Source: Caldisphaera lagunensis DSM 15908
Lineage (GTDB): Archaea > Thermoproteota > Thermoprotei_A > Sulfolobales > Acidilobaceae
Length of the DNA stretch: 64,000 nt
NCBI RefSeq assembly: GCF_000317795.1
Contig: NC_019791.1
Span: 496,001-560,000 of the forward strand
Reading direction: 5' to 3'
How positions within the stretch are numbered: the first letter of the stretch is position 1; each line of letters begins with the position of its first letter. Below, piece by piece: positions 1 through 64,000 of the stretch. Under the pieces are notes generated by a model that saw nothing but the letters and a program-made list of their open reading frames with translations, made no database searches and had not been told where the DNA came from. Both the position numbers and the translations under genes were made by a program.

Positions 1-396
1 AATAACTTCCTTACTTTCATCTTCTACAGTTAATGTTAATCTTTCAAGAGTTTTCTGCATATTTTTTGTAGTCTCTTTCAGTTCATTTACATCTTTTCTC
101 AAATCTCCTACGGCTTGCCATAATTTTGCAATTTCTTTGAGTATTTCATTTTGTGTTGCTTTAAGTTCCTTTACTTCTTCCCATAACTTGTTTTGACCTT
201 CTTTAAGTTCCTTTACTTCTTCCCATATTTTTTTTATTTCTGCCAAAATATTTTCCTGATTTTTCGCATGTGTATCAAGTCTATTTAGTATTTCAGTTAA
301 ACCTAATGCCCCGAGTAATGAGTATCTGAACTCTTGATCTGTTTCAATAGATTTTAGTATTCTAAGTTTTTCTTCTTTAGACAATGTGTTTGACAA
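1..396 (-). CDS. Coiled-coil protein, N-terminal part (DUF3782-like), partial
   Basis: The reading frame runs open from a TTG at 396 to the left window edge, so only the first 132 residues are visible and the C-terminus lies outside. An N-terminal block (SIETDQEFRYSLLGALGL, then TEILNRLD) is followed by a long coiled coil in which WEEVKELK occurs twice, 14 residues apart, and then LTLTVEDESKEV. This layout matches crenarchaeal coiled-coil proteins that usually end in a PD-(D/E)XK-like nuclease fold (DUF3782 group). The nuclease part is not visible here. A second in-frame TTG at 384 could be the start, and neither has a strong ribosome-binding site. Family assignment is from memory of the pattern. 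Confidence 0.6.
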   Translation of the reverse strand, partial: MSNTLSKEEKLRILKSIETDQEFRYSLLGALGLTEILNRLDTHAKNQENILAEIKKIWEEVKELKEGQNKLWEEVKELKATQNEILKEIAKLWQAVGDLRKDVNELKETTKNMQKTLERLTLTVEDESKEVI

Positions 397-524
397 CTTA
401 TTTTCCCTTAATTTCTATAATTTTTCCCAAAACTTATATATTTAAAGTGTTTTTAATTTATTTTTAAGAAGTGAGATTTTTGGGTCTGCCGAGAAAGGGG
501 GGAGGTTCGTCATTCAATTTAACA

Positions 525-547
525 AATCCCACAAATTTTGTAGGATT
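525..547. repeat. Imperfect palindrome upstream of Cren7
   Basis: AATCCCACAAA is followed by its near-perfect inverse, TTTTGTAGGATT, about 120 nt upstream of the Cren7 start. It could be an operator or a chance palindrome. No second copy was noticed in the window. Confidence 0.3.
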
Positions 548-666
548 CCTTTAATATTACTTTTAAAGGTATTTAATGATAAACCATAAAAATTTCTAAA
601 CTATGCCAATAACATTTAATAACTTAGATTCATATTATCAACCATAGAAATATGAGGTGAAATGTG

Positions 667-849
667 ATGCCTGAAAAGTTCCCACCTGTTAAGGTAAAAG
701 ATCCATCGTCTGGAAAGGAAGTTGAATTGTCTCCAATAAAAGTATGGACTCTGGCTCCAAAAAGCAGAAAAGGAGTTAAAATAGGCCTCTTTAAGAGCCC
801 TGAAACAGGCAAGTTCTTTAGAGCCAAAGTTCCTGAAAACTATCCGTAA
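667..849 (+). CDS. creN7: Chromatin protein Cren7
   Basis: A small basic DNA-binding protein of 60 residues, the normal Cren7 length. It has the family core [20 protein letters not shown] followed by [15 protein letters not shown]. Cren7 binds and bends double-stranded DNA as an SH3-like fold and is specific to Crenarchaeota, so it helps place the organism. A GTG at 664 is in frame, but GAGGTGA at 654-660 is spaced better for the ATG at 667, which is used here. It appears to be a single-gene unit. Confidence 0.95.
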
Positions 850-1112
850 ATAAAAACTAATTTTTTATTTTTTAAATAAATATTTATAAGTTTTTATGTT
901 TAATATTTTTAAATTTTTAAAACAAAATAAGATCAAATTAATCACAAAAGCAAGAATATTAATTTCATAAATTAAACATTATTTGACATTAATGCTGTTA
1001 TTTTATGGAATTGAAGCTGTAATTAAAAACCAACACAATATAAATTCTTGAGAGCCTAAGAAATCTCTAAAATTATTTATAAAATGTAGTATGTATCGAT
1101 AAAATTTTAAGT

Positions 1113-1391
1113 TTATTTTCCTTCTGCTTGTTTATTAATCCCTAGTGCTGCATTCATTACATTTGTTATAACTTGAGCTAAATGCTGAGGCTTTGTATAG
1201 TATTTGTCGTATTGATATCTTTGACCTTTATAAGATATCTCTACTTGTTCATCTGAATCTCTAACAATCATAAAATCGGCTCCTTCCTTTGTTAAAGCAA
1301 ATGAATTCTTTCCCCTAGATTCTATCTTTAACCCATTCTTTGTGATTTCTGCTCTTATTGCATCCTTAACCTGGTCCAAATAGTCGCTCAT
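1113..1391 (-). CDS. Conserved hypothetical small protein, 92 aa
   Basis: Not recognised. It is a soluble, charged protein with an N-terminal amphipathic helix (YLDQVKDAIRAEITKNG), a predicted beta-rich middle (IESRGKNSFALTKEGADFMIVRD, EQVEISYKGQRYQYDKYY) and a C-terminal helix. A GGTGGT ribosome-binding site precedes the ATG at 1391. It is transcribed divergently from the hydroxyacyl-CoA dehydrogenase gene and convergently with Cren7. No catalytic motif or metal ligands stand out. Confidence 0.7.
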   Translation of the reverse strand: MSDYLDQVKDAIRAEITKNGLKIESRGKNSFALTKEGADFMIVRDSDEQVEISYKGQRYQYDKYYTKPQHLAQVITNVMNAALGINKQAEGK

Positions 1392-1713
1392 CTTTTACCA
1401 CCCTTTTCTATAGCGTTAAAAGAAACTTTTTAAATAAATTTGTTAATGAAAGTACAATATTTTCTTAATTGTGGGAATTTTACTCTATTTAACCTTACTT
1501 CTTTCTCTTTTAGAAGGTAAATCCTATTTGATGTAAAATCTTATTCTAAAATTTTATTATCTGCTATCAGAAATCTGATGTACCTTTATTAAAATTTTTG
1601 TGAACTTATTGACTTTAATTCTAAATATAAAGAAACCTTATCAAGTTTTATAAATACTTTCCTCAATAAATCTTTATTTTCACTTAAAAATATAAATAAA
1701 TGGGTGAAATAAA
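1392..1713. other. Divergent intergenic region
   Basis: 322 AT-rich bases between the divergent 92-aa gene and the fused dehydrogenase/hydratase gene. It must hold both promoters. A GGTGA ribosome-binding site lies just upstream of the TTG at 1714. No RNA gene, repeat or further reading frame was seen. Confidence 0.5.
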
Positions 1714-3735
<2,022 letters not shown>

Positions 3736-3773
3736 TCTATAAATTTTTATTTTTGTTCAACTCTGCATAAAAA

Positions 3774-3786
3774 TAAATTTTTAATC
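3774..3786 (+). promoter_or_regulatory. Probable BRE/TATA promoter of tRNA-Gln
   Basis: An A-rich segment followed by TTTTTAAT is centred about 30 nt upstream of the tRNA 5' end at 3812, the usual archaeal TATA distance. Confidence 0.45.
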
Positions 3787-3811
3787 CTTTTTCTAATCCT
3801 TATAATTTTGA

Positions 3812-3909
3812 AGCCGGGTCGTCTAGCGGCCCAGGATGCGGGGCCTTGGATGGCAAAGGTAGCCAAAGGAACCCCCGTGACCGGGGTTCGAATCCCCGCC
3901 CGGCTACCA
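3812..3909 (+). tRNA. tRNA-Gln (TTG) with an anticodon-loop intron and encoded CCA
   Basis: The acceptor arm AGCCGGG pairs with CCCGGCT, the discriminator is A at 3906 and CCA is encoded at 3907-3909. The T arm is CGGGG-TTCGAAT-CCCCG. The anticodon stem CGGGG/CCCCG is interrupted by a 22-nt intron. After splicing the loop reads CCTTGGC with anticodon TTG. The A1-U72 pair and overall sequence fit archaeal tRNA-Gln. Position 33 is C rather than the nearly invariant U. The following gene ends only 3 nt away on the opposite strand. Confidence 0.9.
3850..3871 (+). other. tRNA intron with bulge-helix-bulge splice motif
   Basis: A perfect BHB can be drawn. The outer helix is the anticodon stem, the 3' bulge is AAC, the central 4-bp helix is CCTT/AAGG, the 5' bulge is GGA, and the inner helix TGGC/GCCA closes a 7-nt loop. 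Cleavage after the second base of each bulge removes 22 nt at the canonical 37/38 position. Confidence 0.85.
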
Positions 3910-3912
3910 ATT

Positions 3913-4734
3913 CTATACATAAATTACTTCTACATTCAAGCTTTCCAAGATATTTTCTATCTTTTTCCTTGTTTCAGATTTTATTCCCTTCTTTTCAATA
4001 ATAGCAACCCTTGCTATAGGAATACTCTTTTTAATGCTCTGTTCCAGCAAATCTTTATCAAGATAATCCACATAATACTTTGAAAATATATGACCAAAAC
4101 AATAGTCATTGTTTAATTCAAGGTCTGTAAATTTCTTAGGATAATGAGTAGATCCAATTCCTATAGCAGGTATGCAATTTTCTTTTGGATCACTTTCCAA
4201 AACATCAACTAAAGTTTGAGATAATGCATCTACCGCATTAATATCATTCCACTCTTTTTCTGTGCTTCCAATTTCAATAAATAAAAGGGGTTTTCTTAAA
4301 GAAGTAGGCCCATGATGTGTTGCCTCAAATGTAAATGAATAATCGCTTAATTTTCTAGAATTTTTATAATAATTTTTAAAAATGAATTTTGTTATTATAG
4401 GGTTTACATAAGATAATTCTCTCGGCTTACCTCCAAAGTTTGCTTCATTACTCGGATTTCCTGTATGATGAATGCTAAGAGTTTTATTATTACTTGTTGA
4501 TTGATGTTTTGAAACAACAATAATAAAATCTTCTTCATGAAAAACATTATCTAAAAAGTCAAAATTTATTGTTTCTTCGTTGAAACCTGCTATTTTGGCT
4601 TTATTTACATCATAACATGAAACAGCTTTTTCACAATAATTTATATTTATTTTTCCAAGTTTTTCTAATAAATTATTTATAACATTCTTTCCAACCATAT
4701 CATTTATTGAATATGATATAGCATATTTGACCAA
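3913..4734 (-). CDS. dtdA: Archaeal D-aminoacyl-tRNA deacylase (DTD2 type)
   Basis: A 273-aa zinc-dependent editing enzyme that hydrolyses D-aminoacyl-tRNA. It shows the family motifs SKHQSTSNNKTLSIHHTGNP, FGGKPRELS, ATHHGPT, LLFIEIGSTEKEW and GIGSTHYP in order. The conserved histidines and glutamate are probable metal and catalytic ligands. A TTG start at 4734 (protein MVKYAIS) follows GGAG. It is tail-to-tail with the tRNA-Gln gene, with 3 nt between the encoded CCA and the stop codon. Confidence 0.93.
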   Translation of the reverse strand: MVKYAISYSINDMVGKNVINNLLEKLGKININYCEKAVSCYDVNKAKIAGFNEETINFDFLDNVFHEEDFIIVVSKHQSTSNNKTLSIHHTGNPSNEANFGGKPRELSYVNPIITKFIFKNYYKNSRKLSDYSFTFEATHHGPTSLRKPLLFIEIGSTEKEWNDINAVDALSQTLVDVLESDPKENCIPAIGIGSTHYPKKFTDLELNNDYCFGHIFSKYYVDYLDKDLLEQSIKKSIPIARVAIIEKKGIKSETRKKIENILESLNVEVIYV

Positions 4735-4832
4735 ATTTATCTCCTAAATTTAAGCTATTCGCACTCTTAATAAGGATTAACAAATTAAAATTATAATCTT
4801 AGATTTATAAATTAAAAACAAGGGGTAAAATA

Positions 4833-5147
4833 GTGATATCTACAACAGAATTCGAGGTAGTTTATGAGGATCCAAGCAATTTGTTAAAAGGTTTTGAGAT
4901 GATAAAAAACTATATTGATAGTCTAAATTGTTTGGCAACTAAATCCTCGGCATGGGCCATTGCATCTTGCGAAGATATATTCATAAAAGCTAAGATAGAT
5001 ATAGAAGAGAGCTTAAACTTGCAAACAATAACAAAAGCATCAATAAACGTTAAGCTCGAAGGTAACACAAATGAAATTGTTAAAATGACCTCAGAACTAA
5101 CAAAAATTATAAGGGATTCGGGAGGAGGGATTATACTAAGATCATAA
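4833..5147 (+). CDS. Hypothetical protein, 104 aa
   Basis: Not recognised. The alternating pattern (FEVVYEDPSNLLKGFEMIKNYI, IFIKAKIDIEESL, TKASINVKLEGNTNEIVKMTSEL) suggests a small alpha/beta sandwich of about 100 residues. A single GTG start at 4833 has GGGGT upstream. It is followed after 76 nt by the flavoprotein gene on the same strand. No catalytic motif is visible. Confidence 0.7.
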   Translation: MISTTEFEVVYEDPSNLLKGFEMIKNYIDSLNCLATKSSAWAIASCEDIFIKAKIDIEESLNLQTITKASINVKLEGNTNEIVKMTSELTKIIRDSGGGIILRS

Positions 5148-5223
5148 CATTTCTGAATTCATAAATTGTTTATAACAAAACTTTAATTTCTTATTTAACT
5201 CATAATTATTTGGTGAATATAGA

Positions 5224-6612
5224 GTGCAAAAAATTGTTATAATTGGTGCAGGAGCTGGAGGTATGGCTGTTGCATCAAGAGCAAAAAGATTAAACAATTC
5301 TCTTAATGTAACAGTTTTAGAAAAAACAAACTATGCAAGCTTCGCGTTATGTGGAATTCCATATTATATTGGTAATATAGTTAAAGAGCTAGACGATTTA
5401 TTATTTTATCCACCAGAAGAATTTACAAAAAGAGGTATTGATCTAAAATTTGGTAAAGAAGTAACTGAAGTTGATGTGGAAAATAAAACGTTAAGGTTTA
5501 GAGATCTAAAAACTGGTAAAGAAGAAACGATTAGTTGGGATAAGCTTGTATTAGCAACAGGAGCAAAATCAAAGGTAAGCAAAATATGGCCAGAAATTAA
5601 TAATGCTAAAAACATTTTCTATATTACCCATCTTGATTCAGGAGAAATCATAAGAAACTATGCTTTAAATCTTGGCAAGGGTAAAAAAGCTATAATAATA
5701 GGTTCTGGTTACGTAGGTTTAGAACTGATAGAAAATTTAATAAATTTGGGATTAAAGGTAACTGTTATAGAAGCGCTTAATCAAATTCTACCTAGAATGT
5801 TGGATCCAGATCTAGCAGGTATCGTAGAAGATTATTTAAAAACTAAAGGAGTTGAGATTATAAAGAATTCTCCAGTGGAATCTTTTGAAATACAAAATAA
5901 TTTAGCAGTAAAGGTTAAAACAAGCAATGGTAATTTTGATGGTGATATGTTCGTTATTGGTATTGGAATTGAACCAAATAATGATTTGGCAAAGCAAATG
6001 AAACTTAATTTAGGAAATAGCGGTGGAGTTATTGTTAATGAAAAGCTTTTAACAAATAATCCTGATGTTTATGCAGTTGGAGATGTTACAGAACATAAAG
6101 ACCTAATAACTGGAAAATATGTATGGAGACCTTTTGCGCAAATTGCTAATAAAATGGGATACATTGCAGGAAGTAATATAGGCGGGATGGAAGCAGAATT
6201 TAGAGGAAGTGTGGGAACCTCTGCACTAAAAGCATTTGATATTATAATAGCAAGAACTGGCTTGTCTAAAGCAGAAGCAGAAAAATTAGGCTTTAAACCA
6301 ATCGAAGCATCGATGAATGCAGGAATAAGGGCACATTATATACCAGGGGGAGAAAACAAAATTTATTTAAAAATAGTTGCTGACAACAAAACCGGCAAAT
6401 TATTGGGAGCACAAGCTATTGGCCCAGGAGAATCAGTTTTCTGGCGTGTTAATGTTATAGCCAGTTTATTGACAATAAAAGGTACGATATGGGATCTATT
6501 TAACAGTGATATAGGATATCAACCAACCCTAAGCCCTGCATGGGATCCATTAATAATCGCGTCGAGACTTCTTATGAGAGATTTAGGAGAAAAACCCCCT
6601 TCAAGTTTATAA
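5224..6612 (+). CDS. CoA-disulfide reductase / NAD(P)H oxidase family flavoprotein
   Basis: A 462-aa member of the pyridine nucleotide-disulfide oxidoreductase family. The FAD-binding GAGAGG is at residues 8-13, the single redox-active Cys is at 43 (CGIPYYIG), a second dinucleotide fold (IIGSGYVGLELIE) binds NAD(P)H, and VYAVGDV is the FAD contact near the C-terminal third. The single Cys, with no CxxxxC pair, points to CoA-disulfide reductase or NADH oxidase/persulfide reductase rather than a lipoamide dehydrogenase. The exact substrate cannot be told. GTG start. Confidence 0.88.
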   Translation: MQKIVIIGAGAGGMAVASRAKRLNNSLNVTVLEKTNYASFALCGIPYYIGNIVKELDDLLFYPPEEFTKRGIDLKFGKEVTEVDVENKTLRFRDLKTGKEETISWDKLVLATGAKSKVSKIWPEINNAKNIFYITHLDSGEIIRNYALNLGKGKKAIIIGSGYVGLELIENLINLGLKVTVIEALNQILPRMLDPDLAGIVEDYLKTKGVEIIKNSPVESFEIQNNLAVKVKTSNGNFDGDMFVIGIGIEPNNDLAKQMKLNLGNSGGVIVNEKLLTNNPDVYAVGDVTEHKDLITGKYVWRPFAQIANKMGYIAGSNIGGMEAEFRGSVGTSALKAFDIIIARTGLSKAEAEKLGFKPIEASMNAGIRAHYIPGGENKIYLKIVADNKTGKLLGAQAIGPGESVFWRVNVIASLLTIKGTIWDLFNSDIGYQPTLSPAWDPLIIASRLLMRDLGEKPPSSL

Positions 6613-6739
6613 TAAAAAATTCTATGCTAATATTATAATAAGTTTTTTATTTATAGTTAAGGAAAAATTTCTTATTATAGCAAATTATATAATACCTGAA
6701 ACCTTTTATTTTAAATAAGCATTAAAAAGAGGGTTTCAA

Positions 6740-8263
6740 ATGGATTATATTGCTATCGTTGATTTAGGTTCGCAATATACTCACTTGATTCAGAAGAGAT
6801 TAACTTATATTAATGTAAATTCCATTTTAACTTCAGAATTTAATCAAGATGTTTACAATGCAAAAGCTGTTATAGTATCTGGAAGTCCAATGAGTGCTTT
6901 AAGGGATGATATAAAGGAAATACAAGAAAATATTGGAAATCTAATAAATATGGGTAAACCTATATTGGGTATTTGCTTTGGCCATCAGTTACTTTCATTG
7001 ATGTTTGGCGGCAAAATCATTGATAATCCAGAGTATGGAAGAACAAGGATTTTTATAAATAAAAGAAATGAACTACTATATAATATTGATAGTCCAGCAG
7101 AAGTCTGGATGAGCCATGGAGATTGTGTAGTTGAAGCAGGAGATGCAGAAATTAATGCTATATCTGAGAAGGGTTGTATTTCAGCAATTAAAGTACCTAA
7201 TATGAATGTTTATGGAGTCCAATTCCATCCAGAGGTAACCCATACTAGAAATGGAGAATTAATTTTCAAAAATTTTGCTCAATCCATTGGTTTTGATATT
7301 AAGGAAATTTCAGCAAACGAAAGGGTATCAAATTATTATGCCTATGAATTAAATAATATAAAATCACTTTATAAAGGTGGTAGGGTTGTTTCTGCAGTTA
7401 GCGGTGGTATAGATTCAACAGTAGCAACATACATTGTTATGAAAGCTATAGGATCAAATAATGTTATCCCTGTTTTAATTGATCATGGATTATTTAGAAT
7501 AAATGAAGTCGAAGAATCAAAAATAAATTTAGAAAAAGCTGGAATAAATCCTATATATATTGATGCATCAGAAGAATTCCTCAATAAACTTGAGGGGATA
7601 ACTAGTTGCGAAGAAAGGAGAAAGATAATTGGTGAATTATTTGCCAAAAAACTTAATGAAGTGATAACAAAAGAAAATGCCTCTTATTTAATTCAAGGTA
7701 CAATATATCCTGATGTTATAGAAAGTGGGAAAACAAAGTATTCTCAAAAAATAAAATCACACCATAACGTTGGAGGAATTCCCAAATGGTTCAATATCGA
7801 TATAATAGAGCCACTAAGAGGATTATATAAAGATGAAATTAGAGAATTAGCAAAGATCATTGGAATACCTAAAGAAATATTAAATAGACATCCATTTCCA
7901 GGACCTGGATTAGCTGTAAGAATTATTGGAAAATTTACCAATGAAAAATTAAATTTATTAAAAAAGGCAGATAAAATAGTAAATGATGTTCTAAAGGCTA
8001 AAGGTATATATAATAACCTATGGCAATCTGTTGTAACAATATCAGAATCGTGGGTAGGAGTTAAGGGAGATGAAAGAGAAGAGGGATATATAATTAATGT
8101 GAGACTAGTTAATAGCGATGATGGAATGACAGCGGATTACTATTTACCTCCTAATAATGTTATCGATGAAATATCAAATAGAATTACAAATGAAGTTAAA
8201 AAAATAACAGCAGTTTCATTTATAACATCTACAAAACCTCCTACTACCATAGAACCATGTTAA
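6740..8263 (+). CDS. guaA: GMP synthase (glutamine-hydrolysing), single-chain
   Basis: 507 aa. Residues 1-190 are a class I glutamine amidotransferase with nucleophile C79 (GICFGHQ) and the H163/E165 pair in VQFHPEV. The ATP-pyrophosphatase P-loop SGGIDST is at 221-227, followed by the dimerisation domain with HPFPGPGLAVRI. It converts XMP to GMP. Many archaea split this enzyme into two genes, and here it is one chain. The C-terminus (KPPTTIEPC) keeps the family KPP-TIE signature. It starts a purine gene block with ade and guaB on the same strand, each separated by more than 100 nt, so they may be separate transcripts. Confidence 0.96.
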   Translation: MDYIAIVDLGSQYTHLIQKRLTYINVNSILTSEFNQDVYNAKAVIVSGSPMSALRDDIKEIQENIGNLINMGKPILGICFGHQLLSLMFGGKIIDNPEYGRTRIFINKRNELLYNIDSPAEVWMSHGDCVVEAGDAEINAISEKGCISAIKVPNMNVYGVQFHPEVTHTRNGELIFKNFAQSIGFDIKEISANERVSNYYAYELNNIKSLYKGGRVVSAVSGGIDSTVATYIVMKAIGSNNVIPVLIDHGLFRINEVEESKINLEKAGINPIYIDASEEFLNKLEGITSCEERRKIIGELFAKKLNEVITKENASYLIQGTIYPDVIESGKTKYSQKIKSHHNVGGIPKWFNIDIIEPLRGLYKDEIRELAKIIGIPKEILNRHPFPGPGLAVRIIGKFTNEKLNLLKKADKIVNDVLKAKGIYNNLWQSVVTISESWVGVKGDEREEGYIINVRLVNSDDGMTADYYLPPNNVIDEISNRITNEVKKITAVSFITSTKPPTTIEPC

Positions 8264-8374
8264 TTTTAGAATCACTTAAACAAGCAGAAATTGAAAACAT
8301 AAAAAATTAAGAGAAAAATATATTTACTTTAGCCTACTCTACTCTAATAAAAATATTATCTAGAGGATGGTATA

Positions 8375-10159
8375 TTGCCAACATTAAAGGAATTAATAAT
8401 GGCTTCGCAAGGAAATATAAAAGCAGATACAATTATAAATAATGCAAATTTAGTTAGCGTTACAACAGGAGAAATTATAGAGGGCGCATCGATAGGTATT
8501 TATAAAGGTATAATAATCAGGGTAATGGATAAAAATGAAGATATAAGCCAATATATTGGAAACAAAACTAACATAATTGATGCAAAAAATAATTATGTTA
8601 TGCCTGGATTTATTGAAAGCCATATACATATAGAGTCAAGCCTTTTAAATGTTAGGGAGTTTGGAAAACTTGTTATTAAACATGGAGTAACAACAATAAT
8701 AGCAGATCCTCATGAGATAGGCAACGTTTTGGGCTATGAAGGAGTTAAACTATTTATAGAAGAAAGTCATCATGCCTTACCAAGAATCTATTTTGAAGCT
8801 CCAAGTTGTGTACCTGCAATAGATATTAACAAAGGCTTAGATAGCGGGGGTAAAATAATAGATTCAAACGACATAGGTAAACTAATAAAAATGGATAAAA
8901 TTATAGGATTAGGAGAAGTAATGGATTTTCAAAGTGTATTAGAGGCAAATAACAACATTATAGAAAAATTAGAGATAACTAAATCTGCCAATAAAGTTAT
9001 AGAAGGTCATGCACCATTGCTTAACAAAGAGAAGCTTGATGGCTATTTGATAACAGGAATTAATAGCGATCATGAATCATCTTTGTTGGAAGAAGCATTA
9101 GAAAAAGTTAGAAAGGGAATGTATATATTTGTAAGAGAAGGAAGCGCATGGAAAAATCTAAATGAACTATCGAAATTAATTACAAAACACAAAATAGATA
9201 ACAGAAGGTTAATCCTTGTAGGAGATGATATTAATGTTGTGGATTTAGTAGAGCAAGGACATTTGGACTACCTAATAAATAAATCTATAGAATTGGGAAT
9301 TGATCCTATTAAGGCTATTCAAATGGTTACAATAAACTCTGCTGAACATCTTCGTATGGATGATAAAATAGGTATAATAGCCCCTGGGAGGTTTGCTGAT
9401 ATAGTTTTTTCTGATAGATTAGATAAAATAAATGTTAAAATGACAATGATAAATGGTGAAGTAATATATAAAGATGGTTATATAATTAAAGACATAGATT
9501 CTTATTATTCATATCCAGAATACGCTAAAAATACTATAAATATAAAGCCATTTAATGAGGAAGATCTACTAATAAAAGTTAACGACAATGTTAAAGAAGT
9601 TAAGGTCAATATAATAAAGGCAATATCAGGTAGCGCATTAACAGAAAGGATTGTTGAGTACTTGCCTGTTAAGAAGGGTTTTGTTGACTCTGATATGGAA
9701 AGAAACATAATGCATATAGCTGTTATAGATAGACATCATGCAACTGGAAACATAGGTAAAGGTTTTGTCAAAAATTTAGAAATTGAAAAGGGGGCTATTG
9801 CTCAAACAATTGCACATGATACACATAATCTCATCGTAGCAGGTTATGATGTTAAAGATATGATAACTGCTTTAAAGTATGTAATGGAATCAAATGGCGG
9901 AATTGCTTATGTAGATAAAGGAAAGCTAGTTTCTTTAGTAAAGCTTCCTATTGCTGGATTAATAAGTGATTCCAATTATGAAAGTGTATATAAGGAAGTT
10001 AAACAGTTAGAAGAATCATTAAAGGCTTCCGGAGCATCATTAAATAGTGTTTTCATGACATTGGGGCTCATATCCCTTCCAGTTATACCTGAGCTTCGTA
10101 TAACAGATAAAGGTCTAGTAGATGTAATGAGATATGAAATAATAAATGTTTTAGCATAA
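8375..10159 (+). CDS. ade: Adenine deaminase
   Basis: A 594-aa amidohydrolase that converts adenine to hypoxanthine for purine salvage. Metal-site motifs are present in order: ESHIHIESS, ADPHEIGNV, EGHAPLL, SDHESS and LVGDD. The NSAEHLRMDDKIGIIAPGRFADIV segment and the long C-terminal domain with DRHHATGNIGKGF are typical of the Ade family and absent from dihydroorotases. TTG start after GAGGATGG. It lies between guaA and guaB, which fits a purine interconversion role. Confidence 0.95.
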   Translation: MPTLKELIMASQGNIKADTIINNANLVSVTTGEIIEGASIGIYKGIIIRVMDKNEDISQYIGNKTNIIDAKNNYVMPGFIESHIHIESSLLNVREFGKLVIKHGVTTIIADPHEIGNVLGYEGVKLFIEESHHALPRIYFEAPSCVPAIDINKGLDSGGKIIDSNDIGKLIKMDKIIGLGEVMDFQSVLEANNNIIEKLEITKSANKVIEGHAPLLNKEKLDGYLITGINSDHESSLLEEALEKVRKGMYIFVREGSAWKNLNELSKLITKHKIDNRRLILVGDDINVVDLVEQGHLDYLINKSIELGIDPIKAIQMVTINSAEHLRMDDKIGIIAPGRFADIVFSDRLDKINVKMTMINGEVIYKDGYIIKDIDSYYSYPEYAKNTINIKPFNEEDLLIKVNDNVKEVKVNIIKAISGSALTERIVEYLPVKKGFVDSDMERNIMHIAVIDRHHATGNIGKGFVKNLEIEKGAIAQTIAHDTHNLIVAGYDVKDMITALKYVMESNGGIAYVDKGKLVSLVKLPIAGLISDSNYESVYKEVKQLEESLKASGASLNSVFMTLGLISLPVIPELRITDKGLVDVMRYEIINVLA

Positions 10160-10324
10160 ACTATTTAAGAAAGAGCAAATTATTTCTTTTTGGCATACGA
10201 TGCATTTGTCTTATTCTCTTTAATACAAAATTCCTTGATTAAATTAATTTATCCTTGAAAATTTTATTAAAATTTATTAAATACTTTTTACTATATTTCG
10301 AAACAAATTAGTTGAGGGTCAAAT

Positions 10325-11590
10325 ATGAGTATAGAGGAATTCATAACGTTTAATGATGTAGTAATAGTACCAGGCAGATCACCTATTGAACCTTCAAAAG
10401 TAAATATTTCTGGAAAAATTACAAAAAATATTACCTTAACTATACCAGTAGTCTCAAGCCCTATGGATACTGTAACTGATTGGAAGATGGCAACAACTCT
10501 AGCAAGGCTTGGTGCAATTGGAATAATACATAGAAATATGTCAAAGGAAGAACAGGCATTACAGGTATCAAAAGTGAAAGATCAAAAACCTTATTTATGG
10601 GAAGAAGTGCAAAAGGTAGATCCAGATTCAAAGATAGAAGATGTTTTATCAAAAGAACAAGATAATTTTGCAGTTGTAATAAATAAAGAGATAAAAGCAA
10701 TAATATTAAAGATAGGGGCAGATTATTCACTTCATTCAAAGAAAATAGATTACCTATCAAAATTATTATCCATGATAAATTTAACCCCAACCCTTGATGA
10801 AAATAATAAACTAAGAGTAGGGGCTGGCATATCACCATTTGACTTAGAAAGAGCAAAAATTTTAGATAAGGCAGGGGCAGATGTTTTAGTCGTTGATGTA
10901 GCACATTTACATAATGATAATGCATTAAGCAGTCTTGCAAAAATAGCAAAAAATGTTAGTGCTGAGATTGTTGCAGGAAATTTAGGAACAATTGATGGAG
11001 TCAAAGATACCATATCAAAGGTTGAAAATGTTTCAGGGCTTAGAATGGGTATATCAAGTGGTAGTATTTGCTTAACAGGAGAAGTTGCAGGAGCTTCAGT
11101 ACCAACTTTAACTGCAACAATAAACGCAAGGAAAGCTCTAGAAGAATTGGGCCTTTTTGGCAAAATCCCAATTATAGCAGATGGAGGAATAAAAAATGCT
11201 GGAGACGCAGCAAAAGCCATTATAGCAGGAGCAAATAGTATAATGGTAGGAAGATATTTAGCCTGTACTGAAGAATCGCCAGGAATTAAAATAAGAATTG
11301 GAGATAAAGTATATAAACAATATCGTGGTATGGCAAGCAGAGGCGCTATGGAAAAAAGATATGCAGAGGATAGATATTCTAAGCCAAGTAAGGCAATTGA
11401 AGAGGGTGTTGAAGGATTAGTAGAATATTGTGGTAGTGCAATCAATGCAATAAGTGAAATGGCCTTAGGCCTTCAAGCATCTCTAGGCTATGCCGGAGCA
11501 AGAAACATAGAGGAGGCTTGGAATGGAAGACTAGCCAAAATAACCAGCATGGGAGCTAAAGAAGTTGGAATACATGATATAGAAGTTTAA
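10325..11590 (+). CDS. guaB: IMP dehydrogenase, CBS region reduced
   Basis: A 421-aa TIM-barrel enzyme that would oxidise IMP to XMP for GuaA. Seen: PVVSSPMDTVTD, DVAHLHND, IVAGNLGT, catalytic Cys 249 in GSICLTGEVAG, IIADGGIKNAGDAAKAI, and a flap segment GMASRGAMEKRYAEDRY. Two features are unusual. The paired CBS domains normally inserted in the barrel (about 120 residues) are replaced by roughly 60-70 degenerate residues (about 95-155), and the active-site loop reads CLTG instead of CTTR. GMP reductase is less likely because of the flap. The guaA-ade-guaB neighbourhood supports the call. Confidence 0.88.
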   Translation: MSIEEFITFNDVVIVPGRSPIEPSKVNISGKITKNITLTIPVVSSPMDTVTDWKMATTLARLGAIGIIHRNMSKEEQALQVSKVKDQKPYLWEEVQKVDPDSKIEDVLSKEQDNFAVVINKEIKAIILKIGADYSLHSKKIDYLSKLLSMINLTPTLDENNKLRVGAGISPFDLERAKILDKAGADVLVVDVAHLHNDNALSSLAKIAKNVSAEIVAGNLGTIDGVKDTISKVENVSGLRMGISSGSICLTGEVAGASVPTLTATINARKALEELGLFGKIPIIADGGIKNAGDAAKAIIAGANSIMVGRYLACTEESPGIKIRIGDKVYKQYRGMASRGAMEKRYAEDRYSKPSKAIEEGVEGLVEYCGSAINAISEMALGLQASLGYAGARNIEEAWNGRLAKITSMGAKEVGIHDIEV

Positions 11591-11745
11591 TTCTTATAAA
11601 AATAGGACTAATATATTAACTTTTCTCTATATCATAAAATCCTTTATATTTTATAAGGTCTGGACAGTAATTAGCAAAGTGTAGAGAAAGCAAAAATAGT
11701 GTGGACTCTAAAAACTACTAATAAACAAAATATAAGGTGAAAATC

Positions 11746-12006
11746 ATGATAAAAGAAGTAAGAACAGAAATACTATGTCCTAGATGTAAAGTTCCCATGG
11801 ATTATCTATCTGAAACAGAAAAAACATCAAATAATAATGGTAGATCAACAAAAATAACAAGATATTATAGATGTCCAGTTTGTGGAAGAAGAATAATAGA
11901 TGAAGTTCTAATAATAAAAGACAATAATACTGATATAACAATAGAATCTCATACTAATGGAGCTAGAAAGCTTTTAGAAAAACAAAAAACAAGTTTAATA
12001 AAATAA
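11746..12006 (+). CDS. Small zinc-ribbon protein
   Basis: 86 aa with CPRC near the N-terminus and CPVC about 30 residues later, forming one probable zinc ribbon. The rest is charged. An in-frame GTG at 11737 lies inside the GGTGA ribosome-binding site, so the ATG at 11746 is preferred. The role is unknown. Its stop is 4 nt from the convergent endonuclease V stop. Confidence 0.75.
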   Translation: MIKEVRTEILCPRCKVPMDYLSETEKTSNNNGRSTKITRYYRCPVCGRRIIDEVLIIKDNNTDITIESHTNGARKLLEKQKTSLIK

Positions 12007-12010
12007 TTTT

Positions 12011-12781
12011 TTATTTTATTTTATTTATCAATTTTTTACATAGATTGCTTAAATTGTTATTTATAGAAAATATGTTAGAACTATCCAAATAAGATACCTC
12101 AAGGTTCCTTTTTGCTATCTTTGATAATTTGTCTGCCAAATATATAGGTATTGGCAAATTGAATTTACCTATCATCAATTTAGTTATATTAAAGCTATTT
12201 TCTAAGGATATCTTATTTCCTGGACTTACATAAATTTTTTTATTATTTATCAACAATATTTTTGAAACTAAACGATCTTTAAACCTTAAATATAATTCAT
12301 TGTTTTCAACTACTTCTTCTCCAACAAGTTTCTTTTTGGCTATCCCAATTGTTGGTATATCAAATACTATTCCTATATGAGTTGCTATCCCTGCAAATCT
12401 GGGATGTGCATATCCATGGCCATCTACAAACAAAACTTGGGGTTTTACTTTTTTTAATAACTTTAATAAAGGAGTAGAAATTAAATACATTTCCCTAAAT
12501 GCCAAGAGCCCAGGTATGTATGGTATGCACACTTTCCTTGCTATTAATTCGCAATCGATTATATTATAACTAGGATATTCAAAAGCTATGGCAACTCCAA
12601 TACCTAAATCATTTTTCGTATAAGATGCATCTACTGCTGCAATAACCTTATTTTCTATATCTCTTATATTTATAAAATCATTTAAATTAATTTTTTTACT
12701 AAACAAAATTTGATCATTTATAGCAATGGAAACATTAAAATTTTCCCTAATTCCAACACAATTATTATCATCTTTAATCAT
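12011..12781 (-). CDS. nfi: Endonuclease V
   Basis: 256 aa, about 30-40 residues longer than the core family because of extra N- and C-terminal segments. Motifs: AAVDASY (first catalytic Asp), YIPGLLAFREM (substrate wedge and catalytic Glu), VDGHGYAHPRFAG (second Asp) and GIAKKKL. It cleaves one nucleotide 3' of deoxyinosine and other deaminated bases, a relevant repair activity at high temperature. The gene directly follows the proteasome beta gene, 7 nt apart on the same strand. Confidence 0.94.
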   Translation of the reverse strand: MIKDDNNCVGIRENFNVSIAINDQILFSKKINLNDFINIRDIENKVIAAVDASYTKNDLGIGVAIAFEYPSYNIIDCELIARKVCIPYIPGLLAFREMYLISTPLLKLLKKVKPQVLFVDGHGYAHPRFAGIATHIGIVFDIPTIGIAKKKLVGEEVVENNELYLRFKDRLVSKILLINNKKIYVSPGNKISLENSFNITKLMIGKFNLPIPIYLADKLSKIAKRNLEVSYLDSSNIFSINNNLSNLCKKLINKIK

Positions 12782-12788
12782 TTTTATA

Positions 12789-13412
12789 TTATTGACCTTC
12801 TTCTACTACTTTTAATTTATATGATTTTTCTAATGGTTTGCCTTCTGATTTAATTATGAGTAGATCTATTCCATCACCTGATGAGGAATCTCTTTCCATA
12901 GTAGTTTTCAGCGCTGTTATGGCAATTTTTTCTGCCTCATCAATTGTTAAATTATCATTATATGAGTATTCTAATACTCCTAAAGCTGTTGTCCCCCCAC
13001 TTCCTACTGCCATATATTTATCTTCAGTTACTGAACCTAAAGCATCAAGTGTATATATCTTTGGTTTACCATCTCTGTCTAATCCACCAATTATTGATTC
13101 AATTAGAAATGGAAGCATCTTATATGAATATAATATATTCGAGAATAATTTAGATATAGCATAAAGGCTCATTGTAGTTTCATTTGTTGTTTCATAATAG
13201 CTTATTTCCGCATTCATAATTCTTACTAAACCGCTAACATCAGCATAAAGTCCTGTTAATGCAATGCCTACTCTATCGTTTAGTAAATATACTTTTTTTG
13301 CGTTTCTGCTCATTATAAAGCTTCCGTAGGACATCCTTTTATCTGTTGCAAGAACTACTCCATCTTTTGCTTTTATTCCTAATGCAGTTCCTTGTTCATA
13401 TGAAATTGCCAT
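12789..13412 (-). CDS. psmB: 20S proteasome beta subunit (paralogue with non-canonical N-terminus)
   Basis: An Ntn-hydrolase-fold beta subunit of about 207 aa: LGIKAKDGVVLATDKRMSYG, NAKKVY (Lys33 equivalent), GSGGTTALGVLE and RDSSSGDGIDLLII. The upstream sequence is MAISYEQGTALGIK, so an ungapped alignment to active subunits (GTTTVGI) puts Gly, not Thr, at position 1 with Thr at position 2. It resembles the crenarchaeal beta paralogue considered poorly active or inactive. The ATG at 13412 has a GAGGT site 8 nt upstream. A TTG at 13421 abuts that site and is unlikely. An active beta partner would be elsewhere in the genome. Confidence 0.9.
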   Translation of the reverse strand: MAISYEQGTALGIKAKDGVVLATDKRMSYGSFIMSRNAKKVYLLNDRVGIALTGLYADVSGLVRIMNAEISYYETTNETTMSLYAISKLFSNILYSYKMLPFLIESIIGGLDRDGKPKIYTLDALGSVTEDKYMAVGSGGTTALGVLEYSYNDNLTIDEAEKIAITALKTTMERDSSSGDGIDLLIIKSEGKPLEKSYKLKVVEEGQ

Positions 13413-13536
13413 TTCTATCAAACCTCAGTTAATTTTTGTTATATTCTACGTTTAAAGACCTTTTGCATATATTAATTGATAATCATTTATCAAAATTAAA
13501 GTATTATTTTTATTCATCATGAACACAACAAATACA

Positions 13537-13692
13537 TTAGCAAGGGGCTTCCTTAGGATTAGCCAATTCTCCATAGAAAAGTTTTTATTGACCATGCATA
13601 ATGCTTTATATAGAAATTACAATTTGATCTTAAGTTTAATTCTTCAGTATTGTAAATTACCCTGCCCTCATTGACGGGGTCTCTTGTTAAGA
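13537..13692. mobile_element. Fragments of IS200/IS605-like element ends
   Basis: Two fragments in a 369-nt gene-free gap. At 13537-13590 on the plus strand, GGATTAGCC ... CATAGAAAAGTTTTTAT matches the left parts of the relics near 17.5 and 29.1 kb. At about 13655-13692 on the minus strand, CCGTCAATGAGGGCAGGGTA followed by ATTTAC matches the right end of the 29.1-kb relic (CCGTCCTTAAGAGCAGGGTA then GTTCAC). The two fragments point in opposite senses, so this is rearranged debris and not one element. No transposase reading frame remains. Confidence 0.5.
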
Positions 13693-13790
13693 GAATGAAT
13701 ACTTGGCTTATATTCAAAATTTTAATGTTTCCTATATTATAATTATATCATACAAAAAGATAAAATCATTACTTTTAACCTTAGCTGAAA

Positions 13791-14258
13791 TTACTTTTCT
13801 TCGGTAACCTTTATATATTCTGTAGGTATTGTAACAACTATTTTTGAATCGCCTTCTAATAAAGTTATATCAGCCTCATTTCTAGTTGCATATACTTCCA
13901 CAATTCTCCCTTTCATACCTTTGAAAGGACCTCCAATTACTTCTATTAATTGTCCTTTAGCTATTGTTGGTAATGCTGTTGGAGGCTTCAATAACTTAAT
14001 TACATCTTGTAAGCTTATAGCTATAGGTCTTCTTCTTTTAACATTCTTTATTCCTCTTATCAAATAAAATAAGTCCTTAGGATCTCCTATTTCTACTATA
14101 ACAGTGCCTTTTAAATCCTCTGAGTAGACAATACTCTTTATATCTAATTTCAAAGATTGAGCTCTTTCAGCAAAAATAAGAGCTATTTTTTCTTCATATC
14201 CCCCAACTACTGAAATAGCATATATTTTATTTTTTTGTGTTTGATTGCTAATTGACAA
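13791..14258 (-). CDS. spt5: Transcription elongation factor Spt5 / NusG
   Basis: 155 aa: an NGN domain (IYAISVVGGYEEKIALIFAERA ... IVYSEDLKGTVIVEI) followed by a KOW domain (GQLIEVIGGPFKGMKGRIVE). It binds the RNA polymerase clamp with Spt4 and promotes processivity. The TTG at 14258 has GGTGA 5 nt upstream and sits after the secE stop. An in-frame ATG at 14276 would overlap secE and has no such site. The secE-spt5 pairing is conserved in archaea. The usual following ribosomal genes are absent here, and IS debris lies downstream instead. Confidence 0.94.
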   Translation of the reverse strand: MSISNQTQKNKIYAISVVGGYEEKIALIFAERAQSLKLDIKSIVYSEDLKGTVIVEIGDPKDLFYLIRGIKNVKRRRPIAISLQDVIKLLKPPTALPTIAKGQLIEVIGGPFKGMKGRIVEVYATRNEADITLLEGDSKIVVTIPTEYIKVTEEK

Positions 14259-14268
14259 GCAAATCACC

Positions 14269-14448
14269 TTATGCAATCAATAATACATAAATCAAATGTA
14301 TTATATATCCTATAGCTCCTACTATAACAAAGCCTAATAAACTTAGCCTTGTTAAGAGATTAAACTCTTCTTCGTCAGGTCTTCTCGATAGCAATATTAT
14401 CCTTTTCCATGCTGACAAATATTCTTTAATTTTTTCTAGCGCTGCCAA
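14269..14448 (-). CDS. secE: Protein translocase subunit SecE (Sec61 gamma)
   Basis: 59 aa. An N-terminal amphipathic helix (LEKIKEYLSAWKRIILLSRRPDEEEF) precedes one membrane segment (LLGFVIVGAIGYIIHLIYVLLIA), the normal SecE layout. TTG start at 14448 with GGAGG about 7 nt upstream. It is immediately upstream of spt5, the conserved archaeal arrangement. It clamps SecY in the Sec channel. Confidence 0.93.
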   Translation of the reverse strand: MAALEKIKEYLSAWKRIILLSRRPDEEEFNLLTRLSLLGFVIVGAIGYIIHLIYVLLIA

Positions 14449-14576
14449 CTTTAATCCTCCAAATCTTAATTTGCTGTGGGGTCTTATATACTAATATTTA
14501 ACGTTTATCTAATATAATTATTTTTGATATATTAAAAATTTTATTCTCATATATTGTATTTTTGTATTTAATTTTG

Positions 14577-15410
14577 TTAAAATAATTTTAAAGGATTTTC
14601 ATTATTTAATGAAAAATAGAGGATAATTAAAACACCTCCCAAAATTGCATTTAAATCTTCCCTATTTCTCTTTAATAACTTATCTTTTGAGAGCAATTTG
14701 CTTAAAATGTTTGGATCATTTATATCTAGATCCGAAAATTCTTCTATTTTAAATAAATCCTTCCCTATATAAACATATGACTTTAAAGCTGCTTGTATAA
14801 CGTTTTTAGAGTTCATCAACATCTTTGAAAACTTCAACAAATTACTATAATGTTTTAAATTAAGCAAAAAACCTGAATCTATTTTTGATAAAATTTCAAA
14901 TACATCCCCTAGAGATCTTTCTTCGTACTCTATTGACTCTTTGGTAATGCCTGACCTTTCAAGCAAATTAATATAATTCGATAATCCTAAATCTTCTAAA
15001 GATTCTACAAATTCAACTGCATCTCTAGGCTTTCCTTTATATAATATCCTTGATAAAAAAGAATTTATACCATTAATAACGTTCTGTTTTATCCCTTCAG
15101 AATACCCATCAATTGATGATAAAACTATAGCAGCTGCATCAAGTCCCGGTAATGGTCTTTCGTTTATAGAATCAAAGGCATTCTTATAAGCAGAAGATAT
15201 TAAATGCCCTAATCCTAAGGATCTAGAATCTATATTTCCTAGAGCTAATTCCTTTCCTCTTCTATACGCTTCGTCCATAATATCAAAGACTTCTAATGCC
15301 TCTACAATTCTTTCTTCAAATTCTATTTCTGGCATAAATCTATGAATAGAACCAGGTTTTACTGGTGATGTTAATGTTATCATTAAGGCCCTTTTAATAT
15401 CTTTTATCAT
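14577..15410 (-). CDS. CitG-like triphosphoribosyl-dephospho-CoA synthase family protein
   Basis: 277 aa, mostly helical. The family signature is the N-terminal KPGSIHRF (about residues 18-25) in TSPVKPGSIHRFMPEIEFEER, followed by GLGHLISSAYKNAF and GLDAAAIVL. Bacterial CitG makes the citrate lyase prosthetic group, which archaea lack. Crenarchaeal members are common but their substrate is not settled, so only the family is claimed. ATG start after GGGAAG. The gene stands alone upstream of secE-spt5. Confidence 0.72.
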   Translation of the reverse strand: MIKDIKRALMITLTSPVKPGSIHRFMPEIEFEERIVEALEVFDIMDEAYRRGKELALGNIDSRSLGLGHLISSAYKNAFDSINERPLPGLDAAAIVLSSIDGYSEGIKQNVINGINSFLSRILYKGKPRDAVEFVESLEDLGLSNYINLLERSGITKESIEYEERSLGDVFEILSKIDSGFLLNLKHYSNLLKFSKMLMNSKNVIQAALKSYVYIGKDLFKIEEFSDLDINDPNILSKLLSKDKLLKRNREDLNAILGGVLIILYFSLNNENPLKLF

Positions 15411-15497
15411 GAAACGCTTCCCAGTATTTTGTAGATATTATGCTTTATAAACATATACCACAATATTTTTTAGAGACTACTTATTTTAAATTAAGTA

Positions 15498-16154
15498 TTA
15501 AGACTTAGAATTATCACTAACTTTTTGATTATTTTCTTGTTTTTCTATATTTATCGACCTCATTGATTGGCCCAATGCCTTAGCTATTGGTGATATTATG
15601 TTTATAAAAGCAATAAAGTCTTGATCAAGCATTAATTTTAGCATATCAGAAATGCTTCCACCACTATTAGATATTTTATTAATATTTGAAGATAAGTTAT
15701 TCATAAAAGTCTCAACAAATTTTAATAATGCGTCTAGGAATTGAATATTAAAAATTTGTTTTAATATGCCTAGAACTCTTGATATTATTTCCTTAACATA
15801 GTTTATAAATTTGTTAAAATAAGTTATTATACTATTTTGATCAAAGGATGCCATAAAATTATTTATTAAATTGCTTAAAACATTTGAAACATAATTTGAA
15901 AATCCAATAAGTGAATTTAAAAGATTTTCTTGAGTTTTTACAAGATTTTTAATATTTTCTTGTAATGCAGGATTTTGAGATATAAAATCTTGAGATTGAA
16001 GAGTATTGGCAATTGTCTTAAACATATTCATGGTAGGAATTAGCAGGGAATTAGATAAGTCTAAAACAATTTGAACAACCTTATCGGTTATTAAAGCAAT
16101 GTTGCTCATTAATTCATCTAATTTTATATTTCGATTAACCTCTAAATTGCTCAT
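15498..16154 (-). CDS. Hypothetical helical protein, Asn/Ile/Leu-rich, 218 aa
   Basis: Not recognised. Nearly the whole chain looks helical with hydrophobic repeats (IALITDKVVQIVLDLSNSLL, LLNSLIGFSNYVSNVLSNLI, YVKEIISRVLGILKQIFNI), rich in Asn, Ser and Ile. The helices look amphipathic and not like classical membrane spans. There are no Cys residues. ATG at 16154 after GGGAG. It could be a phasin-like or membrane-surface protein, but nothing in the sequence decides this. Confidence 0.65.
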   Translation of the reverse strand: MSNLEVNRNIKLDELMSNIALITDKVVQIVLDLSNSLLIPTMNMFKTIANTLQSQDFISQNPALQENIKNLVKTQENLLNSLIGFSNYVSNVLSNLINNFMASFDQNSIITYFNKFINYVKEIISRVLGILKQIFNIQFLDALLKFVETFMNNLSSNINKISNSGGSISDMLKLMLDQDFIAFINIISPIAKALGQSMRSINIEKQENNQKVSDNSKS

Positions 16155-16225
16155 TTCTAGCTCCCAATAATAAATTATAAACCTAAACTTATAAATTAGA
16201 TATAAAAATTATATTTTATTACAAT

Positions 16226-16567
16226 AAATGAAAGTCTCGCTGGTAGGGGAAGTAATAAGTTTCTACTAATGCGTTCTCCTGCTATTGCAACATTTTTTCA
16301 TAAAAATACTTAACTGAATCAAATGTATCAATAACTGCAGCTAGAAACTTATGGTGCTAATCTATAATCAATTGATGCTACCTTGCATTTACATTCATTT
16401 GCTAAATATCTCAATACATGATCATAGGAATCGCTAGATCCCCAAACAAAGCCTCCACCATGTAAATAAATTAGAATTCCTTGTGTTTCAACAATTTTTG
16501 GAATATAAATGCGAACAGGTATTTTAGATTCTCTACCATATATGAACTCATTTCTTATTTCCTTCAT
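16226..16567 (-). pseudogene. Decayed HSL-family carboxylesterase
   Basis: The 5' part encodes 72 residues of a hormone-sensitive-lipase-like alpha/beta hydrolase: YIPKIVETQGILIYLHGGGF (oxyanion HGGG) and VASIDYRLAP, then a stop. After a frameshift the same strand continues as KFLAAVIDTFDSVKYFYEK, and after a second break as VAIAGERISRNL. The last matches the family nucleophile elbow VAIAGDSAGGNL with the catalytic Ser lost. Everything C-terminal to this, including the catalytic Asp and His, is gone. Two frameshifts, a missing block and a lost nucleophile show it is dead. Confidence 0.85.
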
Positions 16568-17302
16568 TTCTATTTTAGGAGCAAACTGCTTTATTGCAAG
16601 TTAAATATATAATAGAAATCGATAAATTAAAAAGTTTCTTTGAAGAAAAATTTCTTTTACATGTAATTAACAGAATAAAGTCTTCTACAAATGAAATAAA
16701 TGAATAATTTGATAATTTTATGAAATAATTTTTAGAAATTTTATTGAAAGAAGTTAGAATTGATGCTAATGATACGAAAGAAAACTTTGATCATTTAAAT
16801 CTTTATTACTTTTTAACTAATTATAATACCTGTGCTTGTTTTATGTATTATTATAAATATTTTATTATATCATTTAATGTTGTTATTCTAAAAAATATTG
16901 AAATAAATGATAAAAGTAAAAAATTAAAAATAATAGAACTTAGCTAGCAATTATTGCAGATTAAATCTCATATAATTTTATTATGAATTCTATTGATAAT
17001 TTAAATGAATATATCGAAAGAGATTATGTCATAAATTTAGAAAGTAATCCTGTTGTATTTGATGATACAAGTTTAAACAATAATTATATAAAAAAGAATG
17101 GGGAAGCTAATCAAATGCTATGTTTATAATATCGAATTTATAAATCATAAAATTGTATTTAATATATTTAAAGCCATACTTTGCAATACCTTATGTTTTC
17201 ACTTATTTTACTATTATCTATATATTAACAGATTATTAAGCTTAAATTACTTATTATATTATTCTATGAATTTCCTTCATATTATTTTTATTATATTATA
17301 GC
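16568..17302. other. AT-rich, gene-poor stretch with decayed or tiny reading frames
   Basis: About 735 nt of very AT-rich DNA. Short frames occur: codons 16605-16707 read IEIDKLKSFFEEKFLLHVIN on the plus strand without a start; from 16744 LLKEVRIDANDTKENFDHLN; and an ATG frame at 16983-17129 of 48 codons (begins MNSIDNLNEYIERDYVINLE) without a ribosome-binding site. Codon composition of these pieces looks coding-like but no frame is intact, so a decayed gene is the simplest reading. Confidence 0.4.
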
Positions 17303-17326
17303 ATTGTTAACCCCCAGGTTAACAAT
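17303..17326. repeat. 24-bp palindrome, copy A
   Basis: Arm ATTGTTAACC, centre CCCA, then the exact reverse complement of the arm. It is one of five intergenic copies in this window (others at 42441, 46288, 53358 and 60679). It lies between the decayed esterase region and an IS605-like relic. Confidence 0.85.
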
Positions 17327-17468
17327 AATTCAATAGCATAAATTATATAATGGGATTAATTTTATGATACTAATAATTCTAATAATATGTTTACATTTAT
17401 CATTTTTTATTATTATACTACATAATACTTTTTCATTTTTAATGAAAATTTATCTTTTTTTAACTCTA

Positions 17469-17686
17469 TTAAGGTTAAAGGGATGAAAGGTCTTTTCCAT
17501 GAGGGAGAAATGGATAGTTCCTTGTAGAAAGATTTTTATAGACAAACAACAACTTATTAAATGGAACATAATTGAATGGTTCCGTTAGATGGAACCTCCA
17601 CTGTAGTGTAGAGGGATCAGGGTTGTTCTATGAAAAGGAGATCCTCATCGCGAGGGTGATCCGTATAGAAAGGCTGAGCGGTTCAC
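17469..17686 (+). mobile_element. Internally deleted IS200/IS605-like element, copy 1
   Basis: About 218 nt resembling the relic at 29076-29384. The left part (TTAAAGGG ... GAGGG ... GGATAG ... TAGAAAGATTTTTAT) has a BRE/TATA-like end. The right part carries the hairpin GGTTCC (17578-17583)/GGAACC (17591-17596), then CCTCATCGCGAGG, and ends GCGGTTCAC like IS605-family right ends. No tnpA or tnpB frame remains. The end lies 43 nt upstream of the McrB-like start. The retained 3' part is where TnpB elements encode their guide (omega/re) RNA. Confidence 0.6.
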
Positions 17687-17729
17687 TAAGGTGGATATCT
17701 ATAAATTATTTAGCTAAAAATTTCGAAGG

Positions 17730-19487
17730 GTGCAAGGAATGTATGGCCAATGGTTAAAGCCAAGAAAAGGTTTTGAATTTTTATTAGATTATAATTATGA
17801 TATAAATAATACAATTAACAAATTAAAAGAGTATGTCGAAAACAACAAATTTCTATTTTGCGCCTTTCCAGGACACTACGATCATTGGATGGAATCAATT
17901 AGATATTCCATTAAAGGAGAAATAGGTTTCACTTTATGGGGTGATACAGGTAGTGGTAATAAAGGAACAGACAAAGAAACAGGTATCGAATTTAAATCAT
18001 TGATTGAAAAGTATAGAAATCAGTTTTTAAATAAAAATGGTGAAAGCAATGAAATTAAACTAGAAAAACCATTATTTTCTCTATTTTATGTCACAGAAGG
18101 TAGTTCAAAAAATAACTATGGCTATATAGGTTTTGGTATAGTGACTGATATTAATTATGACTATTACAGGAATTTTATAGGATGGAAAGAAGAAAACGGT
18201 TATTTTAAAATACGATTCAGAATAAAAGTGCTTTATTTAAATAGTAAGACAATAAAAGATATAAAGGAACACATTGATAAAAATGAAGATTTTAAAAAGA
18301 TAAATCTATATGGAGAATTGGGAAGTGATTTAAAACTAATACCTATATCTAATACTTGCTATAATGAGTATAATAATCAAGTTAAGGATTATATAAAAGA
18401 GAAATTTGATAATCAAGAAGTAAAAAACACCTTGACTTTTTACCAAGATTTATATAATAAAGCAATTAATAAATCCTTATATTCTTCGTTTTCAGAAAAT
18501 CCTTCAATTTCACAACAAAATGAATCATTAATTAATGAAATTGAAGAAGAGAAAATTAAGGAAATAGAAAATAATCTAAAAGAAATTTTAAATTTAATTG
18601 AAATATCTGAAATAGGTAAATCTAATGAAGACAAATTAAATATGCTAATTAATTCTATTAAAAAAGGAAACCTTTTATTTGTAGGAGATCCTGGCACATT
18701 TAAAACAACCATTGCTAAAGATTTAGCAAAAATAATAACAAAAAGAAATGAGGTATCGATATATACAGCTAATTCTTTATGGTTTAGAAGAAATGTAATA
18801 GGTGGCGAAACACTATCTTCTGATGGTAAAATTTTTTGGAAATCAGGTATATTAATAAGGGCCTATAACAAGGCATCAGAAATAATTAATAGTAATGATA
18901 GGTATCATGTTGTTATAATAGATGAAATAAACAGAGCAGATATTGATAAAGCATTTGGAGAATTTCTAACCATAATTAATTCTCCTTTACCAGAAAATTG
19001 GGAAATAACAAGAGAGCTTATAGAGGAAATTAGAAATTATTATGAAAAAGATGAAGAGGCAGAAAAATTTTTAACAAATTACGAAAAGTTTAAGAATGAT
19101 CCATTAAAGAAAATAAGGTTTATAGCTACAATGAACCTCACTGATGTAAGGAATCTGTTTTATGTTGGTGAGGCCATAACAAGAAGATTTATTAGGTTTG
19201 ATTTTAAGCCGAAAGCATTAGATAATATTGTTGATAATTATAGTAAAAACAATAAAGATTGCATAGATAAAGATAAGATAAAAAATTTATTAAATTGTTT
19301 TGAAAAGAATAAAAATAAAGATAAAAAGATTCCGATACCTCTTTCATCTGTTTTAGATTCTTTGAAGTTATCTGATTGCAATTATGATAAGTTCATAGCT
19401 TATTTATTATCTACTATTGGTACAATAAATTCTAGCAAAATTAATTTTATTAAAAATAAAATAGAGGAGTGCCAAAAAGGACCATAG
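17730..19487 (+). CDS. McrB-like AAA+ ATPase with EVE/PUA-like N-terminal domain
   Basis: 585 aa. Residues 40-210 look like an EVE/YTH-type PUA-fold domain (FLFCAFPGHYDHW, SLFYVTEGSSKNNYGYIGFG, then IRFRIKVLYL), a fold that reads modified bases. Residues 265-300 are charged and helical. The AAA+ core has Walker A GDPGTFKT (319-326), Walker B VVIIDEINR (394-402), the McrB signature MNLTD (468-472) and an arginine finger in TRRF. In McrBC systems this subunit binds modified DNA and hydrolyses GTP to drive the nuclease partner, here the next gene 18 nt downstream. The start is GTG 17730 or ATG 17739. Neighbouring IS debris suggests horizontal gain. Confidence 0.85.
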   Translation: MQGMYGQWLKPRKGFEFLLDYNYDINNTINKLKEYVENNKFLFCAFPGHYDHWMESIRYSIKGEIGFTLWGDTGSGNKGTDKETGIEFKSLIEKYRNQFLNKNGESNEIKLEKPLFSLFYVTEGSSKNNYGYIGFGIVTDINYDYYRNFIGWKEENGYFKIRFRIKVLYLNSKTIKDIKEHIDKNEDFKKINLYGELGSDLKLIPISNTCYNEYNNQVKDYIKEKFDNQEVKNTLTFYQDLYNKAINKSLYSSFSENPSISQQNESLINEIEEEKIKEIENNLKEILNLIEISEIGKSNEDKLNMLINSIKKGNLLFVGDPGTFKTTIAKDLAKIITKRNEVSIYTANSLWFRRNVIGGETLSSDGKIFWKSGILIRAYNKASEIINSNDRYHVVIIDEINRADIDKAFGEFLTIINSPLPENWEITRELIEEIRNYYEKDEEAEKFLTNYEKFKNDPLKKIRFIATMNLTDVRNLFYVGEAITRRFIRFDFKPKALDNIVDNYSKNNKDCIDKDKIKNLLNCFEKNKNKDKKIPIPLSSVLDSLKLSDCNYDKFIAYLLSTIGTINSSKINFIKNKIEECQKGP

Positions 19488-19505
19488 ACAGTTAAGGTGT
19501 AAACA

Positions 19506-20768
19506 TTGATAATCAATAAGCAAAGATCAAATTATAAGAAAAGGATGAGCAAGGAATTAATAAGAAAAGTAGGGAAATATTATATAAGATATCAGAAAAA
19601 ATTGAATATTGTAAAGATATATGAGAAGCTTATAGGAGAAAACCCGGTTAATATTGATAAATATTCTTTATTATATTTGCAATCATCTATTGCTAATCTT
19701 ATTATAAGGGATCTTATTAGTATAGCTGAAAAAGCAAGAAAAGAGAAAATAACTTATAGAGAGTTAAAAGTAGAATATGATAAGGATATATTTGGAGAAA
19801 TTAGCATTGATCATACAATGAATTCTTTACCACAAGGCCTTTTTGCTTATTATACTTATAGAGAAGGATTAAATGCACCAGAATATTCAATACTAGGTTA
19901 TATTATAAGAAAATCAAGAAAAATTGCTTCATATTATTATGAGCAAATGAGATCTATACAAGACCCATCTATACAAGAAATAAAATATTTTGATTTTATT
20001 AATGAATTTAAAGATAATTTATCCAAGATTAAAAGAGTGTCCAAATATTTTCCCAAAGGATATTATAGAGATGAAATATATACTGATCCAGAGTGGCTAA
20101 AACGTGCATTTATGTCTTATAGACTATTAAAAAGTTTAAATGTTATTAAAGTCAGCGCTGAAATGCTTAAAGATTCTAGCAAAGAAAATTTAAGAAAAGT
20201 TTTGTATATGACTGAAAGCAAGCTATATGAGCTATACTTACTTTATATAGTTATAAAATACTTGGAAAGCAAGGGAAAAATAATTAAAAGAGTTAATGAT
20301 GACGGTATAATAGAATTAGATGATCTAAAAATATATTTTAATAAATCTTTACAATCATCTAATTTAAAGATGGTAGATAATTTTAGCGAAAGCAAAATAG
20401 AAAAATTTAAAGGAAGACCAGACATTTCTCTATTACAGAGCATCTCATCATTAAATGAAAAACACATTATAATTGAATGTAAATATTCGATGTCTCCTAG
20501 CTATATTACGGCAGGTAGATTTAAGATAATGGCATATTCATATGAATATAATCCGTTAACGGCAGTTTTAGCTATTCCAGGTTTATCAAAGAAAAATATT
20601 TATGATGAGGAGGATAGGGGAACATTAGAAATGTATGAGAAGGCTAAAGAAGAAGGTTATGTAGAATTTTCCTATGGCAATTACAATTCATTTATTGTCA
20701 TAATAAATCCATTACACGATGATAGAAAAAATATAAAACGAATGCATTTTCTTGATAATTACATATAA
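19506..20768 (+). CDS. McrC/DUF2357-like PD-(D/E)XK restriction nuclease
   Basis: 420 aa. The N-terminal half is helical with IDHTMNSLPQGLFAYYTYRE and APEYSILGYIIRKSRKI, recalling the ENR...L region of McrC/DUF2357 proteins. TESKLYELYLLYIVIKYLES precedes the nuclease core. The core reads GRPDISLL (Asp306), IIIECKY (Glu324, Lys326) and a later Arg-containing helix (AGRFKIMAYSYEY), a complete PD-(D/E)XK site. Paired with the McrB-like ATPase it should cut modified invading DNA. TTG start at 19506, 18 nt after the ATPase stop. Overall similarity to classical McrC is weak, so the call rests on motif order and context. Confidence 0.75.
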   Translation: MIINKQRSNYKKRMSKELIRKVGKYYIRYQKKLNIVKIYEKLIGENPVNIDKYSLLYLQSSIANLIIRDLISIAEKARKEKITYRELKVEYDKDIFGEISIDHTMNSLPQGLFAYYTYREGLNAPEYSILGYIIRKSRKIASYYYEQMRSIQDPSIQEIKYFDFINEFKDNLSKIKRVSKYFPKGYYRDEIYTDPEWLKRAFMSYRLLKSLNVIKVSAEMLKDSSKENLRKVLYMTESKLYELYLLYIVIKYLESKGKIIKRVNDDGIIELDDLKIYFNKSLQSSNLKMVDNFSESKIEKFKGRPDISLLQSISSLNEKHIIIECKYSMSPSYITAGRFKIMAYSYEYNPLTAVLAIPGLSKKNIYDEEDRGTLEMYEKAKEEGYVEFSYGNYNSFIVIINPLHDDRKNIKRMHFLDNYI

Positions 20769-20925
20769 ATTCATAATAATTATAAACATCATTATTCAAA
20801 TAGCTAATAATTAAATATATCAGACCTAAAATTATATAGAAAGTATAACTATGTTATCATATAAAGCAAACTTCAGTATTATTAAATTTAATTCTAAATT
20901 ATTATTGATTTTTATAATAAAGTGG

Positions 20926-21390
20926 TTAACCATCACATTTTAACCATTTATCGATTGATTCATAGAGTTCTTTAAAAGATTCGTCATTTGAATTAATTAA
21001 TGCATTAAATGCATCATGAAGTAATACATGATGTAATAACTCATCCTTATAGATAAGCTTTAATGCAAATCTAACAAAATCATTGTTTGAATTTAAGAAG
21101 TTAGTTAAAAATTTTATTGCCTCTCTTTCTTCCATTATATGATTCTTAAGCTCTTTTAAAACTTCTTCAGATTCTTCCTTTAATAGAATATTATATTTAT
21201 TTTCTTTTATCGTATCTTCTATGATTTCATAAATTAAACTATGTTTATATGAATCTAAAGAAATAACAGTTAATATTAATCTTAATATTGGCGATTTTAC
21301 CTTATCCATAGTTTCTTTGTGAGATTTTGAATGGTTTTCTTCTATTTCTTTCCATTCACTGATTTTCTCTGCAAATTCTTTGTCATACAT
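20926..21390 (-). CDS. Ferritin-like four-helix protein
   Basis: About 154 aa, all helical. Spaced acidic and His residues resemble a ferritin-like di-iron bundle: SYKHSLIYEIIEDTI, LKNHIMEEREAIKF and YKDELLHHVLLHDAF. Whether all four carboxylates are present cannot be settled by eye, so metal binding is inferred. The ATG at 21390 has GGTG 5 nt upstream. A GTG at 21396 overlaps that site. It faces the restriction cassette tail-to-tail. Confidence 0.6.
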   Translation of the reverse strand: MYDKEFAEKISEWKEIEENHSKSHKETMDKVKSPILRLILTVISLDSYKHSLIYEIIEDTIKENKYNILLKEESEEVLKELKNHIMEEREAIKFLTNFLNSNNDFVRFALKLIYKDELLHHVLLHDAFNALINSNDESFKELYESIDKWLKCDG

Positions 21391-22007
21391 GTTCACACCG
21401 TTTCATATATTATTGTTTAGGGCTTTAAATATATATATGGAAATAAAATGTATTTAAAAATAAATAATAAAAATCACTAATCATTTCTCTATATAAAATT
21501 TTTATAAGTTATTTAATTATAGCATTATATTATTTATAATACAACAACTCACTTGTTAAGGGCTTGAGCGATAGCATGAAATTTAAATTCCAAATATAGT
21601 AAAAATGGACAATATGAGGAAAGCTGTGGAAATAACAACGAAGCTATACAGTAGTTTTTACAAGTTCGGCCTCTGACCTTCTCTCCTCCCTGAAAGATTG
21701 TTCCCTCCATGATTTGTATTTTCATAGAATTACTTAAGAAATGACTCACCATTTTAAACTATTATTAAAAATTAAAATTCTAATTACTAAAACTTAGCAA
21801 ATCTTTCTCAAATAAAAAGAAAAACATTGAAGTATTTTGCTTTCCATCGAAAATTCATATAAAATAATTTGAACATAAATTTATAATATTTATAATATTT
21901 TAGATCCTAACCAATATCTAAATTAAATTTGAACATATATAATTAAATAGAAAGTTATAATAATCAAAACACTAAAAACTAAATTTATTACGTAAACAAA
22001 TTATTGA
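21391..22007. other. Gene-free 617 nt with a probable transposase fragment
   Basis: Mostly AT-rich. On the minus strand, 21549-21752 contains a frame reading CPFLLYLEFKFHAIAQALNK, which recalls the LYLEGLSFRAIARLL helix-turn-helix segment of ISC-type DDE transposases. It is preceded by non-matching residues and has no continuation. It also has locally higher G+C than its surroundings. A decayed insertion sequence is plausible but not proven. Nothing else was seen. Confidence 0.3.
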
Positions 22008-22250
22008 CTATATTTTGATTACACATGCTGCAGAGTTACTTATTAATCTAGGTGCAATTTGTTCAGAAATTAAGTATATATCGTATTCTTTCTCCTTTGC
22101 ATTATATTCTACATTTGTATCAGTATAAACTAATATATCGAATCCTGTTTTGCTAATTACATAAATTTCATTATCATCAACAACATCTGTTGGTATTAAA
22201 TTACCTATTTCTTTTACCATATTTATTTCATATAAGACATGAAAACTCAA
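22008..22250 (-). CDS. Hypothetical protein, up to 80 aa
   Basis: Not recognised. Alternating strands (EIYVISKTGFDILVYTDTNVEY, KEYDIYLISEQIAPRLISN) suggest a small beta-rich domain, and a single Cys is near the C-terminus. The start may be TTG at 22250 or ATG at 22220 (MVKEIGNLIP), with no clear ribosome-binding site for either. It is divergent from the DsrE-like gene, with 54 nt between starts. Confidence 0.5.
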   Translation of the reverse strand: MSFHVLYEINMVKEIGNLIPTDVVDDNEIYVISKTGFDILVYTDTNVEYNAKEKEYDIYLISEQIAPRLISNSAACVIKI

Positions 22251-22304
22251 ATTAATGGGTAATAATCTTTTAGGGAGGAGAGGAACTCAGATTATGGGGG
22301 ATCT

Positions 22305-22670
22305 ATGATTGAGAAAATAAAGGTTTTATTTCATATAGATAGAAATGATGAAGAAACATTAATACTATCTCTTAATAACATAAGAAACTTTATTGAAGAG
22401 GCAAATGCAGAAAACTATACGTATGAGATCATTTTATTGGCTAATTACAAAGCACCTTTATTGTTTTTAAAAAATAATATTAACAAAAATACATTGGAAT
22501 TTATTAAAAATTTAAAAGAAAAAGGAGTAAAGGTTTTGATATGTGAAAAATCTATGAAATCACTTAAAATAACTAAGGAGGAATTAATAGATGAATGTGA
22601 AATAACTCCCTCTGGAGTATTTACAATTGCTAAACTAGAAAAGTTAGGATTTGCTTATATTAAACCATAA
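22305..22670 (+). CDS. DsrE-family protein
   Basis: 121 aa with the DsrE/F-like fold. It begins KVLFHIDRNDEETLILSLNN, has central LLANYKAPLLFLKNN and LKEKGVKVLICEKSM (Cys in the usual loop), and ends EITPSGVFTIAKLEKLGFAYIKP, the typical C-terminal block. DsrE proteins carry sulfur as persulfide in sulfur trafficking, but many archaeal members are uncharacterised and no other sulfur gene is adjacent. ATG after GGGGGAT. Confidence 0.82.
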   Translation: MIEKIKVLFHIDRNDEETLILSLNNIRNFIEEANAENYTYEIILLANYKAPLLFLKNNINKNTLEFIKNLKEKGVKVLICEKSMKSLKITKEELIDECEITPSGVFTIAKLEKLGFAYIKP

Positions 22671-22758
22671 ATTTGTTTATATTTAATAGTTTATTTTTTT
22701 AAAAAATATGTTATCAGCCTTATATACTTTACTCTGTAATAAATATGCGGTGAATTAG

Positions 22759-23130
22759 ATGATAGAATTTTTATCAACAATAACAGTAACAAATGCTTCA
22801 ACAACTCAGATGTTTTTTAATGCTTTACATAACCCTTATGAACTAGTAACATTGCTAATAGAATTTTTCCTAGGGCTAGGATTAGGTTATGTTTCAATTA
22901 AAATTTTGAAATATATAATAGCATTTATTGTTATAGTTATAATTGGAGTTATATTAAATGCTTGGAGTTTTGGAGGAAGCCTAAGTAAAACAATTTCTAC
23001 ACTACAATCACAAGCAATAAGCTTAGAGCCATTATTAAGAAATCTTATGTTTACATTAGGTCTACTAACTATGGGTCCAATACTTCTTGGTTTCATAATT
23101 GGTATACTAATAGGTTTAGCGAGACATTAA
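22759..23130 (+). CDS. Small integral membrane protein, 123 aa
   Basis: Not recognised. Three to four hydrophobic segments are visible: LVTLLIEFFLGLGLGYVSI, IIAFIVIVIIGVILNAWSF and LMFTLGLLTMGPILLGFII. The N-terminus is short and Thr/Asn-rich. ATG with GGTGA 5 nt upstream. It lies between the DsrE-like gene and tRNA-Gly. Confidence 0.7.
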   Translation: MIEFLSTITVTNASTTQMFFNALHNPYELVTLLIEFFLGLGLGYVSIKILKYIIAFIVIVIIGVILNAWSFGGSLSKTISTLQSQAISLEPLLRNLMFTLGLLTMGPILLGFIIGILIGLARH

Positions 23131-23213
23131 ATTAATTATTTTTTAATTATTTTAAATTATTTTATTTATAGATCCATTATAATAAATTTCATCTAAAGCT
23201 TTTGATAGTAAAA

Positions 23214-23289
23214 TGCGGCGGCCGGGATTTGAACCCGGGACCTCTGGCGTGGCGGGCCAGCGTCCTAATCCAGGCTAGACTACCGCCGC
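23214..23289 (-). tRNA. tRNA-Gly (GCC)
   Basis: Reading on the minus strand, acceptor GCGGCGG pairs with CCGCCGC and the discriminator is A. The D stem is GTCT/GGAC, the anticodon stem CTGGC/GCCAG, and the loop CCGCCAC has anticodon GCC. The T arm is CCGGG-TTCAAAT-CCCGG. It has no intron and no encoded CCA. Position 33 is C instead of the usual U, as in the tRNA-Gln of this window. Confidence 0.92.
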
Positions 23290-23316
23290 CCTCACGAATT
23301 ATAGAACATTCTTAGG

Positions 23317-23327
23317 GTTTTTAAATT
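23317..23327 (-). promoter_or_regulatory. Probable TATA box of tRNA-Gly
   Basis: On the minus strand, TTTAATTTAAAAACC lies 28-38 nt upstream of the tRNA 5' end, the position expected for an archaeal BRE/TATA element. Confidence 0.5.
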
Positions 23328-23407
23328 AAACATTTAAAATTTAGCATATTAATACTTTTTAAACAAATATAGATAAGTGTCAAACGTAACTTAACTTCGG
23401 GGAGAAA

Positions 23408-24565
23408 ATGATAAAGTTTAAATGGATATACAATAATGATGAGATAAACTTTGGTCCTTCATCAATACAAGAGTTAAAAAATTATCTAAAAGATAATATG
23501 AAAGTTATTATAGTAACTGGAAAGATGTCAGCGAAGTTAAGCGGCGCCTTAGATGATACAATTAAAATATTAAAAGAAAATGGGGTTTCCTATTATATAT
23601 TCGATAATGTTTCTCCAAATCCTTTATCTTCACAAGCTGATGAACTTGCTAAAATGATAATTTCCTACAATCCAAATGCAATAATAGCTATTGGAGGAGG
23701 GAGCGTTATTGATACTGCAAAACTGGGCGCAGCAACGGCAGCTAATGGAGGCAAAACAGTTGATTACCTATATGGAAAAAGAAAGGTAGAAAAAATTATA
23801 CCAATATATGCTATTAACTTAACTCATGGAACTGGTTCTGAAGCTAATAGATATGCAAATACAACTGATACAGAAAGAGGTGATAAGCTAGGTAACGCTA
23901 TTTGTTATCCTAAAGCTGCCTTTGATGATCCAAAATATACATTATCTATGCCAAAAGAAGAAGTGTTATGTACTACATTCGATGCGTTTTATCATGCATA
24001 CGAATCCTCTACAACATCAAATAGTCCTCCTTTAGTTCATATGCTATCCCTTGAGGTAGTAAATCAAATTAAAGAAAACTTACCTTTAGCTATACAAAAA
24101 CTAGATGATATAAATCCAAGGTACTATTTATTATATGCATCAATGCTAGCCGGTGTTTCTATAGATTTAAGTCCAACAAATATAATACATGCATTAGAAA
24201 ATATTATGAGTGGATTAGTTCCTTCTTTGCCTCATGGATGTGGTTTAGCCTTAATAGGACCATTATTAGCTCCTTTAATACACAAATCTTCTCCAAATGA
24301 ATCCACAAAGATTTTAAAAATATTAAATCCAAATATAAAGCCTAATTCTGATGATTCTTTAATTACCAAAACATTAATAGAGTTCCATAGCTCTGTTGGA
24401 TTTAATAAAAAGTTAAGTGATTATGGATTTGGGCGTGATATGTTAAGAGAATCGATAAGAAGGGCCTTTGCTAATCCAGTAGTAGTTGATAGACTCAAAA
24501 ATAGATTATATGGAACAAACATTGATGAAAAAATTCTGATTAACCTATTGGAAAATTCATTATAA
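23408..24565 (+). CDS. Iron-containing alcohol dehydrogenase family protein
   Basis: 385 aa, group III ADH fold. The NAD(P)-binding loop is IAIGGGSVIDTAK, with NLTHGTGSEANRY after it. Metal ligands fit Asp and His in TTFDAFYHAYES and the two His in NIIHALENIMSG and LPHGCGLALIGP. It probably oxidises or reduces a primary alcohol, aldehyde or lactaldehyde, but the substrate is unknown. ATG after GGGGAG. It stands alone downstream of tRNA-Gly on the opposite strand. Confidence 0.88.
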   Translation: MIKFKWIYNNDEINFGPSSIQELKNYLKDNMKVIIVTGKMSAKLSGALDDTIKILKENGVSYYIFDNVSPNPLSSQADELAKMIISYNPNAIIAIGGGSVIDTAKLGAATAANGGKTVDYLYGKRKVEKIIPIYAINLTHGTGSEANRYANTTDTERGDKLGNAICYPKAAFDDPKYTLSMPKEEVLCTTFDAFYHAYESSTTSNSPPLVHMLSLEVVNQIKENLPLAIQKLDDINPRYYLLYASMLAGVSIDLSPTNIIHALENIMSGLVPSLPHGCGLALIGPLLAPLIHKSSPNESTKILKILNPNIKPNSDDSLITKTLIEFHSSVGFNKKLSDYGFGRDMLRESIRRAFANPVVVDRLKNRLYGTNIDEKILINLLENSL

Positions 24566-24665
24566 TAAAAATATAAATAATCAGATTTTTAGATTTAAAA
24601 GAAGAACAGACATTTAAACTGTGAATTTCACATTATTTTTTGTAAAGTCATAAGAGGTGCCATTG

Positions 24666-24995
24666 GTGGCAAGAAGAAGGAGGAAGAAATCACTAAAACC
24701 AAAGAAGCCAAGACATCCGAGCAGATATTTCCAATGCCCTAGATGTGGATCTGTTACATTAACCATAGATTTCGCTAAAATTGGAGGAAATGAAGACGAA
24801 AAAATGGCTATCGCAAAATGTGGTAATTGCCATCTATATTGTGAATTAAAGGTTCCTAGGGTTTTAGATAGAGTTGATGTATATAATAAAATAGTAGATC
24901 TAAGTTATGATAATAAACTAAGCGAATGTGAAAAAACTGAGAGTGAAACGGAAGCTGAAACGGAAGAAGAGGTAGATGATGAAGGTGAAATATAA
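24666..24995 (+). CDS. Elf1-like transcription elongation factor
   Basis: 109 aa. A basic N-terminus (RRRRKKSLKPKKPRHPSR) is followed by one zinc ribbon (CPRCGSVTLTIDF ... AKCGNCHLYCELKVP) and an acidic tail. This matches archaeal Elf1 homologues that bind RNA polymerase. The GTG at 24666 has GAGGTG ending 6 nt upstream and gives MARRRRKK. The in-frame GTG at 24657 is part of that ribosome-binding site. Confidence 0.9.
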   Translation: MARRRRKKSLKPKKPRHPSRYFQCPRCGSVTLTIDFAKIGGNEDEKMAIAKCGNCHLYCELKVPRVLDRVDVYNKIVDLSYDNKLSECEKTESETEAETEEEVDDEGEI

Positions 24996-25047
24996 CAAAT
25001 TTAAAATGGCCCTTGAATGAATAATATTAATTGATTAGGGTGAAAAA

Positions 25048-25797
25048 TTGAAAGATAAGACATTTAAAAGATTGTTAAAAAATAAAGACAATAAAATTCA
25101 TCTTACATTAATTGATCCAGATAAAACAAACCCAGAAATAGCTAAAAAAATATCTTTGAATGCATATGAAGCTGGATCTGATGCCATACTAATAGGGGGT
25201 TCTCTAGGAGTTTATGAACCCCATCTTACAGAGCTTGTAAAATCTTGTAAAGAATCTGGTTTGCCTGTGATACTTTTTCCAGGCAATATTAATGGATTAA
25301 CTTCTTCTGCAGATGCTGTATTATTTATGCTTTTATTAAATAGTGATGATCCCTATTATGTTGGCGGGGTTCAGGCCCAAGCAGCTCCTATAATATTAAG
25401 AATGGGCCTTGAAACCATACCTACTGCCTATATAATAATAGGTCATGGTGGTGCTGCTGGATATATTGGAAAGGCTAGGCCTATTCCTTATGAAAGAGGT
25501 GATATTGCAGCAGCTTATTCTTTAGCCGGAGCAATGTTGGGCGCTAAAATTATTTATTTAGAAGCAGGGAGTGGTGCGCCTTATCCAATACCACCTCAAA
25601 CAATATCATTAGTTAGGAGAGCATTAGATCAAATAGAATATGATGGATTGCTGATTGTTGGTGGAGGAATAAATAGTCCAGAGAGCGCTAAGGAGGCCAT
25701 AAAAGCTGGAGCCGATGGCATTGTTAATGGCACAATAGTTGAAAAAGATCCCCTTTCTCTTTATCATATGATAAGGGCAATAAGAAATTCTTATTGA
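25048..25797 (+). CDS. Geranylgeranylglyceryl phosphate synthase
   Basis: A 249-aa TIM barrel that forms the first ether bond of archaeal membrane lipids from glycerol-1-phosphate and geranylgeranyl diphosphate. Motifs: HLTLIDPDKT, DAILIGGSLGV, VILFPGN, YLEAGSGAPYPIP, IVGGGINSPESA and GADGIVNGTIVE. TTG start after GGGTGA. It is 52 nt downstream of the Elf1 gene and may be cotranscribed with it. Confidence 0.96.
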   Translation: MKDKTFKRLLKNKDNKIHLTLIDPDKTNPEIAKKISLNAYEAGSDAILIGGSLGVYEPHLTELVKSCKESGLPVILFPGNINGLTSSADAVLFMLLLNSDDPYYVGGVQAQAAPIILRMGLETIPTAYIIIGHGGAAGYIGKARPIPYERGDIAAAYSLAGAMLGAKIIYLEAGSGAPYPIPPQTISLVRRALDQIEYDGLLIVGGGINSPESAKEAIKAGADGIVNGTIVEKDPLSLYHMIRAIRNSY

Positions 25798-26129
25798 AAA
25801 TATTATAATAAAGAACTAACTTATCATTAATTATAATACGTTTCCTTTTTATAGGAAAAATAACCTTAAATATTCTTTTAAAAATTAATATGGATTTTTC
25901 TTTAAATTACCTTCACTGAATGGGTCTCTAGGTGATATTATAAAGAAACTTTCAACTTAAACATAATAAAGAGCAAAAATAGAATATGATTAGTATCGTA
26001 TCAACAATTATAACTGTCTGATTTAACCAAAAACTTCTCAATAAGAATCCATATAAGAGGATCTCTACTCTTAAATACCATTAGTTTAAAAGCTCTAATT
26101 TACAGTATATAGAAGTGGAGTGAACATCG
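25798..26129. other. Intergenic region upstream of Sec61 beta
   Basis: 332 AT-rich nt. It should contain the Sec61-beta promoter, and CTTAAATACC at about 26078 is a candidate TATA-like element. No RNA gene, repeat or other frame was recognised. Confidence 0.4.
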
Positions 26130-26306
26130 ATGTCAACTAAGCCTAAGAAGAGGTCTTCAAAGAAGAAACAGACTTCTCCGATGACTGCAGCTGGGTTGAT
26201 ATCATTTTATGAGGACTATGAAAGTAAAATAGAAATATCTCCCACTACATTAATAATAATATCAGCTGCTGTGGCAATAATTATAATTTTTGCCAGATTT
26301 ATTTAA
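26130..26306 (+). CDS. secG: Preprotein translocase subunit Sec61 beta
   Basis: 58 aa. A basic N-terminus (STKPKKRSSKKKQTSPMTAAGL) is followed by the conserved ISFYEDYES segment and one C-terminal membrane span (TTLIIISAAVAIIIIFARFI). This is the standard archaeal Sec61-beta layout for the accessory subunit of the SecYE channel. The ATG is at 26130. It converges with the SWIM-domain gene, 6 nt apart. Confidence 0.93.
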   Translation: MSTKPKKRSSKKKQTSPMTAAGLISFYEDYESKIEISPTTLIIISAAVAIIIIFARFI

Positions 26307-26311
26307 AATTT

Positions 26312-26731
26312 TTAACTAGAATATTTAATTAAAATTGTTCTTAAATAACTGCTATAATCTAGTTCCATAATTTGTTCTATTATCTTATTAAGTTCTTCTA
26401 TGCTTATATTTGCTGAGACGTCTCTAAATTTATTAAACTTCTTTGCTATCTTAAGGGCATATACATGGGTACACCCTTTATTACTTTTTTTCTCTATTTC
26501 CATCCTAAAGCCTTTACAACTACAATATATTGCAGTATCATTTTTAGATAATATCAAATGATCTCCATGTTCCCCTAAAAAAACCCATAATTCGGGTTCT
26601 TTACTTATTAAAATAAATTTATTAGATAATCCTTCCTCTTTTACTTTTTTCTCCCATTTCTCAGGAGTCTCTTGATATGTTTGTTCATCGATTTTTAACG
26701 AAAGGCTATCTTTTAATCCTAATGACATCAT
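26312..26731 (-). CDS. SWIM zinc-finger protein
   Basis: About 139 aa. The CxCx(n)CxH SWIM motif is seen as YCSCKGFRMEIEKKSNKGCT followed by H, preceded by a beta-rich half. SWIM domains bind DNA or protein partners. Archaeal stand-alone versions can accompany recombination factors, but no such gene is adjacent. Starts at 26728 or 26731 lie inside the 3' end of rpiA (overlap about 25 nt). A longer start at 26752 is also in frame. It is probably translationally coupled to rpiA. Confidence 0.75.
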   Translation of the reverse strand: MMSLGLKDSLSLKIDEQTYQETPEKWEKKVKEEGLSNKFILISKEPELWVFLGEHGDHLILSKNDTAIYCSCKGFRMEIEKKSNKGCTHVYALKIAKKFNKFRDVSANISIEELNKIIEQIMELDYSSYLRTILIKYSS

Positions 26732-27419
26732 AACCACAACTTTCTTTTCCAATTACTATATAATCTGATAAACCCATAAATATACCAGTTTCTACAACAC
26801 CTGGAAATGATCTAAGCATGTTATCATAATACCTTGGATCATCCATAGGACCAGTATAAACATCTATAATATAACCTCCCCAATCGCTAATAATAGGGCC
26901 ATCCTTAGCGTTGCATTGCCTTAATTCAGACCTTAAATTATTTCTTTTAAAAATATTTAAAAGATATGGATAGGCTTTAGGTATTACTTCTATAGGTACT
27001 GGTCTTTTTTCTCCTAACTTATTTACTAGCTTTTCTTCAGAAACTACAAATATATTTAGACTTGAAGAATATGCCAAAATCTTTTCTCCTAATAATGCCC
27101 CACCTCTTCCTTTAATCATATATCCTTGTTTAGTAACTTCATCTGCTCCATCTATATAAATATAGTTTGAATTAAGAAGGGGGAATTCTTTTGTTTCTAA
27201 GCCTAAAGAAGATAAAAATAATGATGTGGAATTACTAGAGCTAATTAATTTTTTATTTTTTAATAATTCCTTAGATTCCATAATAAAAGCTTGAGTAGTA
27301 GAGCCTGTACCTAGCCCTATTATTTCATAATTTGATATGAATTCTTTTATTAACTCAAGAGCTCCTTTAGCAGCTTCCTTTTTTGGGTCGCAATGCATTC
27401 CTTTTCCCTTCTTTTTCAT
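26706..27419 (-). CDS. rpiA: Ribose-5-phosphate isomerase A
   Basis: About 237 aa. It interconverts ribulose- and ribose-5-phosphate, feeding PRPP synthesis. Motifs: IIGLGTGSTTQAFI, YIDGADEVTKQG, KGRGGALLGEKIL and RPVPIEVIPKAYPY. The first ATG is at 27419. A second ATG (27398, MHCDPKKEAAKGALELI) has GGGAAAAGGA just upstream and may be the real start. Confidence 0.94.
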   Translation of the reverse strand: MKKKGKGMHCDPKKEAAKGALELIKEFISNYEIIGLGTGSTTQAFIMESKELLKNKKLISSSNSTSLFLSSLGLETKEFPLLNSNYIYIDGADEVTKQGYMIKGRGGALLGEKILAYSSSLNIFVVSEEKLVNKLGEKRPVPIEVIPKAYPYLLNIFKRNNLRSELRQCNAKDGPIISDWGGYIIDVYTGPMDDPRYYDNMLRSFPGVVETGIFMGLSDYIVIGKESCGYDVIRIKR

Positions 27420-27611
27420 TCTTATTTTTGAATTTATATTTTAATATAGTTTTTATATCATGGAAAATAATAATTCTCTCTTTAAGATATTAACTCTTTC
27501 CATAATAAATTCTATAAAGAGAAAATTAAGAATACCAAGTTTATTTATAATAAACAATCGTAATTTAAACATATAATATCTTCTACTTCCTACATTAATA
27601 TGGTGATATAT

Positions 27612-28046
27612 ATGCAAAATGAAGGGCCACCTATAATTACAATTTGTCCTGGCCTTCAACCTAAAGTTTATCCTAAAGATAATGTGAGTAAGGCTATACA
27701 GGTTATGAATGAAACGGGTATTGGAGCAGTGGCAGTAATAGATGAACATGGAAAAATTATTGGAATTTTTACTGAAAGGGATCTTTTAAATAAAGTATTA
27801 GTTAAGAATAAAAAATTAGAAGAAGTTATTATAGAAGACGTTATGACAAAAAATCCTATTATAGGAAATCCTTCATGGAGTGCTTCAAAAGCTATTAAAA
27901 CAATGGCATATTATGGTTTTAGGCATTTACCTATAGTTGATGATGCTGGATATTATTTATGTATGGTTACCATTAGAGAACTCGAAAAATTCATAACTCA
28001 AATAGATATAGGAGTTGAACCTAGCGAAATACTTGGTGGAGATTAA
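27612..28046 (+). CDS. CBS-domain pair protein
   Basis: 144 aa comprising two CBS domains: SKAIQVMNETGIGAVAVID ... GIFTERDLL and MTKNPIIGNPSWSASKAIKT ... HLPIVDDAG. Such stand-alone pairs bind adenine nucleotides and act as energy sensors for partner enzymes. The partner is unknown. ATG 27612 with GGTGA 5 nt upstream is preferred over the in-frame ATG at 27600. It is divergent from rpiA. Confidence 0.88.
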   Translation: MQNEGPPIITICPGLQPKVYPKDNVSKAIQVMNETGIGAVAVIDEHGKIIGIFTERDLLNKVLVKNKKLEEVIIEDVMTKNPIIGNPSWSASKAIKTMAYYGFRHLPIVDDAGYYLCMVTIRELEKFITQIDIGVEPSEILGGD

Positions 28047-28174
28047 AAATTTATTAAAATAAATTTTTATCAAGGATTAAACATCTATTATTTAATTTTT
28101 ATACAATTTATGAAAACAATTTAAATAAAAGAAAATTTGATAAAAAGCGTTATTTGTGAATGTTAATTGCTAAC

Positions 28175-28918
28175 TTATTTGTTCTTATTATTCTTATAAA
28201 CATTTCCATATTTTTCTAAATATTCACACCCTTTGATTAAAATATCGCTTGACCCTCTTAAATCTCCTGAAAATCTTTCTTTTTCCTTAAACCTAATTAT
28301 TGTTGGTTTGTAATTCATTCTAGCCTCTATTATAGATACCAGCTTTTCTTCTGAAATAGATTGATCAGGGCCTAACACTATTATATCAGGCCTTATTATT
28401 TCAATAGGCTTTATAATATCATTTTCATCGCCTAGCATTGCTTTATACACATATTTTATAGAAGATACCATTTCTAATCTTGTGTTTTCATCTAAAATTG
28501 TTGGCCTTCCTTTATTTTTATATGCATTTATATCCCTAGCTATTACAACAAAAACCTTTCCGAATTGAGAAGCAAATTTTAATAGATGCACATGACCTGG
28601 ATGTAATATATCAAACGTTCCAGCAACAAATACCCTTGTTTCTTTTATTGGATTTTCAGGCCATTTTACTTCTATTAAATTCATAAATTTCAATGAATCT
28701 ATAAGGCCTTCTGAATAGGAAATAGAAACTAAGGCATCTTCTAATTTATCTGCCTTTAAAAAATACTTTGCGTCTTCTAAATAGGCTTTCATATTAACCA
28801 TTAAATTCTCAATATTAATTCCTTTTTCATTCAATAAATTTTTCTTTGAGTCTAAATCTTTTAATGCCTCTTCAACATTATTTATGTATTTTTCAATTCT
28901 TGATCTTAGATTTTCCAT
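28175..28918 (-). CDS. DUF357 helical domain fused to RibL-type FAD synthase / cytidylyltransferase
   Basis: About 247 aa. Residues 1-95 are a helical bundle (DUF357 type). From about 100 a nucleotidyltransferase domain follows with VFVAGTFDILHPGHVHLL (HxGH), NKGRPTILDENTRLEMV and DIIVLGPDQ. Archaeal RibL adenylylates FMN to FAD. The same fold also makes CDP-alcohols, so the substrate is inferred. ATG 28918 follows GGGAGA. An upstream in-frame ATG at 28936 lacks a site. Confidence 0.82.
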   Translation of the reverse strand: MENLRSRIEKYINNVEEALKDLDSKKNLLNEKGINIENLMVNMKAYLEDAKYFLKADKLEDALVSISYSEGLIDSLKFMNLIEVKWPENPIKETRVFVAGTFDILHPGHVHLLKFASQFGKVFVVIARDINAYKNKGRPTILDENTRLEMVSSIKYVYKAMLGDENDIIKPIEIIRPDIIVLGPDQSISEEKLVSIIEARMNYKPTIIRFKEKERFSGDLRGSSDILIKGCEYLEKYGNVYKNNKNK

Positions 28919-29075
28919 TATTTCTCCCTTATTCACTATTAACTACGCGTTTGAAATCTAAATAATTTAGCTTTTTATTTTTATAATAAAACCACATCTC
29001 TTTTTATAATCAGACCTTAAAAGGTAAGATTTTTATTATGTTTTAATGTAAAATATTTTAATTTTTTAACCTTAT

Positions 29076-29384
29076 GGAGATTAAGGGGCGGAAGTCCCCT
29101 TCTGCGAGGGATGGATAGCCCCCTTATAGAAATGTTTTTATGGTAATAATAAAATAATAAATATAAGGCCTCGGCTGAAAGTGCTGGGTCATACCCTAGG
29201 GACTGGGGATTAAGCCTGTGGAGAGCAGACCCTCCATAACTCCTCTTCCACACGGGATATAACGAAACGGTTCCGTTTGATGGAACCTCCGCTGTGGATG
29301 TAGGGAGATCGAGGTTGCTCTAAGAAGCAGGAAATCCTCACCGCGAGGTGGGGATGCTCCGTCCTTAAGAGCAGGGTAGTTCAC
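29076..29384 (+). mobile_element. Internally deleted IS200/IS605-like element, copy 2
   Basis: About 309 nt, G+C-rich against the background. The left part is GGGGCGGAAGTCCCC ... GAGGGATGGATAG ... TATAGAAATGTTTTTAT, a BRE/TATA-like end. A piece of probable tnpB 3' coding follows (YPRDWGLSLWRADPP frame, 29196-29252), then the hairpin GGTTCC (29269-29274)/GGAACC (29282-29287), CCTCACCGCGAGGTGGGG, and the right end GAGCAGGGTAGTTCAC. tnpA and most of tnpB are missing. The right end runs into the 3' end of the AMMECR1 gene and includes its stop codon. Confidence 0.65.
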
Positions 29385-30061
29385 CTAGTTTTATTTATTA
29401 AAGATTCATATTCTAAGGCTAAATCCCTTCTAACTATATTTCCCTTTGGTTCTACTTCCTTCCATGCCATAGCTCTATATCTATAGACCTTTGTTTTAGG
29501 ATCTAGCCAACAATCAGGCCATAATCCGGCTTTTAAGCAAGTTTCTGATAAAAATGTTTCTTTATCCCATAGATTTTCAACTGGTACCTGAGGCAATAAC
29601 AAACCCCTATAATACCCCCTTTCTACAACCAATCCATCTCTCCCTATAACTATAAAATTTATCCTACCTTCCTTATCTTTAGGTGCTTCTTCTAATTTTG
29701 AAAGTACAGATACCTCAAAAGTAACTGTGTCAAGCTCTTCTGGGTTCATTGGTTCAAACCTAGGATCATTAAATGCAGCTTCTATAGAAACATCAATTAC
29801 AGTCTTTATTAAAGGCTTTATTGGTTCAATAAATCCAATACATCCTCTTAAAGAATGTTGTTCCTTAGAGTAATAAGTTTCTATAGTTGTAAATGCAGCC
29901 CCAGGTCTGTATAAAATTTCAGGAAGATCTTTGGGCAATTCCATTACCTTTTTATTTTTAAAATAATATTCAACGCTTTGTCTTGAAATATTTACCAATA
30001 ATTTTCCCAATTCATCATTTATTTCATCAGGATCAACAGGCTTCTTTAAGTCATAGCTCAT
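29381..30061 (-). CDS. AMMECR1-domain protein
   Basis: 226 aa with the AMMECR1 signature HSLRGCIGFIEPIKPL and AAFNDPRFEPMNPEEL, then VLSKLEEAP, DGLVVERGYYRGLLLPQVPV and KAGLWPDCW. The domain is universal in archaea and its biochemical role is unsettled. ATG start. The stop codon (complement of 29381-29383) and part of the last Arg codon lie within the IS605-like right end, so the original C-terminus may have differed. Confidence 0.9.
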   Translation of the reverse strand: MSYDLKKPVDPDEINDELGKLLVNISRQSVEYYFKNKKVMELPKDLPEILYRPGAAFTTIETYYSKEQHSLRGCIGFIEPIKPLIKTVIDVSIEAAFNDPRFEPMNPEELDTVTFEVSVLSKLEEAPKDKEGRINFIVIGRDGLVVERGYYRGLLLPQVPVENLWDKETFLSETCLKAGLWPDCWLDPKTKVYRYRAMAWKEVEPKGNIVRRDLALEYESLINKTR

Positions 30062-30145
30062 TTCTAATCCCTTTTTATTTTTATCTAAGAGAGTTAATAT
30101 TTAATTAATGTCCTGTTAAATTTTAGCATTTATAGTACATCAGCA

Positions 30146-31045
30146 TTAGAGAATGAGATATCCAACAATTCTTGGTTTACCAATTTTTGAATTAACATCA
30201 ACAACCATAATTCTTTTTGTTAATGGCATTGGTTTATTTAATTCAACCTTGGCTTTTTTATCTAGCTTTAAGTGACCCATTATTGTTATACCTCCAGCTA
30301 TAAAATGGTATTGACTATTATCTTTGATTTCACTCCATGGATATTTTATAAGATCCCCTTCTAAGGATTTAACAACTTTCTTTTCCTCAGGTATTAAAGC
30401 ATAGGTATCCTTTAAATCTTCTGCCTTTACATTTTTTAAAGCTAAGCCAACCCTTACTCCGCTCCCTACTTTTGTTTGATCTTCATCCAATACTTGAATA
30501 TTTTTTATTTCTACTTGTTGCATTGAAGGAAGTGCAATGAGTTTATCATGAACTTCTAAATCCATAAAAGTAAATCCTAACATAACAGCTCCAACACCTT
30601 TAACAGTAAATATTCTATCGATATAAACGAAATCCTCCTTTCTTTCTTCAGGTTCTTGATATCTTAGTTCATTTTCATAATCTGAGCTGATTTCTATATT
30701 GTTTGCATCAAAAGATCCTATTAGTTTCTTAATTAATGTAACATTATTATGAATAGCTATTGATTTAACACCAGAAGAATTTGATATTAATAATAATTCG
30801 CCATCTTTCCAATCTAAATTTTCATTTAGTAAAATAATTATTTTATTAGAAAGAGATGCGGCTATTGATGCATTTATTATAGATGATGGATATTGCGTTG
30901 GTGTTATAGTAGATAAAATATAATCATTTTGTTTTCTATAATAAATATTTAGATCTCCTTTATCTTGTAACTTTCCCAATCTTTCAGCTGCTTGCTTCGC
31001 GCTTTCTTCACTTGGCGAGAGTATCGATATTATTCCTCCCTTCAT
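30146..31045 (-). CDS. EF-Tu/SelB-like protein lacking GTPase motifs
   Basis: 299 aa. The C-terminal two-thirds looks like elongation-factor domains 2-3: IDRIFTVKGVGAVMLGFTFM, HDKLIALPSMQQVEIKNIQV and VGSGVRVGLALKNVKAEDL. The N-terminal 110 residues keep a GTPase-like length but show no P-loop GxxxxGK[ST], DxxG or NKxD. It begins GIISILSPSEESAKQAAERL. It is therefore a catalytically dead relative that may bind RNA or a translation partner. GGAGG precedes the ATG. Confidence 0.78.
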   Translation of the reverse strand: MKGGIISILSPSEESAKQAAERLGKLQDKGDLNIYYRKQNDYILSTITPTQYPSSIINASIAASLSNKIIILLNENLDWKDGELLLISNSSGVKSIAIHNNVTLIKKLIGSFDANNIEISSDYENELRYQEPEERKEDFVYIDRIFTVKGVGAVMLGFTFMDLEVHDKLIALPSMQQVEIKNIQVLDEDQTKVGSGVRVGLALKNVKAEDLKDTYALIPEEKKVVKSLEGDLIKYPWSEIKDNSQYHFIAGGITIMGHLKLDKKAKVELNKPMPLTKRIMVVDVNSKIGKPRIVGYLIL

Positions 31046-31313
31046 TTTTCAATCCTCCAAATCAGTTCTTCCTGCACTTAATAGTCATATAAGTTTATTT
31101 ATAATATTTTTTAAAACCTAAATAATTCTTTGATTAATTATGATTAATTGTCTCTCTTTTTATAATGATTTTCTCATTATTTACATAGTCTTTTAAATCT
31201 AACATTTCTTTTTTATAGTAGACTCTAAATTAAATATATATACATTTATTTTATCTTTATATAACATGAATCAATAAAATGATGAAAATAAAATTATATA
31301 AGAGGAGCAAAGA

Positions 31314-32354
31314 ATGTTAGAAAAAAGGCTTATCGACGCATATGGAAGACCTTTAGAAAATTTAAGAATTGCTGTAACAAGAGAATGCAATTATAATTGC
31401 ATATTTTGTCATTTAGAAGGAGATCCTATAGGTAAACCACAAAAAATAGGTACAATGCCTCCAGAACTTACACCGGAAGATTATTCTATAGTTGCAGAAG
31501 CAGCATCAAAAATAGGAATTACAGGATTTAAGCTCACAGGAGGAGAACCATTAGTTAGAAATGATATAGTAGATATAGTTCATAACATAAGAAAATATGC
31601 CCAAAATTCTGATATATCTATGACTACAAATGGTTATCTTTTAGAGTTTTATGCTAAAAAACTAAGGGATGTTGGCTTAAATAGGGTAAACATATCAATA
31701 CATTCACTAAATAGAGAAACGTATTATAAAATAACAGGGGTTGATGGCCTAGAAAAAGCATTGAATGGTCTTGATGAAGCTTTAAAATATAATCTTAAAG
31801 TTAAAATAAATGCTTCCATTGTAAATGGATTAAATAATAATGAAGTAATAGAATTAATAAAATTTGCTTCTGATAAGAAAGTAACACTTCAGCTAATAGA
31901 ATTGCAACCAATAAATGCTGGTTCAAGGCAATTTAATAGTTTACACTACCCGCTATCATTAATAGAAGACATGCTAATCAAAAATGGGGCTAAAGTCATA
32001 AATAGAAAATTACATAATAGACCTATTTATATTATGCCGGATGGAACAACAGTAGAGATGGTTAAATCATATAATAACCCCATTTTTTGTGCAGGTTGCA
32101 TGAGAGTTAGATTGCTTGCTGATGGTACATTAACGCCCTGCATTAATTGGAGAAAACCAGGTGTATCATTATTGCCAAGGATAAGAAATAAACCAAGAGA
32201 GGTTGCTATTAAAAATGCAATAGATGCATTTATTGAAGTTAATACTCTTAGAAGGCCTTATACTTTGTATAATATTAATACAAATCAATATATAACAAAT
32301 AATGATGGGGCTAGGCTAGTTCTTCCAAAGAAATCAATAAAATTTAATTATTAA
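31314..32354 (+). CDS. moaA: GTP 3',8-cyclase MoaA (molybdenum cofactor step 1)
   Basis: 346-aa radical SAM enzyme. The N-terminal cluster is C25, C29 and C32 (ECNYNCIFCH), with GGEP in KLTGGEPLVRND. A second cluster is suggested by FCAGCMRVRLLADGTLTPC near residue 260-275. The archaeal C-terminus lacks the classical GG end, as usual. It converts GTP toward cyclic pyranopterin phosphate, implying Mo- or W-pterin enzymes. ATG after GGAG. No other moa gene is adjacent. Confidence 0.92.
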   Translation: MLEKRLIDAYGRPLENLRIAVTRECNYNCIFCHLEGDPIGKPQKIGTMPPELTPEDYSIVAEAASKIGITGFKLTGGEPLVRNDIVDIVHNIRKYAQNSDISMTTNGYLLEFYAKKLRDVGLNRVNISIHSLNRETYYKITGVDGLEKALNGLDEALKYNLKVKINASIVNGLNNNEVIELIKFASDKKVTLQLIELQPINAGSRQFNSLHYPLSLIEDMLIKNGAKVINRKLHNRPIYIMPDGTTVEMVKSYNNPIFCAGCMRVRLLADGTLTPCINWRKPGVSLLPRIRNKPREVAIKNAIDAFIEVNTLRRPYTLYNINTNQYITNNDGARLVLPKKSIKFNY

Positions 32355-32369
32355 TATAAGGAATTATTA

Positions 32370-33101
32370 TTAATTATTTTCATATTTATTTGTTAAAACT
32401 GTTTCTGGTTTCATAGAGCCTGACAATAAAAGTAAAACGCTTAAAACAAGCAAGGAAGATACTATTAAATTCCAACCATACAATGCTGATAATATTATTG
32501 TTATCCCTGCAATAAAACCTCCACCAACTGCTAATCCAGCATCAGTTGTAAATGGACATACCTTTTCTTCTTGTCTAAAATAAAATGATGCTATAGCTGC
32601 AACAACTGATGATGATATTAATCCAACAAGAGGCGATGTAAAAAGTGATATTAAAGCTACTATTACTATAACGAATGCATGTACTCTTTTAGTAACAAAT
32701 CCTATTGAAATAGTTGATAATAATAAAAAGACAAAAAATAAAATCTTTTCTATTAATAATGACTGAAACATGAATATTATCATTGAAGCTATTAAAAGTG
32801 ATGAAGAAACTATTGCTTTAAATTCTTTAAGAGTAACGTATATCAATGATAAAACTAATATTATCAATGATAAATATTTTAGAGAAATTAAAACAAATAG
32901 GACAGAAATTATTGATAATGTAGCATAAATATAATAGTCTCTTCTTTTTAAGAAAACTATTGGCTCAATTAATGAAATTAAAAATATTCCTGAAGATATC
33001 ATAATCTCATGCATTGTTAATATTGATAATGTAAATAAGAATGCTGAGATTGAATAAAAAATGCAGACATATAACCATATTCCTTTACAAAGATTACTCA
33101 T
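32370..33101 (-). CDS. Polytopic membrane protein, unknown
   Basis: About 243 aa with seven to eight hydrophobic spans and few charges. One cytoplasmic loop reads FLKRRDYYIY and another FYFRQEEKVCPFTTDAGL. No transporter signature was recognised. GGTGA precedes the ATG at 33101, and an in-frame GTG at 33110 is part of that site. It starts about 10 nt after the heme O synthase stop, so the two form an operon and may act together in membrane biogenesis. Confidence 0.72.
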   Translation of the reverse strand: MSNLCKGIWLYVCIFYSISAFLFTLSILTMHEIMISSGIFLISLIEPIVFLKRRDYYIYATLSIISVLFVLISLKYLSLIILVLSLIYVTLKEFKAIVSSSLLIASMIIFMFQSLLIEKILFFVFLLLSTISIGFVTKRVHAFVIVIVALISLFTSPLVGLISSSVVAAIASFYFRQEEKVCPFTTDAGLAVGGGFIAGITIILSALYGWNLIVSSLLVLSVLLLLSGSMKPETVLTNKYENN

Positions 33102-33110
33102 TATTATCAC

Positions 33111-33962
33111 CTAAAAGAATCTTGCTAAAACAAATACAACAGCAATAACAGAATTTGCAAATTTAAATACAGATAATGCATTATTTTTTGACGGATATCT
33201 CATGAATTTATTAATTTTTAATAATGCTATTATAACTAATATTGTTGATAAGGAAGCTGCAATCATACCTCTTCCTTCTAAAAAGTAAAAAAGCCATGAT
33301 AATATAGCAAGAGATATTATTGAAAATACAACTATATTTCCAAAGGTTTTTTCATTTGAAATTACTGGAAGCATAGGTATTGATGCATTTTTATAATCAT
33401 CTATATTATAATAAACAATAAACCAAATATGCATGGGAATCCATGCCAAAACTATCAATGCCAATAATATACCTCCTATGCCATAATATCCTGTTGCTGC
33501 TGCCCAACCTCCCAAAGAAGGCATAGCCCCCGCTATTCCACCAAACAAAATGTTTGTTGCAGTTGTCCTCTTAGTTAATTCTGTATATCCAATTATATCA
33601 AAGAAAAGACCCATTATTATAGCGAATACAACGTATTTATTTATAAAATCAGCTGCTATAATTCCAATTAAAATAAGCAATATTATTCCAACAATGGCTT
33701 CTGTGTTTGATAACTGCTTTGAGGGCAAGGGTCTCTTCCTAGTTCTCGCCATTATAGAATCTATATCTACTTCTAAATACATATTAAGAGCAGTTACTCC
33801 ACCAATACCTCCTATACCTACCGGTAACAATAATAATAAGTTTCTTATATTTATTGAAGTTCCAGCAGCAAAATATGCTCCATATACTGTTATTAAAAGT
33901 AGTCCCATTTGAGCTGGTTTTGTCATATTAAATAGTGCCTTTGCTTTTTTTATAAAACTCAT
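33111..33962 (-). CDS. ctaB: Protoheme IX farnesyltransferase (heme O synthase)
   Basis: About 283-aa UbiA-family prenyltransferase. The diphosphate-binding motif is NMYLEVDIDSIMARTRKRPL with the second region YYNIDDYKNASIPMLPV, and about eight to nine membrane spans. It adds a farnesyl-type chain to heme for heme-copper terminal oxidases, which suggests oxygen respiration or its remnant. ATG 33962 has GGGGGA upstream, while the TTG at 33974 does not. Confidence 0.92.
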   Translation of the reverse strand: MSFIKKAKALFNMTKPAQMGLLLITVYGAYFAAGTSINIRNLLLLLPVGIGGIGGVTALNMYLEVDIDSIMARTRKRPLPSKQLSNTEAIVGIILLILIGIIAADFINKYVVFAIIMGLFFDIIGYTELTKRTTATNILFGGIAGAMPSLGGWAAATGYYGIGGILLALIVLAWIPMHIWFIVYYNIDDYKNASIPMLPVISNEKTFGNIVVFSIISLAILSWLFYFLEGRGMIAASLSTILVIIALLKINKFMRYPSKNNALSVFKFANSVIAVVFVLARFF

Positions 33963-34118
33963 TATTTCCCCCAAATAAAGTTATTACCATTTATCTTATA
34001 TAGTTAAATTTATACATTATTAATTTTTATTCAATGTATATAAATCTAATTATTTTAACCTAGAATATTTAATGAAAGAATTTAAACTTAAATAATATAA
34101 AATATAGTGGTGAAAATT

Positions 34119-34457
34119 TTGTCTTCAAAAGAAGAAAATCAACCTCAATTAGAGAAGAATGTAAATGATAAGAAAACAAATGTAAATGATAAGAAAACAT
34201 CAAAATACATTGGAATAGCATTGATTGCTATTGGTGTAATATTATTAGTTTTTGTTTTTTATGAAGCATACCTTTCATTTTTGAACCCAGGATTCCTTAA
34301 TTTATTAGGTCCTTTAAATTCCAGCTCATCAAATTCTGTACCAATATCATTTACGGCAGAAGCCTTGGTTATCTTATTAGTTAAGGTTGCATTCTTAGGT
34401 ATATCACTTGCTGCTGCCTCCACAATATTATCAAAAGGAGTTGAATTAATTAAATGA
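34119..34457 (+). CDS. Small membrane protein with duplicated linker
   Basis: About 112 aa. A charged N-terminus containing two copies of NVNDKKT is followed by two membrane segments (YIGIALIAIGVILLVFVFYE, ALVILLVKVAFLGISLAAAS). TTG 34119 lies 5 nt after GGTGA. An earlier GTG is inside that site. It is the first gene of a tight three-gene run of small membrane proteins. Function unknown. Confidence 0.7.
   Translation: MSSKEENQPQLEKNVNDKKTNVNDKKTSKYIGIALIAIGVILLVFVFYEAYLSFLNPGFLNLLGPLNSSSSNSVPISFTAEALVILLVKVAFLGISLAAASTILSKGVELIK
34158..34199 (+). repeat. Exact 21-bp tandem duplication within a gene
   Basis: Positions 34158-34178 and 34179-34199 are identical and add seven residues in frame to the N-terminal tail of the membrane protein. 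This looks like a recent slippage event. Confidence 0.9.
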
Positions 34458-34468
34458 TGGGGATTTAA

Positions 34469-34864
34469 TTGAAGCTTGGCATTTTAGCCATTATTGCCGG
34501 TTTAATTTTGATTGGACTCGCTGTATATCCATTATATGAATTTATTTCAGGCTTTACACAACATCCATTAAATATTACAGAAACACAAACAACATGTAAT
34601 GGAACCCCTGGATTATTATTTAATATTAAATATAATAACGAAATAGAAATTTATAATGCATCAATTTTATTGAAATTGAAATATTTTAATGGAAGTACTT
34701 CCAATAATATATTATTTACGGGAAACTTAATACCTAATGAAACTATTAATAAATGCATACCTATTTATTACTTTGAAAATGCAACAAAATATGAATTTAC
34801 CTTTGCTGGAAAAATTGCTAATATGTACTTCTTTAATTTAACGGAAGTGAATAACGTTGGATAA
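34469..34864 (+). CDS. Small membrane-anchored protein, 131 aa
   Basis: Not recognised. An N-terminal signal/anchor (LGILAIIAGLILIGLAVYPL) is followed by a predicted extracellular beta-rich domain with several Asn-X-Ser/Thr sequons and two Cys (TTCNGTPG, NKCIPIY). TTG start. It overlaps the next gene by 8 nt, so the three genes 34119-35309 are probably one operon. Confidence 0.7.
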   Translation: MKLGILAIIAGLILIGLAVYPLYEFISGFTQHPLNITETQTTCNGTPGLLFNIKYNNEIEIYNASILLKLKYFNGSTSNNILFTGNLIPNETINKCIPIYYFENATKYEFTFAGKIANMYFFNLTEVNNVG

Positions 34865-35309
34865 GAAAAAAATATATTGGATCATAAAACAAATATTACT
34901 TGGTATTTTGGAAGGGATTTTATACTCAATAGTTTATATTTATCTCTTACCTTTTTTATTAACGTTAATTTCCTCTACCTTAAGTAATCAAATTACAGCA
35001 ATAACGTCGTTACTTCCTTCTGAAATATATATTTATATAGGCTTGTTCGTAGGATTGGATGTTGTTGCAAGAATTATGAAGGGAACAATTTATAACCCCT
35101 TGTTAAGGGCTACCTCATCTTTACTAGGTTTGTTAATTATTTTAAGCTATTTTAATAATGGCATATTAAGCGCAGGACCAATTACAATAAATGGTGTACA
35201 AGCTTACATAACATTAAATTTATCTATAATATTGTTAATATATATTGCATTCATTATTGCCCCAGGCATTATAATACCTTTTATAGAATATTTTGTTGAA
35301 AACAAATAG
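34857..35309 (+). CDS. Four-span membrane protein, 150 aa
   Basis: Not recognised. The hydrophobic spans are near residues 10-35, 50-68, 80-98 and 118-142. TTG start overlapping the previous gene by 8 nt. The run of three small membrane proteins upstream of glycerate kinase could be subunits of a membrane complex, but no cofactor ligands are apparent. Confidence 0.7.
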   Translation: MDKKKIYWIIKQILLGILEGILYSIVYIYLLPFLLTLISSTLSNQITAITSLLPSEIYIYIGLFVGLDVVARIMKGTIYNPLLRATSSLLGLLIILSYFNNGILSAGPITINGVQAYITLNLSIILLIYIAFIIAPGIIIPFIEYFVENK

Positions 35310-35363
35310 GATTTTTGTATATTGTTTAAAAGTTTTATTATAAACAATATTAAGAGGATTAAA

Positions 35364-36656
35364 ATGACTAATCCAAAAGATGATTTAAAAGGTTTGATTA
35401 ATGAAATATTAGTAAAATCTGACTTATCAATACATGTTAAAGAATACCTTAAAAACATTAACATAAATAACGTTATAATCATCTCATTTGGTAAGGGTTC
35501 TACATCAATGAGTGATGGAGCACTTGAAATATTAGATAACAAAATTGAAGGTGGGGTTGTTGTTATACCCAAAGGAAGTAAAAGACCTAAAGGAAATTTT
35601 GAAGTAATAGAGTCAAGCCATCCAATACCAGATGAGAACAGTATTAAGGCAGCGGATTCTATAATGGAATGGATTAAAACAAGTGATGAAAAAACAAACT
35701 TTTTATTTCTAATATCAGGTGGAGGTTCTTCTTTGGTTGAAAAGCCCTTAAATAAAATTTCCTTAGATGATATTAAAGTTTTAAATAAATTACTTTTAGA
35801 TTCTGGGGCAAGTATATCAGAAATAAATACAGTTAGAAAGCATGTATCTCAAATCAAAGGGGGAAGGCTTGCATCATATATTTATCCTAAAAAAGCATAT
35901 GGATTATATGCAAGCGATGTGCCAGGAGATGTATTAGATCAAATAGCCTCAGGACCAACCGTTCCTGATCCCACAACATTTAATGATGCATTTAATGTTA
36001 TTTTAAATTATGGTTTAAATGACAAAATACCAAAATCTGTATTAGATGTATTATCGGAAGGGATTAAAGGAAATATAAGAGAAACCCCAAAACCTGGTGA
36101 TAAGGTATTTGAAAAAATAAAGAATGAAATAATAGCAAATAATGAATTAATACTTAGACACGTTTCAAATTTGCTTTCCAATATGGGATATAAGACTATT
36201 ATATTAACGTCTCGTATTGAAGGGGAATCAAGAGAAGTGGGATATGCCTTAGCATCAATAACCTTGGATTGTATTAATAAAGGCCTACCCATTAGCCCTC
36301 CTGTTGCTTTTATTCTTGGAGGAGAAACAAGCGTTACAGTAAAAGGAAATGGAATTGGTGGTAGAAATATGGAATTGGCATTATCATGGGGATTAAAAAT
36401 AAGCGAAAATACTCATTATAAAAATAGGACAGCTATCTTAGCTATTGCTACAGATGGAATAGATGGGCCTACAGATTCTGCTGGTGCATTGCTTTCCGGG
36501 GAAGATATAGATTATATTAAATCTCTTGGAATTGATATAAAAAAGGAATTAAAAAATAACAACAGCTATTATGTTTTAAATAAGGCAAATTTATTAATAA
36601 AAACAGGTCAAACTGGATCAAATCTAAATAATGTTATTATTATAACAATAAAATAA
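35364..36656 (+). CDS. Glycerate 2-kinase (MOFRL family)
   Basis: About 430 aa. It phosphorylates D-glycerate to 2-phosphoglycerate, as in the non-phosphorylating or branched Entner-Doudoroff route of thermophilic archaea. Motifs: SFGKGSTSMSDGA, VIESSHPIPDENSIKAA, LISGGGSSLVEKP, NTVRKHVSQIKGGRLA, DVPGDVLDQIASGPTVPDP, and the C-terminal MOFRL region AFILGGETSVTVKGNGIGGR with ATDGIDGPTDSAGA. ATG 35364 has GAGG upstream. The in-frame TTG at 35322 has no site. Confidence 0.93.
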   Translation: MTNPKDDLKGLINEILVKSDLSIHVKEYLKNININNVIIISFGKGSTSMSDGALEILDNKIEGGVVVIPKGSKRPKGNFEVIESSHPIPDENSIKAADSIMEWIKTSDEKTNFLFLISGGGSSLVEKPLNKISLDDIKVLNKLLLDSGASISEINTVRKHVSQIKGGRLASYIYPKKAYGLYASDVPGDVLDQIASGPTVPDPTTFNDAFNVILNYGLNDKIPKSVLDVLSEGIKGNIRETPKPGDKVFEKIKNEIIANNELILRHVSNLLSNMGYKTIILTSRIEGESREVGYALASITLDCINKGLPISPPVAFILGGETSVTVKGNGIGGRNMELALSWGLKISENTHYKNRTAILAIATDGIDGPTDSAGALLSGEDIDYIKSLGIDIKKELKNNNSYYVLNKANLLIKTGQTGSNLNNVIIITIK

Positions 36657-36687
36657 AATTTTATAAAAATTTATCAAATTATAAAAA

Positions 36688-37221
36688 TTAAGCTTTTTCT
36701 TCTTTTGCCCTCTTAACTGCATTTAGTATCTCTGCTTTTGCCTTATCCGCTCCTTCCCAACCAGTAACTTTGACCCATTTTCCAGGTTCTAATTCTTTAT
36801 AATGTTCAAAGAAGTGAGAAATCTTTTTCTTTAAGAAATCTGGTATATCATTAACGTTGTTCCATGAACCATAAATTGGATCAAGCTTTTCTTTTGGAAC
36901 AGCTATTATTTTGCTATCAGGCCCTTCTTCATCTTGCATAATAAGCATCCCTATAGGCTTGGCTTCAATTATTGAACCAGGCATTATAGGCTCCCTGCTT
37001 ATTAATAACAAATCTATTGGATCTCCATCTTCAGATTTTGTTCCTGGAATAAATCCATAATTAAATGGATATGACATGCTTGTATATAAAAATCTATCAA
37101 CCTTAACTAAACAAGTTTCTTCATCGAGCTCGTATTTAACGCTGCTATTCATTGGAATTTCTACAAACATGTTAACCAAATCTGGGGCTTTACTACCAGG
37201 ACCTAGATTATCTAGACACAC
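36688..37221 (-). CDS. ppa: Inorganic pyrophosphatase
   Basis: 177-aa family I soluble pyrophosphatase. Active-site segments [20 protein letters not shown] and [13 protein letters not shown], then [12 protein letters not shown] and [17 protein letters not shown]. It pulls PPi-releasing biosynthesis forward. The GTG at 37221 follows a GGTG site. It is divergent from the L7Ae gene with about 90 nt between them. Confidence 0.95.
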
Positions 37222-37314
37222 TATCTCACACCTATTAATTATAGGGGTGCGTTATATTTAAAAGTTAAACAGTTAACAATATTTATGACGACCCAATCGG
37301 GGAGGAGAATGAGC

Positions 37315-37698
37315 ATGTCGAAACCAAGCTATGTATTGTTTGAGGTGCCAGAGGATCTGGCTGAGGAAGTGTATAAAGTAGTTGGTAAGGCAAAAGAAAG
37401 CGGTAAAGTAAAGAAAGGAACAAATGAAACAACAAAGGCTGTTGAAAGAGGAAATGCAAAGCTAGTTGTTATTGCAACAGATGTAGATCCACCGGAAATA
37501 GTTGCACACTTGCCATTACTATGCGATGCAAAGAAAATACCATTTGTATATGTTCCCAGCAAGAAAAAATTAGGAGAAGCAGTAAACATAGAGGTTGGAG
37601 CAGCTAGCGTTGCTATAGTAGAAGGTGGAGAAGCAGAAAACGATATTAAGAAAGTTGTAGAAAAAATAAAAGAACTAAGAGCTAAAGCTGGTGCATAG
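37315..37698 (+). CDS. rpl7ae: Ribosomal protein L7Ae (eL8)
   Basis: 127 aa. It binds kink-turns in rRNA, box C/D and H/ACA RNAs and RNase P RNA. The core is [20 protein letters not shown] followed by [20 protein letters not shown] and [21 protein letters not shown] upstream fits ATG 37315 best (8-nt spacing). ATGs at 37309 and 37285 are in frame. The presence of a box C/D sRNA in the same window fits its role. Confidence 0.95.
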
Positions 37699-37704
37699 AA
37701 CTAT

Positions 37705-37720
37705 TAAAGGTTTAAATATC
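37705..37720 (+). promoter_or_regulatory. Promoter of the S13 operon
   Basis: TTAAAGG followed by TTTAAATA (37711-37718) is centred about 28 nt upstream of the S13 ATG at 37743, which implies a nearly leaderless transcript for the ribosomal/RNA polymerase block. Confidence 0.5.
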
Positions 37721-37742
37721 TTTTATTTTCGGGGAATGTTGA

Positions 37743-38237
37743 ATGCCAACTAAAGGAGAAAAAGAGGAACAATTCAAATATGTGCTAAGAATTGCAGAAA
37801 CTGACATAAATGGTAATCTAAATGTAATATTAGGATTAAGTAAAATCAAAGGTATTGGTTATCAAACAGCTTTAGCAATTGTTAGGCATTTGGGTATAGA
37901 TCCCAAGAAAAGGATTGGTTATTTAAGCAATGAAGAATTAAAGAGTTTAGAAGATGTATTAAACGATTTAACAAAGCTAAAGTTACCTAATTGGATGTAC
38001 AATAGAAGAAAAGATTATGAAACAGGATTAGATAAACATCTTATAGGAGCAGAGCTAATATTTGTGGCTAGAAGAGATGTAGAAAGAGAACAAAAAGTTA
38101 ATTCGTGGAGAGGAGTTAGACATAAATTAGGATTAAAGGTTAGGGGGCAAAAGACCCATACAACAGGTAGGTTGGGAATGACCATAGGAGTTAAGAAGGA
38201 GAAGGTGGAGACAAGTGGGGGATCCCAAAAACAGTAG
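37743..38237 (+). CDS. rps13: Ribosomal protein S13 (uS13)
   Basis: 164 aa: KYVLRIAETDINGNLNVILG, LSKIKGIGYQTALAIVRHLG and the C-terminal RGVRHKLGLKVRGQKTHTTG. The C-terminus extends about 15 charged residues beyond the core. It begins the S13-S4-S11-Rpo3 cluster conserved in archaea. Its end overlaps the S4 start by 23 nt. Confidence 0.97.
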   Translation: MPTKGEKEEQFKYVLRIAETDINGNLNVILGLSKIKGIGYQTALAIVRHLGIDPKKRIGYLSNEELKSLEDVLNDLTKLKLPNWMYNRRKDYETGLDKHLIGAELIFVARRDVEREQKVNSWRGVRHKLGLKVRGQKTHTTGRLGMTIGVKKEKVETSGGSQKQ

Positions 38238-38757
38238 AAAGAGATGGGAAGGACCTGGACATCCCTGGATTAAGTCCAGGCTAGAAACAGAAATTAAAAT
38301 AATTGGAAGATATGGATTAAGGAACAAAAAAGAGTTATGGACAGCAGAGACAATAATAAGAAAGGTTAGACATCAAGCTAGACACCTATTAGCGTTGCCA
38401 GAGCCTCAAAGATCTGAAGCTAGTAAAAGCCTTCTAGATAGATTGTTCAAATTAGGTTTAATAAATAAAGATTCAAGTCTTGATGATATCTTAGGATTAA
38501 CATCTGAAAATGTTTTAGAAAGAAGGTTGCAAACAATAGTCTTTAAAAAAGGCATGGCTAAAACCATTTATCAAGCAAGGCAATTCATAACACATGGTCA
38601 TATAGCTATTAATGGTAAAAGGGTTACAAATCCTGGATATTTAGTTACAAGAGATGATGAGGATAAAATAACATATGCTGTTGGGAGTCCAATTAAAGAG
38701 ATTATGGAAAAAAGTATTGAAAGTGTTGGAACTCAAGAAGAAAAAGGTGAGTCATGA
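38215..38757 (+). CDS. rps4: Ribosomal protein S4 (uS4)
   Basis: 180 aa: [28 protein letters not shown] and the S4 RNA-binding domain [20 protein letters not shown] then [23 protein letters not shown] start with GGTGGAG upstream, overlapping S13 by 23 nt, which suggests coupled translation. Confidence 0.97.
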
Positions 38758-39152
38758 TGGCATTTAGGGAACTTAGATGGGGAATTGCGCATATTTATAG
38801 CAGTTTTAATAATACCATAATTCACATAACTGACTTAACTGGTTCTGAAACTTCTTCAAGAGTCTCAGGAGGTATGGTTGTAAAGGCAGATAGAGAAAAA
38901 CCACAACCATATGCAGCAATGATAGCTGCAATAAGGGCGGCCCAAACATCCATGGATAGAGGGATAACAGCTATACACATAAAAGTTAGGGCCCCTGGTG
39001 GCCACGGTCCAAAAACTCCAGGACCTGGAGCTCAATCTGCTATAAGAGCCTTAGCAAGAGCAGGATTTGTTATAGGCAGAATAGAAGATGTAACTCCAAT
39101 ACCTCATGATACAACAAGGAGACCTGGTGGAAGGAGAGGAAGAAGAGTCTAA
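38757..39152 (+). CDS. rps11: Ribosomal protein S11 (uS11)
   Basis: 131 aa: [20 protein letters not shown], the [16 protein letters not shown] segment and the C-terminal [20 protein letters not shown]. Two consecutive ATGs (38754, 38757) overlap the S4 stop. The second has better spacing from GGTGA. A gap of about 80 nt precedes rpo3. Confidence 0.97.
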
Positions 39153-39232
39153 ACCTTATCTTATTCATTTTTTAATATAAATTTAATTAGCCCGGTATTA
39201 TTTATTATTTTGCAGACGATTAGGTGGCAAAA

Positions 39233-40075
39233 ATGGAAAAAAGTGTTGACATATTAGATTTCAATAACAATAGAATCACAGTATATCTAGAAGGATTTCC
39301 AATAGCATTTGGCAATGCTTTAAGGAGGCTTGTTTTATCGGATGTACCAACCATGGCAGTTGATTATGTTTATTTTTACGATAATGATACAAGCGTTTAT
39401 GATGAAATAATAGCTCATAGATTAGGTTTACTAGTATTGAAATCTGATGATGCTATTCACAAATATGGTTTACCAGAAAATTGTGCAGGAAAAAGTGAAA
39501 CAGATACAAATTGTTACACACAAATAGTTCTTGAAAAGGAGTTAAGTAATGATAGTGGAAGCGGTATTTATGTTAAGGCATCTGATTTGAAGTTTTCTGA
39601 TGCAAGCATAAAGCCTGCATATCCAGATACCCCAATTGTTTATTTAGCGCCCGGACAAAGAATTCATTTAGTTGCATACGCTAGACTTGGTAGAGGAAAA
39701 GAGCATGGAAAATGGAGCCCTGCATCTGCATCTGTTTTACAATATACTACATTAGTTGATATAAATGGCGAAAAAGCAACTGATGAATGTATAGAATGTG
39801 TTTCATATTATAAAGAAGTTGCCAACTCATTAAAAGCAAGAGAAAATACAACAATAGAATATAAAACAAACATAAACACAAGCGGATTAAGGTATTGTGA
39901 AGAAAGTTCTTGTAAAGATATAATAAAGGTTAGATATGATAGCAGCAGGTTATTATTAACTGTAGAATCTAACGGATCTTTAGAGCCACAGCAAATTATT
40001 TTAGAAGCCTCTAATAGCCTTGATAGGAGGGTAGAGGAGCTGTTAGAAAAAATAGAAAAGGTGAGTAATGCATGA
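39233..40075 (+). CDS. rpo3: RNA polymerase subunit Rpo3 (RpoD) with reduced Fe-S domain
   Basis: About 280 aa, the alpha-like assembly platform. N-terminal LEGFPIAFGNALRRLVLSDV, DYVYFYDND and IAHRLGLLVLKSD define domain 1. The domain that carries a ferredoxin-like cluster in many archaea is present but reduced: CIEC at one end and YCEESSC at the other, without the ferredoxin CxxCxxCxxxCP. Two more Cys lie in an insertion at NCAGKSETDTNC. A cluster is therefore doubtful. ATG 39233 is preferred, since the GTG at 39224 overlaps the GGTG site. Confidence 0.95.
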   Translation: MEKSVDILDFNNNRITVYLEGFPIAFGNALRRLVLSDVPTMAVDYVYFYDNDTSVYDEIIAHRLGLLVLKSDDAIHKYGLPENCAGKSETDTNCYTQIVLEKELSNDSGSGIYVKASDLKFSDASIKPAYPDTPIVYLAPGQRIHLVAYARLGRGKEHGKWSPASASVLQYTTLVDINGEKATDECIECVSYYKEVANSLKARENTTIEYKTNINTSGLRYCEESSCKDIIKVRYDSSRLLLTVESNGSLEPQQIILEASNSLDRRVEELLEKIEKVSNA

Positions 40076-40431
40076 GGAGACAAGTTACAAATGAAATATT
40101 GCTTAATACTATCAGTAGTTTGAGAAAGCAATATAAGAATACCAAATCTAAGATATGGTTATATGCTGCTGAATTATTATCAAGACCTAAGAGAAGGAGA
40201 ATTGCAGTTAACTTAAATAAAATAAATAGGTTTGCCAATGATAATGATGTAATATTGATACCTGGAAAAGTTTTGGGAGAAGGGAGGATAAACAAAAAAG
40301 TAACTATAATAGCTTTTTCATTTTCCAAAGAAGCTATAGAAAAAATAAGATCCTCTGGAGGTAACTATATTACCATAGAAGAAGCATTAAAAACATATCC
40401 AGAGGGAAAGAGTATTAAAATATTAATATGA
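40072..40431 (+). CDS. rpl18e: Ribosomal protein L18e (eL18)
   Basis: 119 aa: SKIWLYAAELLSRPKRRRIA, VNLNKINRFANDNDVILIPG then KVLGEGRINKKVTI. The ATG overlaps the rpo3 stop by 4 nt. It is followed closely by L13. Confidence 0.96.
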   Translation: MRRQVTNEILLNTISSLRKQYKNTKSKIWLYAAELLSRPKRRRIAVNLNKINRFANDNDVILIPGKVLGEGRINKKVTIIAFSFSKEAIEKIRSSGGNYITIEEALKTYPEGKSIKILI

Positions 40432-40441
40432 GGTGATAATA

Positions 40442-40888
40442 ATGGAAGAAATAGTAATTGATGGTAGCAATACAATATTAGGTAGATTAGCAAGCCATGT
40501 AGCAAAATTATTATTAGAAGGAAAGAAAGTTGTAGTATTAAATTCGGAAAAAATAGCTGTAAGCGGAGATCCGACAAAATTAATTCAGTTTTACAAAGAC
40601 ACAATATTAAACGTTAAAACGCACTATTCTCATAAATGGAGACCTAAGAGAGCTAGATCTCCTACTAGATTATTTAAAAAGACTGTTTCAGGTATGTTGC
40701 CTAAAAATAATAAAAAAGGAGAAGAAGCATTAAAAAGATTAATTGTTTATGTTGGTGTTCCAAAAGAATATAAAAATAAGGAAGCTATAAAAGTACAGGA
40801 AGCTAGTGTAGAAAAATTAGGAGGTAGGTATACAACTTTGCAAGTAATTGCAGAGAATATGGGTTGGAAGGTGAATTTTGTTGAGTAA
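40442..40888 (+). CDS. rpl13: Ribosomal protein L13 (uL13)
   Basis: 148 aa: GSNTILGRLASHVAKLLLEG, VVLNSEKIAVSGD and FKKTVSGMLPKNNKKGEEAL then KRLIVYVGVP. GAGGTGATAATA precedes the ATG at 40442. Its stop overlaps the S9 start. Confidence 0.96.
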   Translation: MEEIVIDGSNTILGRLASHVAKLLLEGKKVVVLNSEKIAVSGDPTKLIQFYKDTILNVKTHYSHKWRPKRARSPTRLFKKTVSGMLPKNNKKGEEALKRLIVYVGVPKEYKNKEAIKVQEASVEKLGGRYTTLQVIAENMGWKVNFVE

Positions 40889-41333
40889 TGCAAACGTAAT
40901 AATATCAACAGGGAAAAGAAAAAAGGCTGTTGCAACAGCCATAATTAAACCTGGAAATGGAAAAGTAAAAGTAAATGGAGTCCCTGCTGAAATAATTCCT
41001 AACGTTATGGCAAAAACAAAAATTTTGGAACCAATATTGCTTGTTGGCAAAGAAATTAGAAACTTAATTGATATAGAAGTTAAGGTTAATGGAGGAGGAG
41101 TTATGGGTCAAGCAGCAGCAATAAGGACCGCTATAGCGAGAGGTTTGGTCTCATATTTCAAATGCAATGATAACAGTGAAGAGTGCCAAAAAAGAAACGA
41201 GATAGCAGAGAGAATTAAGCAAATATTTGAAGAATATGACAGATCAATGCTATCAGGAGACTACAGAAGAACAGAGCCTGAGAAATACATGAGATATGGA
41301 GCTAGAAGAGGTTGGCAGACTTCATATAGGTGA
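40881..41333 (+). CDS. rps9: Ribosomal protein S9 (uS9)
   Basis: About 150 aa: STGKRKKAVATAIIKPGNGK, NGGGVMGQAAAIRTAIARGL and the C-terminal DYRRTEPEKYMRYGARRGWQ then TSYR. Two adjacent TTG codons (40878, 40881) are possible. GGTGA at 40870-40874 favours the second. It overlaps L13 by 8 nt. Confidence 0.96.
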   Translation: MSNANVIISTGKRKKAVATAIIKPGNGKVKVNGVPAEIIPNVMAKTKILEPILLVGKEIRNLIDIEVKVNGGGVMGQAAAIRTAIARGLVSYFKCNDNSEECQKRNEIAERIKQIFEEYDRSMLSGDYRRTEPEKYMRYGARRGWQTSYR

Positions 41334-41339
41334 AAAATT

Positions 41340-41579
41340 ATGTTACCTCCTGTTAGATGTTTAACTTGCGGTGCCCCTCTTGGGCATTTATATGAACCTT
41401 TTAAGAATAGAGTAGAAGCTGGAGAAGATCCTGAAAAGGTTTTGGATGATCTAGGAGTAAAAAGGTATTGTTGTAGAAGAACTCTTTATACTAGTGTGGC
41501 TTATATAGAACAGATCTCAAAATATAGCACAGCTAGAATTATAAGGGCTAAGGAATTGGAAAAGGGTGTTAGCTCTTGA
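41340..41579 (+). CDS. rpo10: RNA polymerase subunit Rpo10 (RpoN)
   Basis: 79 aa. Zinc ligands CLTCG near the N-terminus and the atypical zinc-bundle CC pair in KRYCCRRTL, as in archaeal Rpo10. It helps assemble the Rpo3/Rpo11 platform. ATG 6 nt after S9. The stop overlaps the S2 TTG start (TTGA). Confidence 0.96.
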
Positions 41580-42196
41580 GTGAAGAAGAAAATAAGGAAT
41601 TATTAGTTTCATCAGATACATATAAAAAAGCTGGAGTTATTTTTGGAACACAGATATGCACAAAATACATGAGAAACTTTGTTTATAAAATACTTCCAGA
41701 TGGCTTTTATTTGCTTGATGTAAACAAAATAGATGAAAGAATAAGAATTGCGGGTAGATTCTTATCAACATTTGACCCCAAGAAAATAGCAGTTGTTTCA
41801 ACAAGAATTTATGGGCAAAGACCAATAACTATAATGTGTGATAAATTAGGTTGCAAAGCAATTAGTGGAAGAGTTATACCAGGTATATTCACAAATCCTA
41901 AGCTAGATAATTATATGGAGCCCGATGCAATTATAATAACAGATACAAGAACGGATAGACAAGCATTGGTAGAAGCAAGTAAAATAGGAATACCTGTTGT
42001 TGCATTAGCTGATACTGATAATAAAATAGAAGATGTTGATTTTATAATTCCAGCAAATAATAAAGGTAGGAGGAGCTTAGCATTAGTTTATTGGCTATTA
42101 ACTAGAGAAATTATGAGAAATAAAGGATTATTAGCACCAGGACAAGAACCTGATTTCACTTATGAGGACTTCGTAACGAGTAGAATAAAGAAATAA
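41576..42196 (+). CDS. rps2: Ribosomal protein S2 (uS2)
   Basis: 206 aa: [51 protein letters not shown] and [23 protein letters not shown] start overlapping the Rpo10 stop. No rpoK lies between rpo10 and rps2, unlike some crenarchaeal clusters. Its stop directly abuts the stop of the next gene on the other strand. Confidence 0.96.
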
Positions 42197-42382
42197 TCAA
42201 CATTTAGTTCTTATTATATTTAGTATATCTCTTATTTCTTCGGTTAATTCATTTATTGCAATTAATTTTCCTCTAGATCCTTCACTCTTAGCCATTTCTG
42301 AAACATCCTTTTCTAAGAGCTCTAGCCTTATATAAACCATATCAAGCAACTCTCTAGTATCTTTCTTTTCTAGATCGTTCAA
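42197..42382 (-). CDS. Small helical protein, 61 aa
   Basis: Not recognised. Two predicted amphipathic helices (DTRELLDMVYIRLELLEKDV, then KLIAINELTEEIRDILNIIR) suggest a coiled-coil dimer. TTG 42382 has GAGGTGA 5 nt upstream. The GTG at 42391 is part of that site. Stop codons of this gene and rps2 are directly adjacent with no gap. Confidence 0.7.
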   Translation of the reverse strand: MNDLEKKDTRELLDMVYIRLELLEKDVSEMAKSEGSRGKLIAINELTEEIRDILNIIRTKC

Positions 42383-42440
42383 GCTTATCACCTCTCTATA
42401 AATATAATTCTAATTATAAAAAGGTTAGAGCAATTTAGTT

Positions 42441-42464
42441 AGTGTTAACTCCCCAGTTAACAAT
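42441..42464. repeat. 24-bp palindrome, copy B
   Basis: Left arm AGTGTTAACT, centre CCCC, right arm AGTTAACAAT. Compared with copies A, C and E, the innermost pair is T-A instead of C-G, a paired change that keeps the palindrome. One outer position is mismatched. It lies between two minus-strand genes. Confidence 0.8.
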
Positions 42465-42487
42465 TAATATATAAAAGCATATTTATC

Positions 42488-43072
42488 CTACTTTAGCCTT
42501 TTCCAATAATTTATTATATCTTCAGACTTCATAACTATAAACATCTTTCTCATATTAGCTAAAGATCTTTCATGTGCTTCCTTATCATATGATGAAACTG
42601 CGTCTTCAGCAATTATTGGATAAAAGCCTAAATTGAATGCATCCCTAGCACTGCTTTCGACTCCAATTTCTGTTGCTATTCCAGTAAAGACTAGTGTGGT
42701 TATACCAGCATTTCTTACCATAAGTTCAAAATTTGTACCTACAAATATACTTGCAGTGTTTTTATTTATCACAATTTCGTTCTTTTCTGGCTTTACTGCC
42801 AATTCATAAAGAGAAGGATCTTGACCCCATGAACCTCTACTGCCCCACCTTGATAAGATAAACTTTCTAGCTGGAGATTCGAACCTATCTGGAAGAGGAG
42901 TAATTTTGGTATAAAATATTGGTACATTAGAAGATCTAGCAGAAGAAATTAATTTATTTAAAGAATTCATAAATTCTTCTCTATTAAAAATCCCTTGAAC
43001 TAACATATTTTGAACATCCCAAACTATCAACGCACTACTACTTGGTTTCAAAATATCTTCATATGAACTCAT
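42488..43072 (-). CDS. Isochorismatase-fold hydrolase without the usual catalytic Cys
   Basis: About 194 aa. Catalytic Asp in [11 protein letters not shown] and Lys in [10 protein letters not shown] are present, with the cis-peptide region [18 protein letters not shown]. In amidase/nicotinamidase members this last motif has Cys where Gly stands here (EIGV instead of xxCV). True isochorismatases also have Gly at this position. It may therefore hydrolyse a vinyl ether rather than an amide, or act otherwise. GGTGA precedes the ATG at 43072. Confidence 0.85.
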
Positions 43073-43528
43073 ATATCTCACCGATAAAATATGTGTAGAA
43101 GAAATATATAAAGATTATTTATAAATAAAAACTTCATGAGATTTTTAAATATATTTCATTAATAATTCTTTTCTAAATGATATTAACCAAAAGAAAACTT
43201 TCGTGTTTAAAATTACGTATGAAAATTAAACATGTTTTCCAACAAATAAAGAATATTACTTATAAGACTTTAAGATTTTTGTTTATTATCTTTATTATTT
43301 AAGTAATTCATGAATTTATATCATTCTTATTTCTCGCCAGAAACTTCATCCATTAGAGTGGGGAGGAATTCAGCAAAGTAGATATTTGAAGAATTAGTGA
43401 AATATGGAGGAACTGAAATCTTTATCAAAACTCCTAAAAATATGTGCTTTCTATTAAAACTATATACAAGCCATTTTAAAAAAATTTAATGTTCTACTAT
43501 AAAAATAAAACTAAAAGAGGCACTAAAA
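43073..43528. other. 456-nt gap with a possible gene remnant
   Basis: Mostly AT-rich. At about 43385-43450 (plus) a short frame reads IFEELVKYGGTEIFIKTPKN without a start or continuation, near a slightly G+C-richer patch (43350-43380, GAGTGGGGAGGAATTC). It may be debris of a decayed gene. No RNA structure was recognised. Confidence 0.3.
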
Positions 43529-44383
43529 ATGAAGATCGGTATTATTGGTTTAGGAAGAATGGGTAGGGGTATTGCTAAAAACCTTGTAAATAAAGGATAT
43601 GATGTAGAAGGTTATGATGTAGACCCTACGTCTTATAAAATTTTATCTAACCTAAAGAGCTTTAAGCCTCTTAACTCTATTTCAGAATCTAAGGACTCTG
43701 ATTTTATTTTATTATTGTTACCAACTGGAAAGGAAGTAATAGAAGCACTAAAAGAATTAGTTAATTATAAAGGGATAATTATTGATATGACAACAATGGG
43801 ATATGATGAATTGAATGATGTTATCAATTTCATTAATAACAATGGATTAAATTATATTTCAGCAAAAATAGAAAGAGGTCCCTCGGACGCCGAGGCTGGT
43901 AGATTAATATTTTATGTTGGAGGAAGAAAAGATTTAGTTGATAAATCTGATAAATTGTTTAAAGATATGGGAGAATACATCTATTTAGGAAGCAATGAAA
44001 ATGCCAACATAATAAAATTGATAAGCACATTACTTTTAACAGCAAATACAGTTCTTTTAGCTGAAGTTTCTCAAATAGCAGATAAACTAAGAATTGATAA
44101 GGATTTATTAGTTAAGGCCTTATCAATGGGAGGCGCAGATTCCATTCAACTAAGATCAAGATTTCCAATGATGATAAATAATAGCTATAAAGAAATATTT
44201 AGTGTTAAATTGAGTAAATATGTTGCAGAAAAAACTTTAGAATACATAAATGATTATGGAGTAACATATTCTCCACTATTAAAATATGTTTCTGATATAT
44301 TAAAATTATCAGATGCGTTGGGAATAGGGAATAAAGATATTGCAGAAATATCTGAATTTTATAAGAAAATTAACAGTTCATAA
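43529..44383 (+). CDS. 3-hydroxyisobutyrate / 6-phosphogluconate dehydrogenase-like oxidoreductase
   Basis: 284 aa, beta-hydroxyacid dehydrogenase family. NAD(P)-binding GLGRMG (residues 7-12), LLLPTGKEV, and the substrate region IERGPSDAEAGRLIFYVGG. The catalytic Lys is likely in NANIIKLIST, but the usual following Asn-Asn is replaced by STLL, and the canonical SGG is altered. The substrate is therefore uncertain. ATG start, single gene. Confidence 0.82.
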   Translation: MKIGIIGLGRMGRGIAKNLVNKGYDVEGYDVDPTSYKILSNLKSFKPLNSISESKDSDFILLLLPTGKEVIEALKELVNYKGIIIDMTTMGYDELNDVINFINNNGLNYISAKIERGPSDAEAGRLIFYVGGRKDLVDKSDKLFKDMGEYIYLGSNENANIIKLISTLLLTANTVLLAEVSQIADKLRIDKDLLVKALSMGGADSIQLRSRFPMMINNSYKEIFSVKLSKYVAEKTLEYINDYGVTYSPLLKYVSDILKLSDALGIGNKDIAEISEFYKKINSS

Positions 44384-44462
44384 AAATTTAAAAATAATTT
44401 ATAAAAGGTAATTTAAATAAAATTTTTTAATTCATGATTATTAAAAGTATATGGGGATTATA

Positions 44463-44843
44463 ATGAGGGAAGCAGTTTTTACTGATAAGGCACCTAAACC
44501 TATTGGACCTTATAGTCAGGCGATATCATATAATGGTTTGTTATTTATTTCAGGTCAAGTTCCATTAGATCCTAAAACTGGAAAGATTGTAAGCGATAAT
44601 TTTGAAGAGCAAGTAAGAAGAGTATTAGAAAATATAAAGGCTATATTAGAGGCGTCTAATTTAACATTTGAAAACCTAATTAAGGTAACAGTGTTTATGA
44701 AAGACTCCTCTAAATTTTCAATATTTAATAACATATATTCAACATACTTCAAAGGTCAATATCCCTCCAGATCAGTTATATTTGTAAATGATTTGCCAGC
44801 AAACGCTCAAATAGAAGTAGAAGCAATAGCAGCTAAGGATTAA
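44463..44843 (+). CDS. ridA: RidA-family enamine/imine deaminase
   Basis: 126 aa: KAPKPIGPYSQAISYNGLLF, SGQVPLDPKTGKIV and FVNDLPANAQIEVEAIAAKD. RidA proteins hydrolyse reactive 2-aminoacrylate-type enamines from amino acid metabolism. The conserved Arg appears in YPSRSVIFV. ATG 44463 follows GGGGAT. An upstream in-frame ATG at 44451 lacks a site. Confidence 0.93.
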   Translation: MREAVFTDKAPKPIGPYSQAISYNGLLFISGQVPLDPKTGKIVSDNFEEQVRRVLENIKAILEASNLTFENLIKVTVFMKDSSKFSIFNNIYSTYFKGQYPSRSVIFVNDLPANAQIEVEAIAAKD

Positions 44844-45175
44844 GTTTCTAAGCAATTTAAATTATTTAAATTATTTTTTATATAATAAATTCTTTTAATT
44901 TATTTCTTTCAGCTTTGATCTCATAATCTTTGATCTCATAATATATTAGTTTAATGATAACAACTATTAAAATCCATAAATACTTAATACATTTGTTATT
45001 AATTTATTGATTTTTCCATTAGGATTATCCTTTAAGGATCTTTTAATAAAAAATCTTTATTTATACTTTTCACATTTAATTTGTTAGCAATGAAAGAGAC
45101 ATGGTTTTACTTCTTTAAAATTTTCTCTGATCCATCTGTGTTATTTATATCATAAATAAAAAGTTATTTAAAATA
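44844..45175. other. Intergenic region with a 15-bp tandem duplication
   Basis: 332 AT-rich nt between ridA and the initiator tRNA. CTTTGATCTCATAAT occurs twice back to back at 44913-44927 and 44928-44942. No gene, RNA or other repeat was recognised. Confidence 0.6.
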
Positions 45176-45249
45176 TAGCGGGGGGTGGATTTGAACCACC
45201 GGCCTCGGGGTTATGAGCCCCGCGGGCTACCAGGCTGCCCTACCCCGCT
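45176..45249 (-). tRNA. Initiator tRNA-Met (CAT)
   Basis: On the minus strand, acceptor AGCGGGG pairs with CCCCGCT and the discriminator is A. The anticodon stem CGGGG/CCCCG has the consecutive G-C pairs typical of initiators, and the loop is CTCATAA. The T arm is CGGTG... CACC with TTCAAAT. The A1-U72 pair and G-C run match archaeal initiators rather than elongator Met. No intron, CCA not encoded. Confidence 0.92.
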
Positions 45250-45748
45250 CCATTTTAATCATTGTTAGTTTTTGGGCTTTTTATATGTTTTCCAAGTTTT
45301 TAACAGAATAATTGATGAATTTATTTATAAAATTAATTTTAAATATCTAAAATTTCTATACTAAGAATTTTAGCTATTCATGAAATGAAGTAGTTGATAT
45401 AATATCAAGTTTTTAGAATTTGGTGCGAATTATTAGGATTTAGATGTTAAAATACATAAAACAACATATATCATCAAAAATTACAATCACAAGCTGTAAA
45501 AATAAAAATTAATATAATATATTAAATACATGAAAGCCATATCATATAATTTGTCTTAACAAAAAACAAAATAAGAACAACATCAACTAACGAGATAACC
45601 TTTAATTTTTCAAAGATAAATATTTATGGTAAGTGAATTTAATCTCATCTAAAATTAGACCATAAATATTATAGTTATAAAGAGGGGGGTAAATTTTAAA
45701 GTGCTGGGGCATATATTTATAGAGGGTTTAAATAGGGGGGTGTAAGAA
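45250..45748. other. 499-nt AT-rich intergenic region upstream of speD
   Basis: It holds the tRNA promoter at one end and, near speD, three G-rich patches (GAGGGGGG, GCTGGGG, AGGGGGG) flanking TATA-like segments. No gene or structured RNA was recognised in the middle 350 nt. Confidence 0.4.
45278..45287 (-). promoter_or_regulatory. Probable BRE/TATA of initiator tRNA-Met
   Basis: On the minus strand, GGAAAACATATAAAAAG places a TATA element about 29-38 nt upstream of the tRNA 5' end, with an A-rich BRE in front. Confidence 0.55.
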
Positions 45749-46138
45749 ATGCAGACTGCCTACAGAGTAGAGGATGACTATGAGAAAAAGCCAAAAGTTG
45801 TAGGTCGTCATATCTATGGAAACATTAAGGGATGCAAAAACATTAGTTTATTAAGCGATGAAAAGGGTTTAATTAATTTATTAAACAAGGCTGGTCAAGA
45901 AGGTAATATGACAATTTTAGATGTTAAGGCATGGAAAATCGGTGAAGGAGTTAGTGCAGTGGCTATTGTATTAGAAAGCCACATAACAATTCATACATGG
46001 CCCGAATATAGATTTGCCACAGTTGACGTTTATAGTTGTGGATCTCATACCGATCCTAAGAAGGCATTTGATTATATAGTTAATGAGTTAAACCCAGAAG
46101 ATGTTGAATTCGGCATAACAGATAGAAGCCTGGAATAG
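45749..46138 (+). CDS. speD: S-adenosylmethionine decarboxylase proenzyme (or arginine decarboxylase paralogue)
   Basis: 129-aa pyruvoyl-dependent decarboxylase precursor. Self-cleavage should occur between E76 and S77 in VLESHITIHTWPE, giving a pyruvoyl group on S77. H82 and C97 (VYSCG) complete the processing and active-site set with class 1b spacing. It supplies the aminopropyl donor for polyamines. Crenarchaea also have an arginine decarboxylase of the same family, and the two are hard to tell apart by eye. GGGGGGTG precedes the ATG. Confidence 0.88.
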   Translation: MQTAYRVEDDYEKKPKVVGRHIYGNIKGCKNISLLSDEKGLINLLNKAGQEGNMTILDVKAWKIGEGVSAVAIVLESHITIHTWPEYRFATVDVYSCGSHTDPKKAFDYIVNELNPEDVEFGITDRSLE

Positions 46139-46141
46139 GAA

Positions 46142-46180
46142 TGGCCCCCGGGTTCACAAATTTTGGCCTGGGGGCCAAAA
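46142..46180 (+). other. Overlapping G+C-rich inverted repeats just after speD
   Basis: Two mutually exclusive stems can form. TGGCCCCC (46142-46149) pairs with GGGGGCCA (46170-46177), or TTTTGGCC (46161-46168) pairs with GGCCAAAA (46173-46180) around a TGGG loop. They begin 4 nt after the speD stop. The segment could be a 3' stabiliser, terminator or regulatory switch. Confidence 0.5.
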
Positions 46181-46287
46181 ACATAAAATTAAAACAAAAA
46201 ACAAAAGTTTTTTTGAATGATTTTGTTTTTGCTCCCTCCTTATTATTAAGAACATTGGAACAAGCTTCTTCTTAAAAAATAATCTTC

Positions 46288-46311
46288 ATTGTTAACCCCC
46301 CGGTTAACAAT
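46288..46311. repeat. 24-bp palindrome, copy C
   Basis: Arm ATTGTTAACC, centre CCCC, then the exact reverse complement of the arm. It lies between speD and the TatD-like gene, both on the plus strand. Confidence 0.85.
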
Positions 46312-46439
46312 TACAAAAGAAGCATTAAACAGCTCTATAGAAAATTTGGGGGCCAGTAAGAATAAAAATCCTAATAATACAAAAATTATAGTTAGAAATC
46401 TATAAATAGACAGCTTAATTATTAAACATGGTGATTTAA

Positions 46440-47288
46440 TTGATCTTTGCAGATGCACACTCCCATATAAATCCTATCAAAGGATTAGGCTATAAAATAT
46501 CAGAAAAATTCAAATCAAACGATGGCTGGTTCATTGCATATATTTCTTCATCTCCATGGGATTATTTTGATGATTTTAACGGATTTGATTCCTATGAGAA
46601 AATGATAAATTATCAGATAAATGAATGCCAAAAATCTAATGAAATAGGAGTTAAAACAGCATGTATAGCTGGCTTTCATCCAGAAGATATTGATTTTCTA
46701 ATAGATAAGGTAAAAATGAGTCCAAGTAGTGTATTAAATTTAGGATTAAAGGTTATTGAATATGAGGCAAGCTTATGTAAAGAGGGAAAGCTTTTTGGTA
46801 TTGGAGAAGTAGGGAGACAACATTACAAAACTCAATCAGAAAGGGTTGCAATTTCTCAAATAATTTTAGAAAAGGCTTTAGAATACGCTAAAGATTATGA
46901 TTGTATGATCCATTTACATCTAGAAAACGCAGATACCGATACGGTAAGAATTATTGATTATAGTGTTAATAAAGCAAACATAAGAAATAAAAAGAAAATA
47001 GTATTCCATCACGCAAAACCATCTATGCTAACTGAAATCGATAGTTTAGGATATTCAGCTACAGTATATGGAATTGATGAGGTTTTAAATATCGTTTTAT
47101 ATAATCTACCACCAATTTTTATGATAGAAAGTGATTTTCCTGATAATCCCTCATTTAAAAAGGTTGTATATCCTTGGGAGCTGCCTAGAAAAATTACATA
47201 CTTTTCAAAAAAATATAACATAAATGAAGAATATTTATATAAAATTAATGTTGATAATATAGAAGAAGCTTATAACATAAGACCTTAA
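46440..47288 (+). CDS. TatD-like metal-dependent hydrolase
   Basis: 282 aa. Metal ligands of a TatD-type amidohydrolase barrel appear in order: DAHSHI, GIGEVGRQHY, MIHLHLEN, VFHHAKP and ESDFPDNP. TatD members act as Mg-dependent 3' exonucleases or other phosphoesterases, and archaeal relatives are little studied. TTG start 5 nt after GGTGA. Confidence 0.85.
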   Translation: MIFADAHSHINPIKGLGYKISEKFKSNDGWFIAYISSSPWDYFDDFNGFDSYEKMINYQINECQKSNEIGVKTACIAGFHPEDIDFLIDKVKMSPSSVLNLGLKVIEYEASLCKEGKLFGIGEVGRQHYKTQSERVAISQIILEKALEYAKDYDCMIHLHLENADTDTVRIIDYSVNKANIRNKKKIVFHHAKPSMLTEIDSLGYSATVYGIDEVLNIVLYNLPPIFMIESDFPDNPSFKKVVYPWELPRKITYFSKKYNINEEYLYKINVDNIEEAYNIRP

Positions 47289-47301
47289 ATAATCTTAAAG
47301 C

Positions 47302-48642
47302 CTATGTAAAATCTGCAACCTCTAATGCTTCTTTTTGCTCAAGCTTCTTAACGGAAAGATATCTATATGAAACCTGTTGTAAAAACGCGTTATGACCCTG
47401 TATCATAACGGAATGTAACCTTGAATTAGATTTTTTCAACAATTTATTTATTATTTCTGGGCTTAGCCTATCTTCTCCATCTGTTATTAGAACAATATCG
47501 CTAGGCTTATCTTTACTGCTCGTTTTTGTTTTTTCCATATCATCAACAGCAGATGAAATAGCCCTTGTTATATCAGTTCCCCCTCCAGCCTTAACCCTTG
47601 CCAAATATGATAGCACATTTAATATTTCTGATGGATTTGCATTGCTCTTTAAATTCATAGCTTGATAGGGCACTGAATCGAAAAATCTTACAAAGAAGTT
47701 CCTTCCTTCATCCATAGCTTTTTTAAATAACGCTACAGTAACAGCTCTAGCCCAATCTATTTTAGATCCTACCATACTTCCGCTTTTATCTAGCAATACA
47801 TAAATGGGCCCTTTGTTTGATGGTAAATTCTTTTCATATAATAGCAATCTATCATTTGCAAATTCAGCATAAAATAATATACTTGGAAATGCTAATTGAC
47901 TATAGTGCACCCTCTCAATATCTCCACCTATTTCAATACCAGAAATCCAACCCTTAGAATAATTTATTGCATTTTTTGTTTTTGCATTTGTAATTAATTT
48001 TAAACCCTCTATCCTTTCCAATATTTTTGCCACATCAGTTTCTCTTGCCAATTTTAATATCTCTTCCGCCGAACTTTCTAGAGAAAATATGCTACCCCTG
48101 CCTGCACCCATTTTTTCAGCTAACATTTTAACTTCTTTTGCCATTTCTGCATCTTTCATTGCAGATTCTGATGCTTTTTGTATTGCATTTTGTAATTCCT
48201 GAGAAGTATCGCCTTCATTATCTGACTCATTTTGATTAGCCCCTTCTTTACCATTATTCTTACCTTCATTTTGTGGCAATAATTTGTTTAGTTTTTCAAT
48301 AAATGATGCCGCTGCAACTGTGCTGGTTACACTATCAGCAGATGTGTATATCTTAGTTTTCCATGAGGATTCTGTTTTTAACAAGGTAGATATAACAGTT
48401 CTCCTAAATGCATCTTCCTCATCATCTTCAGGAGAAAATTCTTCAATATTTGGTATAGGGAAATAATATGTATAGAATAAATCAATTCCTAAATACGGAG
48501 AAATTCTAGGATCTAAATTCTTTCCAGAAAGTTCTTTTGCAATATTAAGTATTTTTTCTCCTCTATAAAATCTTAGTTCATCTATATTGCCTATTTCTTT
48601 ATAAACGCTTTGCTTTATTTTTTTATTTTGATTTTCCTCCAT
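47302..48642 (-). CDS. VWA-domain protein (CoxE/ViaA-like), partner of MoxR ATPase
   Basis: 446 aa. An N-terminal helical region contains an acidic Asn/Glu-rich linker (about 125-150). The von Willebrand A domain follows with a complete MIDAS: VLLDKSGSM (285-289), a Thr in GGGTDIT and Asp in ITDGED. It is encoded 10 nt downstream of a MoxR AAA+ ATPase. Such pairs act as chaperones that insert metal or assemble complexes. The client is unknown. Confidence 0.9.
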   Translation of the reverse strand: MEENQNKKIKQSVYKEIGNIDELRFYRGEKILNIAKELSGKNLDPRISPYLGIDLFYTYYFPIPNIEEFSPEDDEEDAFRRTVISTLLKTESSWKTKIYTSADSVTSTVAAASFIEKLNKLLPQNEGKNNGKEGANQNESDNEGDTSQELQNAIQKASESAMKDAEMAKEVKMLAEKMGAGRGSIFSLESSAEEILKLARETDVAKILERIEGLKLITNAKTKNAINYSKGWISGIEIGGDIERVHYSQLAFPSILFYAEFANDRLLLYEKNLPSNKGPIYVLLDKSGSMVGSKIDWARAVTVALFKKAMDEGRNFFVRFFDSVPYQAMNLKSNANPSEILNVLSYLARVKAGGGTDITRAISSAVDDMEKTKTSSKDKPSDIVLITDGEDRLSPEIINKLLKKSNSRLHSVMIQGHNAFLQQVSYRYLSVKKLEQKEALEVADFT

Positions 48643-48652
48643 TTTTAATTCC

Positions 48653-49798
48653 TCACATATTCAATTTTATCATAATATCTTGAGACAATGAATCTATCAT
48701 CTCATTTAATTCCTCAGCCTTTTTCCTAACTTCTTCATCTTCTACATCTTGGACTAGATTTTGAACTTTGGATTTAGCTGTTTTTAGACCCTTGTATATT
48801 TCTAAAAGCCTTGGATCAAATGATTGCATTTGCTGTATAACCCTTTTGGAATTCTTTATATTACTTGAAATTTCTTCTAGTTCTCTTATAACTCTATCTT
48901 TAGTTTTTAATTCTTCCATCAATATTGTTTCTATTTTCTCAAAATCCTCAAAGTTCTTTGGGACTGTATACTTTAATACAATCAAATCAGATTCCGTTGC
49001 TTGGAATCTTTTTTCTAGCAATGCATGAGCTGCTATCGCCTTTAATATTTTACCCTTTCTCCTATCACTTAATTGCAATCCTTTTTCACTTAATATTATA
49101 AACATTTTCAATAATTTATTTTTAATATTAGATATATCTACCTTAAATATCATTGAATTTAAAGATTTTATATTGTTCATTTCCATTATTTTATTAGCCT
49201 GGTAATAAACCCCTTTCTCTATATTCCATGAAGCATCCAATAGCCCGTCCCAATGTTCTTCATCTACAGGCTTTACATTATGTCTAAATAAAAATCTGTC
49301 ATAAAGAGCTTCCAACTCTGGTTCATCTGGGATTTTATTTGAGGCACCCATCAAAGTCCATAAAGGAACTTTTATTTCATTATATCCATCATATAATATT
49401 CTCTCCTGCATTATACTTAAAATACTATTTAAAACAGCACTGTTTGCATTAAATATCTCATCCAAAAATGCAATTTCTGCTTCCGGTAATTTATTTTTAG
49501 TAATTCTTTTATATATACCTCTTCTTAAACCTGCAATATCAAGAGGTCCAAAGAGTTCACTAGGCTCTGTAAATTTAGTTAAGAGATATTTAAAATATTT
49601 TGCTTCCAATAAATCAGCTGATCTTCTAGCCATAGCACTTTTTGCAGTTCCAGGCTCTCCAATCAATACTACATGTTCTCCTGTTATAAGAGACAGAGTT
49701 ATTACTAATGCTTCTTCATGTCTTCCGACAAATGGTTCCTCCAATGATGCTAAAAATTTGTTTGCCAAATCTAATAGATTTGATGGTTCATCGCTCAA
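48653..49798 (-). CDS. MoxR/RavA-family AAA+ ATPase
   Basis: About 381 aa. Walker A GEPGTAKS, Walker B in AEIAFLDEIFNANSAVLNSI, sensor 1 MGASNKIP and arginine-finger region LYDRFLFRH. FTEPSELFGPLD is the RavA/MoxR signature. The C-terminal 130 residues are helical. TTG 49798 is preferred to the GTG at 49807. It forms an operon with the VWA protein and probably works with it as a chaperone. Confidence 0.9.
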   Translation of the reverse strand: MSDEPSNLLDLANKFLASLEEPFVGRHEEALVITLSLITGEHVVLIGEPGTAKSAMARRSADLLEAKYFKYLLTKFTEPSELFGPLDIAGLRRGIYKRITKNKLPEAEIAFLDEIFNANSAVLNSILSIMQERILYDGYNEIKVPLWTLMGASNKIPDEPELEALYDRFLFRHNVKPVDEEHWDGLLDASWNIEKGVYYQANKIMEMNNIKSLNSMIFKVDISNIKNKLLKMFIILSEKGLQLSDRRKGKILKAIAAHALLEKRFQATESDLIVLKYTVPKNFEDFEKIETILMEELKTKDRVIRELEEISSNIKNSKRVIQQMQSFDPRLLEIYKGLKTAKSKVQNLVQDVEDEEVRKKAEELNEMIDSLSQDIMIKLNM

Positions 49799-49931
49799 AG
49801 CGCACACCTAACCTCATTCTTAATTAGGAAAGCAGAGGGAATAAAGATATACTTATATGAGATCTATGTTTAACTATTTAAAGTTATTATATTTTAAAAC
49901 AAAAAAGATTTAAAAATTTATTATTAAATGT

Positions 49932-50876
49932 TTATTTATTTTCTTTTATTGCTTGAGAGGCAACATTGCTTGGATTACTTGATTTTTCTAAGATATCAAT
50001 CCATTTCCATTGTCTTTCTATTTCTTCTTCTAGTTTTTTGATTTTTTCAGGGTCTTTCATTAAATTAGCGTATCTTCCTTGAACTTTAATATATTCTATT
50101 ATAGGAACTCTTTTTTCTGGCCTTCTATATAATCTACTAAATACGCTAACTGTTAGCTTTCCATTTTCATATTCAAATAATGGGAACAAACCTGTTTGAA
50201 CTGCTAATTGGCCTAATTTAGCGGTGAGACTTGGATCGAATTTCCAACCTACTGGATCAGGGGCTAATAGGTGTATATATTTAAATCCTTTTATTTTAGA
50301 AGCTTTTCTTAATTTATCTATAAAATCTTGAGGATAGCCAACTGTTGCAGTAGCAACATAAGGTACATCATGAGCAATCATAATCATTGGTATGTTTTTC
50401 TTATATTCTGTTTTCCCAGTCCATGTTGTTGTCGTCCATGCACCAAATGGTGTCAAACTGCTTCTTTGAATTCCTGTGTTCATATAAGCTTCATTATCTG
50501 CACATATGTATAATATATTATCGTTTCTTTCAGCTGCCCCACTCATAGCCTGAAAACCTATATCTCCAGTTCCTCCATCTCCAGCCCATACTACTACTGT
50601 TGCATCTTTACCTTGAGCCTCAAATGCTGCTTCCATTCCTGCTGCCGCACTTGATGCGCTAGCAAAGACTATGTTTAATATGGGGAAGTTTATTCCGCTC
50701 TTTGGAGTATATCCTTGGATTACACTACTACATCCTGCTGGAATAACTAGAACAACGTTATCTCCAAGGGCCATTTTAACGTATCTTAAACCCATAGTTT
50801 CAGGGCATCCTGGGCAGGCAGCATTACCTGGCATTCCATATCTTACTCTTGGAAAATCCGCTAATCTAACTGGCAT
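49932..50876 (-). CDS. porB: Pyruvate:ferredoxin oxidoreductase beta subunit
   Basis: 314 aa, TPP-binding subunit: ACPGCPETMGLRYVKMALGD, VWAGDGGTGDIGFQAMSGA and ADNEAYMNTGIQRSS. The conserved Cys of CPGCPE are probable cluster ligands. Last gene of porGDAB. Its ATG overlaps the porA stop by 1 nt. With the other subunits it oxidises pyruvate (or another 2-oxoacid) to acetyl-CoA and reduces ferredoxin. Confidence 0.95.
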   Translation of the reverse strand: MPVRLADFPRVRYGMPGNAACPGCPETMGLRYVKMALGDNVVLVIPAGCSSVIQGYTPKSGINFPILNIVFASASSAAAGMEAAFEAQGKDATVVVWAGDGGTGDIGFQAMSGAAERNDNILYICADNEAYMNTGIQRSSLTPFGAWTTTTWTGKTEYKKNIPMIMIAHDVPYVATATVGYPQDFIDKLRKASKIKGFKYIHLLAPDPVGWKFDPSLTAKLGQLAVQTGLFPLFEYENGKLTVSVFSRLYRRPEKRVPIIEYIKVQGRYANLMKDPEKIKKLEEEIERQWKWIDILEKSSNPSNVASQAIKENK

Positions 50877-52069
50877 TACTGAATCACCTCTTCAATTTTT
50901 CTATATTTCATTGGGAACAACCATTTAATAGGATCATAAACTTTTCCATTTTCTTCTACCTTATTAACAAAATCTATCATTTCATTTTGAAAATCTTCGG
51001 GCAAAACATCAACACCTCCCAGACCTGCAATAACACCTCTCATGCTTGTCATTCCATAAAGTGTTGATGACAATTCAGTAAAGAGCTGTCCTGTATTTCC
51101 AAATGAAATACTTCTATCAAATACTAAAACGCCTTTCTTATTGCTTAATTTTTCTCTTAATATTTCTGCAGGCCATGGTCTAATGAATCTAATCCTTGCA
51201 ATTCCCGCATTGATTCCCTTATTTCTTAAAGAATTTATTGCTTCTTTAGCGTCTCCAGCCCAACTTCCCATTAATACCATTACATAATCTGCATCTTCAC
51301 ATTTATAACATTCAACTAGACCTCCATAGCTTCTTCCAAATGCCTTTCCATAACTATTATCAACTTCTTCTATAACCTTTTTTGCAGCTTCTTGACCAAC
51401 TTGTATTGAATATCTCATCATATAATAGTCTTCATCACTCGTCATATTTCCCATCGCTATTTTTGATTCTGGGGTTATTACATATGGTTGTCTTCTTGGA
51501 GGCAACCAATTATCTACATCTTTTTGATCAGGAACATTTACTGGTGCAACTGTATGGGTCAAAATAAATCCGTCTAATCCAACAATCATTGGTAAATACA
51601 CTCTTGGATCTTCACTTATTGCAAAAGCTTGTATTGTCATATCTAATACTTCTTGATTTTCTTGCGCGATTCCTATAATCCAACCTGTATCTCTTTGATC
51701 AACTATATCACTATGTTCAACATGTATATTCCATGGAGCACCAATAGCTCTTGTTGCAACTGCCATAACTACTGGTATTCTAGCTGAGGCTGTCCACCAT
51801 AAAACTTCATGCATATATAGCAATCCATGACTTGCTGTTGCTGTGAAGGCCCTTGAGCCTGCTGCCGCAGCCCCTAATGTTGCTGCCAATGCACTATGTT
51901 CACTTTCAACTCTAATCATCTTAGCCTCTAGTTCTCCTTTTTCAATCATTTCTGAAAGTTTCTCAACAATTGTTGTTTGTGGAGTAATTGGATATGCTGA
52001 TGTTACCTTAATTCTTGCAAGCTTAGCCGCTTCGGCTACCGCATAGTTTCCAGTTAAAGTTTTAATCAT
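50876..52069 (-). CDS. porA: Pyruvate:ferredoxin oxidoreductase alpha subunit
   Basis: 397 aa: GNYAVAEAAKLARIKVTSAY, PITPQTTIVEKLSE, ATASHGLLYMHEVLWWTASA and the C-terminal VLVFDRSISFGNTGQLFTEL. It binds substrate and CoA at the dimer interface. GAGGTGA precedes the ATG. It overlaps porD by 1 nt and porB by 1 nt. Confidence 0.95.
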   Translation of the reverse strand: MIKTLTGNYAVAEAAKLARIKVTSAYPITPQTTIVEKLSEMIEKGELEAKMIRVESEHSALAATLGAAAAGSRAFTATASHGLLYMHEVLWWTASARIPVVMAVATRAIGAPWNIHVEHSDIVDQRDTGWIIGIAQENQEVLDMTIQAFAISEDPRVYLPMIVGLDGFILTHTVAPVNVPDQKDVDNWLPPRRQPYVITPESKIAMGNMTSDEDYYMMRYSIQVGQEAAKKVIEEVDNSYGKAFGRSYGGLVECYKCEDADYVMVLMGSWAGDAKEAINSLRNKGINAGIARIRFIRPWPAEILREKLSNKKGVLVFDRSISFGNTGQLFTELSSTLYGMTSMRGVIAGLGGVDVLPEDFQNEMIDFVNKVEENGKVYDPIKWLFPMKYRKIEEVIQ

Positions 52070-52374
52070 TAATTTTCACCTCTCTTAACTTCAGGAACCA
52101 TATCTATTGCATTTACTGGACAAACAGCTGCACATATTCCACAACCCTTACAATAATCATAATCAACATAAACCATATCATCTTCCCTCCTTAATATTGT
52201 ATCTTCTGGACAATAAAGCCAACAATAGAGACATTTTGTACATTTTTCTTCATTTACTACTGGCCTTTCAGTTCTCCATGAACCAGTTTTTCCAGAAGAG
52301 CCATAATCAGGTTTGGATATAGGGACTAAAAAGTATGTCTTTGGTTCCTCTATTACTTGACTATTCTGTGTCAT
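52069..52374 (-). CDS. porD: Pyruvate:ferredoxin oxidoreductase delta (ferredoxin-like) subunit
   Basis: 101 aa with two 4Fe-4S motifs, CTKCLYCWLYCP and CKGCGICAAVCP, that pass electrons to ferredoxin. ATG 52374 follows GGGTGG. The GTG at 52383 is within that site. Having delta as a separate gene marks the four-subunit archaeal enzyme, unlike the two-subunit type of Sulfolobus. Confidence 0.95.
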   Translation of the reverse strand: MTQNSQVIEEPKTYFLVPISKPDYGSSGKTGSWRTERPVVNEEKCTKCLYCWLYCPEDTILRREDDMVYVDYDYCKGCGICAAVCPVNAIDMVPEVKRGEN

Positions 52375-52438
52375 ATAATCCACCCTTTTATGTATACATA
52401 AACAGACTTAAATAATCTAAATATATAAAAACCTAACA

Positions 52439-52999
52439 TCAATATGGACCACCACATAAGGAAGTTTCTTTATATGCATCTATAGCTGCTGATGCATTAG
52501 CTTTAGCAATATTAGGTGATGAAAAATGATCCATAATTGCTTTACTAATAGAATCGATAGAAACTATACCTAAGGATTTTGATACTGCCCCTAAGATAGC
52601 AGTATTTACTGTAGGCCAACCACTAACAACTAAATTATGAGCTTTTGCAATTTTTGTTGCATCAACACAATATGTTTTTACATTGTTTAATGGTTCTTTA
52701 ACCGGGGAGTTAACAATTGCTATCCCATTTGGCTTTAAGCCATCTAAAACATTTACCATTTTTATAAGCTCATAATCCAATACTATTACTGCATCTGGAT
52801 TTCTTACTTGGCTATGTTTTTCTATTGGCTTATCAGATATTCTGGAGTAAACTTCTACAGGGGCCCCTCTTCTTTCAGCGCTAAAATTTGGTATTGCTTG
52901 AGCGTATTTATTCTCTAATACTGCTGCTCTGGCTAATATTGTAGCGGCAGTTACTGCTCCCTCACCGCCTCTACCATGGAATCTCAGCTCTAAATACAT
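52439..52999 (-). CDS. porG: Pyruvate:ferredoxin oxidoreductase gamma subunit
   Basis: 186 aa: LELRFHGRGGEGAVTAATIL, FSAERRGAPVEVYSRIS and ATKIAKAHNLVVSGWPTVNT. First gene of porGDAB. ATG 52999 has GGGTG upstream. A TTG at 53020 is less likely. A sequence resembling the 24-bp palindrome lies inside the gene at 52699-52718, where it encodes IVNSPVK. Confidence 0.94.
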   Translation of the reverse strand: MYLELRFHGRGGEGAVTAATILARAAVLENKYAQAIPNFSAERRGAPVEVYSRISDKPIEKHSQVRNPDAVIVLDYELIKMVNVLDGLKPNGIAIVNSPVKEPLNNVKTYCVDATKIAKAHNLVVSGWPTVNTAILGAVSKSLGIVSIDSISKAIMDHFSSPNIAKANASAAIDAYKETSLCGGPY

Positions 53000-53357
53000 A
53001 CAAACACCCTTGCATTCCAATATTTCAATATGACAGAGGAGGTTTATATTTTAGAGTTAATTAGTGGGATGCAGAGGAAACTAAGGGGTTTCATACTATC
53101 TTTTAATAGGCCTGGCCAAATCTATTTTTTTTTTAGAATAGTTTCTAATTTTTTAGAATATAATATTCCTAGACCCCTCAATTTCATCTAGAAATTTTTA
53201 TAAGATCAGAAACTAACTCTTTTTATTAAAGAATCATTATACAAACCAATAGGAAATTAACTAGCATTTATTAATAGAATTATACATTTCCATAGGAAAT
53301 AGAGGGGGATGGGAGTTAACTATCAATTTCTAATACATTTCCATAGGAAATAGAGGG
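53000..53357. other. Promoter-side gap between por and tiaS with repeats
   Basis: About 360 nt. Upstream of porG it is AT-rich with no gene. Its left two-thirds shows no RNA or frame. Near tiaS it contains a 25-bp direct repeat and then the palindrome copy D. Confidence 0.5.
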
Positions 53358-53358
53358 G
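53283..53358. repeat. 25-bp direct repeat, two copies with 26-nt spacing
   Basis: Positions 53283-53307 and 53334-53358 are identical: TACATTTCC, ATAGGAAAT, AGAGGGG. Each contains the palindrome TTTCCATAGGAAA. The spacer has a GTTAAC. A weaker relative (CCAATAGGAAATTAAC) lies just upstream. This resembles a two-repeat array, but two units do not make a CRISPR. Confidence 0.8.
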
Positions 53359-53381
53359 TTGTTAACTGGGGAGTTAACAAT
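53358..53381. repeat. 24-bp palindrome, copy D
   Basis: Left arm GTTGTTAACT, centre GGGG, right arm AGTTAACAAT. The innermost pair is T-A as in copy B. Its last base is the final base of the tiaS stop codon, so it forms the immediate 3' flank of that gene. Confidence 0.85.
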
Positions 53382-54712
53382 TATGGATTATTATAAATCT
53401 TTAGTATATCATGTTCATCTACATTGGGAAAATTTGTTAAAATTGGAAGTCTTACATATTTTTCTTTTTGTAGATGCATTAGCTCTCCAGTTTCTGGTAA
53501 ATAAATTCCTGGAAGTAGTTTTCTATCCTTTATTATTTCAATTTTTTCAACATTTTTTGTTTCAAATCCACATTTTTCACATCTAAAACCTTTCCCTTTA
53601 CCTAGGCTTTTCATTCTACTACCACAAACAACACATCTAGGAGATAGTTTTATTGATGTATAATTAATGGAAATCACTTCCATAGAATAGGCTGAAATTG
53701 TTGTGTTATTAAAAGAATAAGGCCTTACTGATCCTTGAACTTTAATTACATCTCCTTTTTCAAGTAATTTAGCAGCTTTGTTTAATGGGCCAGTATCTTT
53801 ATAAAATGATATATCAAAATCTCCATACTTTGTTCTTAAAGTTATAATAACATGGCCTTTAGGTAGGATTTTAGTATTTAATACGGTTCCTTCAATTTCA
53901 ACGTTTCTATATGGGTATGGATAAAAATCTTTGAAAAGCTCAAAGCTTGTATGCTGATTACTTCTATATAATAAAGAAAAATGAGGTTTTTCACAAAGAG
54001 ATTTTTCATAATTCCACAATAGTTTTTCACAAGTACCTCTAAAACCAGCTAAAATTGGATCTGGCCCATTAGGTTTTACTGATGATTTTTCTTTAATATA
54101 ATCATAATTATTAATTGTGCAAGAAGGTAAACTTTTATCTACTTTTAAAACAGTATTGTCATCAACACATCTTTCTTTATCCCAATTTTCAGGCAACCTA
54201 TAAAAAATTAATTCATAAGTATAGGGTTCATATAAACCTAAGGCGCCTTGAGCAGCTGTTGCACCAATTAAACCTTTACCTCCATAATAAAACACATTTT
54301 CTTTATTTGATTCATCATTTAACAATTTAATAGCATCATCTAATAAGACAAAATCTGATAATGTTTTTTTATAAAAAGTTTTAAATTTTTCATTTTCCCA
54401 AGGTTTCCCTTGAATCATTACTATACCAGGTTTTTTATTTGGTAAAGGTGGTCTTGGATTTGTATATTCATCAACTAAATTTTTTGCTATTTCAAATATT
54501 TCTTTAGGATCATCATAGATAAATCTGAGAGCTGTTGAAGCATTCCCTCTCGTTTTCCATGGTATTCCAGGGTTTAGTCTAATAAGCAAAGGATAATCTA
54601 TTAGCTTAACTTTATTTTTAATTTCATTAAAAAAAATTCCAGTGAAATGAGTTGTACATCCACCATACTGGCTATCAATATCATCAAAAGAAATTGAAAT
54701 TATATTATTCAT
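53381..54712 (-). CDS. tiaS: tRNA(Ile2) 2-agmatinylcytidine synthetase
   Basis: 443 aa. It converts C34 of the CAU anticodon of tRNA-Ile2 to agmatidine using agmatine and ATP. Motifs: SISFDDIDSQYGGCTTHFTG, LIRLNPGIPWKTRGNAS and GGKGLIGATAAQGAL, then an OB-fold and a zinc ribbon (CVVCGSRMKS ... GFRCEKCGFETK). It shares a direction with the following Lrp-like gene. A CAT-anticodon tRNA lies only 400 nt away. Confidence 0.95.
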   Translation of the reverse strand: MNNIISISFDDIDSQYGGCTTHFTGIFFNEIKNKVKLIDYPLLIRLNPGIPWKTRGNASTALRFIYDDPKEIFEIAKNLVDEYTNPRPPLPNKKPGIVMIQGKPWENEKFKTFYKKTLSDFVLLDDAIKLLNDESNKENVFYYGGKGLIGATAAQGALGLYEPYTYELIFYRLPENWDKERCVDDNTVLKVDKSLPSCTINNYDYIKEKSSVKPNGPDPILAGFRGTCEKLLWNYEKSLCEKPHFSLLYRSNQHTSFELFKDFYPYPYRNVEIEGTVLNTKILPKGHVIITLRTKYGDFDISFYKDTGPLNKAAKLLEKGDVIKVQGSVRPYSFNNTTISAYSMEVISINYTSIKLSPRCVVCGSRMKSLGKGKGFRCEKCGFETKNVEKIEIIKDRKLLPGIYLPETGELMHLQKEKYVRLPILTNFPNVDEHDILKIYNNP

Positions 54713-54726
54713 TAAATCTCATCTAA

Positions 54727-54972
54727 CTATTTTTTCTCTTTGCCAACAACTACTATACTCGTTAGTGTGCTTTTTACACCATCAAGTTTTCTTATTTTAT
54801 CAGTTATCAATCCTCTCAATTTATCCATACTTTCTGCTTCAACAAACGCTATTATGTCATGTATTCCATATACCATGTAGACTTTTTTAACTTCTTGCAT
54901 TTCATTTAGTTTATTAAAAATATCATTCTCTTTTCCTACATCTGCATTTATCATAACTATAGCTTCCGACAC
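54727..54972 (-). CDS. Stand-alone AsnC/Lrp ligand-binding (RAM) domain protein
   Basis: 81 aa: IVMINADVGKENDIFNKLNE, KVYMVYGIHDIIAFVEAESM and LTSIVVVG. It is the ferredoxin-like effector domain of Lrp regulators without the DNA-binding helix-turn-helix. Such proteins form oligomeric rings that bind amino acids. The GTG at 54972 follows GGTGGGG. It is upstream of tiaS by 14 nt. Confidence 0.9.
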   Translation of the reverse strand: MSEAIVMINADVGKENDIFNKLNEMQEVKKVYMVYGIHDIIAFVEAESMDKLRGLITDKIRKLDGVKSTLTSIVVVGKEKK

Positions 54973-55105
54973 TTCCCCACCACCAACTCAATATTTATAT
55001 TAGTAGGTTGATATATTTTAATCTTTATGTTCTAATTTATTATGCTAATTATTTAAATTCCTCCAAAAGAGTTAATAAACCAACACAAATCTAAAAACTA
55101 TTAGG

Positions 55106-55179
<74 letters not shown>

Positions 55180-55253
55180 TTTATAAAAATTTTATGATTT
55201 ATATTAATGATGATATAATATGTAATTAAATTATTTATTATGTTTGATAAAAA

Positions 55254-56318
55254 TTATTTAATTCCTTTAATAATAGATAAAATAAATTTTATATCACTTC
55301 CTAATTTTATTACATCATTAAATTCAAGGCTTACAGACAAATACTTATACCAGAACCATTTGGGTATATTGCTCAATATATTTACCATATCGAAGTTTTC
55401 TTTATATTTAGTTATAAACATAAATAATTTTCGTGATAAAAAGGATTCATTAGCTACCTTTTTTGAATACCTTATGTAATCATTTTTAATTTCATATATA
55501 TCTTCTAGATTGTGTTTCCTTATAGCATCTGCAAGAGCATAGGAAGATTCTATCGCAGGCCTATTACCTTCTCCACTAATAGATAAAACAAGACCAGCAG
55601 CTTCTCCAACATAAAAAATGTTATCAGAAGGAGAATAAGGTTTGTAGGGAGAGAAAACATCTAATGGTGCAGCCTTTGTGTTTTTAACTTCTACCTTTTT
55701 TAAATTGTATCTAGCATATTCAATTATCAATTTAGTAAGTTTCTCATCATCCCATAAATTAACAAACCCTCCTCCCAAATTAACTAGTTTCCCTTGATCA
55801 TCAGCAGGAAAAATCCAATACAAACCTAATTCATTTGGTCTGAAATCTAAAATAACATGATTTGGATCCCATTCTGTTTCAACAATATATCTTTTTACCA
55901 AGATCTTATCCTTTAAATTTCCTGAAAAGGGACCCCTTGCATCAACCGTTATCATTCCTCTTTCATTATTCCATGGTTTATATATTATGTTAACTCCATT
56001 AGATAATGCAGAATCTCTTAGATATTGAATAAAATTTGGTTTATTAATAATATACCAAGGAGTATTTCCTCCAAAATTTATGTTTGAAACCTCTTTATTA
56101 TTAACATAAATGCTAATATCGTTTGGCATTGTTACTATCGAATTTGATTTTTTAAGAAGATTTATTGAATTATATGACGCACTTACTTGCTCCCCGCAAG
56201 CTTTTTCATATTTTTTTATTGGATCATATGCATTAATTTTATATCCCTTTTCAGATAAGGCGTAGGCTAAAGATGATCCAGAAACTCCTAAACCCGCTAT
56301 TACTACATCTACATCCAA
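55254..56318 (-). CDS. Geranylgeranyl reductase family flavoprotein
   Basis: 354 aa. N-terminal FAD fold VVIAGLGVSGSSLAYALSEK, YEKACGEQVS (the conserved CG motif), and GEAAGLVLSISGEGNRPAIE near the C-terminal third, all as in archaeal geranylgeranyl reductases. It probably saturates the isoprenoid chains of membrane lipids or of a quinone, complementing the GGGP synthase in this window. TTG start after GGTAG. Confidence 0.87.
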   Translation of the reverse strand: MDVDVVIAGLGVSGSSLAYALSEKGYKINAYDPIKKYEKACGEQVSASYNSINLLKKSNSIVTMPNDISIYVNNKEVSNINFGGNTPWYIINKPNFIQYLRDSALSNGVNIIYKPWNNERGMITVDARGPFSGNLKDKILVKRYIVETEWDPNHVILDFRPNELGLYWIFPADDQGKLVNLGGGFVNLWDDEKLTKLIIEYARYNLKKVEVKNTKAAPLDVFSPYKPYSPSDNIFYVGEAAGLVLSISGEGNRPAIESSYALADAIRKHNLEDIYEIKNDYIRYSKKVANESFLSRKLFMFITKYKENFDMVNILSNIPKWFWYKYLSVSLEFNDVIKLGSDIKFILSIIKGIK

Positions 56319-56421
56319 GATTATCTACCACATCTCTTTATAAATTATTCAAAAGAAACTTTTTAAAATGTTGTTAATAAATCTTATTAGTCCTAAAACA
56401 AATTAGGAGTAGTGGATAAAT

Positions 56422-56847
56422 ATGGGGAAAATTAAGCTTGAAGTAGAATCAACAAAGAGCAAAACAGGATTACATGCAATGAGAAGAATGGTAGTTATTA
56501 TTAGAAAAGATAAGGAAGAAATAATAAAAGATCCAATAGAAGAAGGTAAGGGAACTTATAAAGAAGGAAAATCAGGTTATGTAAATTTAAATTTAAATCC
56601 CAATGAATATGCAGTTCATGTAATTCTTGTTAGAAATCCAAAAAATAAGGTTAAAGGAAGATTTATAGTTTATGATCATGAAGGAAAAGCCCTATTAGAA
56701 GTTAAATATGAAAAGCTAAAAATAAGGAGATCGTGGGGAGATAAAAACCTATCTTGGATTATTGATAGGGTTATTGAATTGATAGGATTATCAAATTATG
56801 TGAGGCATAAAAACTATGCAACAGGACAGAGCGGAAAAAGTTCTTGA
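56422..56847 (+). CDS. Hypothetical basic protein coupled to a helicase
   Basis: 141 aa, not recognised. A Lys-rich beta-type domain (KLEVESTKSKTGLHAMRRMV, NLNPNEYAVHVILVRNPKNK) and a C-terminal helix (RSWGDKNLSWIIDRVIELIG). It overlaps the helicase start by 32 nt, so the two are probably translationally coupled and may work together on nucleic acid. Confidence 0.7.
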   Translation: MGKIKLEVESTKSKTGLHAMRRMVVIIRKDKEEIIKDPIEEGKGTYKEGKSGYVNLNLNPNEYAVHVILVRNPKNKVKGRFIVYDHEGKALLEVKYEKLKIRRSWGDKNLSWIIDRVIELIGLSNYVRHKNYATGQSGKSS

Positions 56848-59074
56848 TTTGTTATCAACATTGAATGAGATTGTTGAGAAACAAAAAAGTAAAATCTCTA
56901 ATATTTATAAGGAAGACTATGGATATCCTGAATTAGGACCTAGTTTAAACGAATTAAATATATCGGAGAAATTAAAAAATGCATTAATTAATTATGGAAT
57001 AATAAAATTGTATAAGTTTCAAAAAGATGCATTGGATTCAATTCTAAACAACAATGATACTGTAATAACTGCTGGTACAGGGACTGGAAAAACAGAAGCC
57101 TTTTTAATACCAATATTAGATGAATTGTTAAAAAACAAAGAAGAGAGGGCTTTATTAATATATCCAACAAAAAGCCTGGAAAGGGATCAAATATCAAGGC
57201 TGTCCAATATAGTTAAAGACCTAGGAATATCATATGGGATTATAGATGGAGATACTCCTGCAAAAGAAAGGGCAAAAATATATGAAAATCCTCCCCAAAT
57301 TTTAATTAGCAATCCAGATATGATTCATCTAGGCCTTTCTTTATCATCAGATTTTAGAAAAATTTTTAGAAGCATAAGATTTGTTGTTTTGGATGAAATG
57401 CATGTATATAAAGGAATTTTTGGATCTCATATGAAATGGATATTATATAGATTATCTAGTTTATCAAAAAACATATTATTCATAGGTTCAGGGGCAACAA
57501 TTGGAAATCCTGAAGAAATGGGAGAAAAATTATTTGGAAGGAAAGTAAAGGTAGTATATGGACCAAAGAGGAGAAAGGGATTAGCAATTCATGTATTTAT
57601 TGATCATGGTTATATGAGCAGGTGGACCTTTTCTTCATATATAATTTCTTCTTTAATAAAAAAGAACCTAAAAGTTCTAGCCTTTACAGATTCTCAACAG
57701 ATGAGCGAATTAATATCAAGGATCTCTAGAAAAAGCTATAATACAAATGTATTAGTCCATAGATCTGGTTTAAGTGCAGAAACTAGAAAAAATGTTGAGA
57801 GAGAATTAAAGGAAGGTATAATAAATGGAGTTGTTGCCACATCAACGTTAGAATTAGGAATAGATGTTGGTGATTTAGATGCTGTAGTTATGACTTCTTT
57901 ACCTAAAAGTTATTCCAGTTATTTACAAAGGGCTGGAAGAGCTGGAAGAAGAGAAAATCCAGGGTTAGTAGTTACAATAATGGGAGATGATCCTATAGAA
58001 TCTTATTATTTAAACAATCCAGATAAATATTTCTCCCAAGATCCAGATCCAGGATTTATAGAACCCAAAAATAAAGAGATATTAAAGCTTCATTTTGTTG
58101 CATATTTATTGCAAAAAGGTTTTGTTAAAAAAGATAACTTACCTGAAGAGTTTTTAGATGTTTTAAAAGATTTGGAAAATGAAAACTACATTAACAATAA
58201 CAATGATGTTCTTTATCCTAATTGGAAAAGTGGTAAAGCATTTGTGGCCAATTACTCAATAAGATCCTCTGGGCCAATTATTAATATTTACTATAAAAAC
58301 AAAAGAATAGGTTTTAGAGAAATGCCTCAAGCTCTATATGATCTATATCCAAATGCAATATATTATCATTCTGGTGAAGTTTATTTATCAACAAAATTAG
58401 ATATAGATTCCTATAAGGCTGAAGTAACAAAATTAAATGATATCAGTTTTTACACTAAACCTCTTTATGATATATATGTAATAGAGGTAATACCTAGAGA
58501 GAAAAGAATAGCTGGTACAATACCATTAACATATGGTGATGTACATATATCTATAGAAGTAACAGGTTATGTTATTAAAGATGAATATTCAGGAAATACA
58601 ATTTCAACATCATATTATGAAACTCCAATAAAATGGAATTATTGGACTAAAGGTGTATTAACGAGGTATCCTGAAATATTGTTTGAAAGTGGTGAAAAGA
58701 AAATAAGTAGCTATCATGCCTTAGAACACGTATTAATTTCTGCATCAAGACCAATAATAGGAGCATCAGATACTGATTTAGGGGGAATAAGCTATCCATC
58801 AGGTCACATAGTTATATATGATTCATCTATAGGAGGTCATGGAGGATCTAAATTGGTTTTTGATAGATTTGAATCAATAGAAAATCTTGCTTTTAAAATT
58901 GTATCATCGTGTAGTTGCGAAGATGGATGTCCAAGATGTGTTTTTTCACCTTATTGTGGAAATAACAATCAGTTTTTATCAAGAAAAGGGGCGTTATCGT
59001 TATTGAAATATGTGTTCGAAAATAATGAGGTAAAAGAGAAAGAAGAAAAACCTGTAGGTAAACCTATAGCTTAA
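56816..59074 (+). CDS. MrfA/YprA/Hrq1-like superfamily 2 helicase with C-terminal Cys cluster
   Basis: 752 aa. Walker A AGTGTGKT (86-93), DEMH box in FVVLDEMHVYKG, motif III GSGATIG, and motif VI QRAGRAGRRE. The C-terminal DUF1998-like region has four Cys in CSCEDGCPRCVFSPYCGN. Relatives are ATP-dependent 3'-5' DNA helicases in repair, for example mitomycin-lesion repair by MrfA. The ATG lies within the preceding gene. The 3' end overlaps the MFS gene by 4 nt tail-to-tail. Confidence 0.9.
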   Translation: MQQDRAEKVLDLLSTLNEIVEKQKSKISNIYKEDYGYPELGPSLNELNISEKLKNALINYGIIKLYKFQKDALDSILNNNDTVITAGTGTGKTEAFLIPILDELLKNKEERALLIYPTKSLERDQISRLSNIVKDLGISYGIIDGDTPAKERAKIYENPPQILISNPDMIHLGLSLSSDFRKIFRSIRFVVLDEMHVYKGIFGSHMKWILYRLSSLSKNILFIGSGATIGNPEEMGEKLFGRKVKVVYGPKRRKGLAIHVFIDHGYMSRWTFSSYIISSLIKKNLKVLAFTDSQQMSELISRISRKSYNTNVLVHRSGLSAETRKNVERELKEGIINGVVATSTLELGIDVGDLDAVVMTSLPKSYSSYLQRAGRAGRRENPGLVVTIMGDDPIESYYLNNPDKYFSQDPDPGFIEPKNKEILKLHFVAYLLQKGFVKKDNLPEEFLDVLKDLENENYINNNNDVLYPNWKSGKAFVANYSIRSSGPIINIYYKNKRIGFREMPQALYDLYPNAIYYHSGEVYLSTKLDIDSYKAEVTKLNDISFYTKPLYDIYVIEVIPREKRIAGTIPLTYGDVHISIEVTGYVIKDEYSGNTISTSYYETPIKWNYWTKGVLTRYPEILFESGEKKISSYHALEHVLISASRPIIGASDTDLGGISYPSGHIVIYDSSIGGHGGSKLVFDRFESIENLAFKIVSSCSCEDGCPRCVFSPYCGNNNQFLSRKGALSLLKYVFENNEVKEKEEKPVGKPIA

Positions 59075-60477
59075 GCGCTTATAGGCTTTTCATAAACTTC
59101 TATTTTTTCTTTGCTTATTTCTTCAAGGCTTTTCATCTTTGGCTCTGGTATTGTTAATAACGTTATTATTAGTCCTATAGCACTAACTACTCCAAGCATT
59201 GTTAATATAAACTTTAATCCATAGCTATGCAATAAGAATGGGAACAAAAATGTTGTAATAGCCGCTCCTAACTTACCTGATGCTGCAGAAATTCCATGAC
59301 CTGTTGTTCTATATCTTACAGGATATAATTCTGAAGGTAGAACAAACGTTGTTGTATTTGGACCAAAGTTTATGAATAAAAATGTTAAGCCAAATAATAC
59401 ATATGCTAACGTTGTTGGTATTAAAAATCCATCAATTTTGGTTCCACTAGTTATAATGCTTTCTGATATTATGAAATAAAGTAAAGCCATTACACCAAAT
59501 CCCATTGATTGTATAGTTTTTCTTCCTATTTTATCAATAAAAGCGGCAGTTAAGAAGTAGCCAGGTATTCCAATTAATAGAGGGATTCCTGCTCTTAACA
59601 CATCTGCTTTTAATGAATTAGATCCCCCTAATATAGCCAAAGTAATTGGTGATGAAAACACTCCAGTTCCATATAAAGCCATATCCATTAAAAGCCAAGG
59701 TATTGAGGTTCCTATTAATAACATACTATAGGATTTTAAAAATTCTCTTAGGCTACATTCTTTGGTTTTAACTTGTATAACTTTTGTATTAGCCCCAACA
59801 AATTTTATAGCTTTTTCAGCTTCTTCTTTATCATGTTTTGCTAATAAGCTAAATCTAGGCGTTTCTGGTATTTTTCTTCTGTAATATATTACTAAAGCAG
59901 GTGGAATAGCTCCAATCCCAGCTAATATTCTCCATGAAATAGAATGTGGGAAAAACGATACTGATAATAAACCTACTATAACAGCAACTGCTATTCCTAT
60001 TCCTTGAGCGGCAAAAACCAATGAAACTAACTTTCCTCTATCTTTTCTTGGTGAATATTCACTCATAATAGTAGATGAAATTGGATAATCTCCGCCTATT
60101 CCAAAGCCCATAATAAATCTAGAAGCTAGTAGCCAATATATATTTGGAGAGAATGCACTCATCAAAGCTCCTATTACTAAAATAATTGCCTCTACTCCAT
60201 ATACTTTCTTTCTACCTAATATATCTGCTATTCTACCAAAGGTAAGCTGTCCTATTATTGCGGTTACTATAGCTGAAGATGCTAATAAAGCACTAAGAAG
60301 ATCGGTTAAATGAAATGCAGGGGATGCTAACCTGTTTAATATTACTAAGATAATACCAATAACAAAAAGATCGTATGCATCAGTGAAAAATCCCATACCT
60401 GCTGTAAACCAAACTTTTATATGGCTTATATTAGTTTTTACGTTGTCTATATATTCAAACGGATTGTGATCACTCAA
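59071..60477 (-). CDS. MFS transporter, phosphate:H+ symporter-like
   Basis: 468 aa with about 12 membrane spans. The MFS loop 2-3 motif is GRIADILGRKK, then GFGIGGDYPISSTIMSEYSP, RRKIPETPRFSLLA and DKIGRKTIQSMG. The GGDYPLS-type motif fits the phosphate symporter branch of sugar-porter-like MFS proteins, but organic acid transport is also possible. TTG start after GGGGA. Confidence 0.82.
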   Translation of the reverse strand: MSDHNPFEYIDNVKTNISHIKVWFTAGMGFFTDAYDLFVIGIILVILNRLASPAFHLTDLLSALLASSAIVTAIIGQLTFGRIADILGRKKVYGVEAIILVIGALMSAFSPNIYWLLASRFIMGFGIGGDYPISSTIMSEYSPRKDRGKLVSLVFAAQGIGIAVAVIVGLLSVSFFPHSISWRILAGIGAIPPALVIYYRRKIPETPRFSLLAKHDKEEAEKAIKFVGANTKVIQVKTKECSLREFLKSYSMLLIGTSIPWLLMDMALYGTGVFSSPITLAILGGSNSLKADVLRAGIPLLIGIPGYFLTAAFIDKIGRKTIQSMGFGVMALLYFIISESIITSGTKIDGFLIPTTLAYVLFGLTFLFINFGPNTTTFVLPSELYPVRYRTTGHGISAASGKLGAAITTFLFPFLLHSYGLKFILTMLGVVSAIGLIITLLTIPEPKMKSLEEISKEKIEVYEKPISA

Positions 60478-60908
60478 TTATTTTCCCCATTTTTTTGTTG
60501 ATAAAAAATTTACTTATAAGGATTTCTATAGTTACTATAGAGCTATATATAGGTTATATAGAAAGATAGAAAATATGAGAAGGTTTAATTAAATTGAGAA
60601 ATACTATAGTTATAATAATATAAAATTTTCATTATATTTAAAATATAATTTTAATTTTATTATTAAAACAAATAAGACATTGTTAACCGGGGGGTTAACA
60701 ATGAAAATGAATGTAGCTTAACAATTTATATGAAAGATTACCTTTTTAAATAATTGAATGAGCAAAGAACACATTTCTATATGAGATGTTTGCAAATCTA
60801 TTGTAGGTTGAAGATGATATATAATATGTTTATTTTCATTAATTATTATCGAATTAAACATTAAAAGAGATATTTCTTTACATGTTTCATAGAAAAATTT
60901 AAAGAATC
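60478..60908. other. 431-nt AT-rich intergenic region
   Basis: Upstream of the MFS gene are several TATA-like and CTATAG-type short symmetric segments (60520-60560). Palindrome copy E is at 60679-60702. The rest shows no gene or RNA. Confidence 0.5.
60679..60702. repeat. 24-bp palindrome, copy E
   Basis: Arm ATTGTTAACC, centre GGGG, then the exact reverse complement of the arm. The centre is inverted relative to copies A-C. It lies between two minus-strand genes. Confidence 0.85.
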
Positions 60909-62288
60909 TTAGAAATAGGGTCTCATGGCATAGTTTATTGATTCAAAAGTTAATGGATGTGGCCCACAAACCCATGCGAGGTTCTTAGCTGTTAATCCAT
61001 TTTCTAAAGCAACAGCAAAAGCTCCCATTAGTTCTGCAGCATCATGAGCATATACTTGAACTCCTAAAATTCTTAGTGTTTCTTTTTCTAGGAATATTTT
61101 CATCCATCCTTCCCTATGATTAGTTATTTGGGATTGTGCATCACCTGCTAATTTGTAATCAACCACATCATAAGCGATCCCTAAACTCTTTAGTTCTTCT
61201 TCAGTATAGCCTATCATACCTATTTCTGGGTATGTAAAGACTGTAAATGGAACAGAGTGATAATTCATCCTATAGGCATCTCTTCCTATCAATATGTTTT
61301 TAGCTGCTATAATACTTTCTTTAACTGCTGCATGGAATAGCATTGCTTTTCCAGTAACATCTCCTGTTGCGAAAACATTTGGAAGAGTAGTCCTTAATGA
61401 TGGAGAAACCCATATTGCGTTTTTCTCTACTTTTAACCCCTCTTTTTCTAAGTTTTCCAATCCATATCCTTTAATTCTAGGCCTTCTTCCCACTGCCATC
61501 AAAACTTCCTCTGCTTCTACCTCAATAGTTCCATTTTTACTATTTGCTTTAACTACTTTCATCTCTCCTTTCTTTTCTATGGAAGCAACGGGACTATTCA
61601 AATACAGGCTTACTTTTGCCTCTTTCATTCTTGACTCAGCTGCTTTAGATAAATCGATAGGCATTGTTGGTAAGAGTCTGTCCATCATTTCTATTATAGA
61701 TACTTCAACCCCTAATCTTGAAAGCATATCTGCAACTTCAACCCCTATATAGCCTCCTCCAATAATAGCAATTGATTTTGGCAGTTTTTTCATTGTTTTT
61801 TGATATGCAAACAATTCATCACTTGTTAATACTAAATCTTTCCCCTGTATGTTTAAAATTACGTGTTCAGCACCAGTTCCTATAACCATATATTTTCCAT
61901 AGGCCTCAAAGTTTTCTTCTCCTTCGACTTTAACCTTATTTGGTGATAATATTGTTGCCCATCCTTTTATAAATGTTAAATTTGGCTCATGTTCCCTTAT
62001 TTCTTCCATATGTTGTTGGTATCTTATTTCTTGAACCCATTCTTTTGTTTTAACAACCTCATCCCAAATTTTTTCAGGATCTATTTCTTTATTTGTTGAA
62101 GTGAATTCCAATATCTTTGTTCTAACAGTTTTTGATGGTATGCAACCTGCATATAAACAATCGCCGCCTAGGTTTCCCTTATTATCTATCATTAAAACTT
62201 TTTTCCCTGCTTTGGCTAATTCAAAGGCTCCAGGATATGAAGCTCCTCCGCCTCCTATGAATATTACATCAAATTCGTTTTGATTCAT
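60909..62288 (-). CDS. Dihydrolipoamide dehydrogenase / mercuric reductase-like flavoprotein
   Basis: 459 aa. FAD-binding IFIGGGGASYPGAFELAKAG, redox disulfide C44/C49 in GGDCLYAGCIPSK, NAD-binding SIAIIGGGYIGVEVADML, NVFATGDVTG, and the C-terminal catalytic HPLTFE (His-Glu pair). No lipoyl complex genes are adjacent and pyruvate is handled by Por, so the electron partner is uncertain. GGTGA precedes the ATG. Confidence 0.88.
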   Translation of the reverse strand: MNQNEFDVIFIGGGGASYPGAFELAKAGKKVLMIDNKGNLGGDCLYAGCIPSKTVRTKILEFTSTNKEIDPEKIWDEVVKTKEWVQEIRYQQHMEEIREHEPNLTFIKGWATILSPNKVKVEGEENFEAYGKYMVIGTGAEHVILNIQGKDLVLTSDELFAYQKTMKKLPKSIAIIGGGYIGVEVADMLSRLGVEVSIIEMMDRLLPTMPIDLSKAAESRMKEAKVSLYLNSPVASIEKKGEMKVVKANSKNGTIEVEAEEVLMAVGRRPRIKGYGLENLEKEGLKVEKNAIWVSPSLRTTLPNVFATGDVTGKAMLFHAAVKESIIAAKNILIGRDAYRMNYHSVPFTVFTYPEIGMIGYTEEELKSLGIAYDVVDYKLAGDAQSQITNHREGWMKIFLEKETLRILGVQVYAHDAAELMGAFAVALENGLTAKNLAWVCGPHPLTFESINYAMRPYF

Positions 62289-62389
62289 CTTAGGCTCACC
62301 TATGTTTTCTTTTAAATTATTTTTTAGAGATAGAGGTTTAAAAATATTATTTGAAAGAAGTTATTAAGATTTGTTTGAATTCATTACGA

Positions 62390-62445
62390 TGCTCAGAGGA
62401 AAGTCGCTCATCACTGATCAGGGTCGCTCCATCCTCCTCACTGCT
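62390..62445 (-). ncRNA. Box C/D guide sRNA
   Basis: G+C-rich island in AT-rich DNA. Reading on the minus strand: C box GTGAGGA (62441-62435), guide GGATGGAGCGACC, D' box CTGA (62421-62418), 3-nt spacer TCA, C' box GTGATGA (62414-62408, perfect), guide GCGACTTTCCT, D box CTGA (62396-62393). Spacing is textbook for archaeal 2'-O-methylation guides bound by L7Ae, Nop5 and fibrillarin. The only deviation is one base in the C box. Predicted methylated bases are G in GGTCG and A in AGGAA of the targets. A TTAAAAAGG element lies about 35 nt upstream. Confidence 0.85.
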
Positions 62446-62600
62446 ATTTCTATATAAGCTAGGTTTCTAGTACCTTTTTAACATTATATTTTAAATCTAG
62501 ATGTTTTCTTGTTATCATAATTTTTTAATTATGTAAATTTTTATATAAAGATTCATATGAACATGAAAAATTATCTTGAGAAATGAAAATATTGCAAAAT

Positions 62601-62623
62601 TGGTCCTCAATGCTTAAGGACCA
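62601..62623. repeat. Inverted repeat upstream of prs
   Basis: TGGTCCT, 9-nt spacer, AGGACCA (perfect 7-bp arms), 148 nt upstream of the PRPP synthetase start. Operator or transcript hairpin. No second copy was noticed. The remaining intergenic DNA (62446-62770) shows nothing else. Confidence 0.5.
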
Positions 62624-62770
62624 TTAAATCCTCTTTTTCATTAGAAATGTTTAATTTGAGTAGTTTATGTATAATTTTATTGATAAAAATATGTAAATGT
62701 AATTTGTTAAATTTAAATGCCTTATAATAATTTAAGGGGATAAGCATAATAATAGTTAGGGGACCTGAAG

Positions 62771-63664
62771 ATGAAAAATATAGTTATTTCAGGAACTAAT
62801 ATGGTTTCAGAAGAAATAGCAAAATCATTAGCAAACTCTTTATCTGCAGAATTGTGTAAGCCAATTTATAAAGTATTTCCAGATGGAGAAAGTTATGTAA
62901 GGTTACCATGCAATGTTAAGGATAGTAAAGCGATTGTTGTTCAATCTCTTATAAATCCTCAAGACAAATCCATAATAGAGGCAATATTGTTAGGAGATGC
63001 TATTAAAGAATCGGGAGCTAAAGATCAAATATTAATAACACCATACTTAGCTTATTCAAGGCAAGATAAGGTATTCTTGGAAGGAGAACCTATAAGCATA
63101 AGGGGAATTTTGAAGATATTTAGCGATTACTATAATATTTTAGCAACAATAGAAATACACAAAGAAGATAGCTTAAAATTTTTCAATAAAAAAGCAATTA
63201 ATATAAGGCCATATACATACATGGCTGAGAAAATTGGTTTTGATAGTAAAAATATAGCTGTATTGTCTCCTGATATAGGTGCAATAGATAGAGCAAAAAT
63301 TCTCTCCAGTTATTTGAATTGTGAATATGATTACTTTATCAAAGCTAGGGATAGAATTACAGGAGAAATTACTATGCAAACAAAAGAATTAGATGTTAAA
63401 GGAAAGGATATAATAGTGGTTGATGATATAATTAGCACAGGAGGTACTATATTAAAGGCAACACAAATTTTGAAAAATCAAGGGGCAAGAAATATTTATG
63501 TAATGGTATCACATGCATTATTATTAGAAAATGCTGAAGAAAAACTGTTTTCTAATGGAGTTAATAAAATATATGCAGCAAATACGTTACCAAAGAAGAG
63601 CAAAGTAGATTATATAGATGTGGGTCCACTAATAGCTAAGAATTTATCCGCTTATCTCGATTAA
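62771..63664 (+). CDS. prs: Ribose-phosphate pyrophosphokinase (PRPP synthetase)
   Basis: 297 aa, typical archaeal length. Motifs: KVFPDGESYVRLP, ITPYLAYSRQDKVFLEGEPI, LSPDIGAIDRAK, and the PRPP loop IVVDDIISTGGTI. It makes PRPP for purine, pyrimidine and His synthesis and for the phosphoribosyltransferase encoded next to it. GGGGACC precedes the ATG. The 3' end overlaps the convergent PRTase gene by 21 nt. Confidence 0.96.
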   Translation: MKNIVISGTNMVSEEIAKSLANSLSAELCKPIYKVFPDGESYVRLPCNVKDSKAIVVQSLINPQDKSIIEAILLGDAIKESGAKDQILITPYLAYSRQDKVFLEGEPISIRGILKIFSDYYNILATIEIHKEDSLKFFNKKAINIRPYTYMAEKIGFDSKNIAVLSPDIGAIDRAKILSSYLNCEYDYFIKARDRITGEITMQTKELDVKGKDIIVVDDIISTGGTILKATQILKNQGARNIYVMVSHALLLENAEEKLFSNGVNKIYAANTLPKKSKVDYIDVGPLIAKNLSAYLD

Positions 63665-64000
63665 AGCCTCAGAATCTGGCAATAATTTCCAATCCTTTCC
63701 AATACCTACAATAACTAGCATCGATCTTGGTTCAGCTCCGGCCTTTCTTATTAATTCTATTAATGCATTTAAAGTATGACCTCTAACGCTAAAATCATCA
63801 ACTATAAGTATCTTACCCCCTTTGGGTAATTCCCTTTTTGGAACATAAAATACTGTATATGATGCAGGCCCATAGAAATGAACTCCTTCTATAATAGGTT
63901 CTGATGATATAGGTCTTTGCTTTTTAGCAACAACCATAGGTACTCCGGAAGAAATGCTAATTGATGTCGCTAAACTAATTCCTCCAGCTTCTGGCGTTAA
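63644..64000 (-). CDS. Phosphoribosyltransferase (purine PRTase-like), partial
   Basis: Open to the right edge with no start in the window. 118 residues are visible. TPEAGGISLATSISISSGVP then MVVAKKQRP is the substrate-side region of type I PRTases, and ILIVDDFSVRGHTLNALIEL is the PRPP-binding loop. It is probably an adenine/hypoxanthine-type or regulatory purine PRTase. It converges with prs and overlaps it by 21 nt, which links it to PRPP use. Confidence 0.85.
   Translation of the reverse strand, partial: LTPEAGGISLATSISISSGVPMVVAKKQRPISSEPIIEGVHFYGPASYTVFYVPKRELPKGGKILIVDDFSVRGHTLNALIELIRKAGAEPRSMLVIVGIGKDWKLLPDSEALIEISG

What the first reader, a model, noticed from the sequence alone, without database searches (positions are those of the whole stretch)
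17730..20768. EVE-like McrB ATPase plus divergent PD-(D/E)XK partner: a McrBC-like cassette
Seen: an ATPase with MNLTD, Walker A and B and an N-terminal domain resembling EVE/YTH PUA folds, followed 18 nt later by a protein with D306, E324 and K326 in a PD-(D/E)XK arrangement. Known: McrBC systems cut modified DNA, and archaeal McrB can carry YTH/EVE readers. Inferred: a modification-dependent antiviral system of a divergent subtype, bordered by IS605-like debris, a dead esterase and transposase remnants, which suggests a gained defence locus. The second protein has little obvious similarity to classical McrC.
Basis: partly seen in the sequence, partly recalled or inferred. Interest (0 to 1): 0.72.

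Follow-up and report, generated by a model that had tools for sequence, protein, structure and literature searches.

The report
Divergent archaeal McrBC-like restriction pair
This is a two-gene, recently acquired defence-type cassette of a hot-spring archaeon, a distant relative of the bacterial McrBC enzymes that cut chemically modified DNA; it belongs to a branch common in Sulfolobales and other Thermoproteota that the protein-family libraries tried here do not recognise.

Summary
The finding is real and its reading largely right. P0001 (585 aa) is an McrB-type AAA+ protein: McrB is the best solved relative of the family profile (E 4e-27), and the McrB NxxD motif, DEINRA box and RRF are in place. 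P0002 (420 aa) matches nothing in Pfam, PADLOC or NCBIfam, but is a very divergent McrC. Its profile aligns to classical McrC over 272 columns (E 1.6e-6; shuffled and unrelated controls far lower). Thermoproteota homologues bridge it to PF10117. Four of its five best fold matches among 350,542 PDB chains are McrC. The PD-(D/E)XK residues are invariant in 29 homologues. The N-terminal domain is probably YTH/EVE-like: EVE strand order, first 30 fold matches all YTH domains, some relatives with an EVE domain there; no single score is significant. Both genes, and no third, recur together in 49 of 50 loci, in varying order and with exchanged N-termini. Homologues are patchy (32 of 197 genomes of the order). 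The pair lies in a 6.06-kb island absent at the same site in a close relative. IS605 and transposase debris was not confirmed; an esterase fragment was. Best reading: a divergent McrBC clade, a modification-dependent translocase-nuclease. Activity, ligand and defence role are untested.

The parts
16232..22293 (.). genomic island of about 6.06 kb holding the pair; absent at the same site in same-genus genome G143
   Evidence: blastn: the flanks 14577-16231 and 22294-25797 are contiguous in G143 (sites 1692/1689), 84-85% identical
17730..19487 (+). P0001, McrB-like AAA+ protein with N-terminal reader-type domain (probable start ATG 17739)
17847..18254 (+). N-terminal domain (about residues 40-175), probably YTH/EVE (PUA-like); Trp70 and Trp152 invariant in 24 homologues
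18657..19229 (+). AAA+ domain (residues 310-500)
   Evidence: AAA_5 E 2.7e-15; McrB profile match E 4e-27
18684..18707 (+). Walker A, GDPGTFKT (Phe at the usual Gly position)
   Evidence: alignment
18921..18935 (+). Walker B and McrB-type box DEINR (D398-R402)
   Evidence: E399, N401, R402 invariant, D398 nearly invariant
19134..19145 (+). NxxD McrB signature motif (N469-L-T-D472)
   Evidence: N469 and D472 invariant in 30; motif defined in PMC11090510
19506..20768 (+). P0002, divergent McrC homologue with PD-(D/E)XK nuclease domain (possible start ATG 19545)
20178..20585 (+). PD-(D/E)XK nuclease core (about residues 225-360), P305-D306 at 20418-20423, E324 at 20475, K326 at 20481, L240-Y241-E242 helix
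   Evidence: invariant columns; model topology alpha-beta-beta-beta-alpha-beta

Best explanation
P0001 and P0002 form a divergent, archaeal two-gene McrBC system. P0001 is the McrB subunit: an AAA+ NTPase (GTP preferred by analogy) of the NxxD class that should assemble into a hexamer, with an N-terminal PUA-fold (YTH/EVE-like) domain that binds a modified base, probably in an aromatic pocket that uses Trp70 and Trp152. P0002 is the McrC subunit: an N-terminal part that docks on the ring and stimulates hydrolysis, fused to a PD-(D/E)XK nuclease. Foreign DNA with the modification is bound, the ring translocates, and P0002 cuts. The cassette moves between Thermoproteota as a defence gene pair. 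Shown here: pair conservation, homology of both subunits to McrB and McrC, intact nuclease and NxxD motifs, presence on an acquired island, purifying selection in relatives. Inferred: nucleotide, modified-base ligand, DNA rather than RNA target, cleavage, antiviral role.
For: ATPase: among solved structures the family profile matches McrB best (6hz4 E 4.1e-27, 6ut6, 7vsr, TgMcrB 6ut3 E 1.2e-18; p97 and NorQ far weaker). NxxD (N469, D472), E399-N401-R402 and R485-R486-F487 invariant in 30. Partner: hhalign with three classical PF10117 McrC proteins E 1.6e-6 over 272 columns including the N-terminal part, score 55.5 against at most 21.9 for 15 shuffles and 24.2 for 12 unrelated families. With the bridging McrC group A7, E 6.6e-11; A7 members score PF10117 up to E 4.2e-5 just under its cut-off, and the P0002-family HMM hits the same proteins (E 1.5e-9 and 6e-6). 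L126 hits PDDEXK_7 (E 4e-4) and the P0002 family (E 3.7e-7). Foldseek ranks 1, 2, 3 and 5 of 350,542 PDB chains are T. gammatolerans and E. coli McrC. [quoted passage not shown] first 30 fold hits are YTH domains, with MspJI and LpnPI further down; EVE in the same slot in L074 (E 7.2e-4), L121 and L127. Pair: both genes in 49 of 50 loci, no third conserved gene. dN/dS 0.13-0.42 in resolvable close pairs.
Against: Both models have low confidence (pLDDT 62 and 58) and no single Foldseek E-value is below 0.1. No Pfam YTH, EVE or ASCH match in any of 24 N-terminal domains, and no PDB sequence hit. No McrBC, DUF2357 or PDDEXK_7 Pfam hit in any of 29 P0002-family members. The Walker A glycine is Phe in this copy, which could impair nucleotide binding. 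No biochemical data and no phage or plasmid copy.
Confidence: 0.78

Rival explanations
1. An McrBC-derived machine that acts on RNA or blocks translation (CoCoNuT-like) rather than cutting modified DNA; the YTH-like domain would read a modified RNA base.
For: The closest solved fold hits of the N-terminus are YTHDC1 domains, which bind m6A RNA; CoCoNuTs use YTH-like domains and are predicted to target RNA (PMC11090510).
Against: CoCoNuTs have the NxD motif and are nearly absent from archaea (PMC11090510); this family has NxxD throughout, no third gene is conserved nearby, and the PD-(D/E)XK site is intact.
Confidence: 0.1
2. An unmodified-DNA or DNA-structure sensing defence system: the McrB/McrC engine is kept but the N-terminal domain recognises a sequence, an end or a viral protein instead of a modified base.
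For: The N-terminal slot is exchanged between very different domains in relatives (L051 second copy, L062, L117), and no EVE/YTH profile hit is significant for P0001's own domain.
Against: Concordant YTH-first fold ranking, invariant Trp70/Trp152, EVE domains in the same slot in relatives.
Confidence: 0.2
3. A housekeeping AAA+/nuclease pair (repair or replication) unrelated to defence.
For: Purifying selection in relatives; deletion of McrBC in Thermococcus kodakarensis lowered growth (PMC13385129).
Against: Patchy presence (32 of 197 genomes of the order), empty site in a close relative, family f1 copies in three separate places on the tree, varying gene order and swapped N-termini.
Confidence: 0.05

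Closest known systems
Thermococcus gammatolerans McrBC (PDB 6ut3-6ut8; YTH-McrB plus McrC)
   Same: NxxD AAA+ motor with N-terminal YTH-type reader; McrC partner with PD-(D/E)XK nuclease; hyperthermophilic archaeal host; TgMcrC is the top fold hit of P0002
   Different: P0002 has no PF10117 match; P0001's N-terminal domain has no sequence-level YTH match; McrC sequence similarity is only visible at profile level
Escherichia coli McrBC (PDB 6hz4, 6ut6)
   Same: Best sequence match of the ATPase; same two-gene design; its McrC is among the top fold hits of P0002
   Different: E. coli uses DUF3578 (ADAM) to read methylcytosine (PMC11090510); different N-terminal domain here
EVE-McrB systems (PMC7641849)
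   Same: EVE-like reader fused to McrB with McrC-type partner; relatives L074, L121 and L127 have an EVE domain in this slot
   Different: P0001's own domain scores below significance against EVE profiles
CoCoNuT systems (PMC11090510)
   Same: McrB/McrC core and YTH-like domains
   Different: NxD motif, extra RNase/coiled-coil modules, nearly absent in archaea; the NxD motif is not found here and no third gene is conserved

Membership tests
McrB (McrBC type IV restriction) | AAA+ domain closest to McrB among AAA+ families | tested here: met
   PDB profile search: McrB E 4.1e-27 against 6.4e-13 or weaker for the best non-McrB hits
McrB (McrBC type IV restriction) | Nx(xx)D signature motif | tested here: met
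   N469 and D472 invariant in 30 homologues
McrB (McrBC type IV restriction) | intact Walker A and B | tested here: inconclusive
   Walker B intact, Lys325 invariant, but Walker A Gly is Phe in P0001 and L054
McrB (McrBC type IV restriction) | GTP specificity, hexamer, McrC-stimulated hydrolysis | not testable with these tools
   needs protein
McrC | match to curated McrBC/DUF2357/PDDEXK_7 models above cut-off | tested here: not met
   none of 29 members match; bridging homologues just below cut-off
McrC | homology to classical McrC over N-terminal and nuclease parts | tested here: met
   hhalign E 1.6e-6 over 272 columns with controls; fold ranking
McrC | PD-(D/E)XK catalytic residues | tested here: met
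   P305, D306, E324, K326 invariant in 29
McrC | encoded next to McrB | tested here: met
   49 of 50 loci hold both, adjacent
EVE / YTH (PUA-like) domain | significant sequence match to EVE or YTH profile | tested here: not met
   hhalign to EVE scores 17-22 against 7-14 shuffled
EVE / YTH (PUA-like) domain | PUA-like fold | tested here: inconclusive
   EVE strand order and first 30 fold hits YTH, but E at least 0.1 on a pLDDT 62 model
CoCoNuT | NxD motif and RNase modules | tested here: not met
   NxxD in all; no such conserved neighbour
Horizontally acquired cassette | patchy presence, empty site, incongruent phylogeny | tested here: met

The most novel reading that the evidence does not exclude
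A deep, Thermoproteota-centred branch of the McrBC family that current models miss: a McrC subfamily of its own, an exchangeable specificity slot, and as its commonest reader a new PUA-fold subfamily (Trp70/Trp152 pocket) that is neither EVE nor classical YTH and reads a base modification of viruses of hot acid springs.
Probability: 0.35. Interest if true: 0.55.

Novelty: new variant of a known kind. Interest (0 to 1): 0.42.

Why it matters
The genomes searched show almost no McrC by the standard model (5 of 200 Thermoproteota for PF10117), yet the P0002 family is in 41 of 300. McrBC-type systems are therefore much commoner in this phylum than annotation suggests. Profiles A1 and A2 give a way to annotate them. 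It also raises a testable question: what modified base in crenarchaeal viruses or plasmids is being read, at the temperatures and acidity where these hosts live.

Tried and rejected
Family-wide alignment A1 as query in genome contigs: no stretch conserved enough; a narrower alignment gave 5 loci. Viral contigs, phages and plasmids: no relatives. PF09823 DUF2357 search rang nowhere, controls included, so it is uninformative. PADLOC hits of the ATPase to IetA, mad8, TRIP13 and MkoA judged to be generic AAA similarity; IetAS is set aside because its known partner is a protease (own knowledge), not a nuclease. PDB profile hit 4ic1 of P0002 (E 2.5e-4) taken to reflect the shared PD-(D/E)XK core. 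IS605 debris: repeat copies have no transposase nearby. The paper on the T. gammatolerans McrB YTH domain is not held, so its pocket residues were not compared.

Full report
Setting. The window is bases 496001-560000 of a single-contig archaeal genome of 1,546,846 bases. The size and the kinship of a same-genus genome to 'Acidilobaceae archaeon UBA158' fit Caldisphaera lagunensis; this name is inference from memory, not a tool result.

Observation. P0001 has an AAA_5 domain at residues 314-487 and P0002 has no convincing match in Pfam, PADLOC or NCBIfam. Homologues were found in 32 of 197 genomes of the order with P0002. Of 50 loci examined, 49 hold both families and no third family is comparably conserved nearby. 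Gene order and orientation vary: ATPase first, nuclease first, or divergent. This rules out chance and shows a two-gene unit. Homologues suggest the real starts: ATG 17739 for P0001 and perhaps ATG 19545 for P0002.

The ATPase. McrB is the best solved relative by single sequence (6hz4, E 8e-8) and by profile (E 4.1e-27). The NxxD motif that defines the larger McrB branch (PMC11090510), the E-N-R of the Walker B box and RRF are invariant in 30 homologues. The Walker A of P0001 reads GDPGTFKT; Phe replaces the usual Gly here and in the sister copy L054 only. The effect is unknown.

The partner. P0002 has P305-D306, E324 and K326 invariant in 29 homologues, preceded by an invariant Leu-Tyr-Glu. 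Four lines make it McrC. (a) Profile-profile comparison with three classical PF10117 McrC proteins gives E 1.6e-6 over 272 columns, both N-terminal and nuclease parts, score 55.5 against at most 21.9 in 15 shuffles and 24.2 in 12 unrelated families. (b) A bridging group next to McrB-type ATPases in other Thermoproteota (L120-L128) is hit by the P0002-family HMM (E 1e-10 to 4e-5), and three of its members also score PF10117 at E 4e-5 to 1e-3. (c) L126 hits PDDEXK_7 and the P0002 family. (d) Among 350,542 PDB chains, ranks 1, 2, 3 and 5 for the P0002 model are McrC of T. gammatolerans and E. coli. Each fold E-value alone is weak (0.12-1.2) and the model is of low confidence (pLDDT 58); the agreement is what counts.

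The N-terminal domain. No sequence search finds EVE, YTH or ASCH for P0001's own domain. [quoted passage not shown] The first 30 Foldseek matches are all YTH domains, with MspJI and LpnPI, which are modification-dependent restriction enzymes, further down the list. Profile comparison with EVE gives scores of 17-22 against 7-14 for shuffles, in register over the last strands. Relatives L074, L121 and L127 carry an EVE domain in that slot, just below the Pfam cut-off (E 2e-4 to 7e-4). Trp70, Gly136 and Trp152 are invariant in 24 homologues; that the two Trp form the base pocket as in YTH is inference. In L051 (second copy), L062 and L117 the slot holds unrelated sequence, as expected of an exchangeable specificity module. 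I put the PUA-like assignment at about 0.75.

Origin. In same-genus genome G143 the window's left flank (to 16231) and right flank (from 22294) are contiguous, so a 6.06-kb block is present here and absent there. G143 has its own pair elsewhere, only distantly related. In a nuclease tree the window copy groups with a copy from another family (97/94), and the three copies of the window's own family lie in three places. Close pairs evolve under constraint (dN/dS 0.13-0.42 where it can be computed). So the pair is mobile, not core, and maintained in relatives. The esterase fragment is confirmed; IS605 or transposase remnants are not.

Mechanism. By analogy with McrBC (PMC7680126): a ring of P0001 translocates on DNA bound through its reader domains, P0002 inserts into the ring, boosts hydrolysis, and cuts. 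Homology, motifs and pairing are shown here; nucleotide, ligand, DNA cleavage and antiviral effect are inferred.

Known or new. No paper found in the held library describes this family; the McrBC census in PMC11090510 covers nearly 34,000 systems and may contain some members, which I could not check. I file it as a new variant of a known kind.

Noticed in passing
window 22008-22250 (-) and 20926-21396 (-): Inside the same island: the last 63 positions of an encapsulin shell protein (Linocin_M18, E 1.1e-6), a likely remnant, and a 156-aa ORF whose helical E..H pattern looks ferritin-like to the eye; possibly the wreck of an encapsulin/cargo locus.
   Followed up: partly
window 17575-17655; also G000:C1:525266-525348 (window 29266-29348) and G000:C1:760897-760979: An 82-bp element, 82% identical, three copies in the genome and intergenic where checked, no transposase nearby; nature unknown.
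   Followed up: partly
window 17302-17326, 46287-46311, 60679-60703: A 25-nt piece of a GTTAACC...GGTTAAC inverted repeat occurs three times in the window at 96% identity.
   Followed up: no
window 21672-21725 and 22239-22291: Inverted copies (78%) of a 54-nt sequence; the second ends within 2 nt of the right border of the island, so it may be the end of the element that brought it in.
   Followed up: no
L051:8733-15735: Two P0002/P0001-type pairs in tandem in one genome; the second ATPase has a completely different N-terminal domain.
   Followed up: partly
L190 (G075:C8:91001-106000): At the same site another same-genus genome carries unrelated genes (aldehyde dehydrogenase, aminotransferase) and an inverted flank gene, so the site near tRNA-Gly (window 23214-23289) looks like a variable spot.
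   Followed up: partly

What the first reader, a model, noticed from the sequence alone, without database searches (positions are those of the whole stretch)
62390..62445. Box C/D sRNA whose two guides share the core GAGCGAC
Clear C, D', C' and D boxes with canonical spacing. Guide 1 ends in GAGCGACC and guide 2 begins with (T)GAGCGACTT, so both contain GAGCGAC. This could mean two related target sites or a duplication within the RNA. It was found in a gap upstream of the dihydrolipoamide-dehydrogenase-like gene on the same strand.
Basis: partly seen in the sequence, partly recalled or inferred. Interest (0 to 1): 0.58.

Follow-up and report, generated by a model that had tools for sequence, protein, structure and literature searches.

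The report
Guide RNA for ribosome decoding site
A 55-base archaeal guide RNA, conserved across a family of archaea, carries one guide that fits one strand of the ribosome's decoding helix and probably marks it with a methyl group, while its second guide seems to hold the opposite strand of the same helix; it is a new member of a known RNA class with an unusual pairing of guides.

Summary
A box C/D sRNA lies on the minus strand at 62391-62445, the only match to a C/D architecture in the window (60 shuffles: 0 strict, 0.017 loose per shuffle). The D' guide pairs 12 bp without mismatch with the genome's own 16S rRNA; the D'-5 rule points to G1408 (E. coli numbering) in decoding-site helix 44. Homologues occur in 34 of 48 family genomes, all 34 with the core TGGAGCGAC. 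The D guide keeps CGAC and UCC but varies at D-5, the position that would set methylation. Its best rRNA site, averaged over 29 homologues, is the opposite strand of helix 44 (1488-1497). I read it as an RNA that methylates G1408 on one strand and clamps the other without methylating it. The 'shared core' arises because both strands of this helix contain GUCG; two of its seven bases are merely the end of box C'. Methylation at 1408 was already predicted in two archaea (Dennis 2015), and Rfam sR2 relatives carry the same guide. New here: the half-swapped arrangement and the cross-strand partner guide. No expression or methylation was measured.

The parts
62391..62445 (-). box C/D sRNA, 55 nt, as matched by the covariance model
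   Evidence: (G000:C1:558391-558445)
62435..62441 (-). box C, GTGAGGA
62422..62434 (-). D' guide GGATGGAGCGACC; pairs with 16S local 1374-1385 (E. coli 1405-1416), D'-5 position G1408
   Evidence: TGGAGCGAC in 34 of 34 homologues
62418..62421 (-). box D', CTGA
62397..62407 (-). D guide GCGACTTTCCT; best mean rRNA site is the 3' strand of helix 44 (E. coli 1488-1497)
62393..62396 (-). box D, CTGA
60909..62288 (-). dihydrolipoyl dehydrogenase gene downstream on the same strand; found beside the sRNA in 7 of the 29 homologous loci examined
62771..63664 (+). ribose-phosphate diphosphokinase gene, divergent neighbour

Best explanation
It is an archaeal box C/D sRNA that works on the decoding site of 16S rRNA. 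Its D' guide pairs with the 5' strand of helix 44 and directs fibrillarin to put a 2'-O-methyl on G1408 (pairing shown; methylation inferred from the D-5 rule). Its D guide pairs with the 3' strand of the same helix through two constant blocks, CGAC with G1494-G1497 and UCC with G1488-A1490, leaving a small internal loop at G1491-A1493; because the D-5 position is not conserved, this arm is inferred to anchor rather than to methylate. The RNP would then hold both strands of the decoding helix during assembly and release them after G1408 is methylated. Shown: RNA architecture, D' complementarity, conservation, the D-guide conservation pattern. Inferred: expression, methylation, simultaneous binding, chaperone role.
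For: Perfect 12-mer to 16S, its only place in 16S+23S, expected 2.7e-4 by chance. D'-5 falls on G1408 by alignment to E. coli 16S. TGGAGCGAC in 34 of 34 homologues from 11 genera. The guide follows the target at 1414: guide GGAT with 16S CATCC in this genome; guide GGTG with 16S CACC in 7 of 8 other family genomes whose 16S reaches this site, the eighth (G024) having an apparently collapsed helix 44. The guide plus D box (TGGAGCGACNCTGA) is in 31 of 31 f11 genomes; the reversed control pattern gave 9 matches in 229 genomes against 75. D guide: D-10 to D-7 and D-2 constant in 30 of 30, D-3 in 29, D-4 in 28, while D-5 is T15/A9/C6. The helix 44 3' strand is the best mean site over 16S+23S for 29 guides (19 distinct); that energy at that site was reached by 0 of 150 and 1 of 2000 column permutations. 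It is among the top four 16S sites in 9 of 9 species tested. The site (GGGAGAAGTCGT) is identical in 22 of 22 16S sequences.
Against: The D-guide pairing is weak (about -10 to -15 kcal/mol), needs a bulge or internal loop, and as an energy is not unusual: 58 of 150 column permutations had an equally good site somewhere in the rRNA. Val-tRNA gives an equal mean energy (-12.62 against -12.66). Five family members were left out of the energy test: four in genus g8 have no D guide of the same shape, and G006 has CGAC but not UCC. 14 of 48 family genomes lack a detectable homologue, including all listed members of genera g4 (three) and g12 (four). No expression or modification data.
Confidence: 0.6

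Rival explanations
1. Single-target guide: the D' guide methylates G1408 and the D guide has no RNA target; its conserved blocks serve RNP structure or simply drift slowly.
For: One-third of archaeal C/D sRNAs had no significant guide match to 16S or 23S rRNA in Dennis 2015 (163/489). D-guide pairing to helix 44 is weak and needs a bulge.
Against: Seven D-guide positions are constant or nearly so across the homologues while D-5, D-6, D-1 and D-11 vary; an idle guide should drift evenly. The best mean rRNA site is exactly opposite the D' target.
Confidence: 0.22
2. The D guide targets Val-tRNA at the anticodon-stem/variable-loop junction (GGAGGUCGC) in its three isoacceptors.
For: Mean duplex energy -12.62, equal to helix 44.
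Against: 12 of 2000 permutations reach it against 1 of 2000 for helix 44. In the one relative where a Val-tRNA was at hand (G070, which has the sRNA) the tRNA reads GGAGGUCCGG, breaking the CGAC pairing. In the ungapped register the invariant D-2 C faces a C.
Confidence: 0.08
3. The D guide is a conventional guide that methylates A1492 (helix 44) or A864 of 16S in the ungapped register.
For: Both sites pair with one mismatch plus G-U pairs in this genome, near the relaxed rule used for double guides.
Against: D-5 is T in only 15 of 30 homologues, so half could not form the required pair with A.
Confidence: 0.08
4. Chance C/D-like sequence, not expressed.
For: No transcript data; Rfam does not call it at gathering thresholds.
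Against: Conservation in 34 genomes with a perfect rRNA match.
Confidence: 0.02

Closest known systems
Rfam sR2 (RF01139), C/D sRNA
   Same: In family f11 the RNAs that carry the same G1408-directed guide TGGAGCGAC before a D box match this family: 11 of 11 f11 loci scanned, 7 of 11 above the gathering score.
   Different: There the guide sits before box D; here it sits before box D'. The partner guide is unrelated. The window RNA itself was not matched by RF01139 even at E 10.
Predicted 16S A/G1395 (E. coli 1408) guides in S. acidocaldarius and N. equitans, Dennis et al. 2015 (PMC4644070)
   Same: Same predicted methylation site (passages and section 7 read).
   Different: The passages read report no cross-strand helix 44 partner guide; Table 3 of that paper lists helix-spanning sRNAs but none for this site.
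N. equitans sR15 and sR17, sRNAs proposed as 16S folding chaperones (PMC4644070)
   Same: Two guides on opposite strands of one 16S helix (helices 30 and 28).
   Different: Both guides are there predicted to methylate; here the second is inferred not to, and the helix is the decoding site.

Membership tests
Archaeal box C/D sRNA | Boxes C, D', C', D in order with about 11-13 nt guides and a short D'-C' linker | tested here: met
Archaeal box C/D sRNA | A guide complementary to rRNA over at least nine consecutive Watson-Crick pairs including D-5 | tested here: met
   D' guide, 12 bp on 16S; criterion from PMC4644070
Archaeal double-guide C/D sRNA | The second guide also meets that criterion | tested here: not met
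   D guide has no such site in 16S or 23S
Archaeal box C/D sRNA | Conservation of guide with its target across species | tested here: met
Archaeal box C/D sRNA | Expressed and bound by L7Ae, Nop5 and fibrillarin | not testable with these tools
   no RNA-seq or pull-down data at hand
Rfam RF01139 sR2 | Covariance-model score at or above the gathering score | tested here: not met
   not among matches up to E 10 for L034
Helix-spanning chaperone sRNA (Dennis 2015) | Two guides on opposite strands of one rRNA helix | tested here: inconclusive
   D' strand clear; D strand weak but best-placed

The most novel reading that the evidence does not exclude
A family-wide C/D sRNA whose second guide has been kept by selection as a non-methylating clamp: it grips the 3' strand of the decoding helix on both sides of A1492/A1493 with a loop at the methylation position, so that one RNP holds both strands of the decoding site, methylates only G1408, and so times the folding of helix 44.
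Probability: 0.4. Interest if true: 0.65.

Novelty: new member of a known kind. Interest (0 to 1): 0.4.

Why it matters
Nucleotide 1408 lies at the heart of the decoding site, and its identity and modification govern aminoglycoside binding (general knowledge, recalled). A methyl group placed there by a guide RNA across several families of this order would be a fixed feature of their decoding centre. A guide conserved nearly everywhere except at its methylation position is a clean, testable case for the proposal that C/D sRNAs act as rRNA folding chaperones and not only as methylation guides.

Tried and rejected
Internal duplication of the two guides: rejected, because the shared 7-mer includes box C' bases and only CGAC persists in the family. 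RNase P RNA as D-guide target (an AGGAAAGUC-like element, recalled from bacterial RNase P RNA, suggested it): the genome's RNase P RNA has no good site. Exact D-guide complement elsewhere: AGGAAAGTCG occurs only in the sRNA gene itself; the G-U-tolerant pattern RGGRRRGTYG gave 32 places (31 besides the sRNA) against 53 for the reversed control, so no excess, and I did not follow them singly. 23S rRNA: no site better than helix 44 in the family mean, although three 23S sites beat it slightly for this genome's own guide alone (-13.8, -13.6, -13.5 against -13.4). 16S A864 and A1492 in the ungapped register: half the homologues lack the needed base. SRP RNA and 5S rRNA were not searched. My first target scan used the rRNA loci in the wrong orientation and its result is void; one search replaces it. 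In one search, three hits (L177, L178, L186) lack a box C before the guide and look like chance, as do second hits in G041, G203 and G207. A Verrucomicrobium hit was taken for chance and not examined. The 16S-like stretch of G001 (L090) reads GTCGCGCC and looks foreign; it was left out of the covariation count.

Full report
What is there. The minus strand of 62391-62445 reads AGCAGTGAGGAGGATGGAGCGACCCTGATCAGTGATGAGCGACTTTCCTCTGAGC: box C GTGAGGA, a 13-nt D' guide, D' CTGA, a 3-nt linker, C' GTGATGA, an 11-nt D guide and D CTGA. This is the only match to such an architecture on either strand of the window; 60 dinucleotide shuffles gave 0 strict and 0.017 loose matches each. It stands 102 nt upstream of a dihydrolipoyl dehydrogenase gene on the same strand and is divergent from a ribose-phosphate diphosphokinase gene. 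The genome is a single contig of 1,546,846 bases. A same-genus genome (G001) has a contig of the same length (24,517 bases) as a record titled Caldisphaera sp., so the window belongs to Caldisphaera or a near relative; from memory the size fits C. lagunensis, which no call tested.

First guide. The D' guide pairs with the genome's own 16S rRNA over 12 consecutive Watson-Crick pairs, local 1374-1385, E. coli 1405-1416. That 12-mer occurs once in 16S plus 23S against 2.7e-4 expected. The nucleotide opposite D'-5 is local G1377, E. coli 1408 (A in E. coli), in the decoding-site part of helix 44. The D'-1 base is unpaired here and varies among homologues.

Conservation. BLAST over 60 genomes (relatives and this one) found strong homologues in 8 including this one (E 1e-5 or better). 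A covariance model from ten sequences was run over 214 genomes of the order; 34 of the 48 genomes of the family (f1) carry a homologue and all 34 contain TGGAGCGAC. The 14 without include three of genus g4 and four of g12. G002 and G027 gave only weak hits to a different C/D sRNA. This genome's 16S has CATCC where 7 of 8 other family 16S sequences that reach the site have CACC, and its guide has the matching A; the eighth, G024, has an apparently collapsed helix 44. The dehydrogenase gene lies beside the sRNA in 7 of 29 loci tested, all in two genera.

Wider distribution. The guide followed by a D box (TGGAGCGACNCTGA) is present in 72 of 229 genomes of the class: 31 of 31 in f11, 8 of 8 in f8, 13 of 20 in f7, 18 of 48 in f1 (others in f1 have a variant D' box), and single hits in f9 and f6. 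Three of these (one each in f8, f9 and f6) lack a box C and look like chance. The reversed control pattern gave 9 matches in all, against 75. In f11 the guide is the D guide, the RNA matches Rfam sR2 (11 of 11 loci scanned, 7 above gathering), and the D' guide is unrelated. In three f7 genomes tested the partner guide pairs strongly (about -20 kcal/mol) with a 16S stretch some 30 nt upstream of the G1408 site. So the G1408 guide is widespread in the order, while its partner guide differs between families.

Second guide. The D guide of this genome has no perfect target: AGGAAAGTCG occurs only in the sRNA gene itself. Among 30 homologues with an alignable D guide, CGAC (D-10 to D-7) is constant and UCC (D-4 to D-2) nearly so, while D-5 is T in 15, A in 9 and C in 6. 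A target that is methylated through D-5 should hold that base. Averaged over 29 guides (19 distinct; five divergent f1 members left out), the best site in this genome's 16S plus 23S is the 3' strand of helix 44, with no window better. There CGAC meets G1494-G1497 and UCC meets G1488-A1490, with a small loop at 1491-1493 (structures). Permuting guide columns reached this energy at this site in 0 of 150 and 1 of 2000 trials. Against this, 58 of 150 permutations found an equally good site somewhere in the rRNA, and for this genome's own guide alone three 23S sites are slightly stronger. It is therefore the location, exactly opposite the first guide's target, that carries the argument and not the energy. 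The site is within the top four of its 16S in 9 of 9 species (rank 1 in three).

The rival Val-tRNA. The same guides pair equally well on average with Val-tRNA of this genome (-12.62 against -12.66). It is less specific under permutation (12 of 2000), and in G070, the only relative whose Val-tRNA lay in a fetched locus, the tRNA has lost the GUCG. One relative is thin evidence, and the rival is not excluded.

The shared core. Helix 44 has GUCG on both strands around the decoding site: 1405-1408 and 1494-1497. Two guides, one for each strand, therefore both contain CGAC.

Comparison with the literature. Dennis et al. 2015 (PMC4644070; outline, sections 7 and 16, and search passages read) predicted methylation at A/G1395, E. 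coli 1408, in S. acidocaldarius and N. equitans, called predictions in helix 44 sparse, and proposed chaperone sRNAs whose guides span a helix. The review PMC7994747 (outline, section 4 first part, section 8) describes the class. Of PMC7089733 I saw two passages. Paper searches listed nothing whose title was about this RNA in Caldisphaera or Acidilobus, or about a cross-strand helix 44 guide pair; the library holds only open-licence papers and I read only those named, so this does not show that nothing is in print.

Verdict. It is a genuine member of a known class. Its first target is well supported and was predicted before in other archaea. The half-swapped layout relative to sR2 and the conserved, probably non-methylating cross-strand guide are the new parts, the latter at moderate confidence.

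Noticed in passing
L206, L207, L214, L216, L217, L220, L221: A second conserved C/D sRNA family (D' guide with GTGTGGTGGAC or a close variant, D guide with AGGAGCCCT or a close variant) turned up as weak model hits in several families; its guides match the window genome's rRNA over at most 8 nt (23S), so its target is unknown.
   Followed up: partly
L088 (G024 16S): Helix 44 appears collapsed: the 16S runs from the 5' strand straight into GAGGGGGGAGAAGTCG, as if deleted between repeats; its same-genus relative G016 is normal. Assembly artefact or real loss not decided.
   Followed up: no
L048, L054 and other g7/g14 members: The D'-C' linker of these homologues is much longer than the 3 nt here and could form a small stem.
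   Followed up: no
L249, L254, L256 (f7): The partner guide (GTAGTAGGGACGTA and variants) pairs with 16S some 30 nt upstream of the G1408 site, giving a conventional double guide in that family.
   Followed up: partly
L225-L248 (f11): The sR2-type gene ends just upstream of, or overlaps, the start of a small open frame that begins like acylphosphatase (judged by eye only).
   Followed up: no
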